A stretch of DNA of 64,000 nucleotides from Burkholderiales bacterium (GTDB lineage Bacteria; Pseudomonadota; Gammaproteobacteria; Burkholderiales; Burkholderiaceae_C), in assembly GCA_028868855.1 (NCBI GenBank), contig JAGWTR010000013.1, forward strand, positions 1-64,000, written 5' to 3'. The notes below the pieces were generated by a model. That model did no database searches. It was not told where the DNA came from and worked only from the letters and a program-made list of their open reading frames with translations. Made by a program: the position numbers and the translations under genes. This document shows, piece by piece, positions 1 through 64,000 of this stretch; positions within the stretch are counted from its first letter, which is position 1, and each line of letters begins with the position of its first letter.

Positions 1-1272
1 GCCTACCCGCAAGCCGACCTGTGGGACAGCGACACAGACGCCCTGCCTGCACCGCTGCGCCGCTTGCGCCGGCGGGCCCGGCACTTTGCCGAGCAGCACA
101 TCAGTCCGCTGTCCGCACGCCTGGACCTGGCCGCGCACTTGCCGCCCGGCCAGGCGCACCCGCAGACCATGGCCCTGCTGAGCGAAGCTGGCCGGCAAGG
201 CTGGCTCAGCTATGTGTTGCCACCGCCGATGGGCAGCATGGCCTGGACCGCCATGGCTCATCCCTTGATCTGGCAATGCTGCCTGGTGGTCGAAGAGTTT
301 TCGCGTGCCTGCGGCGGTCTCATGCTGCTGCTGTCGGCTCACCACCTCGGCACCATGCCGTTGTTGCTCTCGGGCGACCTGGGCCTGATCTGGCGCACGC
401 TCAGGCCAGTCTACCGGTCGTGTCAGGCGGGCACGCCCCACCTGGTGGCCTTTGCCATCACCGAGCCGGGCGCGGGCTCCGATGCCGAAGATGGCCATGG
501 CGCCGCGCTCTATCGCCCCGGCGTGGTGGCCAAAGCGGTGGACGGCGGCTGGCTGCTCAACGGGCGCAAGTGCTTCATCAGCGGGGGCGACCTCGCCAAG
601 TCGGCCACGGTCTTTGCCGCCTTGCAGGGCGAGGGCATGGAGTCGTGGACCTGCTTTTACGTCGACACCGCGCAAAGCGGCTTCAAGGTCGCCCGCACCG
701 AGTTGAAGATGGGCATGCGTGCCTCGGGCGCGGCCGAGCTGGAACTGACCGACGTGTTCGTGCCCCACGATCGCGTGGTCGGCGGGCTGCGTCAGGGCTG
801 GGCGATCAACCGCGCCACGCTCAATACCTCACGCATGCCTGTGGCCTCCATGGGCGTGGGCTTTGCCCGCGCGGCCACCGAACTGGCGGTGGCCTTTGCG
901 CGCAGTTACACACTGGGCGGCAAACCCCTCATCCATTACCAGGAAGTGCAACTGCAGCTCGCCGACATGGTGGCCCAGACGCGCGCCATACGAGCCATGG
1001 TTTGGCAGGAGGCCCGCCACGCCTGGCGGCCACGCCAGCTTCAAGCGTCGGCCTGCAAGTTCCACGCGACAGACCGCGCCCAACGGGTCTGCGAGATGGC
1101 GCTTGATCTGCTGGGCGACCATGGCGCCGCGCACGAGGCGGGCATCGAACGCGTACTGCGGGACGTGCGCCTGACGCGCATCTTCGAGGGCACGAACCAG
1201 ATCAACCGACTCTCGCTCATCGAGGACTGGCAGACCCAGTTGCTCGATGTGCACCACTTCGCTGGAGTTTGA
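1..1272 (+). CDS. Acyl-CoA dehydrogenase, 5' end outside window
   Basis: Probable flavin-dependent acyl-CoA dehydrogenase oxidising an acyl-CoA at the alpha-beta bond. The frame is open from base 1, so the N-terminus is missing; a TTG at 64 is internal rather than the real start. Family landmarks are the FAITEPGAGSD segment of the FAD/substrate-binding middle domain and the C-terminal RIFEGTNQINR motif, whose Glu (codon 1186-1188) matches the catalytic base of MCAD-type enzymes. It is followed after 2 bases by an acetoacetate-decarboxylase-family gene and then a hydrolase, which suggests a small catabolic operon. The substrate cannot be read from sequence. Confidence 0.9.
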   Translation, partial: AYPQADLWDSDTDALPAPLRRLRRRARHFAEQHISPLSARLDLAAHLPPGQAHPQTMALLSEAGRQGWLSYVLPPPMGSMAWTAMAHPLIWQCCLVVEEFSRACGGLMLLLSAHHLGTMPLLLSGDLGLIWRTLRPVYRSCQAGTPHLVAFAITEPGAGSDAEDGHGAALYRPGVVAKAVDGGWLLNGRKCFISGGDLAKSATVFAALQGEGMESWTCFYVDTAQSGFKVARTELKMGMRASGAAELELTDVFVPHDRVVGGLRQGWAINRATLNTSRMPVASMGVGFARAATELAVAFARSYTLGGKPLIHYQEVQLQLADMVAQTRAIRAMVWQEARHAWRPRQLQASACKFHATDRAQRVCEMALDLLGDHGAAHEAGIERVLRDVRLTRIFEGTNQINRLSLIEDWQTQLLDVHHFAGV

Positions 1273-1274
1273 CC

Positions 1275-2096
1275 ATGCCGCACCCCACCTGGCAGCACGA
1301 CGTCTTCTTTCAATACCCGCTGTCGCGCTTTGGCACGAGCTGCGGGGAAATTGATCTGCCCATCCTCTACTACGACTGCTCCGTCGTCATGGCCATATTT
1401 CTGGTCGATGCTGACAAGGCAGCGGCGGCGGTGCGAGACGTCGCCTTGACGGTCGTCCCCATCGCGGGCGGCAAGGCCTTGGTCGGCGTCGCCTTCTACG
1501 AATACCGCGAGACCGCCATCGGCCCTTACAACGAGGTCGGGGTGGCCATCGTCGTGGCCCCAAAGGGCCAACGCCTGCCGCGGCTGCCCTGGTGGTCCTT
1601 GGTCGGCGCGCTCGACAAGAACCCGCTAGGCTTTCACATCGTCGACCTGCCAGTGACAACGGATGCGGCCTGTTCGGCTGGGCGTGAGGCATGGGGCTAC
1701 CCCAAGTTCGTCACGCCCATTGCCTTTGCCAGCGAAGGCCAGCGCTTTCGGGGCGTGGTCACCGATCCACAAGACCAGTCGGACCTGCTCACGCTCGAAG
1801 GCCGCATCGGCATGGGCCTGCCCGGCCCCTTGCTGGACCTGGCCCTGTACTCGCGGCTCAACGGCCAGGTGCTGCGCACCCTGGTCAACACGCGTGGCGG
1901 TGCCCAATTGGCCATGGGCGGCGGCCTGCAGCTCAAGGTATCGGCCAGCTCGCGTCACCCCATGGCCGAGCGGCTTCGCATGCTGGGTCTGGATGGCGCG
2001 CGGCCTCTGTGCGTCAGCCACAGTGACCGGCTGCAATTGCGACTCAATGCCGGCGCCCCCATTGCCGACAATCCCCTGACAGGCTCAAATGACTGA
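1275..2096 (+). CDS. Acetoacetate decarboxylase family protein
   Basis: A 273-residue protein of the acetoacetate decarboxylase (ADC) superfamily. I start it at the ATG at 1275, 2 bases after the dehydrogenase stop. Two family landmarks are visible: the YNEVG segment, whose Glu87 matches the active-site Glu of ADC, and REAWGYPKF, where Lys144 sits at the place of the Schiff-base lysine. Clostridial ADC has a second lysine directly after the catalytic one, which lowers its pKa. Here that position is Phe145, so true decarboxylase activity is doubtful and a related lyase, aldolase or hydratase role is possible. It overlaps the next gene by 8 bases. Confidence 0.75.
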   Translation: MPHPTWQHDVFFQYPLSRFGTSCGEIDLPILYYDCSVVMAIFLVDADKAAAAVRDVALTVVPIAGGKALVGVAFYEYRETAIGPYNEVGVAIVVAPKGQRLPRLPWWSLVGALDKNPLGFHIVDLPVTTDAACSAGREAWGYPKFVTPIAFASEGQRFRGVVTDPQDQSDLLTLEGRIGMGLPGPLLDLALYSRLNGQVLRTLVNTRGGAQLAMGGGLQLKVSASSRHPMAERLRMLGLDGARPLCVSHSDRLQLRLNAGAPIADNPLTGSND

Positions 2097-3036
2097 CCAA
2101 CACGCAACCATGGCCCATCGACGCTACCCAGACACCTCAAGCATTCGCACCCACGCCATCAAGTCCAGCTTCATGGGCCATGGTGTGGCTTGTGCGGCGA
2201 CCTTGCACTTGCCGATGGACGGCCGTGATGCGCCGCGTCCGGCCATCCTGATGGTGGGCGGCTGGGGCAGTGTTCAGCAGGCCTTGACCTCGTCGTACGT
2301 GAACCGTTTCGTCGAAGCCGGCTGGGCGGTGATGGAGTTTGATTTCCCCACCTGGGGGCACAGCGCAGGCTGGCCGCGGCAGGAGATCAATCCTTGGATG
2401 CGGGTCAGGGTGGCCGACGCGGCGCTGGCCCACCTGCGCAGCCTGCCCCAGGTCGATGCCAACCAGGTCGTGTTGTGGGGCACGTCCTTCGGTGGCGGGC
2501 ACGTGGTTGATCTGGCGACCCAACATCCGGAACTGCTGGGCGCGATCATCCAGGTGCCCATGCTGGATGGCCTGGCGGCCGTCCGTGCCGTTCCCTTGCC
2601 CAGACTGCTGCAATTCATGGCCTATGGTCTTGCAGATTTGTTCAAACCGGGCGCACGCATTTATCTGCCCACACTGTCCAAGCCCGGTGAACTAGGCACC
2701 ATGGACCGGGACAAGGCCTGGGAAGCCCTTGAACTGGCCCTGGCCGCCCTGGGCAAGAAATACGACAACCGGGTGAGCGCCCGATCTGTGCTGACCATGG
2801 CGCCCTACCGACCCTGGACACGCCTCAAGCAAGTGGGCGTGCCGATGTTGATCATGGGCGCGACGGCCGACACGGTGGCGCCCTTTGTGTCTGGCAAGGT
2901 GCATCGGGTGAACAACCCGCACCTGCAGGTGATCGAGATCGCCGCAGATCACTTTGATCCCTACTTCGATCCGGTCTTTCCGCAGATGATCGAGCGCCAA
3001 CTGGCGTTTCTCAGGACCTTGCTGCCTCATCAGTGA
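2089..3036 (+). CDS. Alpha/beta hydrolase
   Basis: A 315-residue alpha/beta-hydrolase-fold protein of unknown substrate. The nucleophile elbow GTSFGGG places the catalytic Ser at 133. Asp261 (GATADT) and His288 (AADHFD) complete a plausible triad, and GGWG near residues 57-60 fits the oxyanion loop. There is no signal peptide, so it is probably cytoplasmic. The ATG overlaps the stop of the ADC-family gene, suggesting translational coupling and a shared pathway with it and the acyl-CoA dehydrogenase. The 3' end overlaps convergent lipA by 26 bases. Confidence 0.8.
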
Positions 3037-4027
3037 CAGCACCCACGCCCGCGGAGGCGGCCTGCTGGTCCGCGTGGTAGCTCGATCGCACCATCGCCCC
3101 CACGGCCGCGTGGCTGAAGCCCATCTGGTGCGCCTCGGCTTCAAACATCTTGAAGGTATCCGGGTGCACATAGCGGCGCACCGGCAGATGATGACCGCTG
3201 GGCGCCAGGTATTGACCGATGGTGATCATGTCGATGTCGTGCGCGCGCATGTCGCGCATCACCTGCAGGATCTCGTCGTCGGTCTCGCCCAGGCCGACCA
3301 TGATGCCGCTCTTGGTGGGCACGTCGGGGTACAGGGCCTTGAAGCGCTTGAGCAGGGTCAGGCTGTACTGGTAGTCCGAGCCGGGGCGCGCTTCCTTGTA
3401 CAGGCGCGGCGCGGTTTCCAGGTTGTGGTTCATCACGTCGGGCGGGGCCAGCTTGAGAATCTCAAGCGCGCGGTCCATGCGCCCCCGGAAATCCGGCGTC
3501 AGGATTTCGATGCGCGTGGCGGGCGACAACAAGCGCACCTGGCGGATGCACTCGACAAAATGCGCCGCCCCGCCATCGCGCAGGTCATCGCGGTCCACGC
3601 TGGTGATCACGACATAGCTGAGTTTGAGCGCCGCGATGGTCTTGGCCAGGTTGATGGGCTCGTCCGCATCGAGAGGGTCGGGGCGGCCATGGCCCACGTC
3701 ACAAAACGGGCAGCGCCGCGTGCACTTGTCCCCCATGATCATGAAGGTGGCCGTGCCGTGGCCAAAGCACTCGCCGATGTTGGGGCAAGAGGCCTCTTCG
3801 CACACCGTGTTCAGCTTGTGTTCGCGCAGGATCTTTTTGATCTCGTAAAAGCGCGTGTTGGGTGATCCGGCCCGCACGCGGATCCAGTCCGGCTTTTTCA
3901 GCACCTCACCCACGGGCACGATCTTGATGGGAATGCGCGCGGTTTTGGCTTGGGCCTTTTGCTTGACGCTGGGGTCGTAAGCGGGGCCAGATGGGTTGGA
4001 CTCGGGGGGCGTGGATTCGGTGACCAT
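3011..4027 (-). CDS. lipA: Lipoyl synthase
   Basis: Radical-SAM enzyme that inserts two sulfurs into protein-bound octanoyl groups to form lipoyl cofactors of 2-oxoacid dehydrogenases and the glycine cleavage system. Both cluster motifs are complete: the auxiliary 4Fe-4S site [12 protein letters not shown] (Cys76, 81, 87) and the radical-SAM site CTRRCPFC (Cys102, 106, 109). The C-terminal RSSY motif supplies the serine ligand of the auxiliary cluster. The length of 338 residues is normal. It lies 36 bases after lipB, its pathway partner, and both are probably cotranscribed with dprA. Confidence 0.97.
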
Positions 4028-4063
4028 CCCGTCACTTTAGCCGATTGGGCTTGGCGTCCGCCG

Positions 4064-4744
4064 TTATGCACCCAGATGACTGGCCAGCCGGCGGGACAAT
4101 TCCGCGGCCACCTCGTCCCACGAGGCGCTCACCCCCAAGGTGGCCAGGTCGATGGTCTTCAACCCCATGTAGCCGCAGGGGTTGATGCGCCCGTAAGGAC
4201 TCAGGTCCATGGCCACATTCAGCGCCACGCCATGGTAGGTGCAGTGTCGGCTGACCTTGATGCCCAGCGCCGCGATCTTGCCCAAGCCCAGGAAGGGATC
4301 CCGACCCGGCTCCGGCTTGGCCAGCACGCTGTGACCAAACGGGTCGTCCAGCTTGACGTAGATGCCCGGCGCGCCAGTGACCCGGTGCCCGGTCACGCCC
4401 AAGGTGTCCAGCGTCTTGAGGACGGCCTGCTCGACTCGATACACGTATTCCTTGACGTAGATATCCTGGCGCTTCAGGTCGACCAGCGGGTAGGCCACCA
4501 CCTGCCCGGGCCCGTGATAAGTGACCTGCCCGCCTCGGTTGGTCTGCACCACAGGGATGTGATCCGGCCCCTCGGGGTTGAACAGGACGTGGTCGGCCTT
4601 GCCCGCCAGGCCTTGCGTGAACACGGGCGGGTGCTCGCACACCCAAAGCTCATCGGGGGTTTCGGACTGGCGCGCCTCCGTGAAGGCCTGCATGGCCTGA
4701 GCGGTAGGCAGGTAGGGCACGCGGCCCAGATTCTTGATGACCAC
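4064..4744 (-). CDS. lipB: Octanoyltransferase LipB
   Basis: Transfers octanoyl from acyl carrier protein to the lipoyl-domain lysine, supplying the substrate for LipA. The signature [12 protein letters not shown] (residues 70-81) is present. Catalytic Lys156 (GKIAAL) and Cys190 (NPCGY) are 34 residues apart, the same spacing as Lys135 and Cys169 of E. coli LipB. The start is GTG at 4744, only 1 base after the dprA stop, so translation is probably coupled to dprA. The length of 226 residues is typical. Confidence 0.96.
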
Positions 4745-4745
4745 C

Positions 4746-5891
4746 TCAAGCCCGTCCCAGTCGCTGGAACAAGGCCCCGGGCAAACGCGCCACCCGCCCC
4801 ATCAATTCCAACTCCAGCAAATGGGCGCCCAAATCCGCCGGGCCCATGCCGGTGCGCGCCGACAGGGCTTCCTGGCTGACCGGCTCAAACCCCATGGCCG
4901 CCAATACCGCGTCGTCATCCTGGTCCTGCGTGACCTCATGCGCACCTGGATCGAGCGGCGCCTCCCCCCCCGACCATTGCCAGCGCAATTCCTCCACCAC
5001 GTCCTGGGCGGTTTCCACCAGCTTGGCGCCCTGCTTGATCAGCGCGTGGCAACCCCGCGCCTGGGGCGAGTGGATCGAACCGGGAATGGCCAGCACCTCG
5101 CGGCCGATTTCCGTGGCCAGCCGCGCCGTGATCAGGGAACCCGACTGCAGTGCGGCCTCGACCACCAGGGTGCCGCGCGACAAGGCCGCAACGAGGCGGT
5201 TGCGTTTGGGGAAATTGGGCGGCAGGGGCGGCGTGCCCAGCGCGAACTCACTGATGAGCAAGCCCGCCTGCGCCAGGCGGTGCGCCAGGTCCAGATTCTT
5301 CTTGGGGTAGACGCGGTCCAGACCCGTGCCAACCACGGCCACGGTGCTGCCAGGTCGGCCCGCCTGTGGCTGAACGGGGCGACCCGCCAGAGCACCTTCG
5401 TGTGCGGCCGCGTCAATGCCCAGGGCCAGGCCCGACACCACCGTAATGCCGGCCTGACTCAAAGCCTGTGCAAACGAAAAAGCGTTGTCCGTGCCCTGTG
5501 CAGTGGGGTTGCGGCTGCCGACAATGGCCACGCTGGGCGCCTGCAACAGCGCCGCCCGGCCTTGTGCAAACAGCAGCAAGGGTGGGTCGGCAAGCTCCAG
5601 CAAGGTGCTCGGGTACAAGGGGTCACCCAGGGTGATGAGCGCGCGGGGCGCCGCCGGATTAGACCCCGCCAGCCATGCTTGCGTGGCCGCCACCTGCTCA
5701 TCCAGCCCTTCGGGCGGGTTCAGCAACTGGGTCGCCTCGCGCGCCGTCACGATGCCTGTGAGGGCGTCACGGCCAGCAGCAAACACCGCCTGCGGCGACC
5801 CCAGTGCCGCCAGCAAGCGCCGCGCCGAGGCCGGGCCCACGCGGGGCGTCAGCAAAAGCCGCAGCCACGCGGCGAGTTCGTCGCGATCCAT
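4746..5891 (-). CDS. dprA: DNA-processing protein DprA
   Basis: Loads RecA on incoming single-stranded DNA during natural transformation. The 381-residue protein has an N-terminal helix-hairpin/SAM-like region (about 1-75) and a central Rossmann domain with VGSRNPT (124-130), SGLALGID and the long FPKRNR...SGSLITA block. The C-terminal segment (about 310-381) is the winged-helix domain. About ten extra residues ([11 protein letters not shown]) sit between the GALAG and STVAVVGTG strands compared with what I recall of the family. It is followed 1 base later by lipB and preceded by the LysM gene. Confidence 0.95.
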
Positions 5892-5917
5892 CAGGGGCTC
5901 AACACACCATCAGACCC

Positions 5918-7087
5918 TCAAGGCTGGGTGAAGCGATCACCGGGCTTGACAGGGTCTTTCACCGTCAGGATCAGGGCATAGGACATGCGGTCGAAGGTGC
6001 GGAACACGAACAGCAAGCCGTGGCGCTCATCCGGCAGCTTGATGAAGGGCTTTTTGTCTTCGGTCATGTCGCGCACGACATTGCCATCGCGCCACAGCGC
6101 CAGCACATGGCCGCGTTCCAGGCCATCACGCGTGCCCCGGTTCAGGGCCACGATCTGGTTCTGTCCTGCGGTCAGGGCATCGCCGTAAATGGAGACGATC
6201 TGGCCGGCCACATCCTGAGCGGGCGCGTGCGGAGCCAGGTTGTCGAATTCACGCGCGGGCACCGGGGCCAGGCGGTCTCCCACCATCGCTTCCTGGCGCA
6301 GGGAGGTGGTGGTGAAGGTGGACGGAATGACCATGGGCTGCCCGTCCGCACCCGTGCCCTCAGCGCCTTCGCGCACCAGGTCCAGGGTCCCCACATAGGC
6401 GGCCTCATACCCCAGCACTTCCTTGGTGGCGGGATCACGCAGCGGCTTGGGTTCGCGGAACAGGCGCCATTCACGCACGCCGCCCAACTCGCCGCGCACA
6501 TAGGCGGTTTCACCCCGAGACAGCATCACGCGGCCTTCCTGGGTGGCGACCACACGCGGCGCCTTCAGCAGCTCGTCGCTGTTGTCAAAAATAACCGCCT
6601 CATTGAAGAACGGTTCGATCAGGTGCAGGGGCACACTGGTGAGGGCGTCGTTCAGCGAGCCCTCCCGGATGCGCGGTGACAGTCGCCCCCCCTGATTGGT
6701 GCCCACCGGCTCGCCCAGGCGCAAACGGGCGCGGCCATTGGATTTGTCCAGGTACAGCACTTGCCCGGGGAAGATCAGGTGCGGGTTGCGGATTTGCTGC
6801 AGGTTCATGCCCCACAATTCCGGCCAACGCCATGGCGTTTTCAGGAACAGCTTGGAGATGCCCCACAGGGTGTCGCCACGCTTGACGGTGTAGGAATCGG
6901 GCGCATTGGGCGCGAGCTCCGACAGCGGCACGCCAGCCTCGGCGACCTGCTTGGCGGTGCCTCGCTGCTGCGAGGTGATCGGGTAGTTGGGGCCCCCGTC
7001 AGCATGAACGACCGTGGCCGAAACACACAGGGCTGCCGCAACCGATAAGGCCATGGCGTGGGCAAGGGGCAGCAATCGCTGGGTCAT
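5918..7087 (-). CDS. LysM-domain exported protein
   Basis: A 389-residue exported protein with one LysM peptidoglycan-binding domain. The ATG at 7087 is preferred because a GGAGAGAG ribosome-binding site precedes it, and residues 1-29 form a signal peptide ending near VVHADGG. The LysM domain (about residues 66-115) contains YTVKRGDTLWGISK and FPGQVLYL. The remaining region has no motif I recognise. Proteins of this type lie next to dprA in many betaproteobacteria, but their role is unknown to me; cell-wall binding is inferred. It is probably the first gene of a LysM-dprA-lipB-lipA unit. Confidence 0.88.
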   Translation of the reverse strand: MTQRLLPLAHAMALSVAAALCVSATVVHADGGPNYPITSQQRGTAKQVAEAGVPLSELAPNAPDSYTVKRGDTLWGISKLFLKTPWRWPELWGMNLQQIRNPHLIFPGQVLYLDKSNGRARLRLGEPVGTNQGGRLSPRIREGSLNDALTSVPLHLIEPFFNEAVIFDNSDELLKAPRVVATQEGRVMLSRGETAYVRGELGGVREWRLFREPKPLRDPATKEVLGYEAAYVGTLDLVREGAEGTGADGQPMVIPSTFTTTSLRQEAMVGDRLAPVPAREFDNLAPHAPAQDVAGQIVSIYGDALTAGQNQIVALNRGTRDGLERGHVLALWRDGNVVRDMTEDKKPFIKLPDERHGLLFVFRTFDRMSYALILTVKDPVKPGDRFTQP

Positions 7088-7134
7088 GAAAACTCTCTCC
7101 AATCCACCCGCCGATGAGGTCCCTGGTAGCAAGG

Positions 7135-7163
7135 ATTCTCGGAATTCGGCAAAATCTGGTCAA
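7135..7163 (-). promoter_or_regulatory. Putative sigma-70 promoter for the LysM-dprA-lipBA unit
   Basis: On the minus strand TTGACC (7163-7158) and GAGAAT (7140-7135) are separated by 17 bases. The -10 match is 4 of 6. Predicted transcription start is near 7128, giving a leader of about 40 bases to the ATG at 7087. This was called by eye. I see no equally good promoter for def in the rest of the 243-base divergent gap. Confidence 0.4.
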
Positions 7164-7330
7164 TGATCGATTGATTCTGCCCGCAAATTGAAGGCCTCAG
7201 CAATGAAAATTGCCCCCAGTTGTGAGAACAATCTGCAGCTCGGCCTTGTCTTTCGTTGCGCCGCTCCCACATCGAACAGGGGTATCCCTGCTCCCCGTTT
7301 GACCGATTTATCCTGATTTCGTAGATCACC

Positions 7331-7843
7331 ATGGCTCAGCTGTCCATCCTTTGCTACCCCGACGCCCGCCTGCACAAAGTGGCCCGACCCGTTGCCACGG
7401 TCGATGACCGTGTGCGTCAACTGGTCGATGACATGCTGGAAACCATGTATGAGGCCAAAGGGGTCGGCCTGGCCGCCACGCAGGTGGATGTGCACGAGCG
7501 CATCGTCGTGATCGACACCAGCGAAGAGCGCAACGCCCCGTGCGTGCTGATCAACCCCGAGATCATCGCCGCCAGCGACGACATGATCATTTGGGAAGAA
7601 GGTTGCCTGTCCGTGCCCACCATCTATGACAAGGTGGAGCGCCACGCCCGCATCCGCGTGCGCGCCCTCAACCGGGAGGGCCAGCCCCATGAATTTGACG
7701 CCGATGACTTGCTGGCCGTGTGTGTGCAGCACGAACTCGATCACCTCATGGGCAAGGTCTTTGTGGAGTATTTGTCGCCCCTCAAGCGCAACCGCATCAA
7801 AACCAAGATGCAAAAACGCACCCGCGACGAACAAGAGGCCTGA
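7331..7843 (+). CDS. def: Peptide deformylase
   Basis: Metalloenzyme that removes the formyl group from nascent-chain N-terminal methionine. All three signatures are present: GVGLAATQ (residues 44-51), EEGCLSVP with metal ligand Cys92, and QHELDH with ligands His134 and His138 and catalytic Glu135. The length of 170 residues is typical of bacterial PDF. It is 9 bases upstream of fmt, the gene that adds the formyl group, so the two form the classical def-fmt unit. Confidence 0.98.
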
Positions 7844-7852
7844 GCCCAGCGC

Positions 7853-8797
7853 ATGAAAATCGTTTTTGCGGGCACGCCCGAATTTGCGCGGGAGGCCCTG
7901 GCCGCCCTGCACGCCGCCGGTTTTGACATCCCCTTGGTGCTGACCCAGCCGGATCGGCCGGCGGGCCGGGGCCTGAAATTGCAGGCCTCCCCCGTCAAGC
8001 AATTCGCGCTGGACCACGGCATGGGGGTGGCGCAACCGCACAGCCTCAAACTGGATGGCAAGTCCCCCGAGGAGGCCGCTGCGGCCCGCACCACGCTGGA
8101 ACACCTCCAGCCCGACCTGATGGTGGTGGCGGCCTACGGACTGATCCTGCCCAAGTGGGCACTCACCTTGCCGCGCCTGGGCTGCCTGAACATCCACGCC
8201 TCGCTGTTGCCGCGCTGGCGCGGCGCCGCCCCCATCCACCGCGCCATCGAAGCGGGCGACCCGGAGACCGGCATCACCATCATGCAAATGGACAAAGGCC
8301 TGGACACGGGCGACATGCTGCTCACCGAGCGCGAAGCCATCCGACCGGACGACACCACCGCCACCTTGCACGACCGGCTGGCCAGACTGGGCGCGCGCCT
8401 GTGCGTCGAAGCGCTGGAAATGGCGGCCTGCGGCGGTTTGACGCCCACCCCCCAGCCTGCCGAGGGCATCACCTACGCCCACAAGATCGACAAGGCCGAG
8501 GCCGCCATCGATTGGGCCCAAGCCGCCCGCGACATCGAGCGGCGCGTGCGGGCGTTTGACCCCTTTCCCGGCGCCACCTTGCAATGGGAAGGCGAGACCG
8601 TCAAGCTGTGGGCCGCGTCGGTGCTGCCAGCCAGTGGCGCGCCCGGCCAGATCCTGCACGCCAACGGCGATGGCCTGGTGGTGGCCTGTGGCGAGCAGTC
8701 GCTGGCTTTGCTCACGCTGCAACGCCCGGGGGGGCGCCGCCAGAGCGTGCGTGATTTCTTGCAGGCGCGTCCCGCCACGGTCTCGCAGCTGTCTTGA
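7853..8797 (+). CDS. fmt: Methionyl-tRNA formyltransferase
   Basis: Formylates Met-tRNA(fMet) with 10-formyl-tetrahydrofolate before translation initiation. The formyltransferase domain (about 1-185) carries the [18 protein letters not shown] block with catalytic Asn113 and His115, followed by [16 protein letters not shown]. The C-terminal OB-like tRNA-binding domain covers about 205-314. The length (314) is normal. It sits directly downstream of def. Confidence 0.98.
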
Positions 8798-8854
8798 ACT
8801 GGACCGCGCCGCCCGCATCTAACCGTTCAACGGATTTCCAGGAGTTTGCTCACC

Positions 8855-9706
8855 ATGTTCAACATCATGAAAACCGCCATCCTGATGGCGGCCATCACCG
8901 CCCTCTTCATGGCCGTGGGCGGCATGATCGGCGGGCGCAGCGGCATGATGATGGCGCTGGTGGTGGCGCTGGGCATGAATTTCTTCAGCTACTGGTTCAG
9001 CGACACCATGGTGCTCAAGATGTACAGCGCCCGCGAGGTCGACGCCAGCAGCGCGCCGCGCTTCTACGCCATGGTGCAGGACCTGGCCCAGCGCGCCCAG
9101 TTGCCCATGCCGCGCGTCTACCTGATCGATGAGGCCGCGCCCAACGCCTTCGCCACGGGCCGCAACCCCGAGCACGCCGCCGTGGCCGCCACCACCGGCA
9201 TCCTCAATGTGCTCACCGAGCGCGAACTGCGCGGCGTGATGGCGCACGAACTGACGCACGTCAAGCACCGCGACATCCTCATCAGCACCGTCAGCGCGAC
9301 CATGGCCGGTGCCATCTCGATGCTGGCCAATTTCGCCATGTTCTTTGGTGGGCGCGATGAGAACGGCCGCCCGGCCAACCCGCTGGCCGGCATCGCCGTG
9401 GCCATCCTGGCGCCGCTGGCCGCCAGCGTGATCCAGATGGCGATCAGCCGGGCCCGCGAATTCGAAGCCGATCGCGGCGGCGCCGAGATCAGCGGCGACC
9501 CCCAAGCCCTGGCCAGCGCCTTGCAGAAGATTCAGTACGTTGCCCGCGGCACCCCCTTGCCTGCCGCCGAGCAACACCCCGAAACGGCGCAGATGATGAT
9601 CATGAACCCGCTCTCGGGTGAAGGCCTGCGCGGCTTGTTCTCCACCCACCCCTCCACCGAGGAACGCGTGGCGCGCCTGCTGGCCATGCCCCTGGCCAGG
9701 GGTTAA
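8855..9706 (+). CDS. htpX: Membrane protease HtpX
   Basis: Inner-membrane zinc metalloprotease of the M48B family that degrades damaged membrane proteins. The ATG at 8855 is chosen because CCAGGAG precedes it; an in-frame TTG 9 bases upstream is less likely. Two N-terminal membrane segments (about 6-24 and 31-49) precede the zinc site HELTH (131-135), and a third ligand is expected from [10 protein letters not shown]. Further membrane segments lie at about 145-165 and 175-195. Members are often heat-shock or envelope-stress controlled, but I see no such promoter here. Confidence 0.95.
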
Positions 9707-9757
9707 GGCGTCCCAGACCGGCCCCTCAAGAACCGGTCACTCCTGACCGATATTCGT

Positions 9758-9795
9758 AAAACGCGCCAGCCCCTTCGGCGACTGGCGTGTTTTTA
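9758..9795 (+). terminator. Intrinsic terminator after htpX
   Basis: A 9-bp stem (9761-9769 with 9782-9790, one G-U pair) is flanked by AAA on the left and TTTT on the right. It lies 50 bases after the htpX stop and ends only about 10 bases before the ATG of the GGDEF-EAL gene, so it may also attenuate that gene (see findings). Confidence 0.75.
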
Positions 9796-9805
9796 CGGGG
9801 TCTAC

Positions 9806-12800
9806 ATGGATCAATCATCGCAGGAGCGAGTCAATCGTCGCGCCACTCACTGGAAGTCGCTGGCCTGGGTGACCTTCGCCGCCGGGCTGGTGGTGACGCT
9901 GCTGACTTGGTACCACGCCGCTCGCACCGAGCAGCTTGAAGCCGACGCGGCGTTCAAACAGGCGGCACTGGACAGCAACCGCCGCCTCACCGACACCATC
10001 GAACGTCAAGTGGCCCTGTTGGGTGGCTTCCAGTCCCTGTTCCTGGCCACCGAGTCGGTGAGCCGGACCGACTTTCACCGCCACTACGCCACGCGGGACA
10101 TCGACAGCGCGTTTCCCGGCCTGCTGGCCGTGCAATACGCCCGCCTGGTGCCGCCTGCTGCGCAACCGGGCGTTGGCGCTGAGCGCCTCGTTGTCAACTA
10201 TGTGGAGCCGGCCGCTGCCAATACCGAACTGCCGAACTACGACCACTTTGCCGCGGACGACGAGCGCCGCGCCGCCGCGCTGGACGCCCGCGACGCCGGC
10301 AAACCCATCGCGTCCCCCCCCCTGACCCTGGTGGCGGGCAAGGCGCCCCATGCGCGCGGCCTGGTGATCTTTGCGCCCATCTACCGGCCGCAGCAAGCCG
10401 TCGATTCGGTCGAACAACGCCGCGCGGCCTTTTCCGGGGTCATTGTCGCGGCCATCGCGACCGACGCCGTGCTGGCGTCCATTGCCCCCACCGGCGACTG
10501 GAGCGAACTCCGCTGGCAGGTGCGCGACATCGGTCGCAGCGACAGCGTCACGCCGGGCACCGCAAAGCAGAGCCTGTTCGACACCGCCGCGTTGAGCCGC
10601 ACCGCCTTTGCATCGGACCGCCCGCCGGCCGATAACGACCGTCTCGTCCAGACCGTCCATGTGGCTGGGCGCCGCTGGGAATTGACGCTGACACGCCCCG
10701 CCGTGCACCCCCTGTGGCGGCCCTGGCCGCTGGCGCTGCTGGCCGGCGGCATCGTGGCCTCCTTGGGCTTGAGTTTGGCGCTGCGCACCCTCGCCACCCG
10801 GTACAGCCACGCCATGCGCCTGGCCCAACGCCTGAGCAGCCATGCCCGTGCCAGCGAAAAACACCTGCGCTCGGTGCTCGACAACACCGTCGACGGCATC
10901 GTCACCTTCAACGAAGCCGGCACCGTCCTGGGCGCCAACACCGCCATCTCCAAAATATTCGGCGTTGGCGAGGACCAGCTCGTCGGGCAAGCCCTCAGCC
11001 GCCTGATTCCGTCCATCCGCAGCCACGGGCTGGATCAATCGATGGAAGATTTCCTGATGATGAGTCCGCGCGGCAAGCTGGACAGCTCACGCCGACGCAT
11101 CGAGGGCCGCCGTCAGGACGGGAGCACCGTCCCGCTGGAGTTGGCCGTCAGCACCATGGACAACGAAGGCGAGAAGCAATACGTGGGCATCTTGCGCGAC
11201 CTGAGCTCCGAGCAGCTGGCCGAGGAATCGTTTCTGGAGGCGCAACGCCAGCTCAGCGAAGTCGACGAGATGCGCCGTGTCATCGTGCACAACGCGCCTT
11301 ATGCCATTTTTGTGCTCAACCGCCATGGTGTCATCCAGACCGTCAACCCGGCCGGCGAAGCCCTGCTGGGTTACAAATCTCAGGACCTGATCGGCCAAAG
11401 CACCACAGAGCGCTTCTTTGATCCCGAAGAAGTGAAGGAGCGCGCCCGCATGCTGGCGCTGCGACTGAATCGGCCCGTGGAAGACTTGCAGGTGCTGGCC
11501 CACTTGGCCGGCGAATCGCCGGGCGTGTCCAGCGAGTGGACGCTGGTGCGCGCCGATGGTCGCCACCTGACCGCCGAAATTTCCGTCACCTTGCTGCACA
11601 ACGAGGCCGACCAGATGACCGGCTACCTGGCCATGGCCTCGGACGTGAGCTCGCGCCGCGAAGCCGAAAACCAGCTGCAACACCTGGCCCTGCACGACTC
11701 GCTAACGGGCCTGCCCAACCGGAACATGCTGCAAGAGCAGCTCAAGGCCTCGCTGACGTTGGCCGAGCGCGATGGCAACAGCCTGGCGCTGATGTTCCTC
11801 GACCTGGACCGTTTCAAGAAGATCAACGACACCCTGGGCCACCACATTGGCGACAGCATGCTGATCGAAGTGGCACGCCGTCTGCGCTCGGAGATGCGGA
11901 CCTCCGACATCGTGGCCCGCCTGGGCGGCGATGAGTTCGTGATCCTGCTGCCGCGCATCGCGCTGCCCGAAGATGGCGAGGTGGTCGCCCAAAAAGTACT
12001 GGAGCTGTTCATCGAGCCGCTGCGGGTGGGCCCCCACGAATTGCGCGTCACGCCCAGCGTGGGGCTGGTCATCTACCCCGCCCACGGCCATGACGCCATC
12101 ACCTTGATGCGCCACGCCGACCTGGCCATGTACCAGGCCAAGAGCAACGGGCGCAACCGGGTGCAGATGTACACCGATGTCATGGAGTCCCCGACGCTGG
12201 ACACCCTGCGCCTGGAAAACGACCTCTATAAAGCGCTCGAACGCGACGAGTTGCGCCTGCACTACCAGCCACAGTTCGACTGCATGAGCGGGCGCATCAC
12301 CGGCGCCGAGGCCCTGGTGCGCTGGGAACACGGCGGCAAGCTGGTCCCCCCCGCCGACTTCATCCCGCTGGCCGAAGAAACCGGGCTGATCATCCCGATG
12401 GGCGAATGGGTGTTGCGCCGCGCCTGCGCAAAAGCCCAGGCCTGGCGCGAGCGCAGCGGCTGGCCCATGCGCATCGCCGTGAACCTGTCGGCCATCCAGC
12501 TCGATCAGGTCGACATCGTGAGCCTGGTCGCCCAGGTGTTGCAAGACACCGGACTGCCCGCCACAGCCCTGGAGCTGGAAATCACCGAAAGCGTGGTCGT
12601 GCGCGAATCGCTGCGTGCCGCTGCCATCCTGACCCAGTTGCGCGCCCTGGGCGTGGCCATCGCCATTGACGACTTCGGCGTGGGCTATTCAAGCTTCTCG
12701 TATCTGCGCGAGCTACCCGTGGACCGGCTCAAGATGGACCGATCCTTCCTGGTGAATGTGCCCGAATCCGCCGGTGACAGCCGCCTGGCCGCCGCCCTGA

Positions 12801-13090
12801 TCGCCATGGCGCACCGCCTGGAGGTGGGCATCATTGCCGAAGGCGTCGAGACCGAAGAGCAGCATGAATTCCTGCGCGCCCACGGCTGCGACGAAAGCCA
12901 GGGCTACCACCTGGGTCGCCCGATGGCCGAGCCGGCGTTTGAGGCCTTGTTAATGGAGCACAGCCGCAACAGCGCAGCCAAGGATGCCCTGGCCAAGATC
13001 AATGCCTTGGCCGCATCGCCGCGCATGGGCAAGCCGCAGGCCAAGGCGACCAGTCCGATCGCTCAGCGCAGGTCAAGCAAGGACGTCTAG
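9806..13090 (+). CDS. CHASE-PAS-PAS-GGDEF-EAL c-di-GMP signalling protein
   Basis: A 1094-residue membrane sensor with both cyclic-di-GMP synthase and phosphodiesterase domains. Domain order: TM1 (about 19-36), periplasmic CHASE domain (about 70-240), TM2 (about 303-328), two PAS domains (about 350-470 and 485-600), GGDEF domain (about 625-790) and EAL domain (about 805-1050). The synthase motif is intact (GGDEF at 707-711) and is preceded by an RTSD inhibitory I-site five residues upstream. The hydrolase motif is intact (EAL at 835-837), with DDFG and EGVET further on. Either activity is therefore possible. A terminator-like hairpin lies just before the start, and the gene converges on a DUF1631 gene with a 4-base overlap. 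Confidence 0.95.
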   Translation: MDQSSQERVNRRATHWKSLAWVTFAAGLVVTLLTWYHAARTEQLEADAAFKQAALDSNRRLTDTIERQVALLGGFQSLFLATESVSRTDFHRHYATRDIDSAFPGLLAVQYARLVPPAAQPGVGAERLVVNYVEPAAANTELPNYDHFAADDERRAAALDARDAGKPIASPPLTLVAGKAPHARGLVIFAPIYRPQQAVDSVEQRRAAFSGVIVAAIATDAVLASIAPTGDWSELRWQVRDIGRSDSVTPGTAKQSLFDTAALSRTAFASDRPPADNDRLVQTVHVAGRRWELTLTRPAVHPLWRPWPLALLAGGIVASLGLSLALRTLATRYSHAMRLAQRLSSHARASEKHLRSVLDNTVDGIVTFNEAGTVLGANTAISKIFGVGEDQLVGQALSRLIPSIRSHGLDQSMEDFLMMSPRGKLDSSRRRIEGRRQDGSTVPLELAVSTMDNEGEKQYVGILRDLSSEQLAEESFLEAQRQLSEVDEMRRVIVHNAPYAIFVLNRHGVIQTVNPAGEALLGYKSQDLIGQSTTERFFDPEEVKERARMLALRLNRPVEDLQVLAHLAGESPGVSSEWTLVRADGRHLTAEISVTLLHNEADQMTGYLAMASDVSSRREAENQLQHLALHDSLTGLPNRNMLQEQLKASLTLAERDGNSLALMFLDLDRFKKINDTLGHHIGDSMLIEVARRLRSEMRTSDIVARLGGDEFVILLPRIALPEDGEVVAQKVLELFIEPLRVGPHELRVTPSVGLVIYPAHGHDAITLMRHADLAMYQAKSNGRNRVQMYTDVMESPTLDTLRLENDLYKALERDELRLHYQPQFDCMSGRITGAEALVRWEHGGKLVPPADFIPLAEETGLIIPMGEWVLRRACAKAQAWRERSGWPMRIAVNLSAIQLDQVDIVSLVAQVLQDTGLPATALELEITESVVVRESLRAAAILTQLRALGVAIAIDDFGVGYSSFSYLRELPVDRLKMDRSFLVNVPESAGDSRLAAALIAMAHRLEVGIIAEGVETEEQHEFLRAHGCDESQGYHLGRPMAEPAFEALLMEHSRNSAAKDALAKINALAASPRMGKPQAKATSPIAQRRSSKDV

Positions 13091-15378
13091 CTCAGCAAAC
13101 GCTCGGGATCGGCATCGAGCTTGGCCAAGGCATCCCGGGTGGCGCGCACCGTGAGGGATTCGTCCTCCACAGGCACCAACAGGCCGGCCTGCAAAAACGC
13201 CCCCAGGCGATGCAACTGAAACAACACGCCGCGCCCCTGCGGCGTCACGAACAGGGCCAATTGCTTTTGCAGGCCCGACCAGGCGAACTGCACCGCCTCC
13301 TGGGTGCCCCGGTAATCCAGCTGGAACCAGGCGCCAATTTGCAACTCGCGCGCCCAGGCCAGCATGGCGGGGGTGGGCAGCGTGCCGCCATCGGCCACCA
13401 CTTCCAGATCGTGACTTTCATGGCCGGACAGGTCGCGCAGGGTCTGCTCGTCCAGTTCGACATCGGCCAGATTGGGCAGGATTTCGTCGAGGGCCTCCAA
13501 GCGCTCGGTGACTTCCTTCAGGTGTGCCGACGAGATCGTGGCCGAGCGTGCGGAAAACGCCGCCGCCAAGGCCGTGTTGAGTACATGCACTTGCTCGTCC
13601 TGTTTTTCGATGGACATGCCGGTGCGCGACATGCCATCACGCACCGTCTTGAGCAAGGGCGGCAGGCGGCGCAGCACGTCGGCGCGGTCCTCGCGTGAAT
13701 GCTTGGCGGCGGCCGACCAGATCAGATCAGCAGCCGCCCGCTTGAGTACGCGGGTCTCTTCACTGGAGGGGCTGGTCTGCACGGCACTGTGGGCCAGGAC
13801 ATCGGCCCAGACACGGAACAGAAAGTCGCGGATGCCTTCATGCACGGGCACGTCTTGCAGCATCTTGCGCAATTCGATGGTGTATTGAATGGCCCAGGTT
13901 TCGCGCTGCTCGACCTGCTGAGCCAGAGACACGCCCTTGCGGCTGGCTTCGTTGTCGTCGCGGAAATAGCGTTCCAGGAATTTCTCAAATTCGATCAGCA
14001 CCGTCTGGAACACGCGCCGACCGGTGTCGGGATAGGCCTCCACCACCTGCACGATGCGCTTGATCTCGCCGGGCAAGGTGTCTTCCCCCTCGCGCGGCGC
14101 GGTGGCAAAGCCCATGACACAGGAACCCATGCGGTCGATCAGGGCGCGCGCAGGGTGGTCGATGGTGGCAAAGAAATCCGGCTCGGTGACGGCCACGCGC
14201 AGCACTGGCATCTGCAAACGCGCAAACCAGACGCGGATGCTGGCCGGCAGGCGCTCTTCGGTCAGGATGCTTTGAAACAACAGCGCCACGATCTCGATGA
14301 TGGCCCGCTCCGTGGGCGTGCTGGCCGCTTTTTTGAGGGCCTGTTTGCTCGCCAGCAAGTCCTGCAACAAGCCCTCAGGCGCTCCCGCGTACTCGCCCTG
14401 CCCGGATTCGATGTGCCGCAGCACGATCTGGTTGGCGGCCTCAATGGCGTGTCCGAGTGCCGGCGTCATGGGGATCGTTGTCGGCGCCGCACCCTGCGCA
14501 TGCGTGGGCGCGAACCCAGGCACCTTCTGCGCGACGAACTGATTGAGCTTGCCCAACACCATTTGCGGCGCCACTGCCGGGCGCCGCAATTCTGCGGACT
14601 GGGTCATCTGCCGGGTTTCTTCATGGGAGTCGCCCATGGGCTGCATCCCGCTGTTGCCCAGCTGCGAGGCACGGCCCACCACACCAGGGGTGGTGGCGCC
14701 ACCCGCCGAGCGGGACGTGATGCTGGGCGCCACCCCGGTGTCTTTGGCGCGACGAATGAAGGGGCGCAAGTCAATGTCGGGCTTGACGCCATGGTCCAGC
14801 AAGAAATGGTTGGCGTCGTGATAGGCCTCTTGCGCCAGCAAAGTCACCTCGCTGTGCAGCACTGTTTGCAAGGTCTTCCAGTGGGCCTCTCCCAAGCCAG
14901 CGTCCAGCCAACTGTCCATCAGCCAGCGGGCCAGCACTTGCGGCCGCAACACGTCGCCGGCGGCCTCCACCGCTGCGGCAGACCCCGCCTCCAGGGCGCT
15001 CAGGCGCGAACACAGGTCGGTGTACTCCCAGCCAGCCTGATCGGCAATGGTCTGCCCCAGACGCGAGACCATCATGTCGTGTTCGACCGCGCTGTTTTCG
15101 ACCAGGCTGAATTCAGCCGCATTAGTACCCTGGCCGATGGGTTTGGTGTCCAGTGGCCGCGCCAGACGTACCGCCGTCAGGGCCGCCTGCATCCGCTGCC
15201 CCAAGCCCTGGCGCCAGACGTCTAGGCACAGCGGCATGTCGAGCACCAGGTCGCGGCGCCGCATGTACAAGGCCGGTTCGGCGGTCTGCGAGGCCAGCAG
15301 CTTGGCGCCTTCAGCGCAGGCCAGCACCAGACCAGGCGCCCCCCGAAACAGGGTCTCCAGATAGGTTTTCCTGGCCAT
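13087..15378 (-). CDS. DUF1631 family protein
   Basis: A protein of about 763 residues that I assign to DUF1631, a proteobacterial family of unknown function. It is rich in acidic and helical segments with no signal peptide or membrane span. The last 130 residues (after about 650) are beta-rich (LQIGAWFQLDYRG, LFVTPQGRGVLFQL) and resemble a PilZ-like barrel, but without the RxxxR and (D/N)xSxxG binding motifs. The ATG at 15378 is preferred over the one at 15414 because the intervening codons look non-coding; neither has a clear ribosome-binding site. Its stop shares CTAG with the convergent GGDEF-EAL gene. Confidence 0.75.
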   Translation of the reverse strand: MARKTYLETLFRGAPGLVLACAEGAKLLASQTAEPALYMRRRDLVLDMPLCLDVWRQGLGQRMQAALTAVRLARPLDTKPIGQGTNAAEFSLVENSAVEHDMMVSRLGQTIADQAGWEYTDLCSRLSALEAGSAAAVEAAGDVLRPQVLARWLMDSWLDAGLGEAHWKTLQTVLHSEVTLLAQEAYHDANHFLLDHGVKPDIDLRPFIRRAKDTGVAPSITSRSAGGATTPGVVGRASQLGNSGMQPMGDSHEETRQMTQSAELRRPAVAPQMVLGKLNQFVAQKVPGFAPTHAQGAAPTTIPMTPALGHAIEAANQIVLRHIESGQGEYAGAPEGLLQDLLASKQALKKAASTPTERAIIEIVALLFQSILTEERLPASIRVWFARLQMPVLRVAVTEPDFFATIDHPARALIDRMGSCVMGFATAPREGEDTLPGEIKRIVQVVEAYPDTGRRVFQTVLIEFEKFLERYFRDDNEASRKGVSLAQQVEQRETWAIQYTIELRKMLQDVPVHEGIRDFLFRVWADVLAHSAVQTSPSSEETRVLKRAAADLIWSAAAKHSREDRADVLRRLPPLLKTVRDGMSRTGMSIEKQDEQVHVLNTALAAAFSARSATISSAHLKEVTERLEALDEILPNLADVELDEQTLRDLSGHESHDLEVVADGGTLPTPAMLAWARELQIGAWFQLDYRGTQEAVQFAWSGLQKQLALFVTPQGRGVLFQLHRLGAFLQAGLLVPVEDESLTVRATRDALAKLDADPERLLS

Positions 15379-15481
15379 GAGGGCCAGCGTACGAGACGAG
15401 CCTATGGATGCCATGTGGTCGATAAATCAAAACAGGCGCCATGCCAAGCCGCCCGTTTGCATGTTGTATTGCTGCCCAACT

Positions 15482-16507
15482 CTACACCACCGCTCCGGAG
15501 TTGGGATCGTTGGGATCGACCTCTTTTCTGGCGTTTTTCATGAGGTCTTCACGGGTCACGCCCAACCACATGGCAATGGCTGCCGCGACAAACACCGAGG
15601 AGTAGATGCCAAACAGAATGCCGATCGTCAGCGCCACGGCAAAGTAATGCAGGGTCGGGCCGCCAAAAATCAACATGGCCAGCACCATCATCTGCGTGGA
15701 CCCGTGGGTGATGATCGTGCGGCTCGTGGTGCTGGTGATGGCGTGGTTGATGACCTGCTCGGTGCTGAGTTTGCGGAAGCGGCGGAAGGTTTCACGGATG
15801 CGGTCAAAAATCACCACCGACTCGTTGACCGAGTAGCCCAGCACGGCCAGCACGGCCGCCAGCACCGACAGCGAGAACTCCCACTGGAAGAAGGCGAAAA
15901 AGCCCAGGATGATGATGACGTCGTGCAAGTTGGCGATGATGGCCGCGACCGAGAACTTCCACTCGAAGCGGAAGGCGAGGTAAATCATGATGCCGGCCAC
16001 GGAGGCCAGCAGGGCCAGTGCGCCATCGCGGGCCAGTTCGCTGCCAACCTGGGGCCCCACGAACTCGCTGCGCTGCAGGTTCACCACCGTTTGAGCACCG
16101 CTTCGGCACACTTGGTGGCCCGAGGCCTCACCGGCCATGGCGGCCTGGGTGCCCACCTCGCCTTTTTCGGCCTGGCACAGGGCGCCAAACACGCGTTGCA
16201 CCACCTCGGCCTGCTTCATGTTCTGGCGCAGCGGCAGACGGATCAGCACGTCGCGCGAGGTGCCGAAGTTCTGCACCTGCACTTCGCCAAAATTAAGCGT
16301 TTCGACGGCGCCGCGAACCCGCCCGAGGTCGGCGCTTTGCGCGTACTGCACCTCGATGACTGAGCCGCCCGTGAATTCAATCGACAAGTGCAGGCCGCGG
16401 GTGACCAGAAAGAACACCGCCGCAGCAAAGGTCAGGAACGAGATGAGGTTGAAAATCAGCGCATGCCGCATGAACGGGATGTCGCGCTTGATGCGGAAAA
16501 ATTCCAT
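15482..16507 (-). CDS. secF: Protein translocase subunit SecF
   Basis: Membrane partner of SecD that uses the proton gradient to help Sec translocation and release of exported proteins. The N-terminal membrane helix (about 17-37) is followed by SIEFTGGSVIEVQY, the conserved start of the periplasmic domain. Five further helices follow, including the conserved LGYSVNESVVIFDRIRE block. The length of 341 is slightly above the E. coli protein (323). It lies 28 bases after secD in a yajC-secD-secF operon. Confidence 0.97.
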   Translation of the reverse strand: MEFFRIKRDIPFMRHALIFNLISFLTFAAAVFFLVTRGLHLSIEFTGGSVIEVQYAQSADLGRVRGAVETLNFGEVQVQNFGTSRDVLIRLPLRQNMKQAEVVQRVFGALCQAEKGEVGTQAAMAGEASGHQVCRSGAQTVVNLQRSEFVGPQVGSELARDGALALLASVAGIMIYLAFRFEWKFSVAAIIANLHDVIIILGFFAFFQWEFSLSVLAAVLAVLGYSVNESVVIFDRIRETFRRFRKLSTEQVINHAITSTTSRTIITHGSTQMMVLAMLIFGGPTLHYFAVALTIGILFGIYSSVFVAAAIAMWLGVTREDLMKNARKEVDPNDPNSGAVV

Positions 16508-16535
16508 GACGTGCGTCCTTCAGTGGGGCGTCGGT

Positions 16536-18464
16536 TCAGTGAGCGGCAGAGTCGCCGTTGTTGGACAAGTCGGTCGAGACCTCCGCCGAGGTCTGACCTG
16601 GGTTGGCGGCCGGCTTCCAGACCTGGCCAATCGACACGCCCTTCAGCTTCTTCTGGCGGCCATACCAGAAGTTGACCAAACCGCGTGAGAAGAACACGGC
16701 CGAGAACATGGAGGTCAGGATGCCCAGGCAGTGCACCACGGCAAAGCCGCGCACCGGCCCGGAGCCGAAGGTCAGCAGCGCCACGCCCACGATCAGGGTG
16801 GTGACGTTGGAGTCCAGGATGGTGGCCCAGGCATGCTCGTAGCCGGCCTGGATGGCCGATTGCGGCGCGGCGCCATTGCGCAACTCTTCACGCACCCGCT
16901 CGTTGATCAGCACGTTGGCGTCGATGGCCATGCCCAGGGTCAGGGCGATGGCCGCGATGCCCGGCAGGGTCAAGGTGGCTTGCAGCATGGACAGCACCGC
17001 CACCAGCAGCAGCAAGTTGACCGCCAGCGCCAGTGTCGAGAACACGCCAAACAGCAGGTAGTACAGCATCATGAACACGGCGATGGCGCTGAAGCCATAG
17101 ACCAGGCTGTGAAAGCCCTGTGCGATGTTCTCGGCGCCCAGGCTGGGGCCGACGGTGCGCTCTTCAATGATGTCCATCGGCGCAGCCAGCGAACCGGCGC
17201 GCAACAGCAAGGCGGTGTCGGCGGCTTCTTCGGGCGTCATGTGGCCCGAGATCTGCACGCGCCCGCCCGAGATTTCCGAGCGGATGACCGGGGCGGTCAC
17301 GACCTCGCCCTTGCCCTTTTCGAACAGGATGATGGCCATGCGCTTGCCGATGCTCTCGCGCGTCACGTCGCGGAAGATGCGGGCACCGCGCGCATCCAGA
17401 GTCAGGTGCACGGCGGCTTCGTGGTTTTCGTCGTAGCCGGGCTGGGCGTCGGTCAGGTTGTCACCCGTGAGCACCACCTGGCGCTTGACGATGATGGGCA
17501 CGCCACCGCGTTCGGCATAGCGTTCGGTGCCAAACGGCACGGCGCCGCCCGACAGGGCCGCGTGCGCCTCGGTGCTGTCATCGACCATGCGCACTTCCAG
17601 GGTGGCCGTGCGCCCGATGATGTCCTTGGCCTTGGCCGTGTCCTGCACACCAGGCAACTGCACCACCACACGGTCCAGGCCTTGTTGCTGAATGACGGGC
17701 TCGGACACCCCCAGCTCATTGATGCGGTTGTGCAGCGTGGTGATGTTCTGCTTGAGCGCCTGCTCTTGAATCGTGCGCTCAGACTGGGGTTTGAGCTGGC
17801 CAACGATGGTCACGTCGCCGCTGCCGCCCAAATCGGTGCCGTCGGTCCATTGCAGATCGGGCAAGGCGTCTTGCACCACCGTGCGGCCGGCCTTGCGCGC
17901 GGCGTCGTCACGAAAGCGCACGATGATCGCTGCGCCATCGCGGCGGATGCCTCCGTGGCGGATGTCCTTGTCGCGCAGCAGGGAGCGGATGTCGCCGCTC
18001 AGGCTTTCAATCTTCTGGGTCAGCGCGCCCTTCATGTCCACCTGCATCAGGAAGTGCACGCCACCGCGCAGGTCCAGGCCGAGGTACATGGGTTGGGCGT
18101 GCAGGCTGCGCAGCCACTGGGGCGAGCGCGACAACAGGTTCAGCGCGACGATGTAGCGCGGATCGGTGGGGTCCGGATTGAAGGCGTGCGTGATGACGTC
18201 GCGCGCCTTGAGCTGGGTGTCCGTGTCCGTGAACCGCGCCTTGATGGAGTTGCCGTCAAACTCGACGAAGTCGGCGTTCAAGCCCGCTGCCTTGAGGGCG
18301 GCTTCCACCCGAGGCACGGCATCGCTACCGAGCTTGACCGTGGACTTGCCGCTGGACAACTGCACGGCCGGCGCCTCGCCAAAGAAATTGGGCAGGGTAT
18401 AGATAAAGCCGACCAGCAGGGCCAGGGCAATGATCAGGTGCTTCCACCAGGGGTAGCGGTTCAT
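16536..18464 (-). CDS. secD: Protein translocase subunit SecD
   Basis: RND-type accessory subunit of the SecYEG channel, 642 residues. One N-terminal helix (about 9-27) leads to a large periplasmic domain containing LGLDLRGGVHFLMQVD. Five C-terminal helices include AIDANVLINERVREEL, the conserved charged block in TM4. It is encoded 21 bases after yajC and 28 bases before secF, the standard arrangement. Confidence 0.97.
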   Translation of the reverse strand: MNRYPWWKHLIIALALLVGFIYTLPNFFGEAPAVQLSSGKSTVKLGSDAVPRVEAALKAAGLNADFVEFDGNSIKARFTDTDTQLKARDVITHAFNPDPTDPRYIVALNLLSRSPQWLRSLHAQPMYLGLDLRGGVHFLMQVDMKGALTQKIESLSGDIRSLLRDKDIRHGGIRRDGAAIIVRFRDDAARKAGRTVVQDALPDLQWTDGTDLGGSGDVTIVGQLKPQSERTIQEQALKQNITTLHNRINELGVSEPVIQQQGLDRVVVQLPGVQDTAKAKDIIGRTATLEVRMVDDSTEAHAALSGGAVPFGTERYAERGGVPIIVKRQVVLTGDNLTDAQPGYDENHEAAVHLTLDARGARIFRDVTRESIGKRMAIILFEKGKGEVVTAPVIRSEISGGRVQISGHMTPEEAADTALLLRAGSLAAPMDIIEERTVGPSLGAENIAQGFHSLVYGFSAIAVFMMLYYLLFGVFSTLALAVNLLLLVAVLSMLQATLTLPGIAAIALTLGMAIDANVLINERVREELRNGAAPQSAIQAGYEHAWATILDSNVTTLIVGVALLTFGSGPVRGFAVVHCLGILTSMFSAVFFSRGLVNFWYGRQKKLKGVSIGQVWKPAANPGQTSAEVSTDLSNNGDSAAH

Positions 18465-18485
18465 GGTTGAGGTCCTTGAGACTCT

Positions 18486-18812
18486 TTATTTGTAGCTGCC
18501 TTTGGGCAGCACCTGAATGACCGCCGAACGCTGCACTTGCAGCTCGGTGCCGGCCGCCACTTCAAGGCTGATAAAGGTGTCGCCGAGCTTGGTGATCTTG
18601 CCGATCACGCCGCCCTGGGTGACCACCTCATCGCCCTTGACGAGGTTTTCCAGCAGGGCCTTGACCTCTTTCTGGCGCTTCATCTGCGGGCGGATCATCA
18701 CGAAGTACAGGACCACGATCATGACGATGGGCAGCAGCATGCTGTTGAAGAGACCGGCAGGGCCGCTGGCGGCTGGCGCGGCGGCCTGGGCATAGGCGTT
18801 GGAGATGAACAT
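18486..18812 (-). CDS. yajC: Preprotein translocase subunit YajC
   Basis: Small single-span membrane protein (108 residues) that associates with SecDF and YidC. The ATG at 18812 follows an AAGGAA ribosome-binding site; a longer frame upstream has no support. The membrane helix is at about 23-43, followed by the conserved IRPQMKRQKE and a KGDEVVTQGGVIGKI stretch. The usual upstream tgt/queA genes are absent; ybeD and a D,D-carboxypeptidase gene take their place. Confidence 0.96.
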   Translation of the reverse strand: MFISNAYAQAAAPAASGPAGLFNSMLLPIVMIVVLYFVMIRPQMKRQKEVKALLENLVKGDEVVTQGGVIGKITKLGDTFISLEVAAGTELQVQRSAVIQVLPKGSYK

Positions 18813-18903
18813 GGTGAATTCCTTCAAACAAAAGGCTCGCCCAAAGAGCAAGCCAAATCCGATCGATTGTATGCGGGGGGTGTGACTGGGCGCGCAGGCC
18901 CCG

Positions 18904-19191
18904 TCAGAGAACGTACTTGACCAGCGGATGCCCTGTCAGCGCCCGGTAGAGATTGTCGAGCTGCTCGCGACTGGTGGCCGTCACCGTGACGGTCAGGCCC
19001 AGGTACTTGCCACCGCTGCTGGGTCGCTGCTCCAGGGTGGCGGGGTCAAACGTGGGGTCGTGCTGAACCACCACCGCCACGATGGCCTCGACCAAGGCGG
19101 CATCGTGCAGCCCCATCACCTTGATGGGAAAGGCGCTGGGGAACTGGATCAGTGATTCTGGCGGGGGACTAGAGGGTGAGGGCGTTGCCAT
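18904..19191 (-). CDS. YbeD/DUF493 family protein
   Basis: A 95-residue protein of the DUF493 (YbeD) family, an ACT-like small fold of uncertain, possibly regulatory, function. The ATG at 19191 has an AAGGAG site at good distance. Landmarks are the QFPSAFPIKVMG strand, the KYLGLTVTVTATS strand and the C-terminal ALTGHPLVKYVL. It follows the D,D-carboxypeptidase gene by 10 bases. In E. coli the order is dacA-ybeD-lipB-lipA; here the lip genes lie about 14 kb away beside dprA. Confidence 0.9.
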   Translation of the reverse strand: MATPSPSSPPPESLIQFPSAFPIKVMGLHDAALVEAIVAVVVQHDPTFDPATLEQRPSSGGKYLGLTVTVTATSREQLDNLYRALTGHPLVKYVL

Positions 19192-19201
19192 GGCGGGCTC
19201 C

Positions 19202-20449
19202 TTATTTGATGCCCAGACGAATGGCATCCCACATGCGACCCAGCCAGCCAGCGCTGGGCACCTCGTCCAGGGTTTGCAGGGGCAGCTCGCGCAGCGGCTG
19301 ACCACCCAGGGTGACCTTGAGGGTGCCCACGGACTGACCTTTGTTGAGCGGGGCCAGCAAGGGATCGTTGCGGCTCACCGTGCTTTGCAAACTGGCCCCC
19401 TGTCCGCGCGGCACGACCACCACCAACGGGGTCAGGCGCCCCAGGCGCACGGTGGACGCCTGGCCTTTCCAGACCGGTGCGGTGCTCACCGCCTGGCTGG
19501 CATCGAACAGCTTGACCATGTCAAAGCCGCTGTAGCCCCAGTTCAGCAGCTTCTGGCTTTCGTTGGCACGTGCTTCGGGCGAGGCGGTGCCCACCACCAC
19601 ACTCAAAAGTCGGCGATTGCCGCCTGCGGTGGGGCGCTGCGCCGTGGCGATCAGGCAATAACCGGCGGCATCGGTGTAACCGGTCTTGAGGCCATCGACC
19701 GTCGGGTCGCGCCACAACAGCAAATTGCGGTTGGGCTGACGGATGCCGTTGTAGGTGAACTCCTTGGTGGAGTAGTACGGCAGGGACTGCGGGTAGTCGG
19801 TGATCAGGCGCATGGCGATGATCGACAGCTCGCGTGCCGTGCTGATGTGCCCTGGCGCGGTCAGGCCTTCCGGGTTTTTGAAGGCCGTGGCCTTCAGGCC
19901 AAACACCTGGGCCTGGCGGTTCATCATCTCGACGAAGCCTTCGACCGTGCCGCCGATGCCCTCGGCCAGCGCCACCGAGGCGTCGTTGCCACTCTGGATG
20001 ATCACGCCCTTGATCAGGTCATCGACCTTGACGCGCGAGTTGACCTTGATGAAGGTGCGCGAAGCGCCGGTCATGCCGGTGCGCCAGGCACGCTCGGACA
20101 CCGGCAGCTCCTGGTTGAGCTGCAGCCTGCCGTTCTGCAGGGCCTGGAAGGCCAGGTAGGCGGTCATCAATTTGGTCAGGGACGCCGGCTCGACGGGCTG
20201 GTCGGCGTTGCGAGCAGCCAGGGTCTGCTGACTGCTGAGGTCTTGCAGGATGTAGGCGCGCGCGGCCACTTCGGGCGGTTGCGGCAGCGCCGCGCTCGGT
20301 GGCGCAAACGGCAGAGTCAGCACTGGGGTGGAAGCCCACGTGGGCGACGGGGCCGCGTGGGCCGGCAGGACGGCCACGGACAGTCCGGTAGACAGGCTGA
20401 CCACCAATGCGGTGACCACGAATGAACGGCGAGGGGAATTGAAAGTCAT
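19202..20449 (-). CDS. dacA: D-alanyl-D-alanine carboxypeptidase (PBP5/6 family)
   Basis: Periplasmic low-molecular-mass penicillin-binding protein (family S11) that trims the terminal D-Ala of peptidoglycan stem peptides. An N-terminal signal peptide ends near PAHAAP. The three penicillin-binding motifs are intact: SLTK (Ser90 nucleophile), SGN (153-155) and KTG (255-257). The C-terminal part is the PBP5-type beta domain, ending in an amphipathic helix (WLGRMWDAIRLGIK) expected to anchor it to the membrane. The ATG at 20449 is chosen; an in-frame TTG lies 9 bases upstream. It could equally be called dacC. Confidence 0.94.
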   Translation of the reverse strand: MTFNSPRRSFVVTALVVSLSTGLSVAVLPAHAAPSPTWASTPVLTLPFAPPSAALPQPPEVAARAYILQDLSSQQTLAARNADQPVEPASLTKLMTAYLAFQALQNGRLQLNQELPVSERAWRTGMTGASRTFIKVNSRVKVDDLIKGVIIQSGNDASVALAEGIGGTVEGFVEMMNRQAQVFGLKATAFKNPEGLTAPGHISTARELSIIAMRLITDYPQSLPYYSTKEFTYNGIRQPNRNLLLWRDPTVDGLKTGYTDAAGYCLIATAQRPTAGGNRRLLSVVVGTASPEARANESQKLLNWGYSGFDMVKLFDASQAVSTAPVWKGQASTVRLGRLTPLVVVVPRGQGASLQSTVSRNDPLLAPLNKGQSVGTLKVTLGGQPLRELPLQTLDEVPSAGWLGRMWDAIRLGIK

Positions 20450-20467
20450 GGGATTCAATGAAAAGAG

Positions 20468-21115
20468 TCAATCGGAATGAACAGCCGGCACCGTGGCACG
20501 CAGATGCCGCAGCACCAGTTCGCGCAGCACGGGAAGCTGGCCATGAAAGAAGTGCCCTACGCCCGGCACCACGGTGATGGGCAGGGATTGGGGCCGGGCC
20601 CAGTCCAGCACGCTGGACAGCGGCACCACGTCGTCCTGTTCGCCGTGCACCACCAGGGTGTGCTCGGGCACGGCGGGCATGTCGGGGCGCGAGGTGGCCG
20701 GACCCACGAGGATCAGCCCCTGCGGCAAGGGCGACACACGGGCATGGGCGCGGGCCGCCACGAAGCCGCCGAACGAAAAACCGGCCAGAACCAGCGGGCG
20801 GCCGCGCACGACGGGATCGCCCTGGTGATGAGCGATCACGGCAAGCATGTCGTCCACCTCCCCGACGCCGGCGTCCCACATCCCCCCGGAGCGCCCGATG
20901 CCGCGAAAGTTGAAGCGCACCGCGCGCCAGCCGGCCAGCACGAAAGCGCGCGACAAGGTGTACACGACCTTGTTGTCCAGCGTGCCGCCTTGCTGCGGGT
21001 TCGGGTGCGCGATCACGGCCAGCCCGAGGGGCGCCGCCGTCTTGGGGTCGTCCACCACCGTTTCAAGCAGGCCCGCCGGGCCCTCGATGGTGTGCGAAGC
21101 GGGACGTCCGATCAT
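20468..21115 (-). CDS. Alpha/beta hydrolase (dienelactone hydrolase-like)
   Basis: A 215-residue hydrolase with a GFSFGG nucleophile elbow, an AHPNP oxyanion segment and FNFRGIGRSGG, the pattern of the YfhR/alpha-beta family found in many betaproteobacteria. Downstream acid and base candidates are Asp and His in GEQDDVV and GVGHFFHG. The open frame extends into the ferredoxin gene, but the extension is out of character. The ATG at 21115 lies 13 bases after the ferredoxin stop and the stop lies 18 bases before the carboxypeptidase start. Substrate unknown. Confidence 0.85.
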   Translation of the reverse strand: MIGRPASHTIEGPAGLLETVVDDPKTAAPLGLAVIAHPNPQQGGTLDNKVVYTLSRAFVLAGWRAVRFNFRGIGRSGGMWDAGVGEVDDMLAVIAHHQGDPVVRGRPLVLAGFSFGGFVAARAHARVSPLPQGLILVGPATSRPDMPAVPEHTLVVHGEQDDVVPLSSVLDWARPQSLPITVVPGVGHFFHGQLPVLRELVLRHLRATVPAVHSD

Positions 21116-21128
21116 GCCCAGGCCCTGA

Positions 21129-21455
21129 TCAACGACCCACGTCGGGCGGCAACACCAGACGCTCAACCACTTCGCCGTGCACCAAGTGCTTTTGCACGAT
21201 CTCGTCGATGTCGGCCTTGTCAACATAGGTGTACCAGGTGCCTTCTGGGTAGACCACGGCGACGGGGCCGCCAGCACAGCGGTCCAGACAACCGGCCTTG
21301 TTGACACGCACCTGGCCGGGTCCGGCCAGACCGGCGCGCTTGACCTGCTCCTTGCAATGGTCAAAGGCGGCCTTGGCATCGTGGTCGCCGCAGGAGGCCT
21401 CGCCATTGATGCGCTGGTTGAGACAGAAGAATATGTGGCGTTGGTAATAACTCAT
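21129..21455 (-). CDS. Thioredoxin-like [2Fe-2S] ferredoxin
   Basis: A 108-residue protein of the thioredoxin-like 2Fe-2S ferredoxin family. Ligands fit the pattern: Cys11 and Cys22 near the N-terminus, then Cys56 and Cys60 in AGCLDRC. Cys33 is extra. An electron-carrier role is inferred from the family; the partner is unknown. It is packed 9 bases after the VanZ-like gene and 13 bases before a hydrolase gene in a long co-directional array. Confidence 0.88.
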   Translation of the reverse strand: MSYYQRHIFFCLNQRINGEASCGDHDAKAAFDHCKEQVKRAGLAGPGQVRVNKAGCLDRCAGGPVAVVYPEGTWYTYVDKADIDEIVQKHLVHGEVVERLVLPPDVGR

Positions 21456-21464
21456 GGGACGATT

Positions 21465-22616
21465 TTAAGAAGTTGCCTGGCCGTCATGCCGACCTTCATG
21501 CCCGACGGCCCGGGTCATCAACCAGCCCAGGGCCACATAAGGCCACAACAGTCCAAACCATCGCGACAGACCATGAAAGCGGATGAAGCGCCCATGTTCC
21601 CACGATTCACTGGACACTTCGTAATAAGGGTCGGGCGGCACCTGGTGGATCAGCCCGACCAGACCCAGCAGCACGACCACCCCGATCCAGGCGCAGGTGC
21701 GGCGCGAGCGGCCCAGCAACAAGCCTCCCAGCAGGGAGCCCATCAGCAGCCCGATCACCGACGGCATGGTCAGCCAAGTCAGGGCGTGCTCCGGCCCGAA
21801 GTTCATCGCGGTCGACACGGTCGTGGTGCTCACGCCCGCCACCACCGCGCCGGCCAGCAATAGCAAGCGCGTGACATGCGGGCGCGCCAGGGCACAGGCC
21901 ACGCACATGGGGGCCAGCAAACCCAGGGCCACCGTGATCGCCTCTCGTGCGGGCAACCAGTTGGGGTGCACCAGCAAGGTCGGGGTGGCCGTCCACAGGC
22001 TCAGTGGATCGTCGGGCAAAAACCAGCGTTGCCAGGGGGTCCCACTGGTCCAATCGACCAAGGCGATGCGCAGTGGCGGCAACAACTGTCCCTCCCCCAG
22101 CGGCAAGGGCGGAGGGAACAGCAGGCCCACTGGCCACATCCAGATCAATGCGAGACCAAAACCGGCCTGTGGGATGAACCAACGCTCGCGCAAACGGTGC
22201 CACACATCGACCAGCCCAAGGGCGTCCAGGGTGACCGCCGCCAGCGCACCCCAGGCCATGCCCACGGTGTTGAGCAACCAGTCCGAAATCGAGGGCACCC
22301 GCGACGGCACGGTGAACTGGATCAACTCGAGCGCATACGACAGGGCAGAGCCCGACAACAAGGTCCAGATGGCCGCCGTCGACGGCGGCTGTCCGCTGCG
22401 CAAATGCGCCAGACACATCACCAAGCCAAGCGGCAGATAGCCCAGCAGATTGGCCGCCAGATCAGACGACACCTCATGGCCCAGTCGGGGCAGGATCCAA
22501 CTGAACATCTGGCGGTCGGGCCAATGCCAGCCGCTCAAAGGGTACAAGGTGGCATAGATGATGAGGGCCACGGCCACCCACGTCAGAGGCCATGCAGTGC
22601 TGCGGTGCAAGGACAT
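21465..22616 (-). CDS. VanZ family membrane protein
   Basis: A 383-residue integral membrane protein whose N-terminal third (about 10-130) matches the VanZ domain: YATLYPLSGW, a helix with DLAANLLGYLPLG, ALELIQ, and SISDWLLNTVGMAWG. Additional predicted helices fill the C-terminal two thirds. Function in betaproteobacteria is unknown; the founding VanZ affects teicoplanin resistance, which should not be assumed here. It lies 24 bases after hemJ and may share its transcript. Confidence 0.85.
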   Translation of the reverse strand: MSLHRSTAWPLTWVAVALIIYATLYPLSGWHWPDRQMFSWILPRLGHEVSSDLAANLLGYLPLGLVMCLAHLRSGQPPSTAAIWTLLSGSALSYALELIQFTVPSRVPSISDWLLNTVGMAWGALAAVTLDALGLVDVWHRLRERWFIPQAGFGLALIWMWPVGLLFPPPLPLGEGQLLPPLRIALVDWTSGTPWQRWFLPDDPLSLWTATPTLLVHPNWLPAREAITVALGLLAPMCVACALARPHVTRLLLLAGAVVAGVSTTTVSTAMNFGPEHALTWLTMPSVIGLLMGSLLGGLLLGRSRRTCAWIGVVVLLGLVGLIHQVPPDPYYEVSSESWEHGRFIRFHGLSRWFGLLWPYVALGWLMTRAVGHEGRHDGQATS

Positions 22617-22640
22617 CAGCGCGACCTCGCCTTCACCTGA

Positions 22641-23072
22641 TCAGAAGGGCTTGACGACCACAAGGACCACGATGGCGGCCAACAGCAGCACAGGCACCTC
22701 GTTGAAGACACGCATCCAGCGGTGACTGCGGTGATTGCGCAGCTGCTCGAAATCGCGCAGGATCTTGCGGCACACGTGGTGATAACCAATGACGCCGATC
22801 ACCAGGGCGAGCTTGGCGTGCACCCAGCCATGGCCCGGACCATGCAGGCCCACCCCGTAATAGAGCCACAGGACCAGGCCAAACACCAGCGCGGGAATCA
22901 TCAGCAGCGACATGAAGCGGTAGAGCTTGCGCGCCATCAGCAGCAGGCGCTCCCGCTCGGCGTGACTGTCGCCGGGCACCATGGCCAGATTGACAAACAG
23001 GCGCGGCAGGTAAAACAGACCGGCAAACCAGCTGGCCACAAAAATGATGTGAAGGGCTTTGATCCAGAGCAT
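22641..23072 (-). CDS. hemJ: Protoporphyrinogen IX oxidase HemJ
   Basis: A 143-residue, four-helix membrane protein matching HemJ (UPF0093), which oxidises protoporphyrinogen IX in heme synthesis. Family landmarks are LHIIFVASWFAGLFYLPRLFV at the N-terminus with His8, RKLYRFM, GWVHAKL (His85, Lys87) and the C-terminal FNEVPVLLL. It could be annotated as a CopD-family protein, but the NEVPVLLL ending and the adjacent divergent hemB favour HemJ. Its upstream region holds the candidate RNA described at 23129-23242. Confidence 0.9.
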   Translation of the reverse strand: MLWIKALHIIFVASWFAGLFYLPRLFVNLAMVPGDSHAERERLLLMARKLYRFMSLLMIPALVFGLVLWLYYGVGLHGPGHGWVHAKLALVIGVIGYHHVCRKILRDFEQLRNHRSHRWMRVFNEVPVLLLAAIVVLVVVKPF

Positions 23073-23126
23073 GGGCGATTATGGCCAGCGCTGGCGCCGA
23101 TTGCCGCGATGCGCAAAGATGGCGGC

Positions 23127-23160
23127 ACAAAAAAAGAGCCCCGGCCGAAGCCGGGGCTTT
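23127..23160 (-). terminator. Strong intrinsic terminator upstream of hemJ
   Basis: On the minus strand a perfect 9-bp GC-rich stem (AGCCCCGGC, UUCG tetraloop, GCCGGGGCU; 23158-23150 with 23145-23137) is followed by C and seven U residues. The orientation is clear because the plus strand has only a short T run after the stem. No minus-strand gene lies immediately upstream, so it must end a transcript starting in the hemJ-hemB gap. Confidence 0.85.
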
Positions 23161-23242
23161 GAAGCCTTAACGCTGTCATCACGGTAAGGCACCTGCTCAG
23201 GGAGGAAAAGCAGGGAATGAAGGCCTTGCGGCGTATCATTCA
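23129..23242 (-). ncRNA. Candidate structured small RNA (or hemJ leader with terminator)
   Basis: A predicted RNA of about 114 nt starts just downstream of a good promoter and ends at a strong terminator. I can draw four hairpins on the minus strand. HP1 pairs 23241-23236 with 23220-23215 and contains an inner GCC-GCAA-GGC tetraloop hairpin. HP2 pairs 23214-23210 with 23196-23192 around the loop UUUUCCUCCCUGA, whose CCUCCC could pair with Shine-Dalgarno sequences. HP3 is GCCUUA/UAAGGC (23190-23185 with 23169-23164). HP4 is the terminator. An open frame on this strand runs through all of them, arguing against coding. It matches no RNA family I recognise. Alternatively it is an attenuated leader for hemJ, 57 bases downstream. 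Confidence 0.55.
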
Positions 23243-23248
23243 AAGCGG

Positions 23249-23277
23249 ATTATAGGGGGATTGAGCAACCATGTCTT
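23249..23277 (-). promoter_or_regulatory. Sigma-70 promoter in the hemJ-hemB gap
   Basis: On the minus strand AAGACA (23277-23272) and a perfect TATAAT (23254-23249) are separated by 17 bases. Predicted start of transcription is about 23242, at the first base of the first hairpin of the candidate RNA. Confidence 0.65.
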
Positions 23278-23293
23278 TAGGGCATGTCCGTAA

Positions 23294-24376
<1,083 letters not shown>

Positions 24377-24390
24377 GCCGGGATGCTGCC

Positions 24391-25509
24391 TTGCGTTTCT
24401 TCCTGATCAACGACCGCTTCCAGGAACTGCCAACCTGGCCGGACGCCCTGCCCGACCATGGTTTTTTGTGGGTTTCCACCACGCGGCGCGCCTTTGAAGT
24501 CGGCTTGAGCGACGTGCAGGCGCATCTGCAGAGCCTGACCGGCGGCAACCTGATCGACCTGCACATCAGCGATCTGCTGAACTCGCAACTGCCCTCGCAA
24601 TACGGCTACACCTCCTGGTACGACCTGCTGGTGTTTCGGCGCCTGGCGGCGGCAGCGGGCACCGAACACCTGTTCCTGGACGACGCGCACGGCACGGCCT
24701 CGACCGCGCGGCAAGCGCTGTCCAGCATCGACACCAGTCCGGTGGGCTTCGCGGTGTTCGACCGCGTGCTGCTGACGGTGCACCCTGCCGACTGCTCAGT
24801 GCGGGATTTTTTCGAGACGCGGCTCGACCAGATGGGCAATGCGGACCCGCGCGCCAAAGGCCGGACCGAAGAGGGGCGCAGCGCCGTCAACCGCCTTCCG
24901 CCCAGCCCGGCCGACCTGATGGTGCGCATCGTCAACCACATGGTCGACAGCTACCTGGACTTGCGCCGCCTGTTGAGCAAGCAGTCCGACTACCTGCAGC
25001 AAGAGCTGTTGAGCAACCGCCACCCGTTCACGCATTGGCAGGCCTTGCTCGATTCGCGCAACGCCTTGCACCAACTCGAAGACACCTGCGAAGACCAGCG
25101 CAGCGCCGTCCAGGAATGGATTGACGCGCTGGACGACTGGCCCACCCCCGCCGACCCCACCGCCGCGCGCGAACGCGAGGTGCTGCGCGTGCGCTCGCGC
25201 GACGTGCTCGAACACATCGAACGGGTGCTGGGCCACGTGCGGCGCCTGGAGTCGTCGTCCGAAGGCGCCGTGCAGATGCATTTTTCGCTGCAAGGCAACC
25301 GCACCAACGAGATCATGCGCACGCTGACGGTGCTGACCGCCGTGTTCCTGCCGCTTAACCTCATCACGGGCATTTTCGGCATGAACTTCGATGCCCTGCC
25401 CTTGATCCACACCAAACTGGGCTTCTGGATCGCCTGCGGGCTGATGACTTCAGTGGTGCTTGGGCTGGTGATTTTCTTCAGGCGCAAGCGCTACCTGAGC
25501 AACCACTAG
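24391..25509 (+). CDS. corA: CorA family magnesium transporter
   Basis: A 372-residue CorA-type channel for Mg2+ or related divalent cations. The large N-terminal cytoplasmic domain ends in a long helical stalk. Two C-terminal membrane helices follow, with the GMN selectivity motif at 330-332 (GIFGMNF), and a positively charged end (FFRRKRYLSNH). The start appears to be TTG at 24391, 14 bases after the hemB stop; an ATG at 24383 is out of frame. The stop is shared in CTAG with the convergent uracil-DNA glycosylase gene. Confidence 0.92.
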   Translation: MRFFLINDRFQELPTWPDALPDHGFLWVSTTRRAFEVGLSDVQAHLQSLTGGNLIDLHISDLLNSQLPSQYGYTSWYDLLVFRRLAAAAGTEHLFLDDAHGTASTARQALSSIDTSPVGFAVFDRVLLTVHPADCSVRDFFETRLDQMGNADPRAKGRTEEGRSAVNRLPPSPADLMVRIVNHMVDSYLDLRRLLSKQSDYLQQELLSNRHPFTHWQALLDSRNALHQLEDTCEDQRSAVQEWIDALDDWPTPADPTAAREREVLRVRSRDVLEHIERVLGHVRRLESSSEGAVQMHFSLQGNRTNEIMRTLTVLTAVFLPLNLITGIFGMNFDALPLIHTKLGFWIACGLMTSVVLGLVIFFRRKRYLSNH

Positions 25510-26294
25510 TCGGCCACGCCCGCCAGCAGTTCGCGGGCCCGGCACAGGTCGTCCCACACCAGGGCCTTGTCGACCGGGTTGCGCAGCAGGTAGGCCGGGT
25601 CGTAGGTGACGATGACCGGCGTGCCATGGACCTGGTGCACCTGGCCGCGCAGCTTGCCGATCGGCAACGTACTCTTGAGCAGTGCCTGCGCGGCAAAGCG
25701 CCCCATGGCCAGGATGACGCGCGGCTGCACCAGCGCGATCTGGCGCATCAGGTAGGGCTCGCATTGCGCCACTTCGGCCGGCTGCGGATTGCGGTTCTCG
25801 GGCGAGCGGCACTTGAGCACATTGGCGATGAACACCTGCCGCCCGGCATCGGCCTCGCCGCGGGTCAGACCCACGGCCTCCAGCATGCGGTCCAGCAATT
25901 GGCCAGGGCGGCCCACGAAGGGTTCGCCCTGGAGGTCTTCCTGCTCGCCGGGCGCCTCGCCCACGATCATCCAGTGCGCCTGCTCATGGCCCACGCCAAA
26001 CACGGCCTGGCGTCGGCTCTGGCACAGGCCGCAGGCCTGGCAGCCCGCCACGGCGGTGCGCAAGGCGGACCAGTCCATCTGGTCGATGCCATCGGGGCGC
26101 GGGCCCAAGACCACCTCGATGCCGGTCGCTGCGGGCGCGGGGCGGTCGGCGGCGGCTGGCGGCGCCTTGGCCCGGGCGGGCTTTGGCTCCGAGACGAGCG
26201 CTGCGTCCGCAACCTCGTCCTGCGGCGGCACAGGCCAGAAGGCCGGGATGCCCATTTCGCGCAGCATGGCGCGCTGCAGCTCAGACCAGCGCAT
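25506..26294 (-). CDS. Uracil-DNA glycosylase, family 4 (Fe-S)
   Basis: Removes uracil from DNA to start base-excision repair. The first 80 residues are a variable Pro/Ala-rich region. The catalytic domain has the motif GEAPGEQED (112-120) and four cluster ligands Cys85, Cys88, Cys162 and Cys178, as in 4Fe-4S family-4 enzymes. The second motif reads TYDPAYLLR: Asp232 replaces the His that I expect (HPAYLLR). The start overlaps the tsaB-rimI stop by 14 bases, so the two are cotranscribed. Confidence 0.92.
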   Translation of the reverse strand: MRWSELQRAMLREMGIPAFWPVPPQDEVADAALVSEPKPARAKAPPAAADRPAPAATGIEVVLGPRPDGIDQMDWSALRTAVAGCQACGLCQSRRQAVFGVGHEQAHWMIVGEAPGEQEDLQGEPFVGRPGQLLDRMLEAVGLTRGEADAGRQVFIANVLKCRSPENRNPQPAEVAQCEPYLMRQIALVQPRVILAMGRFAAQALLKSTLPIGKLRGQVHQVHGTPVIVTYDPAYLLRNPVDKALVWDDLCRARELLAGVAD

Positions 26295-27546
26295 TGGCGT
26301 CCCCCCGGTCTTGTCTCAGGTTCAGGTCCCGGCGCATCACCAGGGCATCCTCGCGGCCTTCGGGCCCCGGGTAATAGCCTTTACGCACACTCACCTCGAC
26401 AAAACCTTGGCCTTGGTACAACTTGCGCGCGCGCTCATTGGACGGGCGCACCTCCAGCCACAAGGCCTTGGCCCCACGCCGGGCGCATTCGGCATAGAGC
26501 CCCCTGAGCAGCTCACGGGCCACGCCACCCCCCTGCAAGGTTTTGTCGACCGCGATGTTGAGCAGGTGCATTTCGTCCACCCCGTCCATGGCCACGCAGA
26601 CCCCGACAATGCGCTCGCTGCCAGCTCGACAGCACACGCGCATCCAGTACGAACTGCGCAGCGACGAGCGGTAGTTGCCCTCGGTCCAAGCGTGCGTGGG
26701 ATGCGTGCAGGCCAGATGCTCCATGTGCAGCACGGCAGGGATGTCGGACTCGGTCATGGGCCGGTCCGTCAGCGTCGGGCGTCTGGCCGCCAGGCGCTCG
26801 GCGGTGGTCTGCGCCACTTTGTCGCGCACATACAGGGGCAGCGCCAGGGCCGCGTCCAACACCTCGCCACGGGCCCAGGCCCGCCGCGCCAGGGCCGCCA
26901 GGGCCGTGCCACGGGGGGCGGCCTCGGGCCAGGTGGCTTCGCTCAAGCCCTCAAACGTCGCCGGATGGGCACGCAAGGCATTGCCCGCCACGCGAGGGGC
27001 AGCACCAGAGGCACCGCCCGCCAGCCAGCGCTCGCGCGGCGCGCCCACGGCCCACAGCTGAGGCTCGGACTGGGCATGCCAGAGGCTGCCGTCCCATTGG
27101 TAGGCGGCCACATAGAGCTCGTTCATGCGGGCGTCCTGCGCCACCCAGACGGACTGGCCGGGGCCCCACGCCGGCGGGTTGGATTGACGCGCGTCTTCGG
27201 CAATGGCCATCAGGGTGTCGATCGAGATGACGGGGCAGGGCACCGCCAGAGCCAGGCCCTGCGCGATGGAACAGGCTGTGCGCAAGCCGGTGAACGCGCC
27301 CGGGCCACGCCCGAAGGCGATGGCATCCAGCTGGTGCCAAGCCACGCCGGCCTCGGCCAGCAAGGCCTGCATGGCCGGCAAGGTGCTGCGCGAGGCCTGC
27401 GCCCCACCCGGCACCTCGGCCGTGCGCACCACCTCGCCCACGACCAGCGCCAGGTGCACCACGTCGGTGGCGGTGTCCAGCGCCAGCAGGCGAGGCCCGT
27501 CGGCGGCGGGCAAGGAAGGCGAAGCGGAAGAATCGGCGAACAACAT
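26281..27546 (-). CDS. TsaB-RimI fusion: t6A synthesis protein and ribosomal-protein alanine acetyltransferase
   Basis: One continuous frame of about 421 residues joins two normally separate proteins. Residues about 1-235 are TsaB, the partner of TsaD in N6-threonylcarbamoyladenosine (t6A) tRNA modification: LLALDTATD, FGRGPGAFTGLR and ISIDTLMAIAED are its landmarks. Residues about 240-421 are RimI, a GNAT acetyltransferase acting on ribosomal protein S18: MTESDIPAV, LLNIAVDKTLQGGGVA (acetyl-CoA loop), EVRPSN and RKGYY. The ATG at 27546 is conservative; a GTG at 27564 with AAAGGA 5 bases upstream and an ATG at 27570 are alternatives. It overlaps udg downstream and diverges from dacB across a tiny gap. 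Confidence 0.88.
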   Translation of the reverse strand: MLFADSSASPSLPAADGPRLLALDTATDVVHLALVVGEVVRTAEVPGGAQASRSTLPAMQALLAEAGVAWHQLDAIAFGRGPGAFTGLRTACSIAQGLALAVPCPVISIDTLMAIAEDARQSNPPAWGPGQSVWVAQDARMNELYVAAYQWDGSLWHAQSEPQLWAVGAPRERWLAGGASGAAPRVAGNALRAHPATFEGLSEATWPEAAPRGTALAALARRAWARGEVLDAALALPLYVRDKVAQTTAERLAARRPTLTDRPMTESDIPAVLHMEHLACTHPTHAWTEGNYRSSLRSSYWMRVCCRAGSERIVGVCVAMDGVDEMHLLNIAVDKTLQGGGVARELLRGLYAECARRGAKALWLEVRPSNERARKLYQGQGFVEVSVRKGYYPGPEGREDALVMRRDLNLRQDRGDANALV

Positions 27547-27587
27547 GGCGGGAAGTGTAGCCACTGGCATCCTTTTATGATGCGTGC

Positions 27588-29147
27588 ATGACCGTCTCCC
27601 GCGTTTGCCCCCCTCCTTTATCCCGCTGGCGTCAGCTCGGTTGCATCGGCGCCGCCCTGCTGGCGCGGGCCGCGATAGCCGGTGCGCTGCCACCCTCCGC
27701 CCTGCCCTCGGCCTTGCCCGACAGCGTGCAACAAGCCTTGCAGGCGGCGGAGGTGCCGCCCACCTCGGTCTCCATGCTGGTGATCCCGGTGGACGGCGGC
27801 CTGCCCCGGCTCAGCCACCAGGCGGACACGGTGCGTTCGGTGGCCTCGGTGATGAAACTGTTCACCACCGGCGTGGCCTTGCAGGCCCTGGGGCCTGCGT
27901 TCACCTGGCACACGCAGGCCGCCCTGGGCGGGCGCTTGCGCCCCAATGGCACGCTGGACGGGCCGCTGCTGATTCGCGGCGACGGCGACCCCAGCCTGAC
28001 CCCCGAACGGCTGGCCCTGATGATGACGCGCTGGCGCGCCGCCGGCCTGCGCGACATCCACGGCGACATGCTGCTGGACCGGTCCGCCTTTGTGCTGCCC
28101 GACCATGACCCGTCCGCCTTTGATGAGCAGCCGCTCAAGCCCCACAACGCCGGCCCGGACGCCCTGCTGGTGAGCTATCAAGCCGTGACCCTGCGCCTGC
28201 GCCCGGATGTGGCGCGCCCCGGTTGGGCGCAGGTCAGCATGGAGCCCGAACTGAGCGGCGTGCGCCTGGACGCCAAGGTGCCTTTGGACGAGCAGGCCGC
28301 GTGCCGCGACTGGCGCGAATCCATGACGCTGGACCTGCGCCCCGACCCCAAGGTGAACCATGGCTGGACCATGACCCTGAAGGGCCGCTACCCGCGTGCC
28401 TGCGCCGAGCGCGACTGGCCCGTGCATTGGCCCGGTGGCGCGCACCAGGACCACACCGAACGCGTGCTGGACATGGCCTGGCGCCGCGCCGGGGGCGTGC
28501 TCAAGGGGCAGATCCATGGCCTGTCCACAGTGGGGGGCTGGCCAGCGAACGTCGCCCCCTGGATCAGCTGGGAATCGCCGCCCCTGGCCAACGTGGTGCG
28601 CGACATCAACAAGTACAGCAACAACGTGATGGCGCGCCAACTGTTCCTGACGCTGGGACGTGAGGCTTTCGTGGCCACGGACACGGCGCCGATCGGGCCG
28701 ATGGGGCCAGGCACGCTGGAAGGCGCCCGCATCCGCGTGGCCCGCCAAGTGGTGCAGGCCACCACCGACGCGGCCAATGGATACTCGCCGTGCGCCGCCG
28801 ACGCCCTCGTGCTGGACAACGGCTCGGGCCTGTCGCGCACCGAGCGCGCCTCGGCCGCGTGTGTGGGGCGTTGGCTGCAAGCCCTGTGGGCCAGCCCGGT
28901 CATGCCGGAGTTGCTGGCCTCATTGCCTGTGAGCGGCGTGGACGGCACGGCACGCAAGATGAACACGGTGGCGGGCCGCGCCCACATCAAGACCGGCTCG
29001 CTGGACGGCACGATCGCCCTGGCCGGTGTGGCGCTGGGTGACTCCGGGCATCGTTATGTGGTGGTGGGGGTGGTCAATGATGCCAAGGCCAGCGCCGCGC
29101 GCCCAGCGCTGGAAGCCTTGTTGAACTGGACGGTGCACGACCGATGA
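27588..29147 (+). CDS. dacB: D-alanyl-D-alanine carboxypeptidase/endopeptidase (PBP4 family)
   Basis: Periplasmic family-S13 penicillin-binding protein that cleaves D-Ala-D-Ala ends and peptide cross-links. A signal peptide covers about residues 1-32 (ARAAIAGA). Active-site motifs are SVMK (Ser87, Lys90), SNN in KYSNNVMARQ, and KTG in IKTGSLDG near the C-terminus. Between the first two lies the long insertion typical of PBP4. The length of 519 is normal. It overlaps the SemiSWEET gene by ATGA. Confidence 0.94.
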   Translation: MTVSRVCPPPLSRWRQLGCIGAALLARAAIAGALPPSALPSALPDSVQQALQAAEVPPTSVSMLVIPVDGGLPRLSHQADTVRSVASVMKLFTTGVALQALGPAFTWHTQAALGGRLRPNGTLDGPLLIRGDGDPSLTPERLALMMTRWRAAGLRDIHGDMLLDRSAFVLPDHDPSAFDEQPLKPHNAGPDALLVSYQAVTLRLRPDVARPGWAQVSMEPELSGVRLDAKVPLDEQAACRDWRESMTLDLRPDPKVNHGWTMTLKGRYPRACAERDWPVHWPGGAHQDHTERVLDMAWRRAGGVLKGQIHGLSTVGGWPANVAPWISWESPPLANVVRDINKYSNNVMARQLFLTLGREAFVATDTAPIGPMGPGTLEGARIRVARQVVQATTDAANGYSPCAADALVLDNGSGLSRTERASAACVGRWLQALWASPVMPELLASLPVSGVDGTARKMNTVAGRAHIKTGSLDGTIALAGVALGDSGHRYVVVGVVNDAKASAARPALEALLNWTVHDR

Positions 29148-29407
29148 ACCCCGATCACATTGAACTCATCGGCTCGGCGGCGGCCCTGCTCACCACGGGC
29201 TCCTTCATTCCGCAAGCGTGGCTGACGTTTCGCACCCGCGATGTCAGCGGCATCTCGCTGGGCATGTACAGCGCCTTCACCGTGGGCGTGGCGCTGTGGC
29301 TGGCCTATGGCCTGGCGCTGGGGTCCTGGCCCATGACGGTGGCCAACGCCATCACCCTCAGCCTGGCACTGGGCATTCTGTGGATGAAGCTGCGGTTCAG
29401 GCGCTGA
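29144..29407 (+). CDS. SemiSWEET-type sugar transporter
   Basis: An 87-residue protein with three membrane helices and the PQ-loop signature GSFIPQ (about 20-25), typical of bacterial SemiSWEETs, which dimerise to pass small sugars. Helices span about 7-26, 38-58 and 64-82, ending in the basic MKLRFRR. Its ATG overlaps the dacB stop (ATGA), so translation is coupled. Substrate unknown. Confidence 0.88.
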   Translation: MNPDHIELIGSAAALLTTGSFIPQAWLTFRTRDVSGISLGMYSAFTVGVALWLAYGLALGSWPMTVANAITLSLALGILWMKLRFRR

Positions 29408-29414
29408 GTCTGGC

Positions 29415-30722
29415 TCAGAACTGCTTGACCCGACTGTAGGCCAAGGCGGCCAAAGACGCGTGACCGATCGGGCCCAAGTGGGTGGCGTCGGCCCAGAGGT
29501 GGGAGGTGAGGGTGACGCCGGTGGCCAATTGATCCGAGGTGCAATACAACAAATGCTCCTTGCCGCCGTCGGTGGCTGCCGCCACAGTTGCACTGCCATC
29601 GGGCTTGGTCGTGGTCGCGGGGCAGGCCGGCTCGGTCGTCACCGAGGCCGAAGCGCTACCGAACAAGGTGTAGGCGTCAACGGTGGCGATCTTGTAGCCC
29701 GAGTCCTTCAGCAGACCCAGACGCAGGCCGCCAGTGTTGTTATAGCCCTCGTTGAAAGCCCTGCTGAGGGCGGTCAACAAGGCAGCATTCTGGCCGACGG
29801 CCGTGGCGCTGGTGACCTTCGGGGCCAGCCCCAGATTGGGAACCAGCACCACCAGCACGCGCGCACCGGTTTCGGTGATGCTGTTGACAACGCCCGCCAA
29901 TTGATTGCCCCGCTGGGCCATCAGCGCTTGGGCCGCGTCTTGTTGTCCCGTCGTCCCCGCGACCACGCTGTCGTAGGCCTCGATGATGTCGTTCTGCCCG
30001 GCGAACACAGTCACCAAGGTGCCATCACCCAACTCGGCACGGTGGGCCGCCACCTGGGCCGCCACCGTGTTGGTTCCGGCGCCGTCCACCACCTTGGCCC
30101 CCCAGGTGGCGTAGGACTGCGCATTGCCGCTGCTTTGAGGGCAGTAGTCGCCCCCGAAGGTCAAGCCTGAACCGTAGGCATTGGCCAAGGTTTGCACCCA
30201 GGTGCCGGTGTAGGTGCTCAAGGCCGGCGAGCAGAAATAGGCGCGAGTGACCTGCTTTGACGCTGCCTGGTTGACGATGGGCCCCGCAGGCACGCTATCC
30301 AATGACCCTGTCACGGTGCCCGTGCCGAACACTTGAACCACGTCTTGTGAGCCGCTCACCAGTGCAAACGTCGGCGATGGCCCGCCGGCAAAATCGTCCA
30401 CGCCGACCGTGATCGTGTTGGCCGGCGCAGCGCATTGGTAAGTCCCGTCAAAGGGGGCGGAGCAGAAAACCGTGATCTTGTTGACGAAATTGATGGTGTA
30501 TCGCAAGCCCCGCAGCGTTCCGGTGCCATTGATGTCAATGCCCGCCTTCTCGAACGCGCTGTACTCGTCCCCAAAGGCAATGACCTGTGAGGGTTGGAAC
30601 TCCTTGACGCGCTTGCCGCCGCCGCAACTGGCCAGCACCGTGGCCACGGCCACGCAGGCCAGCGTTGCCCATCGGGTGGGGCGCGGGGTCAGGGGCGAGG
30701 AGAAATCATCAAAGCGGGACAT
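29415..30722 (-). CDS. SGNH/GDSL-like lipoprotein, catalytic serine apparently replaced
   Basis: A 435-residue predicted lipoprotein: basic and hydrophobic N-terminus ending in the lipobox LASC followed by GGG. The ATG at 30722 follows GGAG; a GTG 6 bases upstream is less likely. The SGNH fold is indicated by FGDEYSAF (block I), FAGQNDI (block III) and WADATHLGPIGH (block V). In block I the nucleophile position (GDS) is Glu, although a Ser lies two residues later. Many Cys and Gly/Thr residues suggest an extracytoplasmic protein. It may be a divergent esterase or a non-catalytic binding protein. Confidence 0.75.
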   Translation of the reverse strand: MSRFDDFSSPLTPRPTRWATLACVAVATVLASCGGGKRVKEFQPSQVIAFGDEYSAFEKAGIDINGTGTLRGLRYTINFVNKITVFCSAPFDGTYQCAAPANTITVGVDDFAGGPSPTFALVSGSQDVVQVFGTGTVTGSLDSVPAGPIVNQAASKQVTRAYFCSPALSTYTGTWVQTLANAYGSGLTFGGDYCPQSSGNAQSYATWGAKVVDGAGTNTVAAQVAAHRAELGDGTLVTVFAGQNDIIEAYDSVVAGTTGQQDAAQALMAQRGNQLAGVVNSITETGARVLVVLVPNLGLAPKVTSATAVGQNAALLTALSRAFNEGYNNTGGLRLGLLKDSGYKIATVDAYTLFGSASASVTTEPACPATTTKPDGSATVAAATDGGKEHLLYCTSDQLATGVTLTSHLWADATHLGPIGHASLAALAYSRVKQF

Positions 30723-30809
30723 GAACACTCCAAAGGGATACGGTGTTTGGCAGGGGCGAAGCTTACTAGATAGAGTCTAGAGTCGCGAAAGCACGGTGAT
30801 GTGCGACCA

Positions 30810-31874
30810 TCAGGCCTTGGCGGCCCGGCTCAGGCGGTCGCGCACCCCGTCCCAGGCGGGGTCCGCCGGGGGGGCCTCCACCCAGATCAGATCCACGCCG
30901 AGGGCGTCGAGTTCGCGCAGGTCGGCAAACAGATCATGCGCCGCGCTGATGGCATCGGCCGGCATGGACCGCTGCACCACCCCCGGCCCGGCCGGGCGAT
31001 GCGCCCACAGGCTGCGCGAGTACACGGCAATGCGGGGCGGTTGCCTGGAGGCGCTCTCGACCATGGCCCGCACCGTCAGTTCGGGTTCGATCAGATCCAG
31101 GGCCGATGACAACTGGGCTTCGCTCATCAGGCGCACTTTGGCGCGCGGCGCGTAATGCGCCTCCAAGGTGCCCGAGGCGCGTGGCGCGTCGGGGTCAGGC
31201 GCATCCGGGGTCGCGCAGCCCAGGGGCTCGCCAGCGGCGGCTTCCAGCACCTCGCGGCTCAGGCGTCCAGGGCGCAGGATGACGGGGTGCGCGCGCGAAC
31301 AGTCGACGATGGTCGATTCAATGCCCACCTCGCAGGGGCCTCCTTGCAGCACCCAGACCTCGTCCAGGCCATCGCCTTGGTCCTGGAATTCGTCGACCAC
31401 ATGGTCGGCCCGTGTCGGACTGATGCGGCCAAAGCGGTTCGCGCTGGGCGCGGCCACGCCAGGCACGCCCAGGCGGGCAGCCGCTTGCAACAGTTGCAGA
31501 GCCACAGGGTGGTCGGGGCAACGCAGGCCGATGGTGTCCTGCCCGCCAGCCGAAGCGGCCGCCATGCCGGGCGCGCGCGGCACGATCACGGTCAGGGGGC
31601 CGGGCCAGAAGCGCTCCATCAACTGCTGAGCCACCAGCGGGATGGCCGAAGCGAACTGCAGGGCCGCCTGCGCATTGGCCACGTGCACGATCAAGGGGTG
31701 ATCGCTGGGCCGGCCCTTGGCCATGAAGATGCGGGCCACGGCGGCATCGTCGTCGGCGCGGGCGCCCAGGCCGTAGACGGTTTCGGTGGGCAGGGCCACC
31801 AGTCCGCCTTCGGACAGGCGCTGGGCGGCTTGTTCAATGGCGTCGGCCTGGGTCGCGGGGTCAAGCAGGCGCAT
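30810..31874 (-). CDS. Threonylcarbamoyl-AMP synthase (Sua5 type)
   Basis: Makes threonylcarbamoyl-adenylate from threonine, bicarbonate and ATP for t6A tRNA modification. The YrdC domain (about 5-200) shows LPTETVYGLGARADD, KGRPSDHPL, and SANRFGRISPT. The C-terminal domain (about 240-354) marks the longer Sua5 form instead of short TsaC. It starts 2 bases after purK stops, so it belongs to the purE-purK unit. TsaB, which acts in the same pathway, lies about 3 kb away. Confidence 0.95.
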   Translation of the reverse strand: MRLLDPATQADAIEQAAQRLSEGGLVALPTETVYGLGARADDDAAVARIFMAKGRPSDHPLIVHVANAQAALQFASAIPLVAQQLMERFWPGPLTVIVPRAPGMAAASAGGQDTIGLRCPDHPVALQLLQAAARLGVPGVAAPSANRFGRISPTRADHVVDEFQDQGDGLDEVWVLQGGPCEVGIESTIVDCSRAHPVILRPGRLSREVLEAAAGEPLGCATPDAPDPDAPRASGTLEAHYAPRAKVRLMSEAQLSSALDLIEPELTVRAMVESASRQPPRIAVYSRSLWAHRPAGPGVVQRSMPADAISAAHDLFADLRELDALGVDLIWVEAPPADPAWDGVRDRLSRAAKA

Positions 31875-31876
31875 GG

Positions 31877-33043
31877 TCAGAACGGCTCGATGCCCAGCAC
31901 GCCAGCCACCTGCAAGGCGACCTGGCGCGCTTGTTCGGCCGTGGCGCCGGTCACCGTCAAGTGGCCCATCTTGCGGCCCCGGCGTGCCTCACTTTTGCCG
32001 TACAGGTGCAGGTGAATGCCGGGCAGGGCCAGCACGGCGGGCCAGTTGGGCTCGCGCTGCACGGTCGAGGCGCCGTCAAACCACAGGTCGCCCAGCAGGT
32101 TGATCATCATGCAGGGGCTGTGCAGGCGCGGTGCCACCAGGGGCAGGCCGGTCATGGCGCGCACTTGCAGGTCGAACTGCGAGAGGTCGCAGGCGTCGAT
32201 GGTGTGGTGACCGGAGTTGTGCGGACGCGGGGCCATTTCATTGGCCACCAAGGTGCCATCCTGCAGCACGAAAAATTCCACGCACAGCACGCCGACGTAG
32301 CCGATGGATTGCGCGATCTTGTGCGCGGCCTCGATGGCCTGGCTGGACACCGTGGCGCTCACGCCGGGGGCGGGCACCGTGGTCACGGCCAGGATGCCGT
32401 CGCGGTGCAGGTTGTGCTGCACGGGGAAGTGCACGATCTGCCCGTCGCGAGCCCTGGCCACCAGAACGCTGACCTCAAAGGCCAAGGGCAGCATTTTTTC
32501 CAGCACGCAGGGCACGCGTTTCAAGTCATCCCAGGCCTGGACTAGTTCGGCCCGGGTCTGGATGCGGACCTGGCCTTTGCCGTCGTAGCCCAGGCGCGCG
32601 GTCTTGAGGATGCCGGGCAGCAGGTCGTCCGTGACGGCGGCCAACTGCTGGGGTGACTCGATCAGGGCGTGCGGGGCACAGGGCACGCCGCAGGACACAA
32701 AGTGCGCTTTCTCACGGGCGCGGTCCTGGCACACGGCCACGGCCGCGCCGCTGGGCGCCACTGGGCGCGTTTGCGCCAGCGTGTCCAAGGCCTGGGCCGG
32801 CACGTTTTCAAACTCGGTGGTCACCGCTGCACACAGGCGCGCCAGTTCGGTCAGCGCGCGGGCGTCCAGGTAGTCGGCCTGCAAGTGGTGGTGCGACACC
32901 AGGCCCGCCGGGCTGTGGGCATCGGGGTCGAGCACGGCGGTGCGGTAGCCCAGGGCCTGCGCGGCGTGCACGAACATGCGCCCCAACTGGCCGCCGCCCA
33001 GGACGCCCAACGTCGCGCCGGGCAAGATCACATCAACAGTCAT
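31877..33043 (-). CDS. purK: 5-(carboxyamino)imidazole ribonucleotide synthase
   Basis: ATP-grasp enzyme that carboxylates AIR to N5-CAIR in purine synthesis. The 388-residue protein begins with the [10 protein letters not shown] dinucleotide-fold motif. Later landmarks include [32 protein letters not shown] and [16 protein letters not shown]. It overlaps the purE stop by 4 bases (ATGA) and is followed 2 bases later by the Sua5 gene. Confidence 0.97.
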
Positions 33044-33549
33044 TTCGCGTCCAAGGTCAGGTCGTGCGTCATGGCGCGGGCCACGTCGGTCTGGCGGGCC
33101 CGGAAGGCGTCCAGCCGGGACTGCAAGAGGGCATCGCCCCGGGCCAGCATGGCCACCGCGAACAAGGCCGCATTGCCGGCACCGGCCGTGCCAATGGCGA
33201 AGGTCGCCACGGGGATGCCCTTGGGCATTTGCACGATGGAATGCAGGGAATCCACCCCCTGCAAGTGCCGCGAGGGCACGGGCACGCCCAGCACGGGCAC
33301 CGTGGTCTTGGCCGCCAGCATGCCCGGCAGGTGGGCCGCGCCGCCCGCCCCGGCGATGATCGCCACCAGGCCGCGCGCGCGCGCGGCCTCGGCATAGGCG
33401 AACATGTCGTCGGGCATGCGGTGGGCCGAGACCACTTTGGCCTCAAAGGGAATGCCGAACTCGGTCAGAATGTCGGCTGCATGGCGCATCACGTCCCAGT
33501 CGCTGCTGGAACCCATCACCACGCCAATCAAGGGAGTCGCGTTATTCAC
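33040..33549 (-). CDS. purE: 5-(carboxyamino)imidazole ribonucleotide mutase
   Basis: Rearranges N5-CAIR to CAIR in purine synthesis. The start is GTG at 33549 with GAGGAG 7 bases upstream, giving 169 residues; the frame extends much further upstream but that part is antisense to cnoX. Landmarks are [21 protein letters not shown] and [11 protein letters not shown]. It heads the purE-purK-sua5 unit and diverges from cnoX across 63 bases. Confidence 0.97.
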
Positions 33550-33612
33550 GGCTCGCTCCTCGCTGATAAAACCTGTAATTTTAGGCGCTTGGCCACCCAA
33601 GTGCCCGCCATC

Positions 33613-34584
33613 ATGATCGACATCACGCTCGAAAACTTCGAAACCGACCTGCTGGCCGGCTCTCAACAGGGCCCCATCTTGCTCGACATCTGGGCGCCGT
33701 GGTGCGGCCCATGCAAGTCGCTGGGCCCCGTGCTGGAGCAGCTGGAGGTCGCTTACGCCGGACGTTTCACCCTGGCCAAGCTCAATGCCGACGAGCAGCA
33801 GGAGATCGCCGGGCAACTCTCGCAGATGTTTGGGGTGCGCTCCATCCCGTTTTGCGTGATGTTCGTGGGCGGCCAGCCCGTGGACGGTTTCGTGGGCGCT
33901 TTGCCCGAGTCGCAGATCCGCGAATTCCTGGACAAGCATGTGCCCGCCGAAGGCGCCATTGAGGCCGAACAGGACACCGAGCAGGCCGAACAACTGGCCG
34001 CCCACGGCCAGACCGAATCGGCCGTGGCCCTGCTCGAAGCCGCGCTGGCCAAGGACCCATCCAACGACGAGGCCCGTTACGATCTGATCAAACTGCTGCT
34101 GGCCGAAGGCGCCCTGGAAGGGGCCCAGGCCATTTATGAGCCCATCGCCGCGCGGGCCACCGGCCTGTTGGCCGAGCAGCGCGTGGCCGCGTTCGGGCGC
34201 TACATCGACGCCTTCGCGGCGGCTCGTCAGGGCCGTTCGCCGCAGGCCCTGGCCGACGTGCTGGCCGCCAACAAGCGCGACTTCGAGGCCCGCTTCGAGC
34301 TGGCCCAGCTCTTTTTTGCCGCCGGCCGCTTCACGCAGGCCATGGACGAGCTGCTGGAAATCATCATGCGCGACAAGACCTGGGCGGACGAACGGGCCCG
34401 CAAAACCTACGTCGCCATCCTCGACGTGATGAGCAAGCCTGCGCCCAAGGCGCCAGCCAAGGCCGCCGCCGGCCCTGGCGGTGATGGCAAGGCCAAGCTG
34501 GAGATCGCCGGCAAGCACGAGGTCACCAGTGCCGACCCGGTGATTGACCAGTACCGGCGCAAACTCAGCATGGCCCTGTTCTGA
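33613..34584 (+). CDS. cnoX: Thioredoxin-TPR co-chaperone CnoX (YbbN)
   Basis: A 323-residue protein with an N-terminal thioredoxin domain (about 1-110; WAPWCGPC with Cys31 and Cys34) and a C-terminal tetratricopeptide region (about 120-260). A lysine/alanine-rich tail ends in [14 protein letters not shown]. This is the CnoX/YbbN layout; such proteins protect and hand clients to GroEL or DnaK under oxidative stress. Unlike E. coli YbbN it keeps both cysteines, so redox activity is likely. The ATG at 33613 has no strong ribosome-binding site. Confidence 0.88.
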
Positions 34585-34594
34585 ACGCGCCACG

Positions 34595-35494
34595 ATGATC
34601 AGCACCCAGCGCATCACCCTGCCCGCCCCGGGCCCCGATCAAACCGCGCCCTGGCTGGAGTGCCGCGTGGCCGGCCCCGAGCATGGGCCTTTGCTGGTTT
34701 TTTTGCACGGCTTCCCGGAAGCGGCCTTTGTGTGGGACGAGATGCTGGCGCACTTCGGCCAGCACTACCGCTGCGTGGCGCCCAACTTGCGGGGCTATCC
34801 TGGGTCCTACTCCCCGCCCGAGGTGCCTGCCTACCGCGCCCAGTGGATCGCCAGCGACATCGCCGGTTTGATCCAGGCCATTGATGCGCCGGCCGCGGCC
34901 GTGATCGCGCACGACTGGGGCGGTGCCGTGGCCTGGGGCCTGGCCGCCCTGATGCCGCAGGTGATGATGCGCCTGATCATCCTGAACGCGCCCCACCCCG
35001 GCCTGTTCCTGAAGGCCTTGCGCGACGACCCGGCACAGCAGCAAGCCAGCGATTACATGAATTTCCTGCGCCGCCCGGACGCCCAAGCACTGCTGCAGGC
35101 CAGGGACTTTGAAAAACTGTGGCCCTTCTTCGAGCGCTTTGGGGGCGCCACCTGGCTCACGCCCGCGCTGCGCGACCAGTACCGGCAAGCATGGTCGGCC
35201 GGGCTCACGGGCCCGCTGAACTACTACCGCGCCTCGCCCCTGCACCCGCCCGAATCCCCCGCCGACGCGGTCATGCACCTGCAATTGCCCGAGGCCATGC
35301 TGCACGTGTCTGTGCCCACCACCGTGATCTGGGGCGAGGCCGACACCGCCTTGCCGCCCAGCCTGCTCGATGGTCTGGACCAGTATGTGCCCAAGCTGCA
35401 CATCACGCGTCTGCCCCAGGCCAGCCATTGGCTGGTGCATGAAGATCCGCCCGCCGTGAGGCAGGCGATTCAAGCCGCATTGAACCGCCCTTGA
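34595..35494 (+). CDS. Alpha/beta hydrolase, epoxide hydrolase/dehalogenase type
   Basis: A 299-residue hydrolase with HGFPE at about 39-43 and the nucleophile motif AHDWGGA, where Asp107 replaces Ser. That pattern is used by epoxide hydrolases and haloalkane or fluoroacetate dehalogenases. Acid and base candidates lie in WGEADTAL and ASHWLVHE. The ATG at 34595 is chosen because the upstream extension overlaps cnoX. It is 10 bases after cnoX and 14 bases before a sulfurtransferase gene. The reaction type is inferred; substrate unknown. Confidence 0.87.
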
Positions 35495-35508
35495 TCGAGC
35501 CCACCGCC

Positions 35509-36405
35509 ATGCCCCACACCCTGATTTCGGCCTTGGATCTGGCCGTGCTGCTGCGCGATCCCGCATCATCAGACCTTGATGTGCTGGTCCTGGACTGCCG
35601 CTTCAGCCTGGCCGCCCCGCACGCCGGCCAACAAGCTTATGCACAAGGCCACATCCCGGGCGCGGTGTATGTCTCTCTGGACCAGGACTTGTCCGGTGCC
35701 AAGACGGGCCTGAATGGCCGCCACCCTTTGCCCGCCCCCGAGGCCTTCAACGCCACCTTGCAACGCTGGGGCCTGCGGCCCGACACCGAGGTGATCGCCT
35801 ACGACGACGCTGGCGGCATGTTCGCCGCGCGGGCCTGGTGGATGCTGCGCTGGATGGGCCACCCGCGGGTGCGCGTGCTCGATGGCGGATGGGCGCAGTG
35901 GGTGGCACAAGGCGGGCCCGTCCACACCACGCCAACGTTGCGCGTGCCCTCCGATTTCAAAGGCAGGGCACAGGATGCGGCGCTGGTGCGCGTCGACCAA
36001 GTGCAGGCGCACCTGGGAGACCGCAGCGCGATGCAACTGATCGACGCCCGCGCCCCCGATCGATTCCGGGGCGAGAACGAAACGCTGGACCCGGTGGGCG
36101 GTCACATTCCCGGCGCGCTCAATCGCTTTTTCCAGCTCAACTTAAAGGCCGACGGCTGCTTCAAGTCTCCCGAGCAATTGCGCGAAGAATTCACCGCCTT
36201 GCTGGCGGCGTCATCGGTGGGCGCCGTGGTGCATCAATGCGGCTCAGGCGTCACGGCCTGCCACAACCTGTTGGCCATGGAGCACGCCGGGCTGAGCGGC
36301 ACACGGCTGTATGCGGGCTCCTGGAGCGAGTGGTGCGCGGATCAGGGCCGACTCAGCCTGCCCCCAGGTTGTCAAAGTCCACTTCCACCTGGATCAGCGA
36401 CTTGA
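35509..36405 (+). CDS. sseA: Sulfurtransferase (3-mercaptopyruvate/thiosulfate type)
   Basis: A 298-residue two-domain rhodanese. The N-terminal domain (about 1-135) is inactive; the C-terminal domain carries the loop CGSGVTA with catalytic Cys244, the form typical of 3-mercaptopyruvate sulfurtransferases. AYDDAGGMFAARAWW and the GGHIPGA segment are further family signs. The ATG at 35509 is used. The 3' end overlaps the convergent TonB-domain gene by 53 bases. Confidence 0.92.
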   Translation: MPHTLISALDLAVLLRDPASSDLDVLVLDCRFSLAAPHAGQQAYAQGHIPGAVYVSLDQDLSGAKTGLNGRHPLPAPEAFNATLQRWGLRPDTEVIAYDDAGGMFAARAWWMLRWMGHPRVRVLDGGWAQWVAQGGPVHTTPTLRVPSDFKGRAQDAALVRVDQVQAHLGDRSAMQLIDARAPDRFRGENETLDPVGGHIPGALNRFFQLNLKADGCFKSPEQLREEFTALLAASSVGAVVHQCGSGVTACHNLLAMEHAGLSGTRLYAGSWSEWCADQGRLSLPPGCQSPLPPGSAT

Positions 36406-36964
36406 CGAGGCGCCCCCGGACTTGCCCCGGCGTGAAGCGGGCGTGTTCAAAGGTGGTGCGGGCCGCGCGCTCCAGCACCTCGGGCAAGGGCGCGCCCACG
36501 AACTCCACCCGCCCGACGCGGCCATCGGCCTCGATGAACAGCTTCAGCACCACGGTGTAGCGGGCCCGGTCCTGGAACGAGGCCGGGAAAGGCAGCAGCA
36601 CCGCTGCCGTGGGCTGCGGCGCCACGGTCAGCTGGCGGCGCGGCACATAGCCATTCAGGTCGACGGTGCCCGCGTCAGAAGGCGCCTCGCCTTGCACAAG
36701 GGCCTCATCGTGGGCAAGCACCGGCGCGGCAGGCATGTGCTCGACTGGCGCAGCCTGGTCCACCAGCGGGGCCAGGGCTTGGCGGGCCGGCAACAGGCGG
36801 GCCATCACCGCAGCCCCTGCCTTGCGGGGTGCCTGGCCCTCGGCGTCTTCATCACGCGCGATCCAGGCCAGCGCCGCCCCATGAAGCGCCAGCACCACCG
36901 CACAGCAGCTTGCCCAGCGCAGGCCAGGGCGCGGCCATTTCAGTCGTTGAACAGCTCGCGCCAT
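36353..36964 (-). CDS. TonB C-terminal domain protein
   Basis: A 203-residue protein with one N-terminal membrane helix (about 17-35), an Ala/Pro-rich middle, and a TonB C-terminal domain (about 140-203: VVLKLFIEADGRVG, ARTTFEHARFTPGQV). The helix retains a His in LHGA like TonB, but the Ser four residues before it (SxxxH in E. coli TonB) is Val. The start at 36964 overlaps the pilY1 stop by 25 bases, so it is transcribed with the minor-pilin genes. No exbB/exbD is in the window. It may instead be a periplasmic adaptor of the pilus genes; function unproven. Confidence 0.78.
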   Translation of the reverse strand: MARAVQRLKWPRPGLRWASCCAVVLALHGAALAWIARDEDAEGQAPRKAGAAVMARLLPARQALAPLVDQAAPVEHMPAAPVLAHDEALVQGEAPSDAGTVDLNGYVPRRQLTVAPQPTAAVLLPFPASFQDRARYTVVLKLFIEADGRVGRVEFVGAPLPEVLERAARTTFEHARFTPGQVRGRLVKSLIQVEVDFDNLGAG

Positions 36965-39900
36965 GAGGCTCGCCGCAGCTTGGGGGTGGACGGCGAACTC
37001 TTGGTTGGGACCTTGACCCAGCTCACCGAGCCGTCGTCGTTGGTCACCCACACCCCCGACCCGCCAGGGCCCGCCCCCCAGACGATCCCCATGGGCATCC
37101 CGTCGCCCAAGGAAAAGCCAATGCCATCGGCGCCGGGCAATGCCAAGCCGGATTCGACATCGATGGCGTAAAGCCGCCCCTGTCCTTTCGCCGCGCTGCA
37201 AGCCCCGCCCGCACCGGGGATGCCGGCGGCCGCCACCAAGGTGGTGTACTGCAATTGCATATTGATGACGACCCGCTCTTTGCTGGTGATGAGGTCAATC
37301 CGCCAACCAATGTCGGACGCCCAGTTGACCGGGCTCGGCGTGCCCGTCATCTTGACCACCCCGTTGCTGATCGTCAGGGCGTTGTTGATCAGCTTGGTGT
37401 TGGCCCGCACGTCACCCCAATCGCTGGCCGTCAAGGGATCCTTGATCGCATAGATGGCTTGTCGGGTGGTGTCGGTGATGTCAGAGACGCCCAGATAGCG
37501 GCCGGTCCCGACCAGCAGCACCGGGTACTTGGTGCCCCCCGCGCTGATCTCGGCCAACTCCGGCCGCGTCGTGATGGGCTCTGGCGTGCTGCTGTTGACT
37601 TGCAGCACGGCCAGGCGCTGCAAATCCCCCGTGAGGACGCCGCTGCTGCTCTCAGCGATGACGAAGCGCCACACATTGCCCAGCAAGTCCCCGCCATAGA
37701 TCCGCTTGGCCGTGTTGTCCTGCACGGAATCGACCCATGCGTTGAGGTGCGCCAGACCGCTGGGGGAGACCGTGCTGCCCACCTTCGTGGTCACCCGGAC
37801 CAGACTGGCGCCCGTGTAGGCGTTCACCACGTACAAATAGCCCTTGCCTGAAGTGTTGTTGTAACCCGAGGCAAACGCCACGACCCAGGTGCCCGAGGGC
37901 AGCTTGGTGATGATGGGCCGACCATAGGTGTAACCCAGCTGAGTGTCGGTGAACTCCCACAACAACTTGGGGCTGGCCGGGTCGGTGACGTCGAGCGCGT
38001 AGAGGCCCTTGCCGCCGGAGTTCAGGCCCGCCACCAGAATTGAGCGCCACGCTCCACCGGCATAGATGTCGCCAATCACGGGGGTGCCGTCCACCAGATA
38101 CTGATGGTGGTTGGCGTAATCGGTGTTCGCCGGTCGGAACATATTGGGCATCACGGTCGTGGGCACAAAGGCCCACAGCTCCTTGGCCAGATTGGCATCG
38201 TTCTTTGCGGAGAAGGCGTGCAGCATGCCGTCATTGGCTCCGACATAAACCACCGGGGTCCGATTGGCCTTGGCGGCCTTGAACGCGGCGTAGCCAGCGT
38301 CGGCGTAAGCGAGCTCAGGCGGCCCGTTGACGACCGGTTGGCTGTTGACGATGTCGCCCAACACGGCCACACGCTTGCGATAGAGCGGGTTACTGGGGTT
38401 GGACTCTTCATAGTCAAAGGAGCCGCGCAGCCAGTTGACCAGGTTGGTACCATCGTTGGCCATCGTTATTTGCGCGGCATTCAGCGTCGAGCACTGCAGC
38501 GGCGCCACCGTGCTGGTGTCGGACACCGACTTGTTGCAAAACCCCGCGAAGCTACCGCCCAAGCCATCGGCGCTCAGGTTGGCGTAGGTGAAGTCCTTGA
38601 GCGTGGCGCTGCCGGCTTTGCCGTAATAAATGGTGCGCCGATCGGTCTGACTGGCATTGCGCCGCGCCAGACTTTCAACGCCGGCCTGGCCTGTGCTGGG
38701 CAGTGGATCGACGGCCGAGCCCGCATGCACCTCGACATCGCCCGTCCATTGCACCGTGGTGTACTTGCCGCCAAAAGTGAGGTAGTTGGTCGAGGTGGTA
38801 TCAATCGAGGTGGGGCCCACCGCAGCACCGGCACCAGGGTCCTTGCCCATGCTGCTCAAGGCCGAGTTGAGGCCATCGGTCAGATCGGTGGCGTTCTTGG
38901 CGCCAAAGTACTGGCCGCGCCCGTTCACTGCGGCATGCCACAGGTCGTCGATGGTGGTGGCATTGTCGGCCGAGGGCGTTGGCCATTCCAGTCCACTGCT
39001 TCCACCCTTGATGATCTTGTAGTAGGCCGAGGTGGGGTCGCTGGCCCGGGCCAGATAGTTGCGGTCATAGGCCAGGGTCCCGTTGACACCCAAGCCCAGG
39101 GTGAAGGTGCTCATGTGCTGCCAGGTGGCCGTGTCCCGGCCCACGGCCTTGACCTGGGTGTTGTCGCAGACATCGCCCGAGCCGCCCGCGCCCGCCGTGC
39201 AGTTGCTCAAGGCGGGGGTGCGCAGATCCGTGTTGTAGTAATACTCCGCCACATCGGCGAGGGTGTTGGACACGCCGCCCGAGGTGCCGATCACGGTCAT
39301 GGTGGGGCCCGCGGTCGTGGTTGATATCGTGGCGGTGACCGCCGGGCCGGTCGCGGTCGTCGTCGCATTGCCGATGGGTGACACCCCGGTGGTGGCGGGC
39401 GTACTGGCCGTGCTGCTCTGACAGCTTGAAGTCGGGGTCGCCGCCGTCCAGACCGATGCCAGCGTCGGGGCGGTGGGGATGGGGCTGGTGCTGCTCGTGG
39501 CCCCCAGGACGGGCCCTGCGGTGCTGGTGGTGGTGGTCTGAACCCCCGCCGTGGTCACCGTGTCCACCGTCGTGGTGGTCACCCAGTCCTCCAACTTCAC
39601 CTGGTTGCCGCTGGCGGTGGTGCTGGTGGTGTAGGTCGTGGCGGTTTTTTTGATGGGGTAGAGGATGGAGCACGCCTTGTCAGGTTTGGTCCACGTCCCT
39701 GCATAGGTGTAATCGGTGCGCGTGTAGTTTTGAGACACGGTCACCGGCGTGTCGGTTTCCTTGCGTTCGGTGACGGTGGTTTGCAAGCGCGACGTCGACG
39801 AGCCGCCGTCATTGAAAGGCCGGACATCGGCACCGTCCTGCTGGCCGATGGCCGTGCTGCGGTTGATCTGCGTGGGGTTGCTGGTGTCGTTCCAATACCC

Positions 39901-41172
39901 ATCGGTGGACAAGAAGGAGTAATTGCGCTGGCAGGCGTACTGCACCGGATCGTAGGTCTGGCCCGAGGCTTTTGCGCCGTAGTACTGCCCAGCCCTGGCC
40001 AGCGCATTGCGCAAAGGTGTGCTGCCATTGGGGGTGGTGTTGTAGAGCCGCTCCAGGAACAAGGTGCGTTGCGCCGTGTCGTAGTCGCGCACGTTCAGAA
40101 AGGCGTTGCCGGCCGAGATATCGCGCAAGGCGGTGCGCTCGGTGATGTCGGCGCCATTGATGGTCATGAAGCCCACGCGGTAGCTGTTGCTCAGCGGTTG
40201 AAAGGCCCGCCCAGCGGCCGATCGCATCATCAGCATGCGGGTGCGGTAGTACTGATACCAATTGGCGTAGTTCTGCGCTTCTGCGGAGCCTGCCGTGACG
40301 ACGACCCCGGTGAATTTGCCATCGCCGGCTTCGCCCGGTGGATTGCCGGGATGGCTGATGCACTCTTGCTTGAATGGCGTGTCAAGCACCCCAGCCGTCG
40401 AGTAGGTCCAGTTCATCCGGGCCTGGGTGCCGTTATAGACGTAGTAGGTGCTGTTGACCAGGTTGTCGATCTGCACCTTGTTGACCTGCCAGTCCGTGGC
40501 GGCATCCGTGCCGTTGTAGCTGGTCACGGTGATGGTGGCGTTGGCATTGCAATAGAGCAGGCAAAGCGGGTCACCCACGCTGCTGAAACTCGTGATGGTG
40601 CCAATGACCCAATGGTTCTCATCGCTCACATCCACGGCGGTGATCGTGTCGCCCACCTTCCAGGAAGGGATGCCCTTGAGCCAGTTGTTCAGGCCGGCAA
40701 AAAATCCGCCCGAAAATACAAACGACTTGCTGCCAACGCCCGTGGTCACGTTGCTGTTGCTGTAGTAGGCCAGGCCCCCGGCCAGCGTCGGCCCGAAGCC
40801 ATTGGGCTTGGCCGCCGTCAACACGGCTGGGGGAAAACTGGTGCCATCGGCATTCAATGGCGGCGTGTAGGTGTAGCCGGGGTCGTAGGCCACGCCGTTG
40901 CACTGGGCCGATTTGTAGCCGTAGGTGTTGGTGTAATCCGAGGCGGCGTTCTTGACGTCATCGGGCATGTAGTCCCACCCCATGCTGCCCGAGTTGTCCA
41001 GCACGAACAAGATGTTGGGCTTGGTCTTGGTGGTCACCAGGGTCGGCAGGGGCTCGGGGGCGAGGTCGGTCAGCGCCGCCAACACGGGGCATGAACCGCC
41101 CAGTGCCAGGCTGGCCAGGATCAGCCATGACCGAAAAGTTTTCGTCCAACCAAAGCGTGTCTTGATGTTCAT
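36940..41172 (-). CDS. pilY1: PilY1-type pilus tip adhesin/assembly protein
   Basis: A protein of about 1410 residues, matching PilY1, which caps type IV pili and acts in adhesion, twitching and surface sensing. The ATG at 41172 has GGAAGG 9 bases upstream; an ATG at 41181 is too close to it. A signal peptide ends near PVLAAL. The N-terminal von Willebrand-like domain has the metal site DNSGS (Asp59, Ser61, Ser63). A Thr/Ser-rich tract covers about residues 525-635. The C-terminal half is the beta-propeller, with YVGANDGMLHAF, GGDLLGNVWRF and many Gly/Trp blade motifs. It follows pilX by 19 bases. Confidence 0.95.
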   Translation of the reverse strand: MNIKTRFGWTKTFRSWLILASLALGGSCPVLAALTDLAPEPLPTLVTTKTKPNILFVLDNSGSMGWDYMPDDVKNAASDYTNTYGYKSAQCNGVAYDPGYTYTPPLNADGTSFPPAVLTAAKPNGFGPTLAGGLAYYSNSNVTTGVGSKSFVFSGGFFAGLNNWLKGIPSWKVGDTITAVDVSDENHWVIGTITSFSSVGDPLCLLYCNANATITVTSYNGTDAATDWQVNKVQIDNLVNSTYYVYNGTQARMNWTYSTAGVLDTPFKQECISHPGNPPGEAGDGKFTGVVVTAGSAEAQNYANWYQYYRTRMLMMRSAAGRAFQPLSNSYRVGFMTINGADITERTALRDISAGNAFLNVRDYDTAQRTLFLERLYNTTPNGSTPLRNALARAGQYYGAKASGQTYDPVQYACQRNYSFLSTDGYWNDTSNPTQINRSTAIGQQDGADVRPFNDGGSSTSRLQTTVTERKETDTPVTVSQNYTRTDYTYAGTWTKPDKACSILYPIKKTATTYTTSTTASGNQVKLEDWVTTTTVDTVTTAGVQTTTTSTAGPVLGATSSTSPIPTAPTLASVWTAATPTSSCQSSTASTPATTGVSPIGNATTTATGPAVTATISTTTAGPTMTVIGTSGGVSNTLADVAEYYYNTDLRTPALSNCTAGAGGSGDVCDNTQVKAVGRDTATWQHMSTFTLGLGVNGTLAYDRNYLARASDPTSAYYKIIKGGSSGLEWPTPSADNATTIDDLWHAAVNGRGQYFGAKNATDLTDGLNSALSSMGKDPGAGAAVGPTSIDTTSTNYLTFGGKYTTVQWTGDVEVHAGSAVDPLPSTGQAGVESLARRNASQTDRRTIYYGKAGSATLKDFTYANLSADGLGGSFAGFCNKSVSDTSTVAPLQCSTLNAAQITMANDGTNLVNWLRGSFDYEESNPSNPLYRKRVAVLGDIVNSQPVVNGPPELAYADAGYAAFKAAKANRTPVVYVGANDGMLHAFSAKNDANLAKELWAFVPTTVMPNMFRPANTDYANHHQYLVDGTPVIGDIYAGGAWRSILVAGLNSGGKGLYALDVTDPASPKLLWEFTDTQLGYTYGRPIITKLPSGTWVVAFASGYNNTSGKGYLYVVNAYTGASLVRVTTKVGSTVSPSGLAHLNAWVDSVQDNTAKRIYGGDLLGNVWRFVIAESSSGVLTGDLQRLAVLQVNSSTPEPITTRPELAEISAGGTKYPVLLVGTGRYLGVSDITDTTRQAIYAIKDPLTASDWGDVRANTKLINNALTISNGVVKMTGTPSPVNWASDIGWRIDLITSKERVVINMQLQYTTLVAAAGIPGAGGACSAAKGQGRLYAIDVESGLALPGADGIGFSLGDGMPMGIVWGAGPGGSGVWVTNDDGSVSWVKVPTKSSPSTPKLRRASWRELFND

Positions 41173-41191
41173 GGCGTCCATCCTTCCCAAG

Positions 41192-41911
41192 CTAATACTG
41201 CACAATGGTTTCGGTGACACTGGTGGTACCGCGCGCGCCCTGGACACGCACCACGATGCGGAAGTACTGCCCAGACGCAGTGCCCAGCCGATCGCAATCA
41301 CGGACCGAACAGGCGCCCCGCGCTACGCCGCCTGAACTGCCGCCGGTCAAGGGCTGAGAACAGCTGTCACTGCTCATCGCGCCATCGGCCTTGCACAAGC
41401 GCAGGATCACGTATTTCGCCGTTGTTCCCGCACTGGCGCCTGTCCCGCTCATGTCCACGTCGTGCGGAATGATGGTGCACAAGCCAGCGCCGGCGTAGGC
41501 GCATTTGCCGTCCAGGTCCCAGTCCACCAACTGCCGCGTGGCCACATCGGCGGCCGAGGTCAGTTGCTGGCCCGTGGCGTCGAGCGGGTCTTTGGCATTG
41601 GCGTAAAAACCGGTCCGGTCAACCGCCGCCGAGCCAGCGGTGGCGGTCGAACTGACGGTCAGATCAGCCCCCGAGGTGGTCAACCAGCTGATGGCTGCGC
41701 GGGTGGCAAGTTCGGCCGACGCCGTCGCGTCTTGCTGAAAGCCGATGTTGCCCAAAATCATGGATCCGGAATTGACCGATCGAACCAGGGCAACGGCGGC
41801 CAGCATCAAGGCCACCAGGGTGATCAGCGCAAAGAGCAGCGAGGCGCCACGCTGCGACTGGCGCATGCGCCAGAGTCGAGGGGCGATGAGGGCGTGCATC
41901 GGCGAGTCCAT
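41192..41911 (-). CDS. pilX: Minor pilin PilX
   Basis: A 239-residue protein with the PilX N-terminal pattern RGASLLFALITLVALMLAA, a hydrophobic helix after a short basic leader, followed by an extracytoplasmic domain with several Cys. The ATG at 41911 overlaps the pilW stop (TGATG). A later in-frame ATG at 41899 is possible. PilX is one of the minor pilins that prime type IV pilus assembly together with PilV, PilW, FimT/FimU, PilE and PilY1. Confidence 0.88.
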   Translation of the reverse strand: MDSPMHALIAPRLWRMRQSQRGASLLFALITLVALMLAAVALVRSVNSGSMILGNIGFQQDATASAELATRAAISWLTTSGADLTVSSTATAGSAAVDRTGFYANAKDPLDATGQQLTSAADVATRQLVDWDLDGKCAYAGAGLCTIIPHDVDMSGTGASAGTTAKYVILRLCKADGAMSSDSCSQPLTGGSSGGVARGACSVRDCDRLGTASGQYFRIVVRVQGARGTTSVTETIVQY

Positions 41912-43020
41912 CACGGGTTCCAGACGACGTTGCGCAGCGGCACCACCGTGTCAAAGACTTTGTAGCGGTAATGCTGCCAGTCGTTGTTGGGCCCGCTGGC
42001 GCTGACATCCAGCGTCAGGCACAGGCTGCTGGCATTGCCGCGACACGCCGTGGTTCCCGCCGCCAGGGAGCCCACCTCCCATTCAGGCAGGTTGGGGGTG
42101 ACGGCGTTCCGGTCGAACTGCGCACTGCGGGCCACGACCACCACCCGCACCGCCTGAACGAGGCGCCAGTCTGCCTTGCTGACGGGCGCATCCGCGCTGT
42201 AGCTCGTCACGGCACCACCGGCGGCGGTGGACTTGCCATACAAGGCCTTGAGCAGCACGACCTGGGGAAATATTTCGCGCGCAGCGCTGAACGCGCCCGC
42301 CGACGTCAGGCTCATGGTGTCTTGCACCTGCAGACTCCATTGACTCGCGTCCACCGAATAGCGGCGGCGAACGGGGGCCAAGCCGAGGTCCAGCAAGACA
42401 CTCCCATCCAGATAGCCTGCGGAAGGATAGATCGCGGTGCTGGCGTTCCAGCCGCTGGTGGCGGCATGCGGCACCTCGGTGCTCGGTGTGGTGCCCGTCA
42501 CCATGAACAGGGTGCAGCCATTGCCGCTGCTCCACGCAGGCGGCACGGCCACCATGAGGTCGTTGGTCACCACGCCCAGATTGGAGGCCACGATGAACTT
42601 GGTGTCGATCGAGGTGTGTGCCGCAGCCACCTTGATTGGCACGGAATACCCCGCCTTGCCGCTGGCCATCACGGTGAGGGTGTCGGAATCAGCGGACGTG
42701 GCGCCAAACCCGATGACGACCGGGGCCAGCTTGTCGACCGCGGGGTTGAGTACCACGGTGGAATTGAAGTTGCCGGACAGGGGACACCCCAGCCCATCGG
42801 CCCAGCCCGTCAGACCATAGCCGGCGGCCTGAATGTCGCGCTGCAGGGTGAACAAGGCCGACGCCCCGGCCACCTGCGCATCCGCCCCGCTGGTGGTCGT
42901 GCGCTTGTTCCCCTCAGACTGCAAGAACACCTGAGTGATGACCAGCGTGGCCAGCAGGCCCAAGGCCACGCCCACCATCAATTCGATCAAGGTAAAACCA
43001 TGGGCGCGCTTCATGGTCAT
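41911..43020 (-). CDS. pilW: Minor pilin PilW
   Basis: A 369-residue type IV prepilin-like protein. The type III signal is clear: short basic leader, Gly, then FTLIELMVGVALGLLA, cleaved by PilD before Phe. The large C-terminal domain fits PilW. The ATG at 43020 overlaps the pilV stop (ATGA); a second ATG two codons later is possible. Confidence 0.92.
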   Translation of the reverse strand: MTMKRAHGFTLIELMVGVALGLLATLVITQVFLQSEGNKRTTTSGADAQVAGASALFTLQRDIQAAGYGLTGWADGLGCPLSGNFNSTVVLNPAVDKLAPVVIGFGATSADSDTLTVMASGKAGYSVPIKVAAAHTSIDTKFIVASNLGVVTNDLMVAVPPAWSSGNGCTLFMVTGTTPSTEVPHAATSGWNASTAIYPSAGYLDGSVLLDLGLAPVRRRYSVDASQWSLQVQDTMSLTSAGAFSAAREIFPQVVLLKALYGKSTAAGGAVTSYSADAPVSKADWRLVQAVRVVVVARSAQFDRNAVTPNLPEWEVGSLAAGTTACRGNASSLCLTLDVSASGPNNDWQHYRYKVFDTVVPLRNVVWNP

Positions 43021-43424
43021 GGCGGATTGGCATTCACGGTGGTGGCCGTGAGGTATTGATGGGGCGTGCCGCTGGGGGGCGTCCACATGAGCTTGATTTT
43101 GACGACACCCGTGGTGACATCGGCGCTCACATCGGGCTTGGCGTCGGGCAAGGTCAGGATGACTTTCGCTTTCCAGCCCGCACACTGCGGCGTGCTGGCG
43201 CAAGCGCTGTTGTTGTACCCCGCCAGATTGCTCGCATCAGCCCACATCATGCCCACGAGTTCGCCCGCCAGATTGCTCGCGTCGGCGCGCACCTTGGCGT
43301 CGGTCTGTGCCCGCGTCATGGCCGCCTGCAGCCCCACCAAAGCCAGCACGCCCAGCGCAAAAATCAGCACGCTGATCATGACCTCGATCAGCATGAAACC
43401 GGTTTGCGGGCGGGCCTTGTTCAT
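43017..43424 (-). CDS. pilV: Minor pilin PilV
   Basis: A 135-residue prepilin with the leader ending in TG followed by FMLIEVMISVLIFALG. The usual Thr after Phe is Met. The hydrophobic helix and short C-terminal domain fit PilV/type IV pilus modification proteins. The ATG at 43424 lies 25 bases after fimT; a longer upstream frame overlaps fimT and is rejected. Cys residues in NSACASTPQC may form a disulfide. Confidence 0.9.
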   Translation of the reverse strand: MNKARPQTGFMLIEVMISVLIFALGVLALVGLQAAMTRAQTDAKVRADASNLAGELVGMMWADASNLAGYNNSACASTPQCAGWKAKVILTLPDAKPDVSADVTTGVVKIKLMWTPPSGTPHQYLTATTVNANPP

Positions 43425-43449
43425 CACGATCCATCGCTCACGGGCAATC

Positions 43450-44058
43450 TCACGGGTTACAGGCGCGCGAATCTTTGGGGTCAGCGACATTGGGGTCACA
43501 CATGCGCCCGACGCCACCGGAGGAGATTTCGACACGCCGCACAAAATACGTCCCATCGTCGCCTTTGGTCGGGCTGGTCACATCGATGCGGCGAATCGCC
43601 GTGGCCGCCGAGGACTGGGCCAGCCCGCCCATGCCATTGAAGGTCACCGACGTCCCCGCCGTGCTGCCGTCAGATTGAACGGCCTTCACCGTGGCGCTGG
43701 CGCTCCCGCCATCCCCGACCGCGGCCTTGGCCACCAGCTGTGGGGCCACGGCCAGATCAGGGCGGGCATCGCACTTGCCGGCGGGCGCGGCAACACTCAC
43801 CACCCAGGAGGCACTGGCGCTCGACAATGCGCACGAACTACTCAAGTCCGTCACGAGAGAAAACATCACCGGTCGATTGCGTCGCACGGCTTCCATGCGG
43901 GCCTGCTGCAGGCCGTTTTGGATCGACTCGGCGGTGTTTCTGATCCTGGCTTTGCGCAACCAGTCGCCCACACTGGGCATGGCCGCCGCCATCAAGATCC
44001 CGATGATGGCGATCGTGACCATCACTTCGATCATTGAAAAACCGCGGTGCTTTTTCAT
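43450..44058 (-). CDS. FimT/GspH family pseudopilin
   Basis: A 202-residue prepilin-like protein with MKKHRG followed by FSMIEVMVTIAIIGILMAAAMP, the class III cleavage and helix pattern, and a GspH/FimT soluble domain (DWLRKARIRNTAESIQNG, ARMEAVRRN). Such proteins (FimT, FimU) are minor pilins; some FimT proteins bind DNA and aid natural transformation, which is notable given dprA in the same window. It starts 9 bases after pilE. Confidence 0.9.
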   Translation of the reverse strand: MKKHRGFSMIEVMVTIAIIGILMAAAMPSVGDWLRKARIRNTAESIQNGLQQARMEAVRRNRPVMFSLVTDLSSSCALSSASASWVVSVAAPAGKCDARPDLAVAPQLVAKAAVGDGGSASATVKAVQSDGSTAGTSVTFNGMGGLAQSSAATAIRRIDVTSPTKGDDGTYFVRRVEISSGGVGRMCDPNVADPKDSRACNP

Positions 44059-44067
44059 GTCATCCGA

Positions 44068-44511
44068 TCAGCAGTCGGTGGTGGATTTCTTGGCCCAGCA
44101 ATTGGTCAAGGTCACCGCCGCGCCCTTGAAACTGGTGGTGCCCTTGGTGCCCGCCTGGTCGATCGTGTACTCATCACCACTGGTTGGTGTACCCGCCGCA
44201 CCAGTCGCCGTCACCGTGAAGGTGGTCGCCGTGGCCACGCAGGCATAGGTGAAATACTTGGTCGCTGCCGGGACAACGCCGCAGTTGGCCCCCGACAGAT
44301 AGGATCGGTTGTCCTGGAAATATTGCTCCATCCGGACTTGTGTGGAGGACAGGGTCTGAAAGCCTTCGACCAAATCCCCGCGCCGGATGTAATCCGTGTA
44401 GGCCGGATAAGCCACGGCCGACAGGATGCCCACAATCGCCACCACGATCATCAGCTCGATGAGGGTGAAGCCCTTCGCCACGCGGCGAGCTCTGTTGAGA
44501 TCAATTTTCAT
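44068..44511 (-). CDS. pilE: PilE-type pilin, first gene of the minor-pilin operon
   Basis: A 147-residue type IV pilin. The leader (1-14) ends with Gly14, then [22 protein letters not shown]; the usual Glu5 is present. The C-terminal pair of Cys (NCW... TDC) would form the D-loop disulfide. ATG at 44511 with AAAGG upstream; a GTG directly before is less likely. Position at the head of the fimT-pilV-pilW-pilX-pilY1 set matches PilE of Pseudomonas, a minor pilin, rather than the major PilA. Confidence 0.9.
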
Positions 44512-44730
44512 CACAGCAACCTTTGTTCATGTCCGGGCGTTGACCACTGCCAGGGGATGGCCCGGCGTTCGTTCATCATCGTCAGATTCGCGCGTAACTA
44601 AATGCATCCCGTCGCGCCAGAAAGACCGCTGAGTCAATGCACCCCACCATTGCGGGCATTTGTCACGCAAAGACCGCCCACAGGTTGCCCATCGTGCCGG
44701 AATCGGCCGCGCACGCTGTGTCGAACAAAG

Positions 44731-44775
44731 GCCGCGGGAGCCTCTTTTTCAAAGTTTGAAAAGCGCTCCCGCGCT
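44731..44775 (-). terminator. Long imperfect hairpin after glcF, possible terminator
   Basis: A 9-bp GC-rich outer stem (44733-44741 with 44765-44773) and an inner A/T stem around 44746-44762 form a hairpin beginning about 10 bases after the glcF stop. In the glcF direction it is followed by GGCCTTTGTT instead of a clean U run, so termination is likely but not strong. The rest of the 271-base gap up to pilE shows no feature I can support. Confidence 0.5.
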
Positions 44776-44782
44776 CAAGCCC

Positions 44783-46054
44783 TCAACGGCTCAAAGCCTC
44801 GTCGAGCAACTCCACCCAATGCTTGACCGGGGTGGCCGTGCCGCCTTGCAAGTGCACGATGCAGCCAATGTTGGCGCTGGCGATCACCTGGGTTCCGGCC
44901 TCGTCCAAGGCCTGCACCTTCTGTGCGCGCAAGGCTTGCGACAGCCCGGGCTGCAGGACGCTGTAGGCGCCGCCTGCGCCACAGCACTGGTGGGTGTCTC
45001 GACTGGCCAGGCGCACCTCGAAGCCCAGCTCACGCAGGCCCTTCTCAATCGGGCCGGGCTGGGCCGCATGGCTCAATTGCAGGCCATGGCTCAGGCTGCA
45101 CGGCGGGTGAAAAGTGAACGCACCCAGCGCCCCCGACGACCGCTTGGCCAGCTTGCGCTTGAGTTGGGGCATCCAGCCGGCCAGCAACTGGCCCGGGTCG
45201 CGCAGCAAGGCGCTGACCCGGCGTGCGCGTTCAGCATAGGCCGGGTCATCGGCCAGCAATGTGGCGTAGTCTTTCATCCAGGCCCCGCAACCCGAGGCAT
45301 TGACCACGATGGCCTCAATCGGCACCTGGGCCTCGATCAAAGGCCACCAGGCGTCAATGTTGCGCCGGGCACGTTCGCGGGCCCCCTCGACATCCCCCAG
45401 GTGCCCTTGGATGGCGCCGCAGCACCCCGATCCCCGGACCTGCACGGCGCGCACCCCCACGGCGTCCAGCACGCGGGCGGTGGACGCGTCAATGTGCGGG
45501 CGCAAGGCCGGCTGCACACAGCCCTTGAGCATGATCACCTGTCGCACATGCAGGCTTTTGAGCGCATCGGGCCAGGCCGGTGGCCCCAGGGCGGGGCGCT
45601 GCGGGATGCTGGCCTGCATGCGCGCAGGCAGCACGGGCCGCAGCCATTGACCCAGCCGCAAAGCCGACGCGAACCAACGCGAAGGCATCACCGTGCGCAA
45701 GGTCCAGCGCAGCAAGCGCTCCTGGCGCGGGCGTGCCACCTGCGCGTCAACCTCGGCCTGTCCCACCGCGAACAGCTCGTGATAGGGCACGCCCGAGGGG
45801 CAGGTCGTTTCGCAGTGATGACAGCCAATGCAGCGGTCCAGGTGTTCCTGCGTGATGCGCGTGGCGGCCTGCCCCTCGAACACCTGCTTCATCAGGTAGA
45901 TGCGGCCACGCGGCCCATCAAGCTCGTCGCCCGTCAGTCGGTAGGTCGGGCAGGTGGCATTGCAAAATCCGCAGTGCACACACTGGCGCAGCACCGCTTC
46001 GGCCTGGGCGCCCTCGGGGGTCGATTGGTATTGGGGAGCAAGCTGGGTTTGCAT
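44783..46054 (-). CDS. glcF: Glycolate oxidase iron-sulfur subunit GlcF
   Basis: Electron-transfer subunit of glycolate oxidase (GlcDEF), which oxidises glycolate to glyoxylate. The 423-residue protein has two CxxCxxCxxxCP clusters near the N-terminus (CVHCGFCNATCP and CIGCHHCETTCP). The two CCG domains follow (GSGCCGA and QCCGAGG). The ATG at 46054 is used; the upstream extension is not supported. It lies 25 bases after glcE. Confidence 0.95.
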   Translation of the reverse strand: MQTQLAPQYQSTPEGAQAEAVLRQCVHCGFCNATCPTYRLTGDELDGPRGRIYLMKQVFEGQAATRITQEHLDRCIGCHHCETTCPSGVPYHELFAVGQAEVDAQVARPRQERLLRWTLRTVMPSRWFASALRLGQWLRPVLPARMQASIPQRPALGPPAWPDALKSLHVRQVIMLKGCVQPALRPHIDASTARVLDAVGVRAVQVRGSGCCGAIQGHLGDVEGARERARRNIDAWWPLIEAQVPIEAIVVNASGCGAWMKDYATLLADDPAYAERARRVSALLRDPGQLLAGWMPQLKRKLAKRSSGALGAFTFHPPCSLSHGLQLSHAAQPGPIEKGLRELGFEVRLASRDTHQCCGAGGAYSVLQPGLSQALRAQKVQALDEAGTQVIASANIGCIVHLQGGTATPVKHWVELLDEALSR

Positions 46055-46079
46055 GGCCAAAGGTGCTGGAGTGCCTTGA

Positions 46080-47237
46080 TTACGCGGGCACCATGGCGAG
46101 CAAGCGCCCGGTGTTGAACACCCCGTGGGGGTCAAAGGAGTGTTGCACGCGCTGATGCAACTGGCGCAACAAGGGCGACATGGACGCCGCGTGCACGAGG
46201 GACTGCGCCGGCTGACTCACAAAGGCCTGGGCATGCCCGCCGGCCCGCGCCGCCACCTCATGCACGGTGGCCGCCGGCACCGCCGTGCAGACCCAGCGCT
46301 GGGCACCAAACCATTCGTTCAACTGCTCGCCGGGCAGGCCCAGTGGCGCCGCCGTGGGGGGCACGCTGATGCGCCACAAGGTCACGCCGCGGTGACCACT
46401 CGCCGCCACCGCCGCCCGGGCCGGCTGGAAAAATTCGTCGCGGTGGTCGCGCAGGCCTTGCCAGAAGGGATCGGCGGCGGGCGGTGCGATCAATTCGGCC
46501 TGACACTCCTGGGCCAGCCGCGCCACCGCGGCCGCCACCGCCGCCCGCGCGCCCCGCAAGCGCAGCACCAGCAGGCCATCCCACCAAGCTGAAGCATCCA
46601 GCGGCAAAGGCTGCGCCGCCCAGCGATTCACCTGCATCAGCGCTTCAGCCTCGGGCAACTCAAGGCGCACGGTGGCGGTGGCCACAGGCTCGGGCATCAC
46701 CTTCAAAGTCACGTCCAGCAGCACGCCCAAGGTGCCCATGGAGCCGGCCATCAGGCGCGACAGGTCAAAACCGGCCACGTTCTTCATCACCGAGCCGCCA
46801 AAGCGCAACACCTCGCCACGTCCATTGAGCACGCCCGACCCCAGCACGTGATCGCGCACCGCCCCCCGGCTGACGCGCCCCGGGCCGCTGAACCCGCTGG
46901 CCACCACGCCGCCGATGGTCGGCCCGGGAGCCGCGTTGGGGCCCTGGGTAAAGCACCAGCGTGGCGGCTCGAACGCCAGGTATTGCCCGCGCTCGGCCAG
47001 CGCCGCCTCCACCTCGGCCAAGGGCGTGCCGGCACGCGCCTTGATCACCAGCTCGCTGGGCTCGTACTGCTCAATGCCCGACCAGACGCGCGTGTCCAGC
47101 ACCTCACCGACCGACGCGTCGCCCAGAAAATCTTTGCTGCCATGACCACGCACGCGCAGCACCGCCCCGCGCCGCGCAGCGTCCTGCACCTGATCGACCA
47201 AGGCCTGGATTTCAACGGACAAAGCGGTTTCAACCAT
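46080..47237 (-). CDS. glcE: Glycolate oxidase FAD-binding subunit GlcE
   Basis: A 385-residue FAD-linked subunit of glycolate oxidase. The FAD-binding_4 domain contains VRGHGSKDFLG and GPTIGGVVASGFSGPGR. The ATG at 47237 is chosen; a GTG at 47264 is an alternative. It is the first gene of glcE-glcF; the catalytic subunit gene glcD is not in the window, and the divergent gene upstream is a nitrilase-family amidase. Confidence 0.94.
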   Translation of the reverse strand: MVETALSVEIQALVDQVQDAARRGAVLRVRGHGSKDFLGDASVGEVLDTRVWSGIEQYEPSELVIKARAGTPLAEVEAALAERGQYLAFEPPRWCFTQGPNAAPGPTIGGVVASGFSGPGRVSRGAVRDHVLGSGVLNGRGEVLRFGGSVMKNVAGFDLSRLMAGSMGTLGVLLDVTLKVMPEPVATATVRLELPEAEALMQVNRWAAQPLPLDASAWWDGLLVLRLRGARAAVAAAVARLAQECQAELIAPPAADPFWQGLRDHRDEFFQPARAAVAASGHRGVTLWRISVPPTAAPLGLPGEQLNEWFGAQRWVCTAVPAATVHEVAARAGGHAQAFVSQPAQSLVHAASMSPLLRQLHQRVQHSFDPHGVFNTGRLLAMVPA

Positions 47238-47290
47238 GCCTGCAAGGATACCCGTGACAGACACCGCGCCGGCCGTCTACCATCACCCAC

Positions 47291-48136
47291 ATGAAAGTTG
47301 CCGCCCTTCAAATGGTGTCCACCCCACGCGTGGACGAGAACCTGGCCCAGGCCTTGGCCCTGATTGCGCAAGCAGCGCAGGCCGGAGCCGAGCTGGTGGC
47401 CCTGCCGGAATACTTCTGCCTGATGGGCCAGCGCGATGCCGACAAGCTGGCCATCGCCGAACCGCTGGCCGATGCGCTCACCCCCGACCCACGCACCAGC
47501 CCCCTGCAAAGCGCCCTGGCACAGGCCGCGCGTGAACACGGCGTGTGGTTGATCGGCGGCACCCTGCCCCTGCACAGCGGCCAGGCGGATCGGGTCTTCA
47601 ACAGCCTGTTGGTATTCAACCCACAAGGCCAGCGCGCGGCGCGCTACGACAAGATCCACCTGTTCTGTTTTGACGATGGCCAGCGCCGTTATGACGAGGC
47701 CGCCACGCTCACACCTGGCTCACAGCCGGTGGCGTTCGAGATGCGCGATCGGGCCGGCCAGCCCTGGCGCATCGGCCTGGGCATTTGCTACGACCTGCGC
47801 TTTCCCGAGCTGTTTCGCAGCCTCAGCGCCCCGCAAGCCTGTGATCTGATCGTGCTGCCCGCCGCCTTCACCCACACCACCGGTGAAGCCCATTGGGAGT
47901 TGCTGCTGCGCGCCCGCGCGGTGGAGAATCTCTGCCACGTCCTCGCGCCAGCCCAAGGCGGCGAGCATGAAAACGGCCGCCGCACCTTTGGGCATTCACT
48001 GGCCATCGGCCCGTGGGGCGATGTGTTGGCGGTGCAGGGCGAAGGCCCGGGCGTGGTACTGGCCACCCTGGATCGCACGCGTCAAAACACCGTGCGCCAA
48101 CAACTGCCCGCCCTGACGCACCGCGTTCTGGGTTGA
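47291..48136 (+). CDS. Carbon-nitrogen hydrolase, Nit-type (deaminated glutathione amidase-like)
   Basis: A 281-residue nitrilase-superfamily amidase with the complete Glu-Lys-Cys triad: Glu40 (ALPEYF), Lys121 (YDKIHLF) and Cys166 (GICYDLRFPELFR). FCLMGQ, FCFDDG and the GEAHWELLLRARAVEN block match the Nit1/NitC branch that repairs deaminated glutathione. That specific role is from family knowledge; substrate is not proven. It is divergent from glcE over 53 bases and convergent with the Crp/Fnr gene. Confidence 0.9.
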   Translation: MKVAALQMVSTPRVDENLAQALALIAQAAQAGAELVALPEYFCLMGQRDADKLAIAEPLADALTPDPRTSPLQSALAQAAREHGVWLIGGTLPLHSGQADRVFNSLLVFNPQGQRAARYDKIHLFCFDDGQRRYDEAATLTPGSQPVAFEMRDRAGQPWRIGLGICYDLRFPELFRSLSAPQACDLIVLPAAFTHTTGEAHWELLLRARAVENLCHVLAPAQGGEHENGRRTFGHSLAIGPWGDVLAVQGEGPGVVLATLDRTRQNTVRQQLPALTHRVLG

Positions 48137-48169
48137 CCGGCCGGGGCAAGGCCCGGGGCCAGCGTCGAC

Positions 48170-48928
48170 CTAGCTGCGGCTTGTGGTGGGGGGCAAAGGC
48201 TGCAACTGCCCCAACAAGGCCTTGTCCACGCTAGACAGACCGGCAATGGCCACCAGTTGCGCGCGGTCCAGCACCTCAATGCGCCCGTAGGACACCAGCA
48301 CCACGCCCCGATCCTGCAGGTTTTGCAGGACCTGATTGGTGGTCTGGCGCGACAGCGACAGCATCATGCCCAGTTGCGACTGACTGAGGGGCAGCACGCA
48401 CGGCCCGTCATCACCGGCCGCTTGCGCCAACATCAGCAAGCGACGCGCCAGACGCAAATCGGCGGGGAGCAGGGCCAAGTCCTCCATGCCAATGAAGGCA
48501 AATCGCACCTTCAAGGCCATCAGCACGCCAAAGTCGCGCCAGTAGTGCGGGCAGCGCCCAAGCACCTCATCGAGCACCACACCGGGCACATGCAGCAGCT
48601 TGGTCGGCCCCTCGGCCACGGCGTTGTGCGTGCGCGGCAGCCGGTCAAACAGCGAGATCTCACCCAACCACATCGGGGGCTCGACCATGGACAAGATGGC
48701 TTCTTTGCCCGCCTCGGTCACCCCCGAAATGCGCAGACTGCCTTCCAGCACGGCGTAGAGGCCGTCCGCGGGATCGCCTCGAAAGAAGAGGTGCTCACCC
48801 GCCGTCAAGCGCTTGGGGATCGCCCGAGTCAGCAGATCGACTTCCAGCCCCGACGACAGACTGCCAAACCACGCATCGCTGCGCAACAAGGCCCGAACGT
48901 CGGGCGTGATCCACGCCGCCGCGCTCAC
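48170..48928 (-). CDS. Crp/Fnr family transcriptional regulator
   Basis: A 252-residue regulator with an N-terminal cyclic-nucleotide-binding fold (about 15-135; GEHLFFRGDPADGLYAVLEG, GEISLFD) and a C-terminal winged helix (about 150-225; LSQSQLGMMLSLSRQTTNQ). No Fnr-type Cys cluster is seen, so oxygen sensing is not supported. The start is GTG at 48928, overlapping the ccsB stop by 4 bases (GTGA). This indicates coupling to the cytochrome c maturation genes. Confidence 0.87.
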   Translation of the reverse strand: MSAAAWITPDVRALLRSDAWFGSLSSGLEVDLLTRAIPKRLTAGEHLFFRGDPADGLYAVLEGSLRISGVTEAGKEAILSMVEPPMWLGEISLFDRLPRTHNAVAEGPTKLLHVPGVVLDEVLGRCPHYWRDFGVLMALKVRFAFIGMEDLALLPADLRLARRLLMLAQAAGDDGPCVLPLSQSQLGMMLSLSRQTTNQVLQNLQDRGVVLVSYGRIEVLDRAQLVAIAGLSSVDKALLGQLQPLPPTTSRS

Positions 48929-50277
48929 AACTGGCCGTAGGAGTGCAGCCCCGACAGGAACATGTTCACGCCCAGGAAGGCAAACGAGGTGACCAGCAGA
49001 CCCGACAGCGCCCACCAGGCGGCAAAGGTGCCGCGCAAGCCCTTCATCAGGCGCATGTGCAGCCAGGCCGCGTAGTTCAGCCACACGATCAGGGCCCAGG
49101 TCTCTTTCGGGTCCCAGCTCCAGTAGCCGCCCCAGGCCTCGGCGGCCCACAAGGCGCCCAGAATGGTCGCGATGGTGAAGAAGGCAAACCCCACAGCGAT
49201 GGCCTTGTACATGACATCGTCCAGCACATCCAGGGCCGGCAGCTGTTCGGCGATCTTGCGGCGCGCACCCACGATGCCCGCCACCACCAGGGCCGCGATG
49301 CCAAAGTACACCGCCCAGTAGCTGCTCACGGCCTGCTCGGCGCCCGGCTTGGCCCGAAACACCAGCGGCTCGAAACACAAGACCACGCCGACCAGCCACA
49401 GGGGCGCCAGCTTCCACCAGCGCGTCTCGCCCGCATGGTGCTTAACCAGGTAGGCAAACGCCACCATGGCCGACATCGAAAAAGTGCCGTAGCCAATGAA
49501 GTTGGCGGGCACATGCAGCTTCATCCACCAGCTTTGCAAGGCGGGCACCAAGGGCTGGATTTCGCTGGCGCCACGCTCCACGGCGTACCACAGCAAAAAG
49601 CCCACCGCCGCGCTCACCACCAGCATGACAAACGCGCCCAAGGACTTGAGCGACTGCCCCGCCCGGGCGAAGCGGTCCTCGTAGTACAGCCAGAACAGCG
49701 TCGTCATCCACGAAAACAGCACGAACACTTCGTACAGATTGCTCACCGGAATGTGACCAATGTCTGGCGCGATCTGGTGGCTTTCAAACCAGCGCACCAG
49801 GGTGCCGACCAGCGCCATGAACACCCCAACCCAAGCCATGCGCGAACCCAGTCGAATTCCGGTGCCGCCTTTGTTCAGCAGTCCCAGCCAGTAAAAGACC
49901 GTGCTCATGAAAAACAGCACGCTCATCCACAAAATCGCACTCTGGCTGGACAGGAAATATTTCAGCCAGAACACCTTGTCGGCCTGAGCCAGATCGGCGC
50001 CATAGTCGTCGGTGACCCGCATGTACAAGGCCATCGCGCCCAAAGCGGTCAGGCCAGCGGCCAGCATCAACACCCGCAAGGGCCCCCAGAACCAGCCCAG
50101 CGCGATCAGGCTGGGCACGGCCATCGCCAGGATGCCTCGCTCGTAAATGTCCATGCCCGCGCCATGTGCGTTGAAGGCCCAGCCCGCCGCGCACACCACG
50201 ATCAAGGCAAACGCCCAGTCAAACAGCGATCGGCGCAAGCCGCCTGAGGCCGGCAAAGGATGGACAGAGGTGTTCAT
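48925..50277 (-). CDS. ccsB: Cytochrome c biogenesis protein CcsB (CcsA/ResC type)
   Basis: System II heme handling and ligation protein, 450 residues with about ten membrane helices. The WWD heme-binding region is present as WAAEAWGGYWSWDPKETWAL, with conserved His nearby (HVPANFIGYG and LHMRLMKG). It overlaps the resB stop by ATGA. With ResB it delivers heme to the CxxCH sites of cytochromes such as the c4 encoded next to it. Confidence 0.95.
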   Translation of the reverse strand: MNTSVHPLPASGGLRRSLFDWAFALIVVCAAGWAFNAHGAGMDIYERGILAMAVPSLIALGWFWGPLRVLMLAAGLTALGAMALYMRVTDDYGADLAQADKVFWLKYFLSSQSAILWMSVLFFMSTVFYWLGLLNKGGTGIRLGSRMAWVGVFMALVGTLVRWFESHQIAPDIGHIPVSNLYEVFVLFSWMTTLFWLYYEDRFARAGQSLKSLGAFVMLVVSAAVGFLLWYAVERGASEIQPLVPALQSWWMKLHVPANFIGYGTFSMSAMVAFAYLVKHHAGETRWWKLAPLWLVGVVLCFEPLVFRAKPGAEQAVSSYWAVYFGIAALVVAGIVGARRKIAEQLPALDVLDDVMYKAIAVGFAFFTIATILGALWAAEAWGGYWSWDPKETWALIVWLNYAAWLHMRLMKGLRGTFAAWWALSGLLVTSFAFLGVNMFLSGLHSYGQL

Positions 50278-52442
50278 GACGAGGACGACTCTTTCATTTC
50301 AGGAGACAGCAGCGCCGAGCGCACTTGCTCGAACTCCGCATCAATATCCAGGGTATGCCGTGTGGACGACAGGGCCAGTCTGACCTGGGTGCCCCCCGAC
50401 TCATCGCGGCGCAACCAGACCCACAAGCGACGCTCGCGAATGTAGAGCATCGCAAAAACGCCGATGATCAACAACAGGCAGCCCAGATAGACCACATTGC
50501 GACCCGGTGTTCGCGTCACCTGGAACACGCTGGCCTGGCGCTGTTCGAAGCTGTCCAGCATCAGGGCCACCGGCGCGGGGTACAGGGCAGCGTCTGACAT
50601 CGAGAGCACCGCCAGCGTCAGAAAGGCACGCGTGGGCTCGGCCTCGGCCGACAGTGCCGCCAGCCCGGCCTTGTCGCGGCTGACATTGAGCAACTCGAAC
50701 AAAGTGCCATTGAGGATGCGCACCAACGTCGACGAGGTGCGCTCACGCTCGGCCTCGGGCACCACCTTTTCGATGAAGTCGGACAGCGCCTGCAGCCCGC
50801 CCTGCGACTTCGCTGGTGCCGCGTCAGTGGGCGCAATGACCCCCGCGAACAGGTCCAGCGCGCGCTGGGCTGACACCCCCAACTGCTCGGCCAGTTCAGG
50901 GCGATCGGCGGGCGCGGCGTGGCTGACAAAACGGCGCACCGCCTCGCGCCGCATTGACTCATCGGCCAGGGCCTGGCGCAAGCGCAGCCAGCCCGTCATG
51001 CTTGCCTTGTCGTCCGCAGGCACGCGCAGGAAACGAAAGCCCTCGGACGGCGAGTCACGCACGCCGAGCAAAAACACCGACTGACCCCCGATGCTCACCG
51101 GCATCATGTAGTTCTGATATTCACGCGCCTGGCCGGCAGCATCGCGCAGCTTGTAGTTCACCGACGGGCCCACATTGACCAGTTTTTTCTCGCCCTGTGG
51201 CTTGGCGCCTGAGCCCAGGTGCTTGCTCAACTCCGCCAAGTTGACGCCACGCACGTCATTGCCAGCCCCGTCGACCGGGACGGCATCTTGTGCCCCACTC
51301 ATGTTTTCGACATTGATCACCCGCAGGCTGGTGACCTCAAGACTGAGCGCGCCCACCCCCGCCAGACCGGCCGGTAGCAGCTGCGGATCGCCACTGACGG
51401 TGCCCTTGACCAAGGGTTGCCCGCCAGCCGCGCCATTGAGGAACACCGGCTTGAGACTGACCTGCGAGCCGCCGTCTTCAAAACTGGACTGGAAGATCGT
51501 GATGCCGTCATAGACCACGGGGTGGTTGACCTCCACCGTGGCGGCCTTGCTGACCTTCGTGCGCGGATCATGGATAACGATGTCGCTGGCAAACCGCTTG
51601 GGCATGCCCGTCGCGTAGTAGTCAACCGTGAACTTTTTGAGCTCGACCTCGAAGGGCAAGGGTTGCAACAACATGCCCTTGTCCAGATTGAGCACCGCCG
51701 CGCTGCTGCGTTGGCCCTCCGGGACGAACAGCTGGGCACGGTAGGTCGGGTTGTCCACGCTCAAGCGATTGCGCTCGGTCACGGCGCCGCTGCGAAAGGG
51801 TTGCAGCCCCTGCGCCCAAGCCTGCACCTTGACGATCAGGTCGCCATCGAACAGCCCGCCCAGGCACACCAGCACGATGGCTGAATGTGCGGCGATGTAG
51901 CCCAGCTTGTTGAGCGCCCCGTGGCGGGCGCCGAACATGACGCCCGCGACTTTGCCGTCGACGCCGGTGCGCACCTGGGTCTTGAACGACCAGTTGCGGC
52001 GCGCCAAGGTGGCCTGCACATGGGCTTGGGCCACATCCAGCGGCAAGGCCAGCGAGCCTTGCGCATGGTGGTGAAACGCGTTGAGCGCCTGCTCACGAAT
52101 GCCTTCCTTGTGCGTGCGCAAGTCCACCAAAATCTTCGGGGTATTGCGGGCAATGCACAGGCTGGTCGAGGTCACCAGAAACGCCAGAATCAGCATGAAC
52201 CATGGCGCGCTGTAAATGTGAAACAGGCCCAGGGCACCAAAGACCTCCGTCCAGAACGGCCCGAACTGGTCCACATAGTTGACCAGGGGCTCGCCCTGCT
52301 TGAGCACCGTGCCGATGGACGACGCCACGCAGATCACCGTCAGCAGTGAAATCGCAAACCGCATCGACCCCAGCAGCTCAACAACATCGGCCCGCCATGA
52401 GCGCGAAGGATGGGAAGGCAAGGCGTCAGCGACTGCGTTCAT
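50274..52442 (-). CDS. resB: Cytochrome c biogenesis protein ResB (Ccs1)
   Basis: A 722-residue partner of CcsB in system II cytochrome c maturation. It has N-terminal membrane helices (about 29-49, 77-97, 170-190), a large periplasmic region and one C-terminal helix near residue 660. Family segments are SIGTVLKQGE, FGPFWTEVFGALGLFHIYSAPWF and the YDGITIFQSSFEDGGS block. It overlaps ccsB by 4 bases and follows the cytochrome c4 gene after a terminator. Confidence 0.94.
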   Translation of the reverse strand: MNAVADALPSHPSRSWRADVVELLGSMRFAISLLTVICVASSIGTVLKQGEPLVNYVDQFGPFWTEVFGALGLFHIYSAPWFMLILAFLVTSTSLCIARNTPKILVDLRTHKEGIREQALNAFHHHAQGSLALPLDVAQAHVQATLARRNWSFKTQVRTGVDGKVAGVMFGARHGALNKLGYIAAHSAIVLVCLGGLFDGDLIVKVQAWAQGLQPFRSGAVTERNRLSVDNPTYRAQLFVPEGQRSSAAVLNLDKGMLLQPLPFEVELKKFTVDYYATGMPKRFASDIVIHDPRTKVSKAATVEVNHPVVYDGITIFQSSFEDGGSQVSLKPVFLNGAAGGQPLVKGTVSGDPQLLPAGLAGVGALSLEVTSLRVINVENMSGAQDAVPVDGAGNDVRGVNLAELSKHLGSGAKPQGEKKLVNVGPSVNYKLRDAAGQAREYQNYMMPVSIGGQSVFLLGVRDSPSEGFRFLRVPADDKASMTGWLRLRQALADESMRREAVRRFVSHAAPADRPELAEQLGVSAQRALDLFAGVIAPTDAAPAKSQGGLQALSDFIEKVVPEAERERTSSTLVRILNGTLFELLNVSRDKAGLAALSAEAEPTRAFLTLAVLSMSDAALYPAPVALMLDSFEQRQASVFQVTRTPGRNVVYLGCLLLIIGVFAMLYIRERRLWVWLRRDESGGTQVRLALSSTRHTLDIDAEFEQVRSALLSPEMKESSSS

Positions 52443-52471
52443 GATCAGGGGCTCGAAAGAGCATCGGGCAC

Positions 52472-52503
52472 AAAAAAAGCGGGCAACCCCCAGGGGCTCC
52501 CGC
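52472..52503 (-). terminator. Intrinsic terminator after cytochrome c4 gene
   Basis: On the minus strand GCGGG (52503-52499) pairs with CCCGC (52483-52479), with an inner CCCC/GGGG stem, followed by seven T residues (52478-52472). It separates the highly expressed cytochrome gene from resB. Confidence 0.85.
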
Positions 52504-52536
52504 CTTGAAGTTCGTCATCCGGGACAGGCCCCGGAT

Positions 52537-53166
52537 TCAGCGCAAGCCAGCCACGTAGTCCGACAGTGCATCGATTTCCTTGTCGCTCAAGTTCGCGGCA
52601 ATGCTCGACATCTGGGCATTGTTGGTGCGATCGCCTTGGCGGAAGGCTGTCAACTGGACCTTGACGTAGTCGGCATGCTGACCACCCAGGCGAGGATACT
52701 GGGCCGGAATACCCGCGCCATTGGGGCTGTGGCAACCCGCGCAGGCAGGCACGGTCTTCTTGGCGATGCCGCCACGGTAGATCTTTTCGCCCAGCGCGAC
52801 CAGGTCCTTGTTCTTGGAAGCGCCGTCTTTGGCTTTCTTGCTGGCATAGAAGGCCGCGACGTTGCGCATGTCTTCAGGGCTCAAGATCGAGGCCATGCCC
52901 GACATGACGGGGTTCTTGCGCACGCCATCCTTGAACTCGGTCAATTGCTTGACGAGGTACTCGGGGTGCTGCCCCTGCAAGATGGGGTTGGCGGACATAC
53001 CGCGCGAGCCGTCTGCGGTGTGGCAGGCACTGCACACGGCCGTGACCTTGGCCTCGCCAGCGGCGAGATCGGGCTTGGCAGCCGCGTTGGGTTCGGAGCT
53101 ATGCGCCAGGCCTGACATGGTCAGGGCCATCGAGGCAAGGACGATCAGGCAGGTAAGACGCTTCAT
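52537..53166 (-). CDS. Diheme cytochrome c4
   Basis: A 209-residue periplasmic diheme cytochrome. The signal peptide ends near LAHSSE. Two heme sites, CSACH (Cys45, Cys48, His49) and CAGCH (Cys142, Cys145, His146), lie in two similar halves. Axial Met candidates are in NPVMSGMA and NNAQMSS. This is cytochrome c4, which carries electrons to terminal oxidases. It sits upstream of resB-ccsB and diverges from engB across 48 bases. Confidence 0.94.
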   Translation of the reverse strand: MKRLTCLIVLASMALTMSGLAHSSEPNAAAKPDLAAGEAKVTAVCSACHTADGSRGMSANPILQGQHPEYLVKQLTEFKDGVRKNPVMSGMASILSPEDMRNVAAFYASKKAKDGASKNKDLVALGEKIYRGGIAKKTVPACAGCHSPNGAGIPAQYPRLGGQHADYVKVQLTAFRQGDRTNNAQMSSIAANLSDKEIDALSDYVAGLR

Positions 53167-53214
53167 GAGAATTTGATGTTTGAGCCAAGAAACTCGTTGA
53201 TTTTACAATGCCCC

Positions 53215-53970
53215 ATGACCGAAACACCGATTTCCCCGAAAGACGCCCTGGCTTGGACGCATACCGCGCGGTTTTTAACCACAGCAGCCAAGCTGGAACA
53301 ACTCCCCCCGTCGGAGTTGCCCGAGGTGGCCTTCGTGGGCCGCTCCAACGCCGGCAAGTCCACCGCCATCAACACGCTGGCCCAACAGCGCCAACTGGCA
53401 TTTGCCTCCAAAACCCCGGGCCGCACGCAGCACATCAACCTGTTCCAGATCGGCCCCAAGGCCGCGCCCAACCTGCACTGGGCTGACTTGCCCGGTTATG
53501 GCTACGCGGCCGTGGACCGCACCGCCAAGCTGCGCTGGCAGGAGGTCATGGCGCAATACTTGGCGGTGCGCCGCAACCTCACCGGCGTGGTGCACATGGT
53601 GGATTCGCGCCACGGCTTCACCGAACTGGACCGCAACCTGCTGGAATTTGTGGGCCCGCGCGTGCGCATGGGCGAGGTCAAGCTGCTGGTGCTGCTGACC
53701 AAGGCTGACAAGCTCAACCGCAAAGAAGCCGATGCCGCCCTGCGCGGAGCCAAAGAGGTGCTGGCCAGCCTCCAAACCGAAGCGTCCAACATGAACATCA
53801 TGTTGTTTTCTTCCGTCAAAAAGATCGGCGTCGGCGAAGCCGCCGTGATGCTGCGCGGCTGGGCTGGGTCGGACGAACTGGCCGCGAAAGAGGCCGAACT
53901 CGCGGCCATCCGGGCCGCCGAGCTGGCCGCGCTGGCCGGTGACGACGACAGCGGCCGACGTCGCCGCTGA
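53215..53970 (+). CDS. engB: Ribosome biogenesis GTPase EngB (YihA)
   Basis: A 251-residue GTPase needed for large ribosomal subunit assembly. G motifs: GRSNAGKS (G1), TPGRTQ (G2), DLPGYG (G3) and LTKADKL (G4). The ATG at 53215 is used; a 14-codon upstream extension is unlikely. The C-terminal tail (about 220-251) is Ala/Glu-rich and ends in GDDDSGRRRR. A promoter-like TTGAGC-N18-TACAAT ends only 5 bases before the ATG. Confidence 0.95.
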   Translation: MTETPISPKDALAWTHTARFLTTAAKLEQLPPSELPEVAFVGRSNAGKSTAINTLAQQRQLAFASKTPGRTQHINLFQIGPKAAPNLHWADLPGYGYAAVDRTAKLRWQEVMAQYLAVRRNLTGVVHMVDSRHGFTELDRNLLEFVGPRVRMGEVKLLVLLTKADKLNRKEADAALRGAKEVLASLQTEASNMNIMLFSSVKKIGVGEAAVMLRGWAGSDELAAKEAELAAIRAAELAALAGDDDSGRRRR

Positions 53971-53997
53971 AGCCCTCGACACCGCCTGCGGGCTGGA

Positions 53998-54909
53998 TCA
54001 GCCCCGGGTCAAGCGCGTCAGGGCCTCGCGGTACTTGGCCGCCGTGTGCTCGATCACATCGAGCGGCAAAGCCGGCGACGGCGCGGTCTTGTCCCAGGGA
54101 TGGCCATTGACCGTGGCCTGCTCCAGCCAATCGCGCAAAAATTGCTTGTCATAGCTGGGCGGGTTGGCGCCCGCCCTGAACGCGGCGTCGTAGCCTTCGG
54201 CGGGCCAAAAGCGCGATGAATCGGGGGTGAGCACCTCGTCCATCAAGGTCAGGGTGCCGTGCTCATCCAGGCCGAACTCAAACTTGGTGTCGGCAATGAT
54301 GATGCCCTTGGTGAGCGCGTAGTCAGCCGCCTTTTGGTACAGCTGGATCGACACCGCGCGCACGCGCTCGGCCAAGTCAGCCCCGATGATCTCGACCATC
54401 TTGTCAAAGCTGATGTTTTCATCGTGGTCGCCCATCTCGGCCTTGGTGGCGGGCGTGAAGATCGGCTCGGGCAACTTACTGGCGTTTTTCAGACCCGCCG
54501 GCAGTTTCACCCCGCAGACCTCGCCGTTGTGCTGGTATTCCTTCCAGCCGCTGCCAGCCAGGTAGCCACGCACCACCGCCTCGACGGGCAGAGGCTTGAG
54601 CTTCTTGACCAGCATGGCGCGGCCCTCCACCTGGGCTCGCTCGGCGGACGACACAGCGCTGACGGGGTCTTCGCCGGTGAGGTGATTGGGCACCACGTCT
54701 TTGAGCAATTCAAACCAGAACAGCGCCATTTGCGTCAGCAGCGCGCCCTTGCCCGGAATGGGCTCGCCCATGATGACGTCGAAGGCGCTGATGCGGTCCG
54801 AGGCCACCATCAGGATGCGGTCCGTGCCCACGGCGTAGTTGTCACGCACCTTGCCACGGGCAAGCAGGGGCAGGGATTGCAGGGCGGAGGTGTGCAAGGC
54901 AGAAGTCAT
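53998..54909 (-). CDS. purC: Phosphoribosylaminoimidazole-succinocarboxamide synthase
   Basis: Makes SAICAR from CAIR, aspartate and ATP, the step after PurE. The 303-residue length is the longer bacterial/yeast-like form. Landmarks are [58 protein letters not shown] and [12 protein letters not shown]. The ATG at 54909 is preferred over the longer frame. It is the third purine gene in this window but not next to purEK; it follows the GST gene in the same direction. Confidence 0.96.
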
Positions 54910-54990
54910 GGGCGGGCGCGCTGAGCGCGTAGGAACTGGGGCCAAACAATGGGCAGGGGATTCAAGCCGATATTGTGCCCCGACCCGCCC

Positions 54991-55662
54991 TTACTGCGCA
55001 GCGGCGGTCTTGGCCCTGGCGGCAGCCAGCGCACGGTCCTGGTCTGCCTTGCGATCGGCGGCCACTTTCAGGGCCGTGGGACGCTGCTCGATCAGCTTGA
55101 CATAGGCCTTCCAGTCGATGCCGGCCGCCGCCACGAGGTCTTCGCCATAGACGATCTTGCTGGCCAGGGCGGCCAGCGGCAAATGCACATAGGCGGCGCA
55201 GTCGGCGGCCGAGAAAGTGTCGCCCGCCACATAGGGCCCGAACACGGCCAGTTGCTTGAACGCGGCCAGGTTCTTGACCAGATCGGCCTTGACGCGGGCG
55301 GTGAATTTTTCTGGCAGCGTGGCGCCGAAAAAGGCTTGCGGGTAGAGCTGGCGCGCGCACAACTCGACGTGCAACTCCAGGAAGGTCAGCAGTTCACGCT
55401 GCTTGGCAGCCCGCCACGGGTCGGCCGGCACCAGGGCGGGCGTGGGCCACCGCGCCTCAATGTAGTCCAGGATGACCTGACTCTCACACAGGAAGCCGTC
55501 TTCGGTTTCGAGGTAAGGCACCTTGCCCAAGGGCGATTTGCCTTGCTTGCCCTCGATGCCAAACGACACCAGCACCTCTTCAAAGGGCACGCCCTTTTCC
55601 AACAAGGCCAGTTTGAGCTTGTTGTAGTAGTTGGACAAGGCAAAACCGTAGAGCTTGAGCAT
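54991..55662 (-). CDS. Glutathione S-transferase family protein
   Basis: A 223-residue GST: N-terminal thioredoxin-like domain (about 1-78; LYGFALSNYYNKLKLAL, KVPYLETEDGFLCES with the glutathione-binding ES) and C-terminal helical domain (about 88-205). The catalytic residue is probably Ser9 or the neighbouring Tyr. The ATG at 55662 has GGAG upstream. A Lys/Ala-rich tail ends the protein. The fba terminator ends only 12 bases before this start (see findings). Substrate unknown. Confidence 0.9.
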   Translation of the reverse strand: MLKLYGFALSNYYNKLKLALLEKGVPFEEVLVSFGIEGKQGKSPLGKVPYLETEDGFLCESQVILDYIEARWPTPALVPADPWRAAKQRELLTFLELHVELCARQLYPQAFFGATLPEKFTARVKADLVKNLAAFKQLAVFGPYVAGDTFSAADCAAYVHLPLAALASKIVYGEDLVAAAGIDWKAYVKLIEQRPTALKVAADRKADQDRALAAARAKTAAAQ

Positions 55663-55674
55663 GGCGATCTCCAA

Positions 55675-55710
55675 GAAAAAACCGACAGGAGCTTAATGCC
55701 TCTGTCGGTT
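55675..55710 (-). terminator. Intrinsic terminator after fba
   Basis: On the minus strand ACCGACAG (55709-55702) pairs with CTGTCGGT (55688-55681), followed by TTTTTT (55680-55675). It lies about 50 bases after the fba stop and directly before the GST ribosome-binding site. Confidence 0.8.
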
Positions 55711-55758
55711 CGGTGCGGCGGGTGAAGCCCGACCTCAGGGCCGCCCAGTGGAACAGGA

Positions 55759-56820
55759 TCAGGCCACGACTTGGGCCAGCTTGCCGCTGGCGTACAGGGC
55801 GGCCATGTCAACCATCGAGATGGCCTTGATCTTGCCGGCCTGGCCTTCGCAGCCGAACTCCAGGTAGCGCTGCTTGCAAATTTGCTTGGCGGCTTCACGG
55901 GCAGGCTTGAGCCATTCGCGGGCGTCGAACTTGTCGGGATTTTCAAACAGAAACTTGCGCACGGCCCCCGTCATCGCCAGGCGAATGTCGGTGTCGATGT
56001 TGATCTTGCGCACGCCGTGCTTGATGGCCTCCTGGATTTCCTCGACGGGCACGCCGTAGGTTTCCTTCATCTGGCCGCCGTACTGGTTGATGATGGCCAG
56101 CAACTCTTGCGGCACCGACGACGAACCGTGCATCACCAGGTGGGTGTTGGGGATGCGCGCGTGGATTTCCTTGACGCGCGAAATGGCCAGGATGTCGCCC
56201 GTGGGCTTGCGCGAGAACTTGTAGGCGCCGTGGCTGGTGCCGATGGCGATCGCCAGCGCGTCCAGCTGGGTGGCCTTGACGAACACGGCGGCCTCTTCGG
56301 GGTCGGTCAGCATCTGGCTGTGGTCCAGCTTGCAGTCGGCGCCGATGCCATCTTCTTCGCCAGCGTCGCCAGTTTCCAGGTTGCCCAGGCAGCCCAGCTC
56401 GCCTTCGACAGTCACGCCGACCTTGTGGGCCATGTCGACCACTTTGCGGGTCACCTCGACGTTGTAGCCAAAGTCAGCCGGGGTCTTGCCGTCTTCACGC
56501 AGCGAGCCGTCCATCATCACCGAGCCAAAGCCCAGATCGATGGCGCCTTGGCAGATGGCCGGCGACTGGCCGTGGTCCTGATGCATCACCAAGGGGATGT
56601 GGGGGTAGGCTTCAATGGCCGCCTGGATGAGGTGCTTGATGAAGGCCTCGCCGGCGTATTTGCGAGCGCCAGCGCTGGCCTGCAGGATCACCGGAGCGCC
56701 CACCTCATCGGCGGCGGCCATCACGGCCTGGACTTGCTCGAGATTGTTGACGTTGAAGGCCGGAATGCCATAGCCGTTTTCGGCGGCATGGTCCAGCAGT
56801 TGGCGCATGGAAACGAGCAT
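55759..56820 (-). CDS. fba: Fructose-bisphosphate aldolase, class II (Calvin-type)
   Basis: Zinc-dependent aldolase interconverting fructose 1,6-bisphosphate and two triose phosphates. The 353-residue protein contains [24 protein letters not shown] (Asp82, zinc ligand His83), GTSHGAYKF and [11 protein letters not shown]. Length and motifs fit the Calvin-cycle subtype common in betaproteobacteria, which also serves glycolysis. It diverges from the PEP-CTERM gene and shares a glycolytic theme with pyk about 3 kb away. Confidence 0.96.
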
Positions 56821-57022
56821 GGAAACCCCAATAGAACAGGTGGATGAGACGCACGCCGCTCAGGGCAATGCACGAACTGGGGTGGATTCTACTGATGCCC
56901 CCCCGATTTGCGCGCCCCCCAGGTGAAGGGGCCCGCAGCCCACCCACGGGATGCCCCCCTATACTCGCCGTCCAGCGCGGACGCTTACCGCCCAAGAAAC
57001 CATCCATACAAGGGAGAACTCC

Positions 57023-57826
57023 ATGAATTTGAAATCCATTCTTGCCGGCGCCGCATTGGCGCTCGCGGCTCAAGGCGGCTGGGCCATCGGCTTCGAAGGT
57101 GGCATTCCATCCGACTGGACCTGCGACGGCCTGTGCGGCACCCTGGGCGCCGACGGCGACGTGACGCTGGCCCCCACAGGCGCGCAAAAGTATGGCTATG
57201 TGGTCAGCGGCCAATCGACCCCACAGAACCTCAGCCCCTTCACTTTTGGCAGCGAAACCACCGGATCGCGCCTGCTGTCGTCGTCGTTTGTGGCCGCCGC
57301 TGGCGACGAACTGAAATTCCACTTCAACTACGTGACCAGCGATGGCTCGGGCTATGCTGACTACGGCTGGGCGCGCCTGCTCAATGCGAGCGACATGTCG
57401 CAAGCCGCCCTCCTGTTCACCGCACGCACCAAGCCCACCGGCAGCATCGTGCCCGGCCAGGACATGCCGTTGCCCCAAGCCACGCTCAACCCGGTCAGCG
57501 TGGGCATCATCACCAACGCCGCCCCCGGCGTCGGCCCGACCTGGTCACCCCTGGGGACCGACTCGACCCTGTGCTACGAGGCCGGTTGCGGCTACACCGG
57601 CTGGGTACAGTCCAATTTCACGATCGCCGCCAGCGGCAAATACGTTCTGGAGTTCGGTGTCGTCAACTGGTCCGACAACATCTACCAATCGGGCATGGCC
57701 TTCGACGGCATCACCGTCGCCGGCGAGGACGTGATCCCCAGCGTGCCGGAAACGCAGTCCTATGCCATGCTGCTGGCCGGCCTGGGGGTATTGGGCATGG
57801 CTTTGCGGCGCCGTCGCAACGCCTGA
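57023..57826 (+). CDS. PEP-CTERM sorting domain protein
   Basis: A 267-residue exported protein. ATG at 57023 with AGGGAGA upstream. Signal peptide about 1-22 (GGWAIG). The body is Gly/Ser/Thr-rich with beta-strand pattern and single Cys pairs (CDGLC, CYEAGC). The C-terminus (about 242-267) is a PEP-CTERM anchor: VPET, then a hydrophobic helix AMLLAGLGVLGMA, then RRRRNA. The motif reads PET rather than PEP. Such proteins are processed by exosortase and go to the surface, often with exopolysaccharide loci. No exosortase is in the window. Function unknown. Confidence 0.88.
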   Translation: MNLKSILAGAALALAAQGGWAIGFEGGIPSDWTCDGLCGTLGADGDVTLAPTGAQKYGYVVSGQSTPQNLSPFTFGSETTGSRLLSSSFVAAAGDELKFHFNYVTSDGSGYADYGWARLLNASDMSQAALLFTARTKPTGSIVPGQDMPLPQATLNPVSVGIITNAAPGVGPTWSPLGTDSTLCYEAGCGYTGWVQSNFTIAASGKYVLEFGVVNWSDNIYQSGMAFDGITVAGEDVIPSVPETQSYAMLLAGLGVLGMALRRRRNA

Positions 57827-57846
57827 GCACACAAGCTCTGCTGTTG

Positions 57847-57871
57847 AAAAGGCCGCCCACGCGGCCTTTTT
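57847..57871 (+). terminator. Intrinsic terminator after PEP-CTERM gene
   Basis: A 6-bp stem GGCCGC/GCGGCC (57851-57856 with 57861-57866) with loop CCAC, preceded by AAAA and followed by TTTTT. It begins about 20 bases after the stop and would work in both directions. Confidence 0.85.
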
Positions 57872-57962
57872 CCGTTGGCGCGACGACAAATACCAACGCT
57901 ACCGTGACGATTGGCTTGCTCGCCAGGCCTACTTATTTGTAATCAACATGGATACAACAGAT

Positions 57963-57992
57963 TTGACGTCAGCCCTCACATAGCGCCAAAAT
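57963..57992 (+). promoter_or_regulatory. Weak sigma-70-like promoter for the hybrid kinase
   Basis: TTGACG (57963-57968) and CAAAAT (57987-57992) are 18 bases apart. The predicted start lies near 58000, just before the 19-bp palindrome. TGACGTCA (57964-57971), an 8-bp palindrome, overlaps the -35. Called by eye. Confidence 0.3.
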
Positions 57993-58004
57993 GGGCCGCG
58001 TTAC

Positions 58005-58023
58005 TTTTTGCGTGACGCAAAAA
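58005..58023. promoter_or_regulatory. Perfect 19-bp palindrome, candidate operator
   Basis: TTTTTGCGT and ACGCAAAAA are exact inverted repeats around a single G, lying 25 bases upstream of the hybrid-kinase ATG. The placement just downstream of a possible promoter would suit a repressor site. As RNA it would be a weak A/U-rich hairpin without terminator features. Confidence 0.4.
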
Positions 58024-58047
58024 TTTCACGATTGGCCGTCAAAATGA

Positions 58048-59952
58048 ATGAAATGGGTCAGCCTTGCTTGGCCTTGCATTCTTTTAGTCGTGGTTGGCAG
58101 TAACGCTATGAACGGCAAATCCATGCCCATACCTGTCCTGGAATTGGATCCGGAACTCCGCCAGAAAATTCAGGCCGAGCAGTTCCGCATGATGATGGCG
58201 ACGACCACACCATCCACGGTGATGGCCACGCTGTTTGCCGTGCTGACCACGCTGTTTTTTCAGCAGCAGGTTGAGCATTCGCCAGTACTCTGGTGGCTGA
58301 TTATCAAAATCTGCATCGCCGCTCCACGCTTGGCCCAGCAAGAATTGCATCGCCTGATGGGCGCGCCTGCCACGCGACGTTGGCAACAATGGGCGCTTTT
58401 TTTGCTGTTCCTGGACGGCGCGACCTGGGGTTTGGCGGGCGTTTGGTTACCTCCCGCCAATGATGTCGTGACGGCCACCCTGATCGGCGCGGGATTGGCC
58501 GGCGTGGCCGCCGTGGCCACCTTCACCCTGCACACCCACTGGAAGGGCAACGCGATTTATTGCGTGCCCATGGTGCTTCCAGCCGCCATCGCCTTTCTGG
58601 CCCGTGGCGACACCCTGGGTTGGTATACCGGCGTGGCGCTGCTGATATTCATCACAGCGCTGCTGCTCATGGCCTGGCGCTCTCAAAATCAAACCATTGA
58701 AATGCTGCGCCTGCGTTTCACCGCTGACCGAATTGCTCAAGAACGCGAGGCCGCCCTTTTACAGGCCGAGCGGCAAAATGCCATCAAAAGTCAATTTGTG
58801 GCAACCATGAGCCACGAATTGCGCACACCCCTGCACGGCATATTGGGCCTGACCCGCATGATTCACTCGGAGGATCTCTCCGCCGAGAATCAAAAACGCC
58901 TGGGGCTGGTCACACGCTCGGGGGAACATCTGCTGTCGATCATCAACGACATCCTGGATTTCTCCCGCATCGAAGCCGGCCACCTGGCGGTTGAGCATGC
59001 GCCATTTGACCTGGGCGAGTTGCTGGACGATCTGGTCGCTCTGACGTCGGTGACCGCCTCGGCCCAAGGCCTGGGTCTGGTGGCGGACCTCGACCTGCCT
59101 CGCCCATGCGTGGTCCTGGGCGATGCGCCCCGCGTGCGGCAGGTCCTGCTCAACCTGATCGGCAATGCCGTCAAATTCACCGCGCGGGGGCAGATTCGCT
59201 TGAGCGCCGCCCGCCAGCACCGTGGCGATGGATTGCCAGGCTCGATCGTGATGGGCGTGGAAGACTCGGGCATTGGCATTCCGCCCGAAGAACTCGCCCA
59301 CATTTTCAACCCCTTCCACCAGGTCGACAATTCGCTGGGCCGACGTTTTGGCGGCACCGGCCTGGGCCTGACCATCTCGCGCGAAATCAGCCGGGCCATG
59401 TGCGGCGAAATCAACTGCCGCAGCGTGCTGGGGCAGGGGTCCACTTTTGAATTGACGGTGCCGTTGCCCGCCGCGCCCCATGTGGCATCAGCGCCCATCG
59501 TCGCCACCCCAGCAGACAACCATGGCCCCGTGCCGTTGACCGGTCATGTCCTGCTGGCCGAGGACAATGAAGTCAATGCCATGGTGGTGGAGGCCTTGCT
59601 GCACCGCCACGGCTTGACGGTCGAGCATGTGCCCGATGGCCTGGAGGTGGTTTCCCGCCTCTGTGGAGACCAGCACCGGCCCGATCTGGTGCTGATGGAT
59701 TGCCAGATGCCCGCCATGGATGGATTTGAAGCGACCCGGCGCATTCGTGCGGACGAGCTGTCACGCGGTTTGCCACGCATCCCCGTGGTGGCCCTGACCG
59801 CCAGCGCGCTGGCCGAAGACGGCGAACGCTGCCTGGGCGCGGGCATGGACGCCCACCTGCCCAAGCCCTTTCGGGAAGATCAACTGCTCTCGGTGCTGCT
59901 CGCTTACTTGCCCGTCGCCATCAGCTCACCCGAGGGGCTGGCCATGGCCTGA
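58048..59952 (+). CDS. Membrane hybrid sensor histidine kinase/response regulator
   Basis: Up to 634 residues. Six predicted membrane helices fill about residues 50-215 with no recognisable sensor domain. Then come a HisKA domain with phospho-acceptor His256 (MSHELRTP), an HATPase domain ([23 protein letters not shown]) and a C-terminal receiver domain with phospho-acceptor Asp551 ([12 protein letters not shown]) and the acidic LLAEDNE. The start is uncertain: the ATG at 58048 has no ribosome-binding site and starts an extra hydrophobic stretch; ATGs at 58108 and 58123 are alternatives. No partner output protein is adjacent. Upstream palindrome suggests regulation. Confidence 0.92.
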
Positions 59953-59980
59953 TCGGGACGCTCTCGAATGGCGTGGGCAC

Positions 59981-61411
59981 TCAAGCCACCCGGCACACCT
60001 TGAGCATGTTGGTGCCGCCGGGGTGGCCCATGGGCTCGCCGCAGGTGATGGCATAGGTGTCGCCCGATCGCAGCACCCCTTGCTCGACCAGCAGGGCCTC
60101 GGCCTCCTTGAGTGCCTCATCGCGATCGCGATAACCTGGGATCAGCAGCGGCGACACATTGCGAAACAAGGCCATCTTGCGCAAGGAAATGGCTTGTGCG
60201 GTCATGCCATAGATCGGCACATGGATCTTGTGACGGCTCATCCACAGCGCGGTCGAGCCCGACTCGGTCAGCGCAATGATGGCCTTGCAGCCCAGGTGAT
60301 AGGCCGTGAACAATGCCCCCATCGCGATCGACTGATCGATGCGGCCGAAGTGCTTGTTCGTGAAGTCTGCGTCCAGCGTCACGTCCTCGGCGGCCTCGGC
60401 AGCCATCGCGATGGCCGCCATCTGCTCCACCGTTTCGACCGGGTACTTGCCGGCGGCGGTTTCGGCGCTGAGCATCACAGCGTCGGTGCCATCAAGCACC
60501 GCGTTGGCCACGTCGGACACCTCGGCGCGCGTGGGCACCGGGTTGACGATCATCGATTCCATCATCTGCGTCGCGGTGATGACGACTTTGTCCATCTCGC
60601 GGGCCATCTTGATCATGCGCTTTTGCAGCGCCGGCACGGCGGCGTTGCCCACCTCAACAGCCAGGTCGCCACGCGCCACCATGATCCCGTCGGAGGCCTT
60701 CAGAATGGCCTCCAGATTGGGGATGGCCTCGGTGCGCTCGATCTTGGCGATCAGCGCCGGGCGGTGGCGCCACGGCTCGCCGGCCACGGTGGTCAACTGG
60801 CGCGCCATCTCCATGTCGGTCGCGTTCTTGGGGAAGGACACGGCGATGAAGTCGCACTGAAAACTGGCCGCCGTCTTGATGTCTTCCATGTCCTTGGCGG
60901 TCAGCGCCGGGGCGGTCAGGCCGCCGCCCTGCTTGTTGATGCCCTTGTTGTTGGACAACTCGCCGCCGACTTTCACGGTGGTGTGCACCGCCTCGCCGCG
61001 CACGGCGTCCACCGTCAGCACGATCAGGCCATCGTTGAGCAGCAACACGTCGCCGGGCCGCACATCGCGCGGCAACTCCTTGTAGTCCAGGCCCACGCCC
61101 TGCAAGTCGCCCGGTTCCGCGCGGCTGGCATCCAGGACGAAGGACTGGCCGTTTTCCAGCATCACCTTGCCCTCGGCGAATTTGCCAACGCGAATCTTGG
61201 GCCCCTGCAGGTCGGCCATGATGGCCACCACCTTGCCCAAACGCTGGGCCGCCTCGCGCACCAGTTGCGCCCGCTCGATGTGGTCCTGCGCCTTGCCATG
61301 CGAAAAGTTCAAACGCACCACGTCCACGCCCGCACGCAACATGCGCTCAAGCACCTCGGGGGTGGACGAGGCAGGACCCAAAGTGGCAACGATCTTGGTG
61401 GCACGCGGCAT
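59981..61411 (-). CDS. pyk: Pyruvate kinase
   Basis: Converts phosphoenolpyruvate and ADP to pyruvate and ATP. The 476-residue protein starts at the ATG at 61411 (MPRATKIVATLGPAS). Landmarks are VRLNFSHG, ADLQGPKIRVG, the catalytic block MVARGDLAVEVG, ATQMMESM and the allosteric C-terminal domain. It converges on the hybrid kinase gene. Confidence 0.97.
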   Translation of the reverse strand: MPRATKIVATLGPASSTPEVLERMLRAGVDVVRLNFSHGKAQDHIERAQLVREAAQRLGKVVAIMADLQGPKIRVGKFAEGKVMLENGQSFVLDASRAEPGDLQGVGLDYKELPRDVRPGDVLLLNDGLIVLTVDAVRGEAVHTTVKVGGELSNNKGINKQGGGLTAPALTAKDMEDIKTAASFQCDFIAVSFPKNATDMEMARQLTTVAGEPWRHRPALIAKIERTEAIPNLEAILKASDGIMVARGDLAVEVGNAAVPALQKRMIKMAREMDKVVITATQMMESMIVNPVPTRAEVSDVANAVLDGTDAVMLSAETAAGKYPVETVEQMAAIAMAAEAAEDVTLDADFTNKHFGRIDQSIAMGALFTAYHLGCKAIIALTESGSTALWMSRHKIHVPIYGMTAQAISLRKMALFRNVSPLLIPGYRDRDEALKEAEALLVEQGVLRSGDTYAITCGEPMGHPGGTNMLKVCRVA

Positions 61412-61585
61412 GTCGGTGGTCTCTTGTCCAGAGCTGTGGTGATGACACTCGCAGTGTCCCACCAAACCTCAGGGGGAATCACCCGAATTGACGCGGCAAG
61501 ACCGTCTTTTGTCTGTGCATCAAAGGGCGACCTTAAACTGAGACTGTCGATGCACGCGCGGCGCGTGTTCCGAGGTCCCCATTCC

Positions 61586-62392
61586 ATGAAACCGCCCATT
61601 GTTTTTTCGCACGCCAACAGCTTTCCGGCCAGCACCTATGTCGCCTTGTTCGACGCCTGGCGCGCGGCCGGCCATGAAGTGCACGCGATCGAAAAATTCG
61701 GCCACGACCCACGCTACCCCGTCACCACGGACTGGCCGCACCTGGTGCGCCAGCTGAAGGATTTCATCCAGCACGAAGTCGGCCAAGGCGCCTATCTGGT
61801 CGGCCACTCGCTGGGCGGCTACCTGAGCCTGATGGTGGCCAGTCGCCACCCCGAACTGGCGCGCGGCGTGATTGCGCTGGACACGCCCCTGCTGCACGGC
61901 ATGCGCGCCTGGTCGGTCGGTCTGCTCAAATCGCTCGGCGCGATGGGCCGCATCGTGCCGTCCGGCGTGGCCGCACAGCGCTGCCATGAGTGGCCCAGCT
62001 TACTGGCCGTGCGTGAGCACTTCATGGCCAAACCAAAGTTCGCCGCCTTTCACCCTGGCGTTTTGCAGGCCTATGTCGAACACGGCACCGAAGGCCACCC
62101 CAGCGCCACACGTCGCCTGAGCTTCCAGCGCGAGGTTGAAGCCCGCATTTACGAGGGCATGCCCCACCAGCTGGCGCGCGAGTTTCAACACCACCCCCTG
62201 CAATGCCCGGTCGCCTACATCGGCGGCACGCGCTCCAAGGAAGTGCGCCAGATCGGCAAGCAAGGCATCCGCCAGGTCTTCGGTGACCATGTGTCATGGA
62301 TTGAGGGCAGTCACCTGTATCCTTTTGAGCAACCGCAAATCACCAGCGCGGCGGTCCTCCAGTGGCTGCACGACTTTGAAGCCCCCCCATGA
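61586..62392 (+). CDS. Alpha/beta hydrolase
   Basis: A 268-residue alpha/beta hydrolase with FSHANSFPAS (oxyanion region), nucleophile elbow GHSLGG (Ser75) and GSHLYPFEQP near the end (His). The ATG at 61586 is used because the long upstream frame runs antisense through pyk. It overlaps the AraC gene start by ATGA, so the two are translated together; the regulator may control it. Substrate unknown. Confidence 0.85.
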   Translation: MKPPIVFSHANSFPASTYVALFDAWRAAGHEVHAIEKFGHDPRYPVTTDWPHLVRQLKDFIQHEVGQGAYLVGHSLGGYLSLMVASRHPELARGVIALDTPLLHGMRAWSVGLLKSLGAMGRIVPSGVAAQRCHEWPSLLAVREHFMAKPKFAAFHPGVLQAYVEHGTEGHPSATRRLSFQREVEARIYEGMPHQLAREFQHHPLQCPVAYIGGTRSKEVRQIGKQGIRQVFGDHVSWIEGSHLYPFEQPQITSAAVLQWLHDFEAPP

Positions 62393-63453
62393 CGACGCCC
62401 CCGTTCGACGAACCGCCCGTCCCCTTCATCACGGTGACCAACTGGGTGCGCGCGGCCACGCTGTGCGGGGTGGACATCGGACGGATCTTCCGTGAAGAAG
62501 GCGTCGACGCCAGCAAGCTGCACCCTGAGACCGCCCTCATCCCGCGCGAAACCATGCAGCACATCATGCAGCGCTGCGTCGACGACACCCGCGCCAGCGG
62601 CAGCCCCTTGCACTTTCCCATCGTGCTGGGCGAAACCTTCGCGTTCGAATACCTGTCGGACATCGAAACCTTCATCACCACCAGCCCCAGCTTGCGCGAT
62701 GCCGCTCGCGCGCTGGAATGGCTGCCAGCGCTGATCAACCCCTACATGCGCTTGACGCTCACCGAACATGGCGCTGAGGCCCGCCTGTCGCTGACCTTTG
62801 AGCACGCCGACGCCACGCCCGCGAACACCTGGCACTTCACCGAAGGCACGTTCGTCACCTTCGTCAAGTTCACGCGCCTGTTGCTGGGCGCTCGAGAATT
62901 GTTTGGCCGCATCACCTTCCGCCACAGCCCCCACAGCGATCGTGCCGCGTGCGAAGCCTTCTTCCAGATGCCGCTCAGCTACGATGAATCCGTCAACGCC
63001 TTGTGGTTCGACCGCGCCCTGCTGGACCAACCTCTGCGCGGCGCCTTCCCTCTGCTGCACGAGCAGGCCGCGCACCGCGTCGCCGAGCGCGTGGCCCAAC
63101 GCGTCGAACAACGCCATGAACGGACCTTGCACGACGCGGCCACCCCCCTTGTGGCACAGATCGAGCGCACCCTCGCCGGCAAACCTCACCTGCTGGGCCA
63201 AGGCCTGCAAGCCCTGGCCGACGAGCTGCACCTTCACCCCCGCACGCTGCAACGCCGCTTGCGCGAGCACGCCGAGAGTCATTCCGCCATCCTGGGGCGG
63301 GTGCGCCATGACCTGGCGCGGCAATGGCTGCAAGACGCCAACCTGTCCATCGAAGACATCAGCGAGCGCCTGGGCTTCTCCGACCGACGCAGTTTCACCC
63401 AGGCCTTCACGCGCTGGTCGGGCGTCACGCCCAGTGACTACCGACGTCGCTAA
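62389..63453 (+). CDS. AraC family transcriptional regulator
   Basis: A 354-residue regulator with an N-terminal arabinose-binding-like/effector region of the type found in OruR/ArgR-like AraC proteins (about 15-200) and a C-terminal double helix-turn-helix (about 250-354: LADELHLHPRTLQRRL, SIEDISERLGFSDRRSF, WSGVTPSDYRRR). It is coupled to the hydrolase upstream and lies 105 bases before a metal-dependent hydrolase gene it might regulate. Confidence 0.92.
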   Translation: MTTPPFDEPPVPFITVTNWVRAATLCGVDIGRIFREEGVDASKLHPETALIPRETMQHIMQRCVDDTRASGSPLHFPIVLGETFAFEYLSDIETFITTSPSLRDAARALEWLPALINPYMRLTLTEHGAEARLSLTFEHADATPANTWHFTEGTFVTFVKFTRLLLGARELFGRITFRHSPHSDRAACEAFFQMPLSYDESVNALWFDRALLDQPLRGAFPLLHEQAAHRVAERVAQRVEQRHERTLHDAATPLVAQIERTLAGKPHLLGQGLQALADELHLHPRTLQRRLREHAESHSAILGRVRHDLARQWLQDANLSIEDISERLGFSDRRSFTQAFTRWSGVTPSDYRRR

Positions 63454-63473
63454 AGCACCCAGTCGGGTGTTTT
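63454..63473 (+). terminator. Possible weak terminator after AraC gene
   Basis: AGCACCC (63454-63460) pairs with GGGTGTT (63465-63471) with one G-U, loop AGTC, and TT follows. It lies directly after the AraC stop. Weak. Confidence 0.4.
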
Positions 63474-63558
63474 CCCTAGGTTTGAATTGTCGCGGAAATT
63501 ACCCTTCTGTCGTTGTGGCGCATAGCCCTGCGCCCCACATCTCCTTACAGTAGATGTC

Positions 63559-64000
63559 ATGGATACTTCTGTACGCAGCGCGCCGCCCCCCATCGTCCCG
63601 CGAGAAAAGCTGGACTTCGGCCTGGAGGGCGACATTCCGCGCCACTGGCTCAACGGCGATCCGTTCAAGACCCGTTTCTTTGACGCCATGTCCACCCTGT
63701 TCCCGGTTGGCGAGCGCTTTTTCATCACCTGCGTGAGGGACTTCAAGGACAGCATCACCGACCCCAAGATGAGCCAGGACATCCAGGACTTCACCCGCCA
63801 GGAAGCCCAGCACAGCATGCTCCACACCCGCTACAACGACCGCCTCAAGGCCCAGGGCGTCAACGTGGATGCGATCCTGCGCGGCCAGGAAAAACGCCTG
63901 TTTGGCATCATCCGCCAGCACACCTCGCGGGAGTTCACGCTGGGCATCACGGTGGCGTCCGAACACATCACCGCCATCATGGCCGATTGCTTTGTCGAAC
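63559..64000 (+). CDS. Metal-dependent hydrolase of the PF10118 family, 3' end outside window
   Basis: An open frame of 147 residues from the ATG at 63559 runs off the window. It matches the predicted metal-dependent hydrolase family (PF10118): PREKLDFGLEGDIPRHWL, FPVGERFFITCVRDF and the putative metal-binding QEAQHSMLHTRYN, with a second His in SEHITAIMAD. Function unproven; family members lie near AraC regulators and lipid genes. A small hairpin (63515-63538) lies in the leader. Confidence 0.8.
   Translation, partial: MDTSVRSAPPPIVPREKLDFGLEGDIPRHWLNGDPFKTRFFDAMSTLFPVGERFFITCVRDFKDSITDPKMSQDIQDFTRQEAQHSMLHTRYNDRLKAQGVNVDAILRGQEKRLFGIIRQHTSREFTLGITVASEHITAIMADCFVE

Follow-up and report, generated by a model that had tools for sequence, protein, structure and literature searches.

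The gap between hemJ and hemB in the window, by which we mean the whole 64,000-nt stretch of Burkholderiales DNA that was analysed, raises the question of whether the structured element on its minus strand is a small RNA in its own right or the leader of the gene behind it, and of what such an RNA might act on. An earlier reading made from the letters alone (the sequence-only reading) had placed a promoter AAGACA-N17-TATAAT in front of this element. The promoter is indeed present (23249..23277, minus strand), with AAGACA at 23277-23272, a 17-base spacer and TATAAT at 23254-23249; it carries 10 of the 12 sigma70 consensus letters, and no other sigma70-like site was found in 22800-23600 (shuffle mean of 0.2). 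The RNA predicted to start from it is approximately 113 nt long (23129..23242, minus strand), its 5′ end being placed from the -10 box and its 3′ end from the U run (23129). The downstream neighbour, which is not part of the RNA, is hemJ (UPF0093, PF03653; 22641..23072, minus strand), whose start at 23072 lies 57 nt beyond the U run, as had been noted before. Identity, structure, promoter type and conservation were read here from sequence, and transcription in this organism, Hfq binding and pairing were inferred.

An Rfam scan assigned 23216-23130 to RF02837 (anti-hemB) with 60.7 bits, above the gathering score of 49.5 and over model positions 1-81 of 81, which refuted the earlier statement that the element matches no family. 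No other family reached its gathering score anywhere in the window, and no riboswitch or leader family exceeded its cut-off in the region. RF02278 (Betaproteobacteria toxic small RNA; 16.2 against a cut-off of 50) and RF00519 (suhB/mmgR; 27.2 against 41 bits) were considered as identities and rejected. The divergent hemB that accompanies RF02837 is also present (ALAD, PF00490; 23363-24376, plus strand), and it is this position beside hemB that makes the name anti-hemB apt. The member of the RNA family from B. cenocepacia, ncS04, is a 105-nt RNA with mapped ends, the 3′ end by RACE, and Northern panels (PMC5688073); it co-purified with Hfq (PMC5688073; PMC4603805) and showed no significant change across the seven conditions of Table 2 of that study (PMC5688073). 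The window RNA resembles ncS04 in its covariance-model family, its CU-rich hairpin loop, its intrinsic terminator and its length (about 113 versus 105 nt), and differs in its sigma70 consensus boxes, in having hemJ downstream and in the apex of its third hairpin, GUGAUGACAGC; the transcript from the window is a predicted one. A demonstrated function for the anti-hemB family was not found in the open-access literature.

RNAfold folded the element into four hairpins at -51.7 kcal/mol (z of -4.52), a value equalled by 1 of 200 dinucleotide shuffles, and the predicted ensemble was dominated by a single structure (MFE frequency of 0.45, identical centroid). HP1 (23215..23241) has a GAAUGA/UCAUUC stem closed by a GCAA tetraloop and lies outside the Rfam match. 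HP2 (23192..23214) exposes the loop UUCCUCCCU inside CUUUUCCUCCCUGAG, a putative anti-Shine-Dalgarno seed with CCUCCCUGA (23205-23197) as its putative core. HP3 (23164..23190) has a GCCUUA/UAAGGC stem and carries GUGAUGACAGC at its apex (23182-23172), and the intrinsic terminator (23129..23158) consists of a 9-pair stem, a UUCG loop and seven U, all of these being on the minus strand. The fold therefore reproduced the four hairpins of the sequence-only reading, including the CCUCCC loop of HP2; of the 13 nt given to that loop, 9 are unpaired in the fold and 13 are reached if only five pairs are counted.

The relatives used for comparison were mostly best-scoring RF02837 matches. Loci from the order and the class were chosen by the exact 9-base HP2 core CCTCCCTGA, 14 loci without it (3 order, 11 class) being dropped, so that the invariance of this 9-mer is in part a product of selection. 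In an alignment of 57 relatives drawn from the order outside the window's family, 94.3% of cells were paired over 26 pairs, and this fell to 48.5-57.4% when the partner was shifted by one column. The covariation check that had been called for gave compensatory changes in 19 of these 26 pairs, a number reached in 0 of 500 shuffles, with 143 cells changed on both sides against 38.7 in the shuffled sets. In HP1, all 6 pairs had changed on both sides, and one HP2 pair took the forms C-G (29), U-A (22) and G-C (1) across 52 loci of f1, the family to which the window belongs. The terminator loop contains UCCCCUUU in most sequences of the other order families, a form absent from the alignment of the window's family.

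A mechanical 100-aa open reading frame (23239-22937) crosses the RNA. An ATG stands at the place of its start in 19 of 53 family loci, followed by a frame of 13 codons in 10 of these 19 and, in 3, by one of at least 48 codons that runs to where the stretch ends; given this scarcity and the differing lengths there is no conserved peptide, and a leader peptide was rejected. The minus-strand element is real and conserved, an sRNA that stands by itself and belongs to a known family, and in this the earlier proposal of a discrete structured RNA gene was borne out.

Distribution and gene neighbourhood

Matches to RF02837 above the cut-off were obtained in 117 of 150 genomes from the window's family, in 161 of 250 from the order and in 12 of 232 drawn from the class as a whole, 10 of these 12 lying outside the order. 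None of 14 control genomes had a match over the cut-off, and 3 had one below it. Neighbouring genes were then located by tblastn with the window's proteins in about 1.5 kb of flanking DNA. By this search hemJ was downstream of the RNA at 40 of 52 family loci, starting at most 246 nt from the loop core in 39 of them and 1279 nt away in one; none of the 87 order loci and none of the 15 class loci yielded it there. A divergent hemB was found at 41 of the 52 loci of the family, at 61 of the 87 from the order and at none of the 15 from the class, and in 98 of the 111 contigs with a sigmaE-type promoter and at least 300 nt upstream, among the matches listed. At order loci the nearest hemB ATG lay at a median of 113 nt from the loop core. 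Judged by this synteny, the link between the RNA and hemB is old and not obligatory.

These neighbourhoods bear on two other explanations. The element might be an attenuated leader of hemJ, mostly ended at the UUCG terminator and read through into hemJ upon a heme-related signal, much as the sequence-only reading had suggested. The short distance to hemJ and its presence downstream at 40 of the 52 family loci favour such a leader, as does the lack of a second sigma70-like promoter in the gap before hemJ. However, hemJ was undetected behind the RNA at all 87 order loci and at 12 of the 52 family loci, the single dominant predicted fold speaks against an attenuator, and the relative ncS04 is a discrete RNA that co-purified with Hfq (PMC5688073; PMC4603805). 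With no hemJ detected downstream in the order and class loci, a leader of this gene fails to explain the RNA, and the heme-responsive form was set aside on synteny; we consider it most improbable, although some read-through into hemJ may occur. Alternatively, the RNA could overlap the 5′ UTR of hemB on the opposite strand and control hemB as a cis-antisense RNA, which would suit the frequent divergent hemB and the scant space that the median of 113 nt leaves for a separate promoter. A review also names hemB as a predicted target of Bc7 (PMC6321483), which we infer to be anti-hemB/ncS04 from the Rfam description of RF02837 ('Burkholderia RNA 7') and a reference in PMC5688073. Against this stand the loci at which a divergent hemB was undetected, namely 26 of the 87 from the order, 11 of the 52 from the family and all 15 from the class, and the second copies that the family carries at other genomic places, which indicate action in trans. 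No GGAGG-like complement of the HP2 loop was seen by eye at the hemB or hemJ starts of the window, and no demonstration of hemB regulation by an anti-hemB RNA was found in the open-access literature. Control of hemB in cis is, in our view, very unlikely. Since none of the 87 order loci showed a detectable hemJ downstream, the RNA is, on synteny, an sRNA that stands on its own and not the leader of hemJ.

Promoter class across the order

Outside the window's family, the RNA is often found behind a sigmaE-type promoter, GGAACTT-N16/17-TCTNA. With a threshold of at least 10 of 11 letters and expectations drawn from dinucleotide shuffles, this promoter was present at 60 of 86 order loci (0.5 expected), at 6 of 16 class loci (0.0 expected) and at 1 of 53 loci of the window's family (0.2 expected), while a reverse-complement control gave 0 of 87 order loci. 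At least one match was obtained in 31 of 38 families, the remaining 7 having none at 10/11, and the end of the -10 box lay 28-39 nt before the loop core in 61 sigmaE-type matches. A scan of the whole collection for the exact promoter and loop returned at least 120 stretches; the matches listed are mostly titled Betaproteobacteria or subgroups thereof and include Nitrosospira, Methylovorus, Sulfuricella, Thiobacillus and Sideroxydans. A sigmaE-type promoter before anti-hemB was not found reported in the open-access literature.

Sigma70-like sites (at least 8 of 12 letters) showed a different distribution, with 34 of 53 loci in the window's family against 4.9 expected and 17 of 87 order loci against 9.6 expected; the second-copy regions L151-L169 were excluded from all promoter counts. 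The window copy itself has AAGACA-N17-TATAAT instead of a GGAACTT/TC..A promoter. Four loci of another family (f31) appeared intermediate by eye, with GAACTT- or GAAACTT-like boxes and, in three of them, TCATA. From these promoter sequences, the window's family seems to have exchanged sigmaE-type control for an everyday sigma70-type promoter.

The gene for RpoE itself was examined for the same motif. RpoE (TIGR02939) exceeded its cut-off in 25 of 26, 30 of 30 and 21 of 30 genomes of three sets, the third consisting entirely of f1. A first, strict score placed the motif before 3 of 27 rpoE genes (0.33 expected). The pattern GAACT[TA]-N15-17-TCT, which was fixed after inspection of the first genome set, was found upstream of rpoE in 25 of the 48 genomes from the order, where 0.14 would be expected, and in 0 of 26 f1 and 0 of 4 f31 genomes; the second set alone, which had no part in fixing the pattern, gave 13 matches in 28 rpoE upstream regions (0.04 expected). 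Together, the sRNA and rpoE counts point to a common motif in much of the order, with neither beyond chance in f1. A sigmaE-type promoter before the sRNA and a like motif before rpoE suggest that the ancestral anti-hemB RNA probably belonged to a sigmaE/envelope-stress regulon. We found no mention of this sharing of a motif in the open-access literature.

ECF sigma factors share similar -35 boxes, and the GGAACTT-TCTNA motif might accordingly belong to one of them other than RpoE. The -10 box offers some encouragement for this, as it reads TCTNA in the relatives and TCAAA in enteric bacteria, where the sigmaE boxes are GGAACTTTT and GTCAAA (Papenfort 2006, PMC1804206). Nevertheless, the like motif before rpoE in 25 of the 48 order genomes, and its absence before rpoE (0 of 26) in the very family whose sRNA lacks it too, make another ECF factor unlikely. 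The RpoE proteins of the window's family have diverged, with scores of about 225-285 bits where the best matches elsewhere in the order reach 294-337, and 7 of 30 genomes of this family gave no RpoE match at E 1e-60.

The HP2 loop and candidate targets

Considered as a whole, the element is very probably a free-standing anti-hemB sRNA that is likely to act in trans on Shine-Dalgarno sequences, of sigmaE ancestry and rewired in the window's family. Its own promoter and terminator would yield a free-standing RF02837 RNA, whose HP2 loop CUUUUCCUCCCUGAG would pair in trans with purine-rich ribosome-binding sites and block translation, probably with the assistance of Hfq. The suggestion that this C-rich loop could pair with Shine-Dalgarno sequences had already been made from the sequence and is retained as a predicted interaction. 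In most other sampled families of the order, a sigmaE (RpoE)-type promoter would drive the RNA. Some of the genomes concerned have, at the rpoE ribosome-binding site, a sequence complementary to the loop, and we hypothesise that a negative feedback would result from it there. In the window's family, where rpoE shows neither motif nor site, the RNA would be made from a sigma70-type promoter, probably constitutively, and would probably act on mRNAs other than rpoE.

The rpoE proposal arose from the first genome set. The stretch UCCCUGA of the HP2 loop is fully complementary to UCAGGGA, which is the commonest 7-mer in the rpoE leaders of the order (14 of 48 leaders, 12 of 37 families) and occurs in 6 of 618 background leaders, taken by a simple ORF finder from the 120 listed promoter and loop contigs. 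It was found in 0 of 26 f1 and 0 of 4 f31 rpoE leaders. The predicted duplexes between loop and rpoE leaders averaged -11.65 against -7.72 for the background (p of 8e-11, a value that overstates independence because the rpoE leaders are orthologous). In f1 the mean was -5.33, and in f31 the four leaders, although devoid of UCAGGGA, gave duplexes nearly as strong (mean of -10.93). When the loop was permuted, with 200 of the 618 background leaders as reference, the mean shift toward rpoE was -1.61 as compared with -3.93 for the real loop, and 0 of 200 permuted loops gave a shift as large. The shorter CAGGG was present in the rpoE leader of 21 of 49 genomes with a sigmaE-type sRNA promoter (at least 8/10) and of 2 of 29 others; without f1, this association rests on 5 promoterless genomes. 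CAGGG was missing from 26 of 48 order leaders, and the site was missing, even in this form, from 21 of 22 class leaders. Of the 28 rpoE leaders in the second set, 11 have CAGGG and 7 have TCAGGGA, with 6 and 3 of 18, respectively, among the families new to that set. The beginning of the RpoE match coincided with a start codon, or lay one codon behind it, in 38 of 48 order genomes and in only 6 of 26 f1 genomes, which leaves the f1 leaders uncertain; TCAGGGA was found within 200 bases upstream of none of these 26 f1 genes. We found no report of a loop complement before rpoE in the open-access literature.

There is about an even chance that UCAGGGA before rpoE has simply been inherited as a ribosome-binding site and matches the loop by coincidence. 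The leaders are orthologous, the 7-mer occurs in 14 of the 48 only, and permuted CU-rich loops also shift toward rpoE leaders, if less strongly. The RpoE tree points the same way, as a repeated joint change of sRNA promoter and rpoE site was unsupported by it (4 independent pairs, changing the same way in 0.0 and the other way in 0.6 on average). A coincidence sits less easily with a 7-mer that is rare among leaders at large, yet commonest before rpoE and the exact complement of the loop core, and with the failure of every one of the 200 permuted loops to match the shift of the real one. We put forward rpoE as a possible target of the HP2 loop with some reserve. Other targets were sought by complementarity as well. 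In the window's own genome, complements of 15 nt of the loop with at most 2 mismatches were found only in two sRNA genes, so that near-full-length complements were rejected as targets there. Inspection by eye of the leaders of 22 porin genes showed AGGAGA-type sites in many of them, which might pair with CUUCUCCU.

The HP3 loop, related systems and additional copies

The window's family has a second conserved loop. Of 53 family loci, 45 carry GUG(AU/U)GACAGC at the apex of HP3, a motif that is missing from all 87 order loci and all 16 class loci, and no report of this loop was found in the open-access literature. From this conservation, the apex GUGAUGACAGC may be a second seed. Complements of the apex (13 bases, at most 1 mismatch) were found at 16 sites in the own genome, the reversed pattern giving 2. 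Of the 16, two are the sRNA genes, and the other 14 all overlap some frame of more than 100 aa. At one of them (L456; C13:18135-18147, minus strand), twelve complementary bases lie one base from the ATG of a clpV-like type VI secretion gene. This gene matched TIGR03345 with 683 bits, as a fragment cut by the end of the locus, the curated cut-off of 884.95 applying to the whole protein. The clpV-like leader may be a target of HP3, as a lead from one unreplicated genome that chance could yield.

It is conceivable, albeit doubtful as a complete account, that across the Betaproteobacteria an RpoE-induced anti-hemB RNA blocks the rpoE ribosome-binding site in a fast feedback, and that the window's family left this loop and gained a housekeeping promoter, a second seed in GUGAUGACAGC (with clpV-like as first candidate target) and extra loci. 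To the known RNA family the analysis adds a probable origin under sigmaE control, a switch of promoter class, a second conserved loop and a hypothetical rpoE feedback that can be tested. If true, the conserved sigmaE-type promoter would give this RNA family a regulon, an inducing signal and a concrete target, rpoE, and would provide a case of an sRNA that changes promoter class while keeping its loop.

Several known sRNAs offer parallels. RybB and MicA of enteric bacteria lie behind a GGAACTT promoter (PMC1804206), like the sigmaE-type relatives, and would be functional parallels; unlike them, the window copy is without a GGAACTT promoter, and Rfam called neither family. ErsA of Pseudomonas aeruginosa, which is sigma22-dependent (PMC7565897), is likewise controlled by an envelope-stress sigma factor, as the promoters of the relatives suggest for anti-hemB; an Rfam scan of 8 loci called no ErsA-named family. 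NmsRA and NmsRB of Neisseria meningitidis use UC-rich regions as anti-Shine-Dalgarno sequences (PMC5362039), as proposed for the window RNA, and differ in their link to the stringent response and their TCA-cycle targets (PMC5362039). The RF02278 toxic small RNA shares CU-rich unpaired segments with the window RNA and has one copy in the own genome (locus L003, 1499-1562; 55.7 bits). The consensus of suhB/mmgR (RF00519) also contains CCUCCCU, in a stretch that is not aligned to the window's loop. A match of 25.8 bits at the end of a putative phasin-like gene (L004) was judged to be due to chance.

Beyond its one RF02837 match over the cut-off, the own genome holds a second copy below it (43.3 bits) on contig C14 (42577-42670), with the same loop letters and a z of -5.68. 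Further RF02837 matches were present in other genomes of the family, with up to 6 per genome. Among 17 second-copy regions of the family, 15 have the exact HP2 core and two (L164 and L167) are without it; those 15 hold 17 copies, of which 6 have the HP3 apex unaltered and the others differ from it in at least one base, the altered apexes mostly retaining GACAGC or a one-base variant of it. Close to the own second copy are genes for an outer-membrane efflux protein and for a transglycosylase. At three class loci outside the order (L187, L188 and L189), clusters of four sub-cut-off RF02837-like matches were observed. One genome of the family (G087), in which RpoE gave no match at E 1e-40, carries three anti-hemB copies within 14 kb of contig C10, two of them in tandem.
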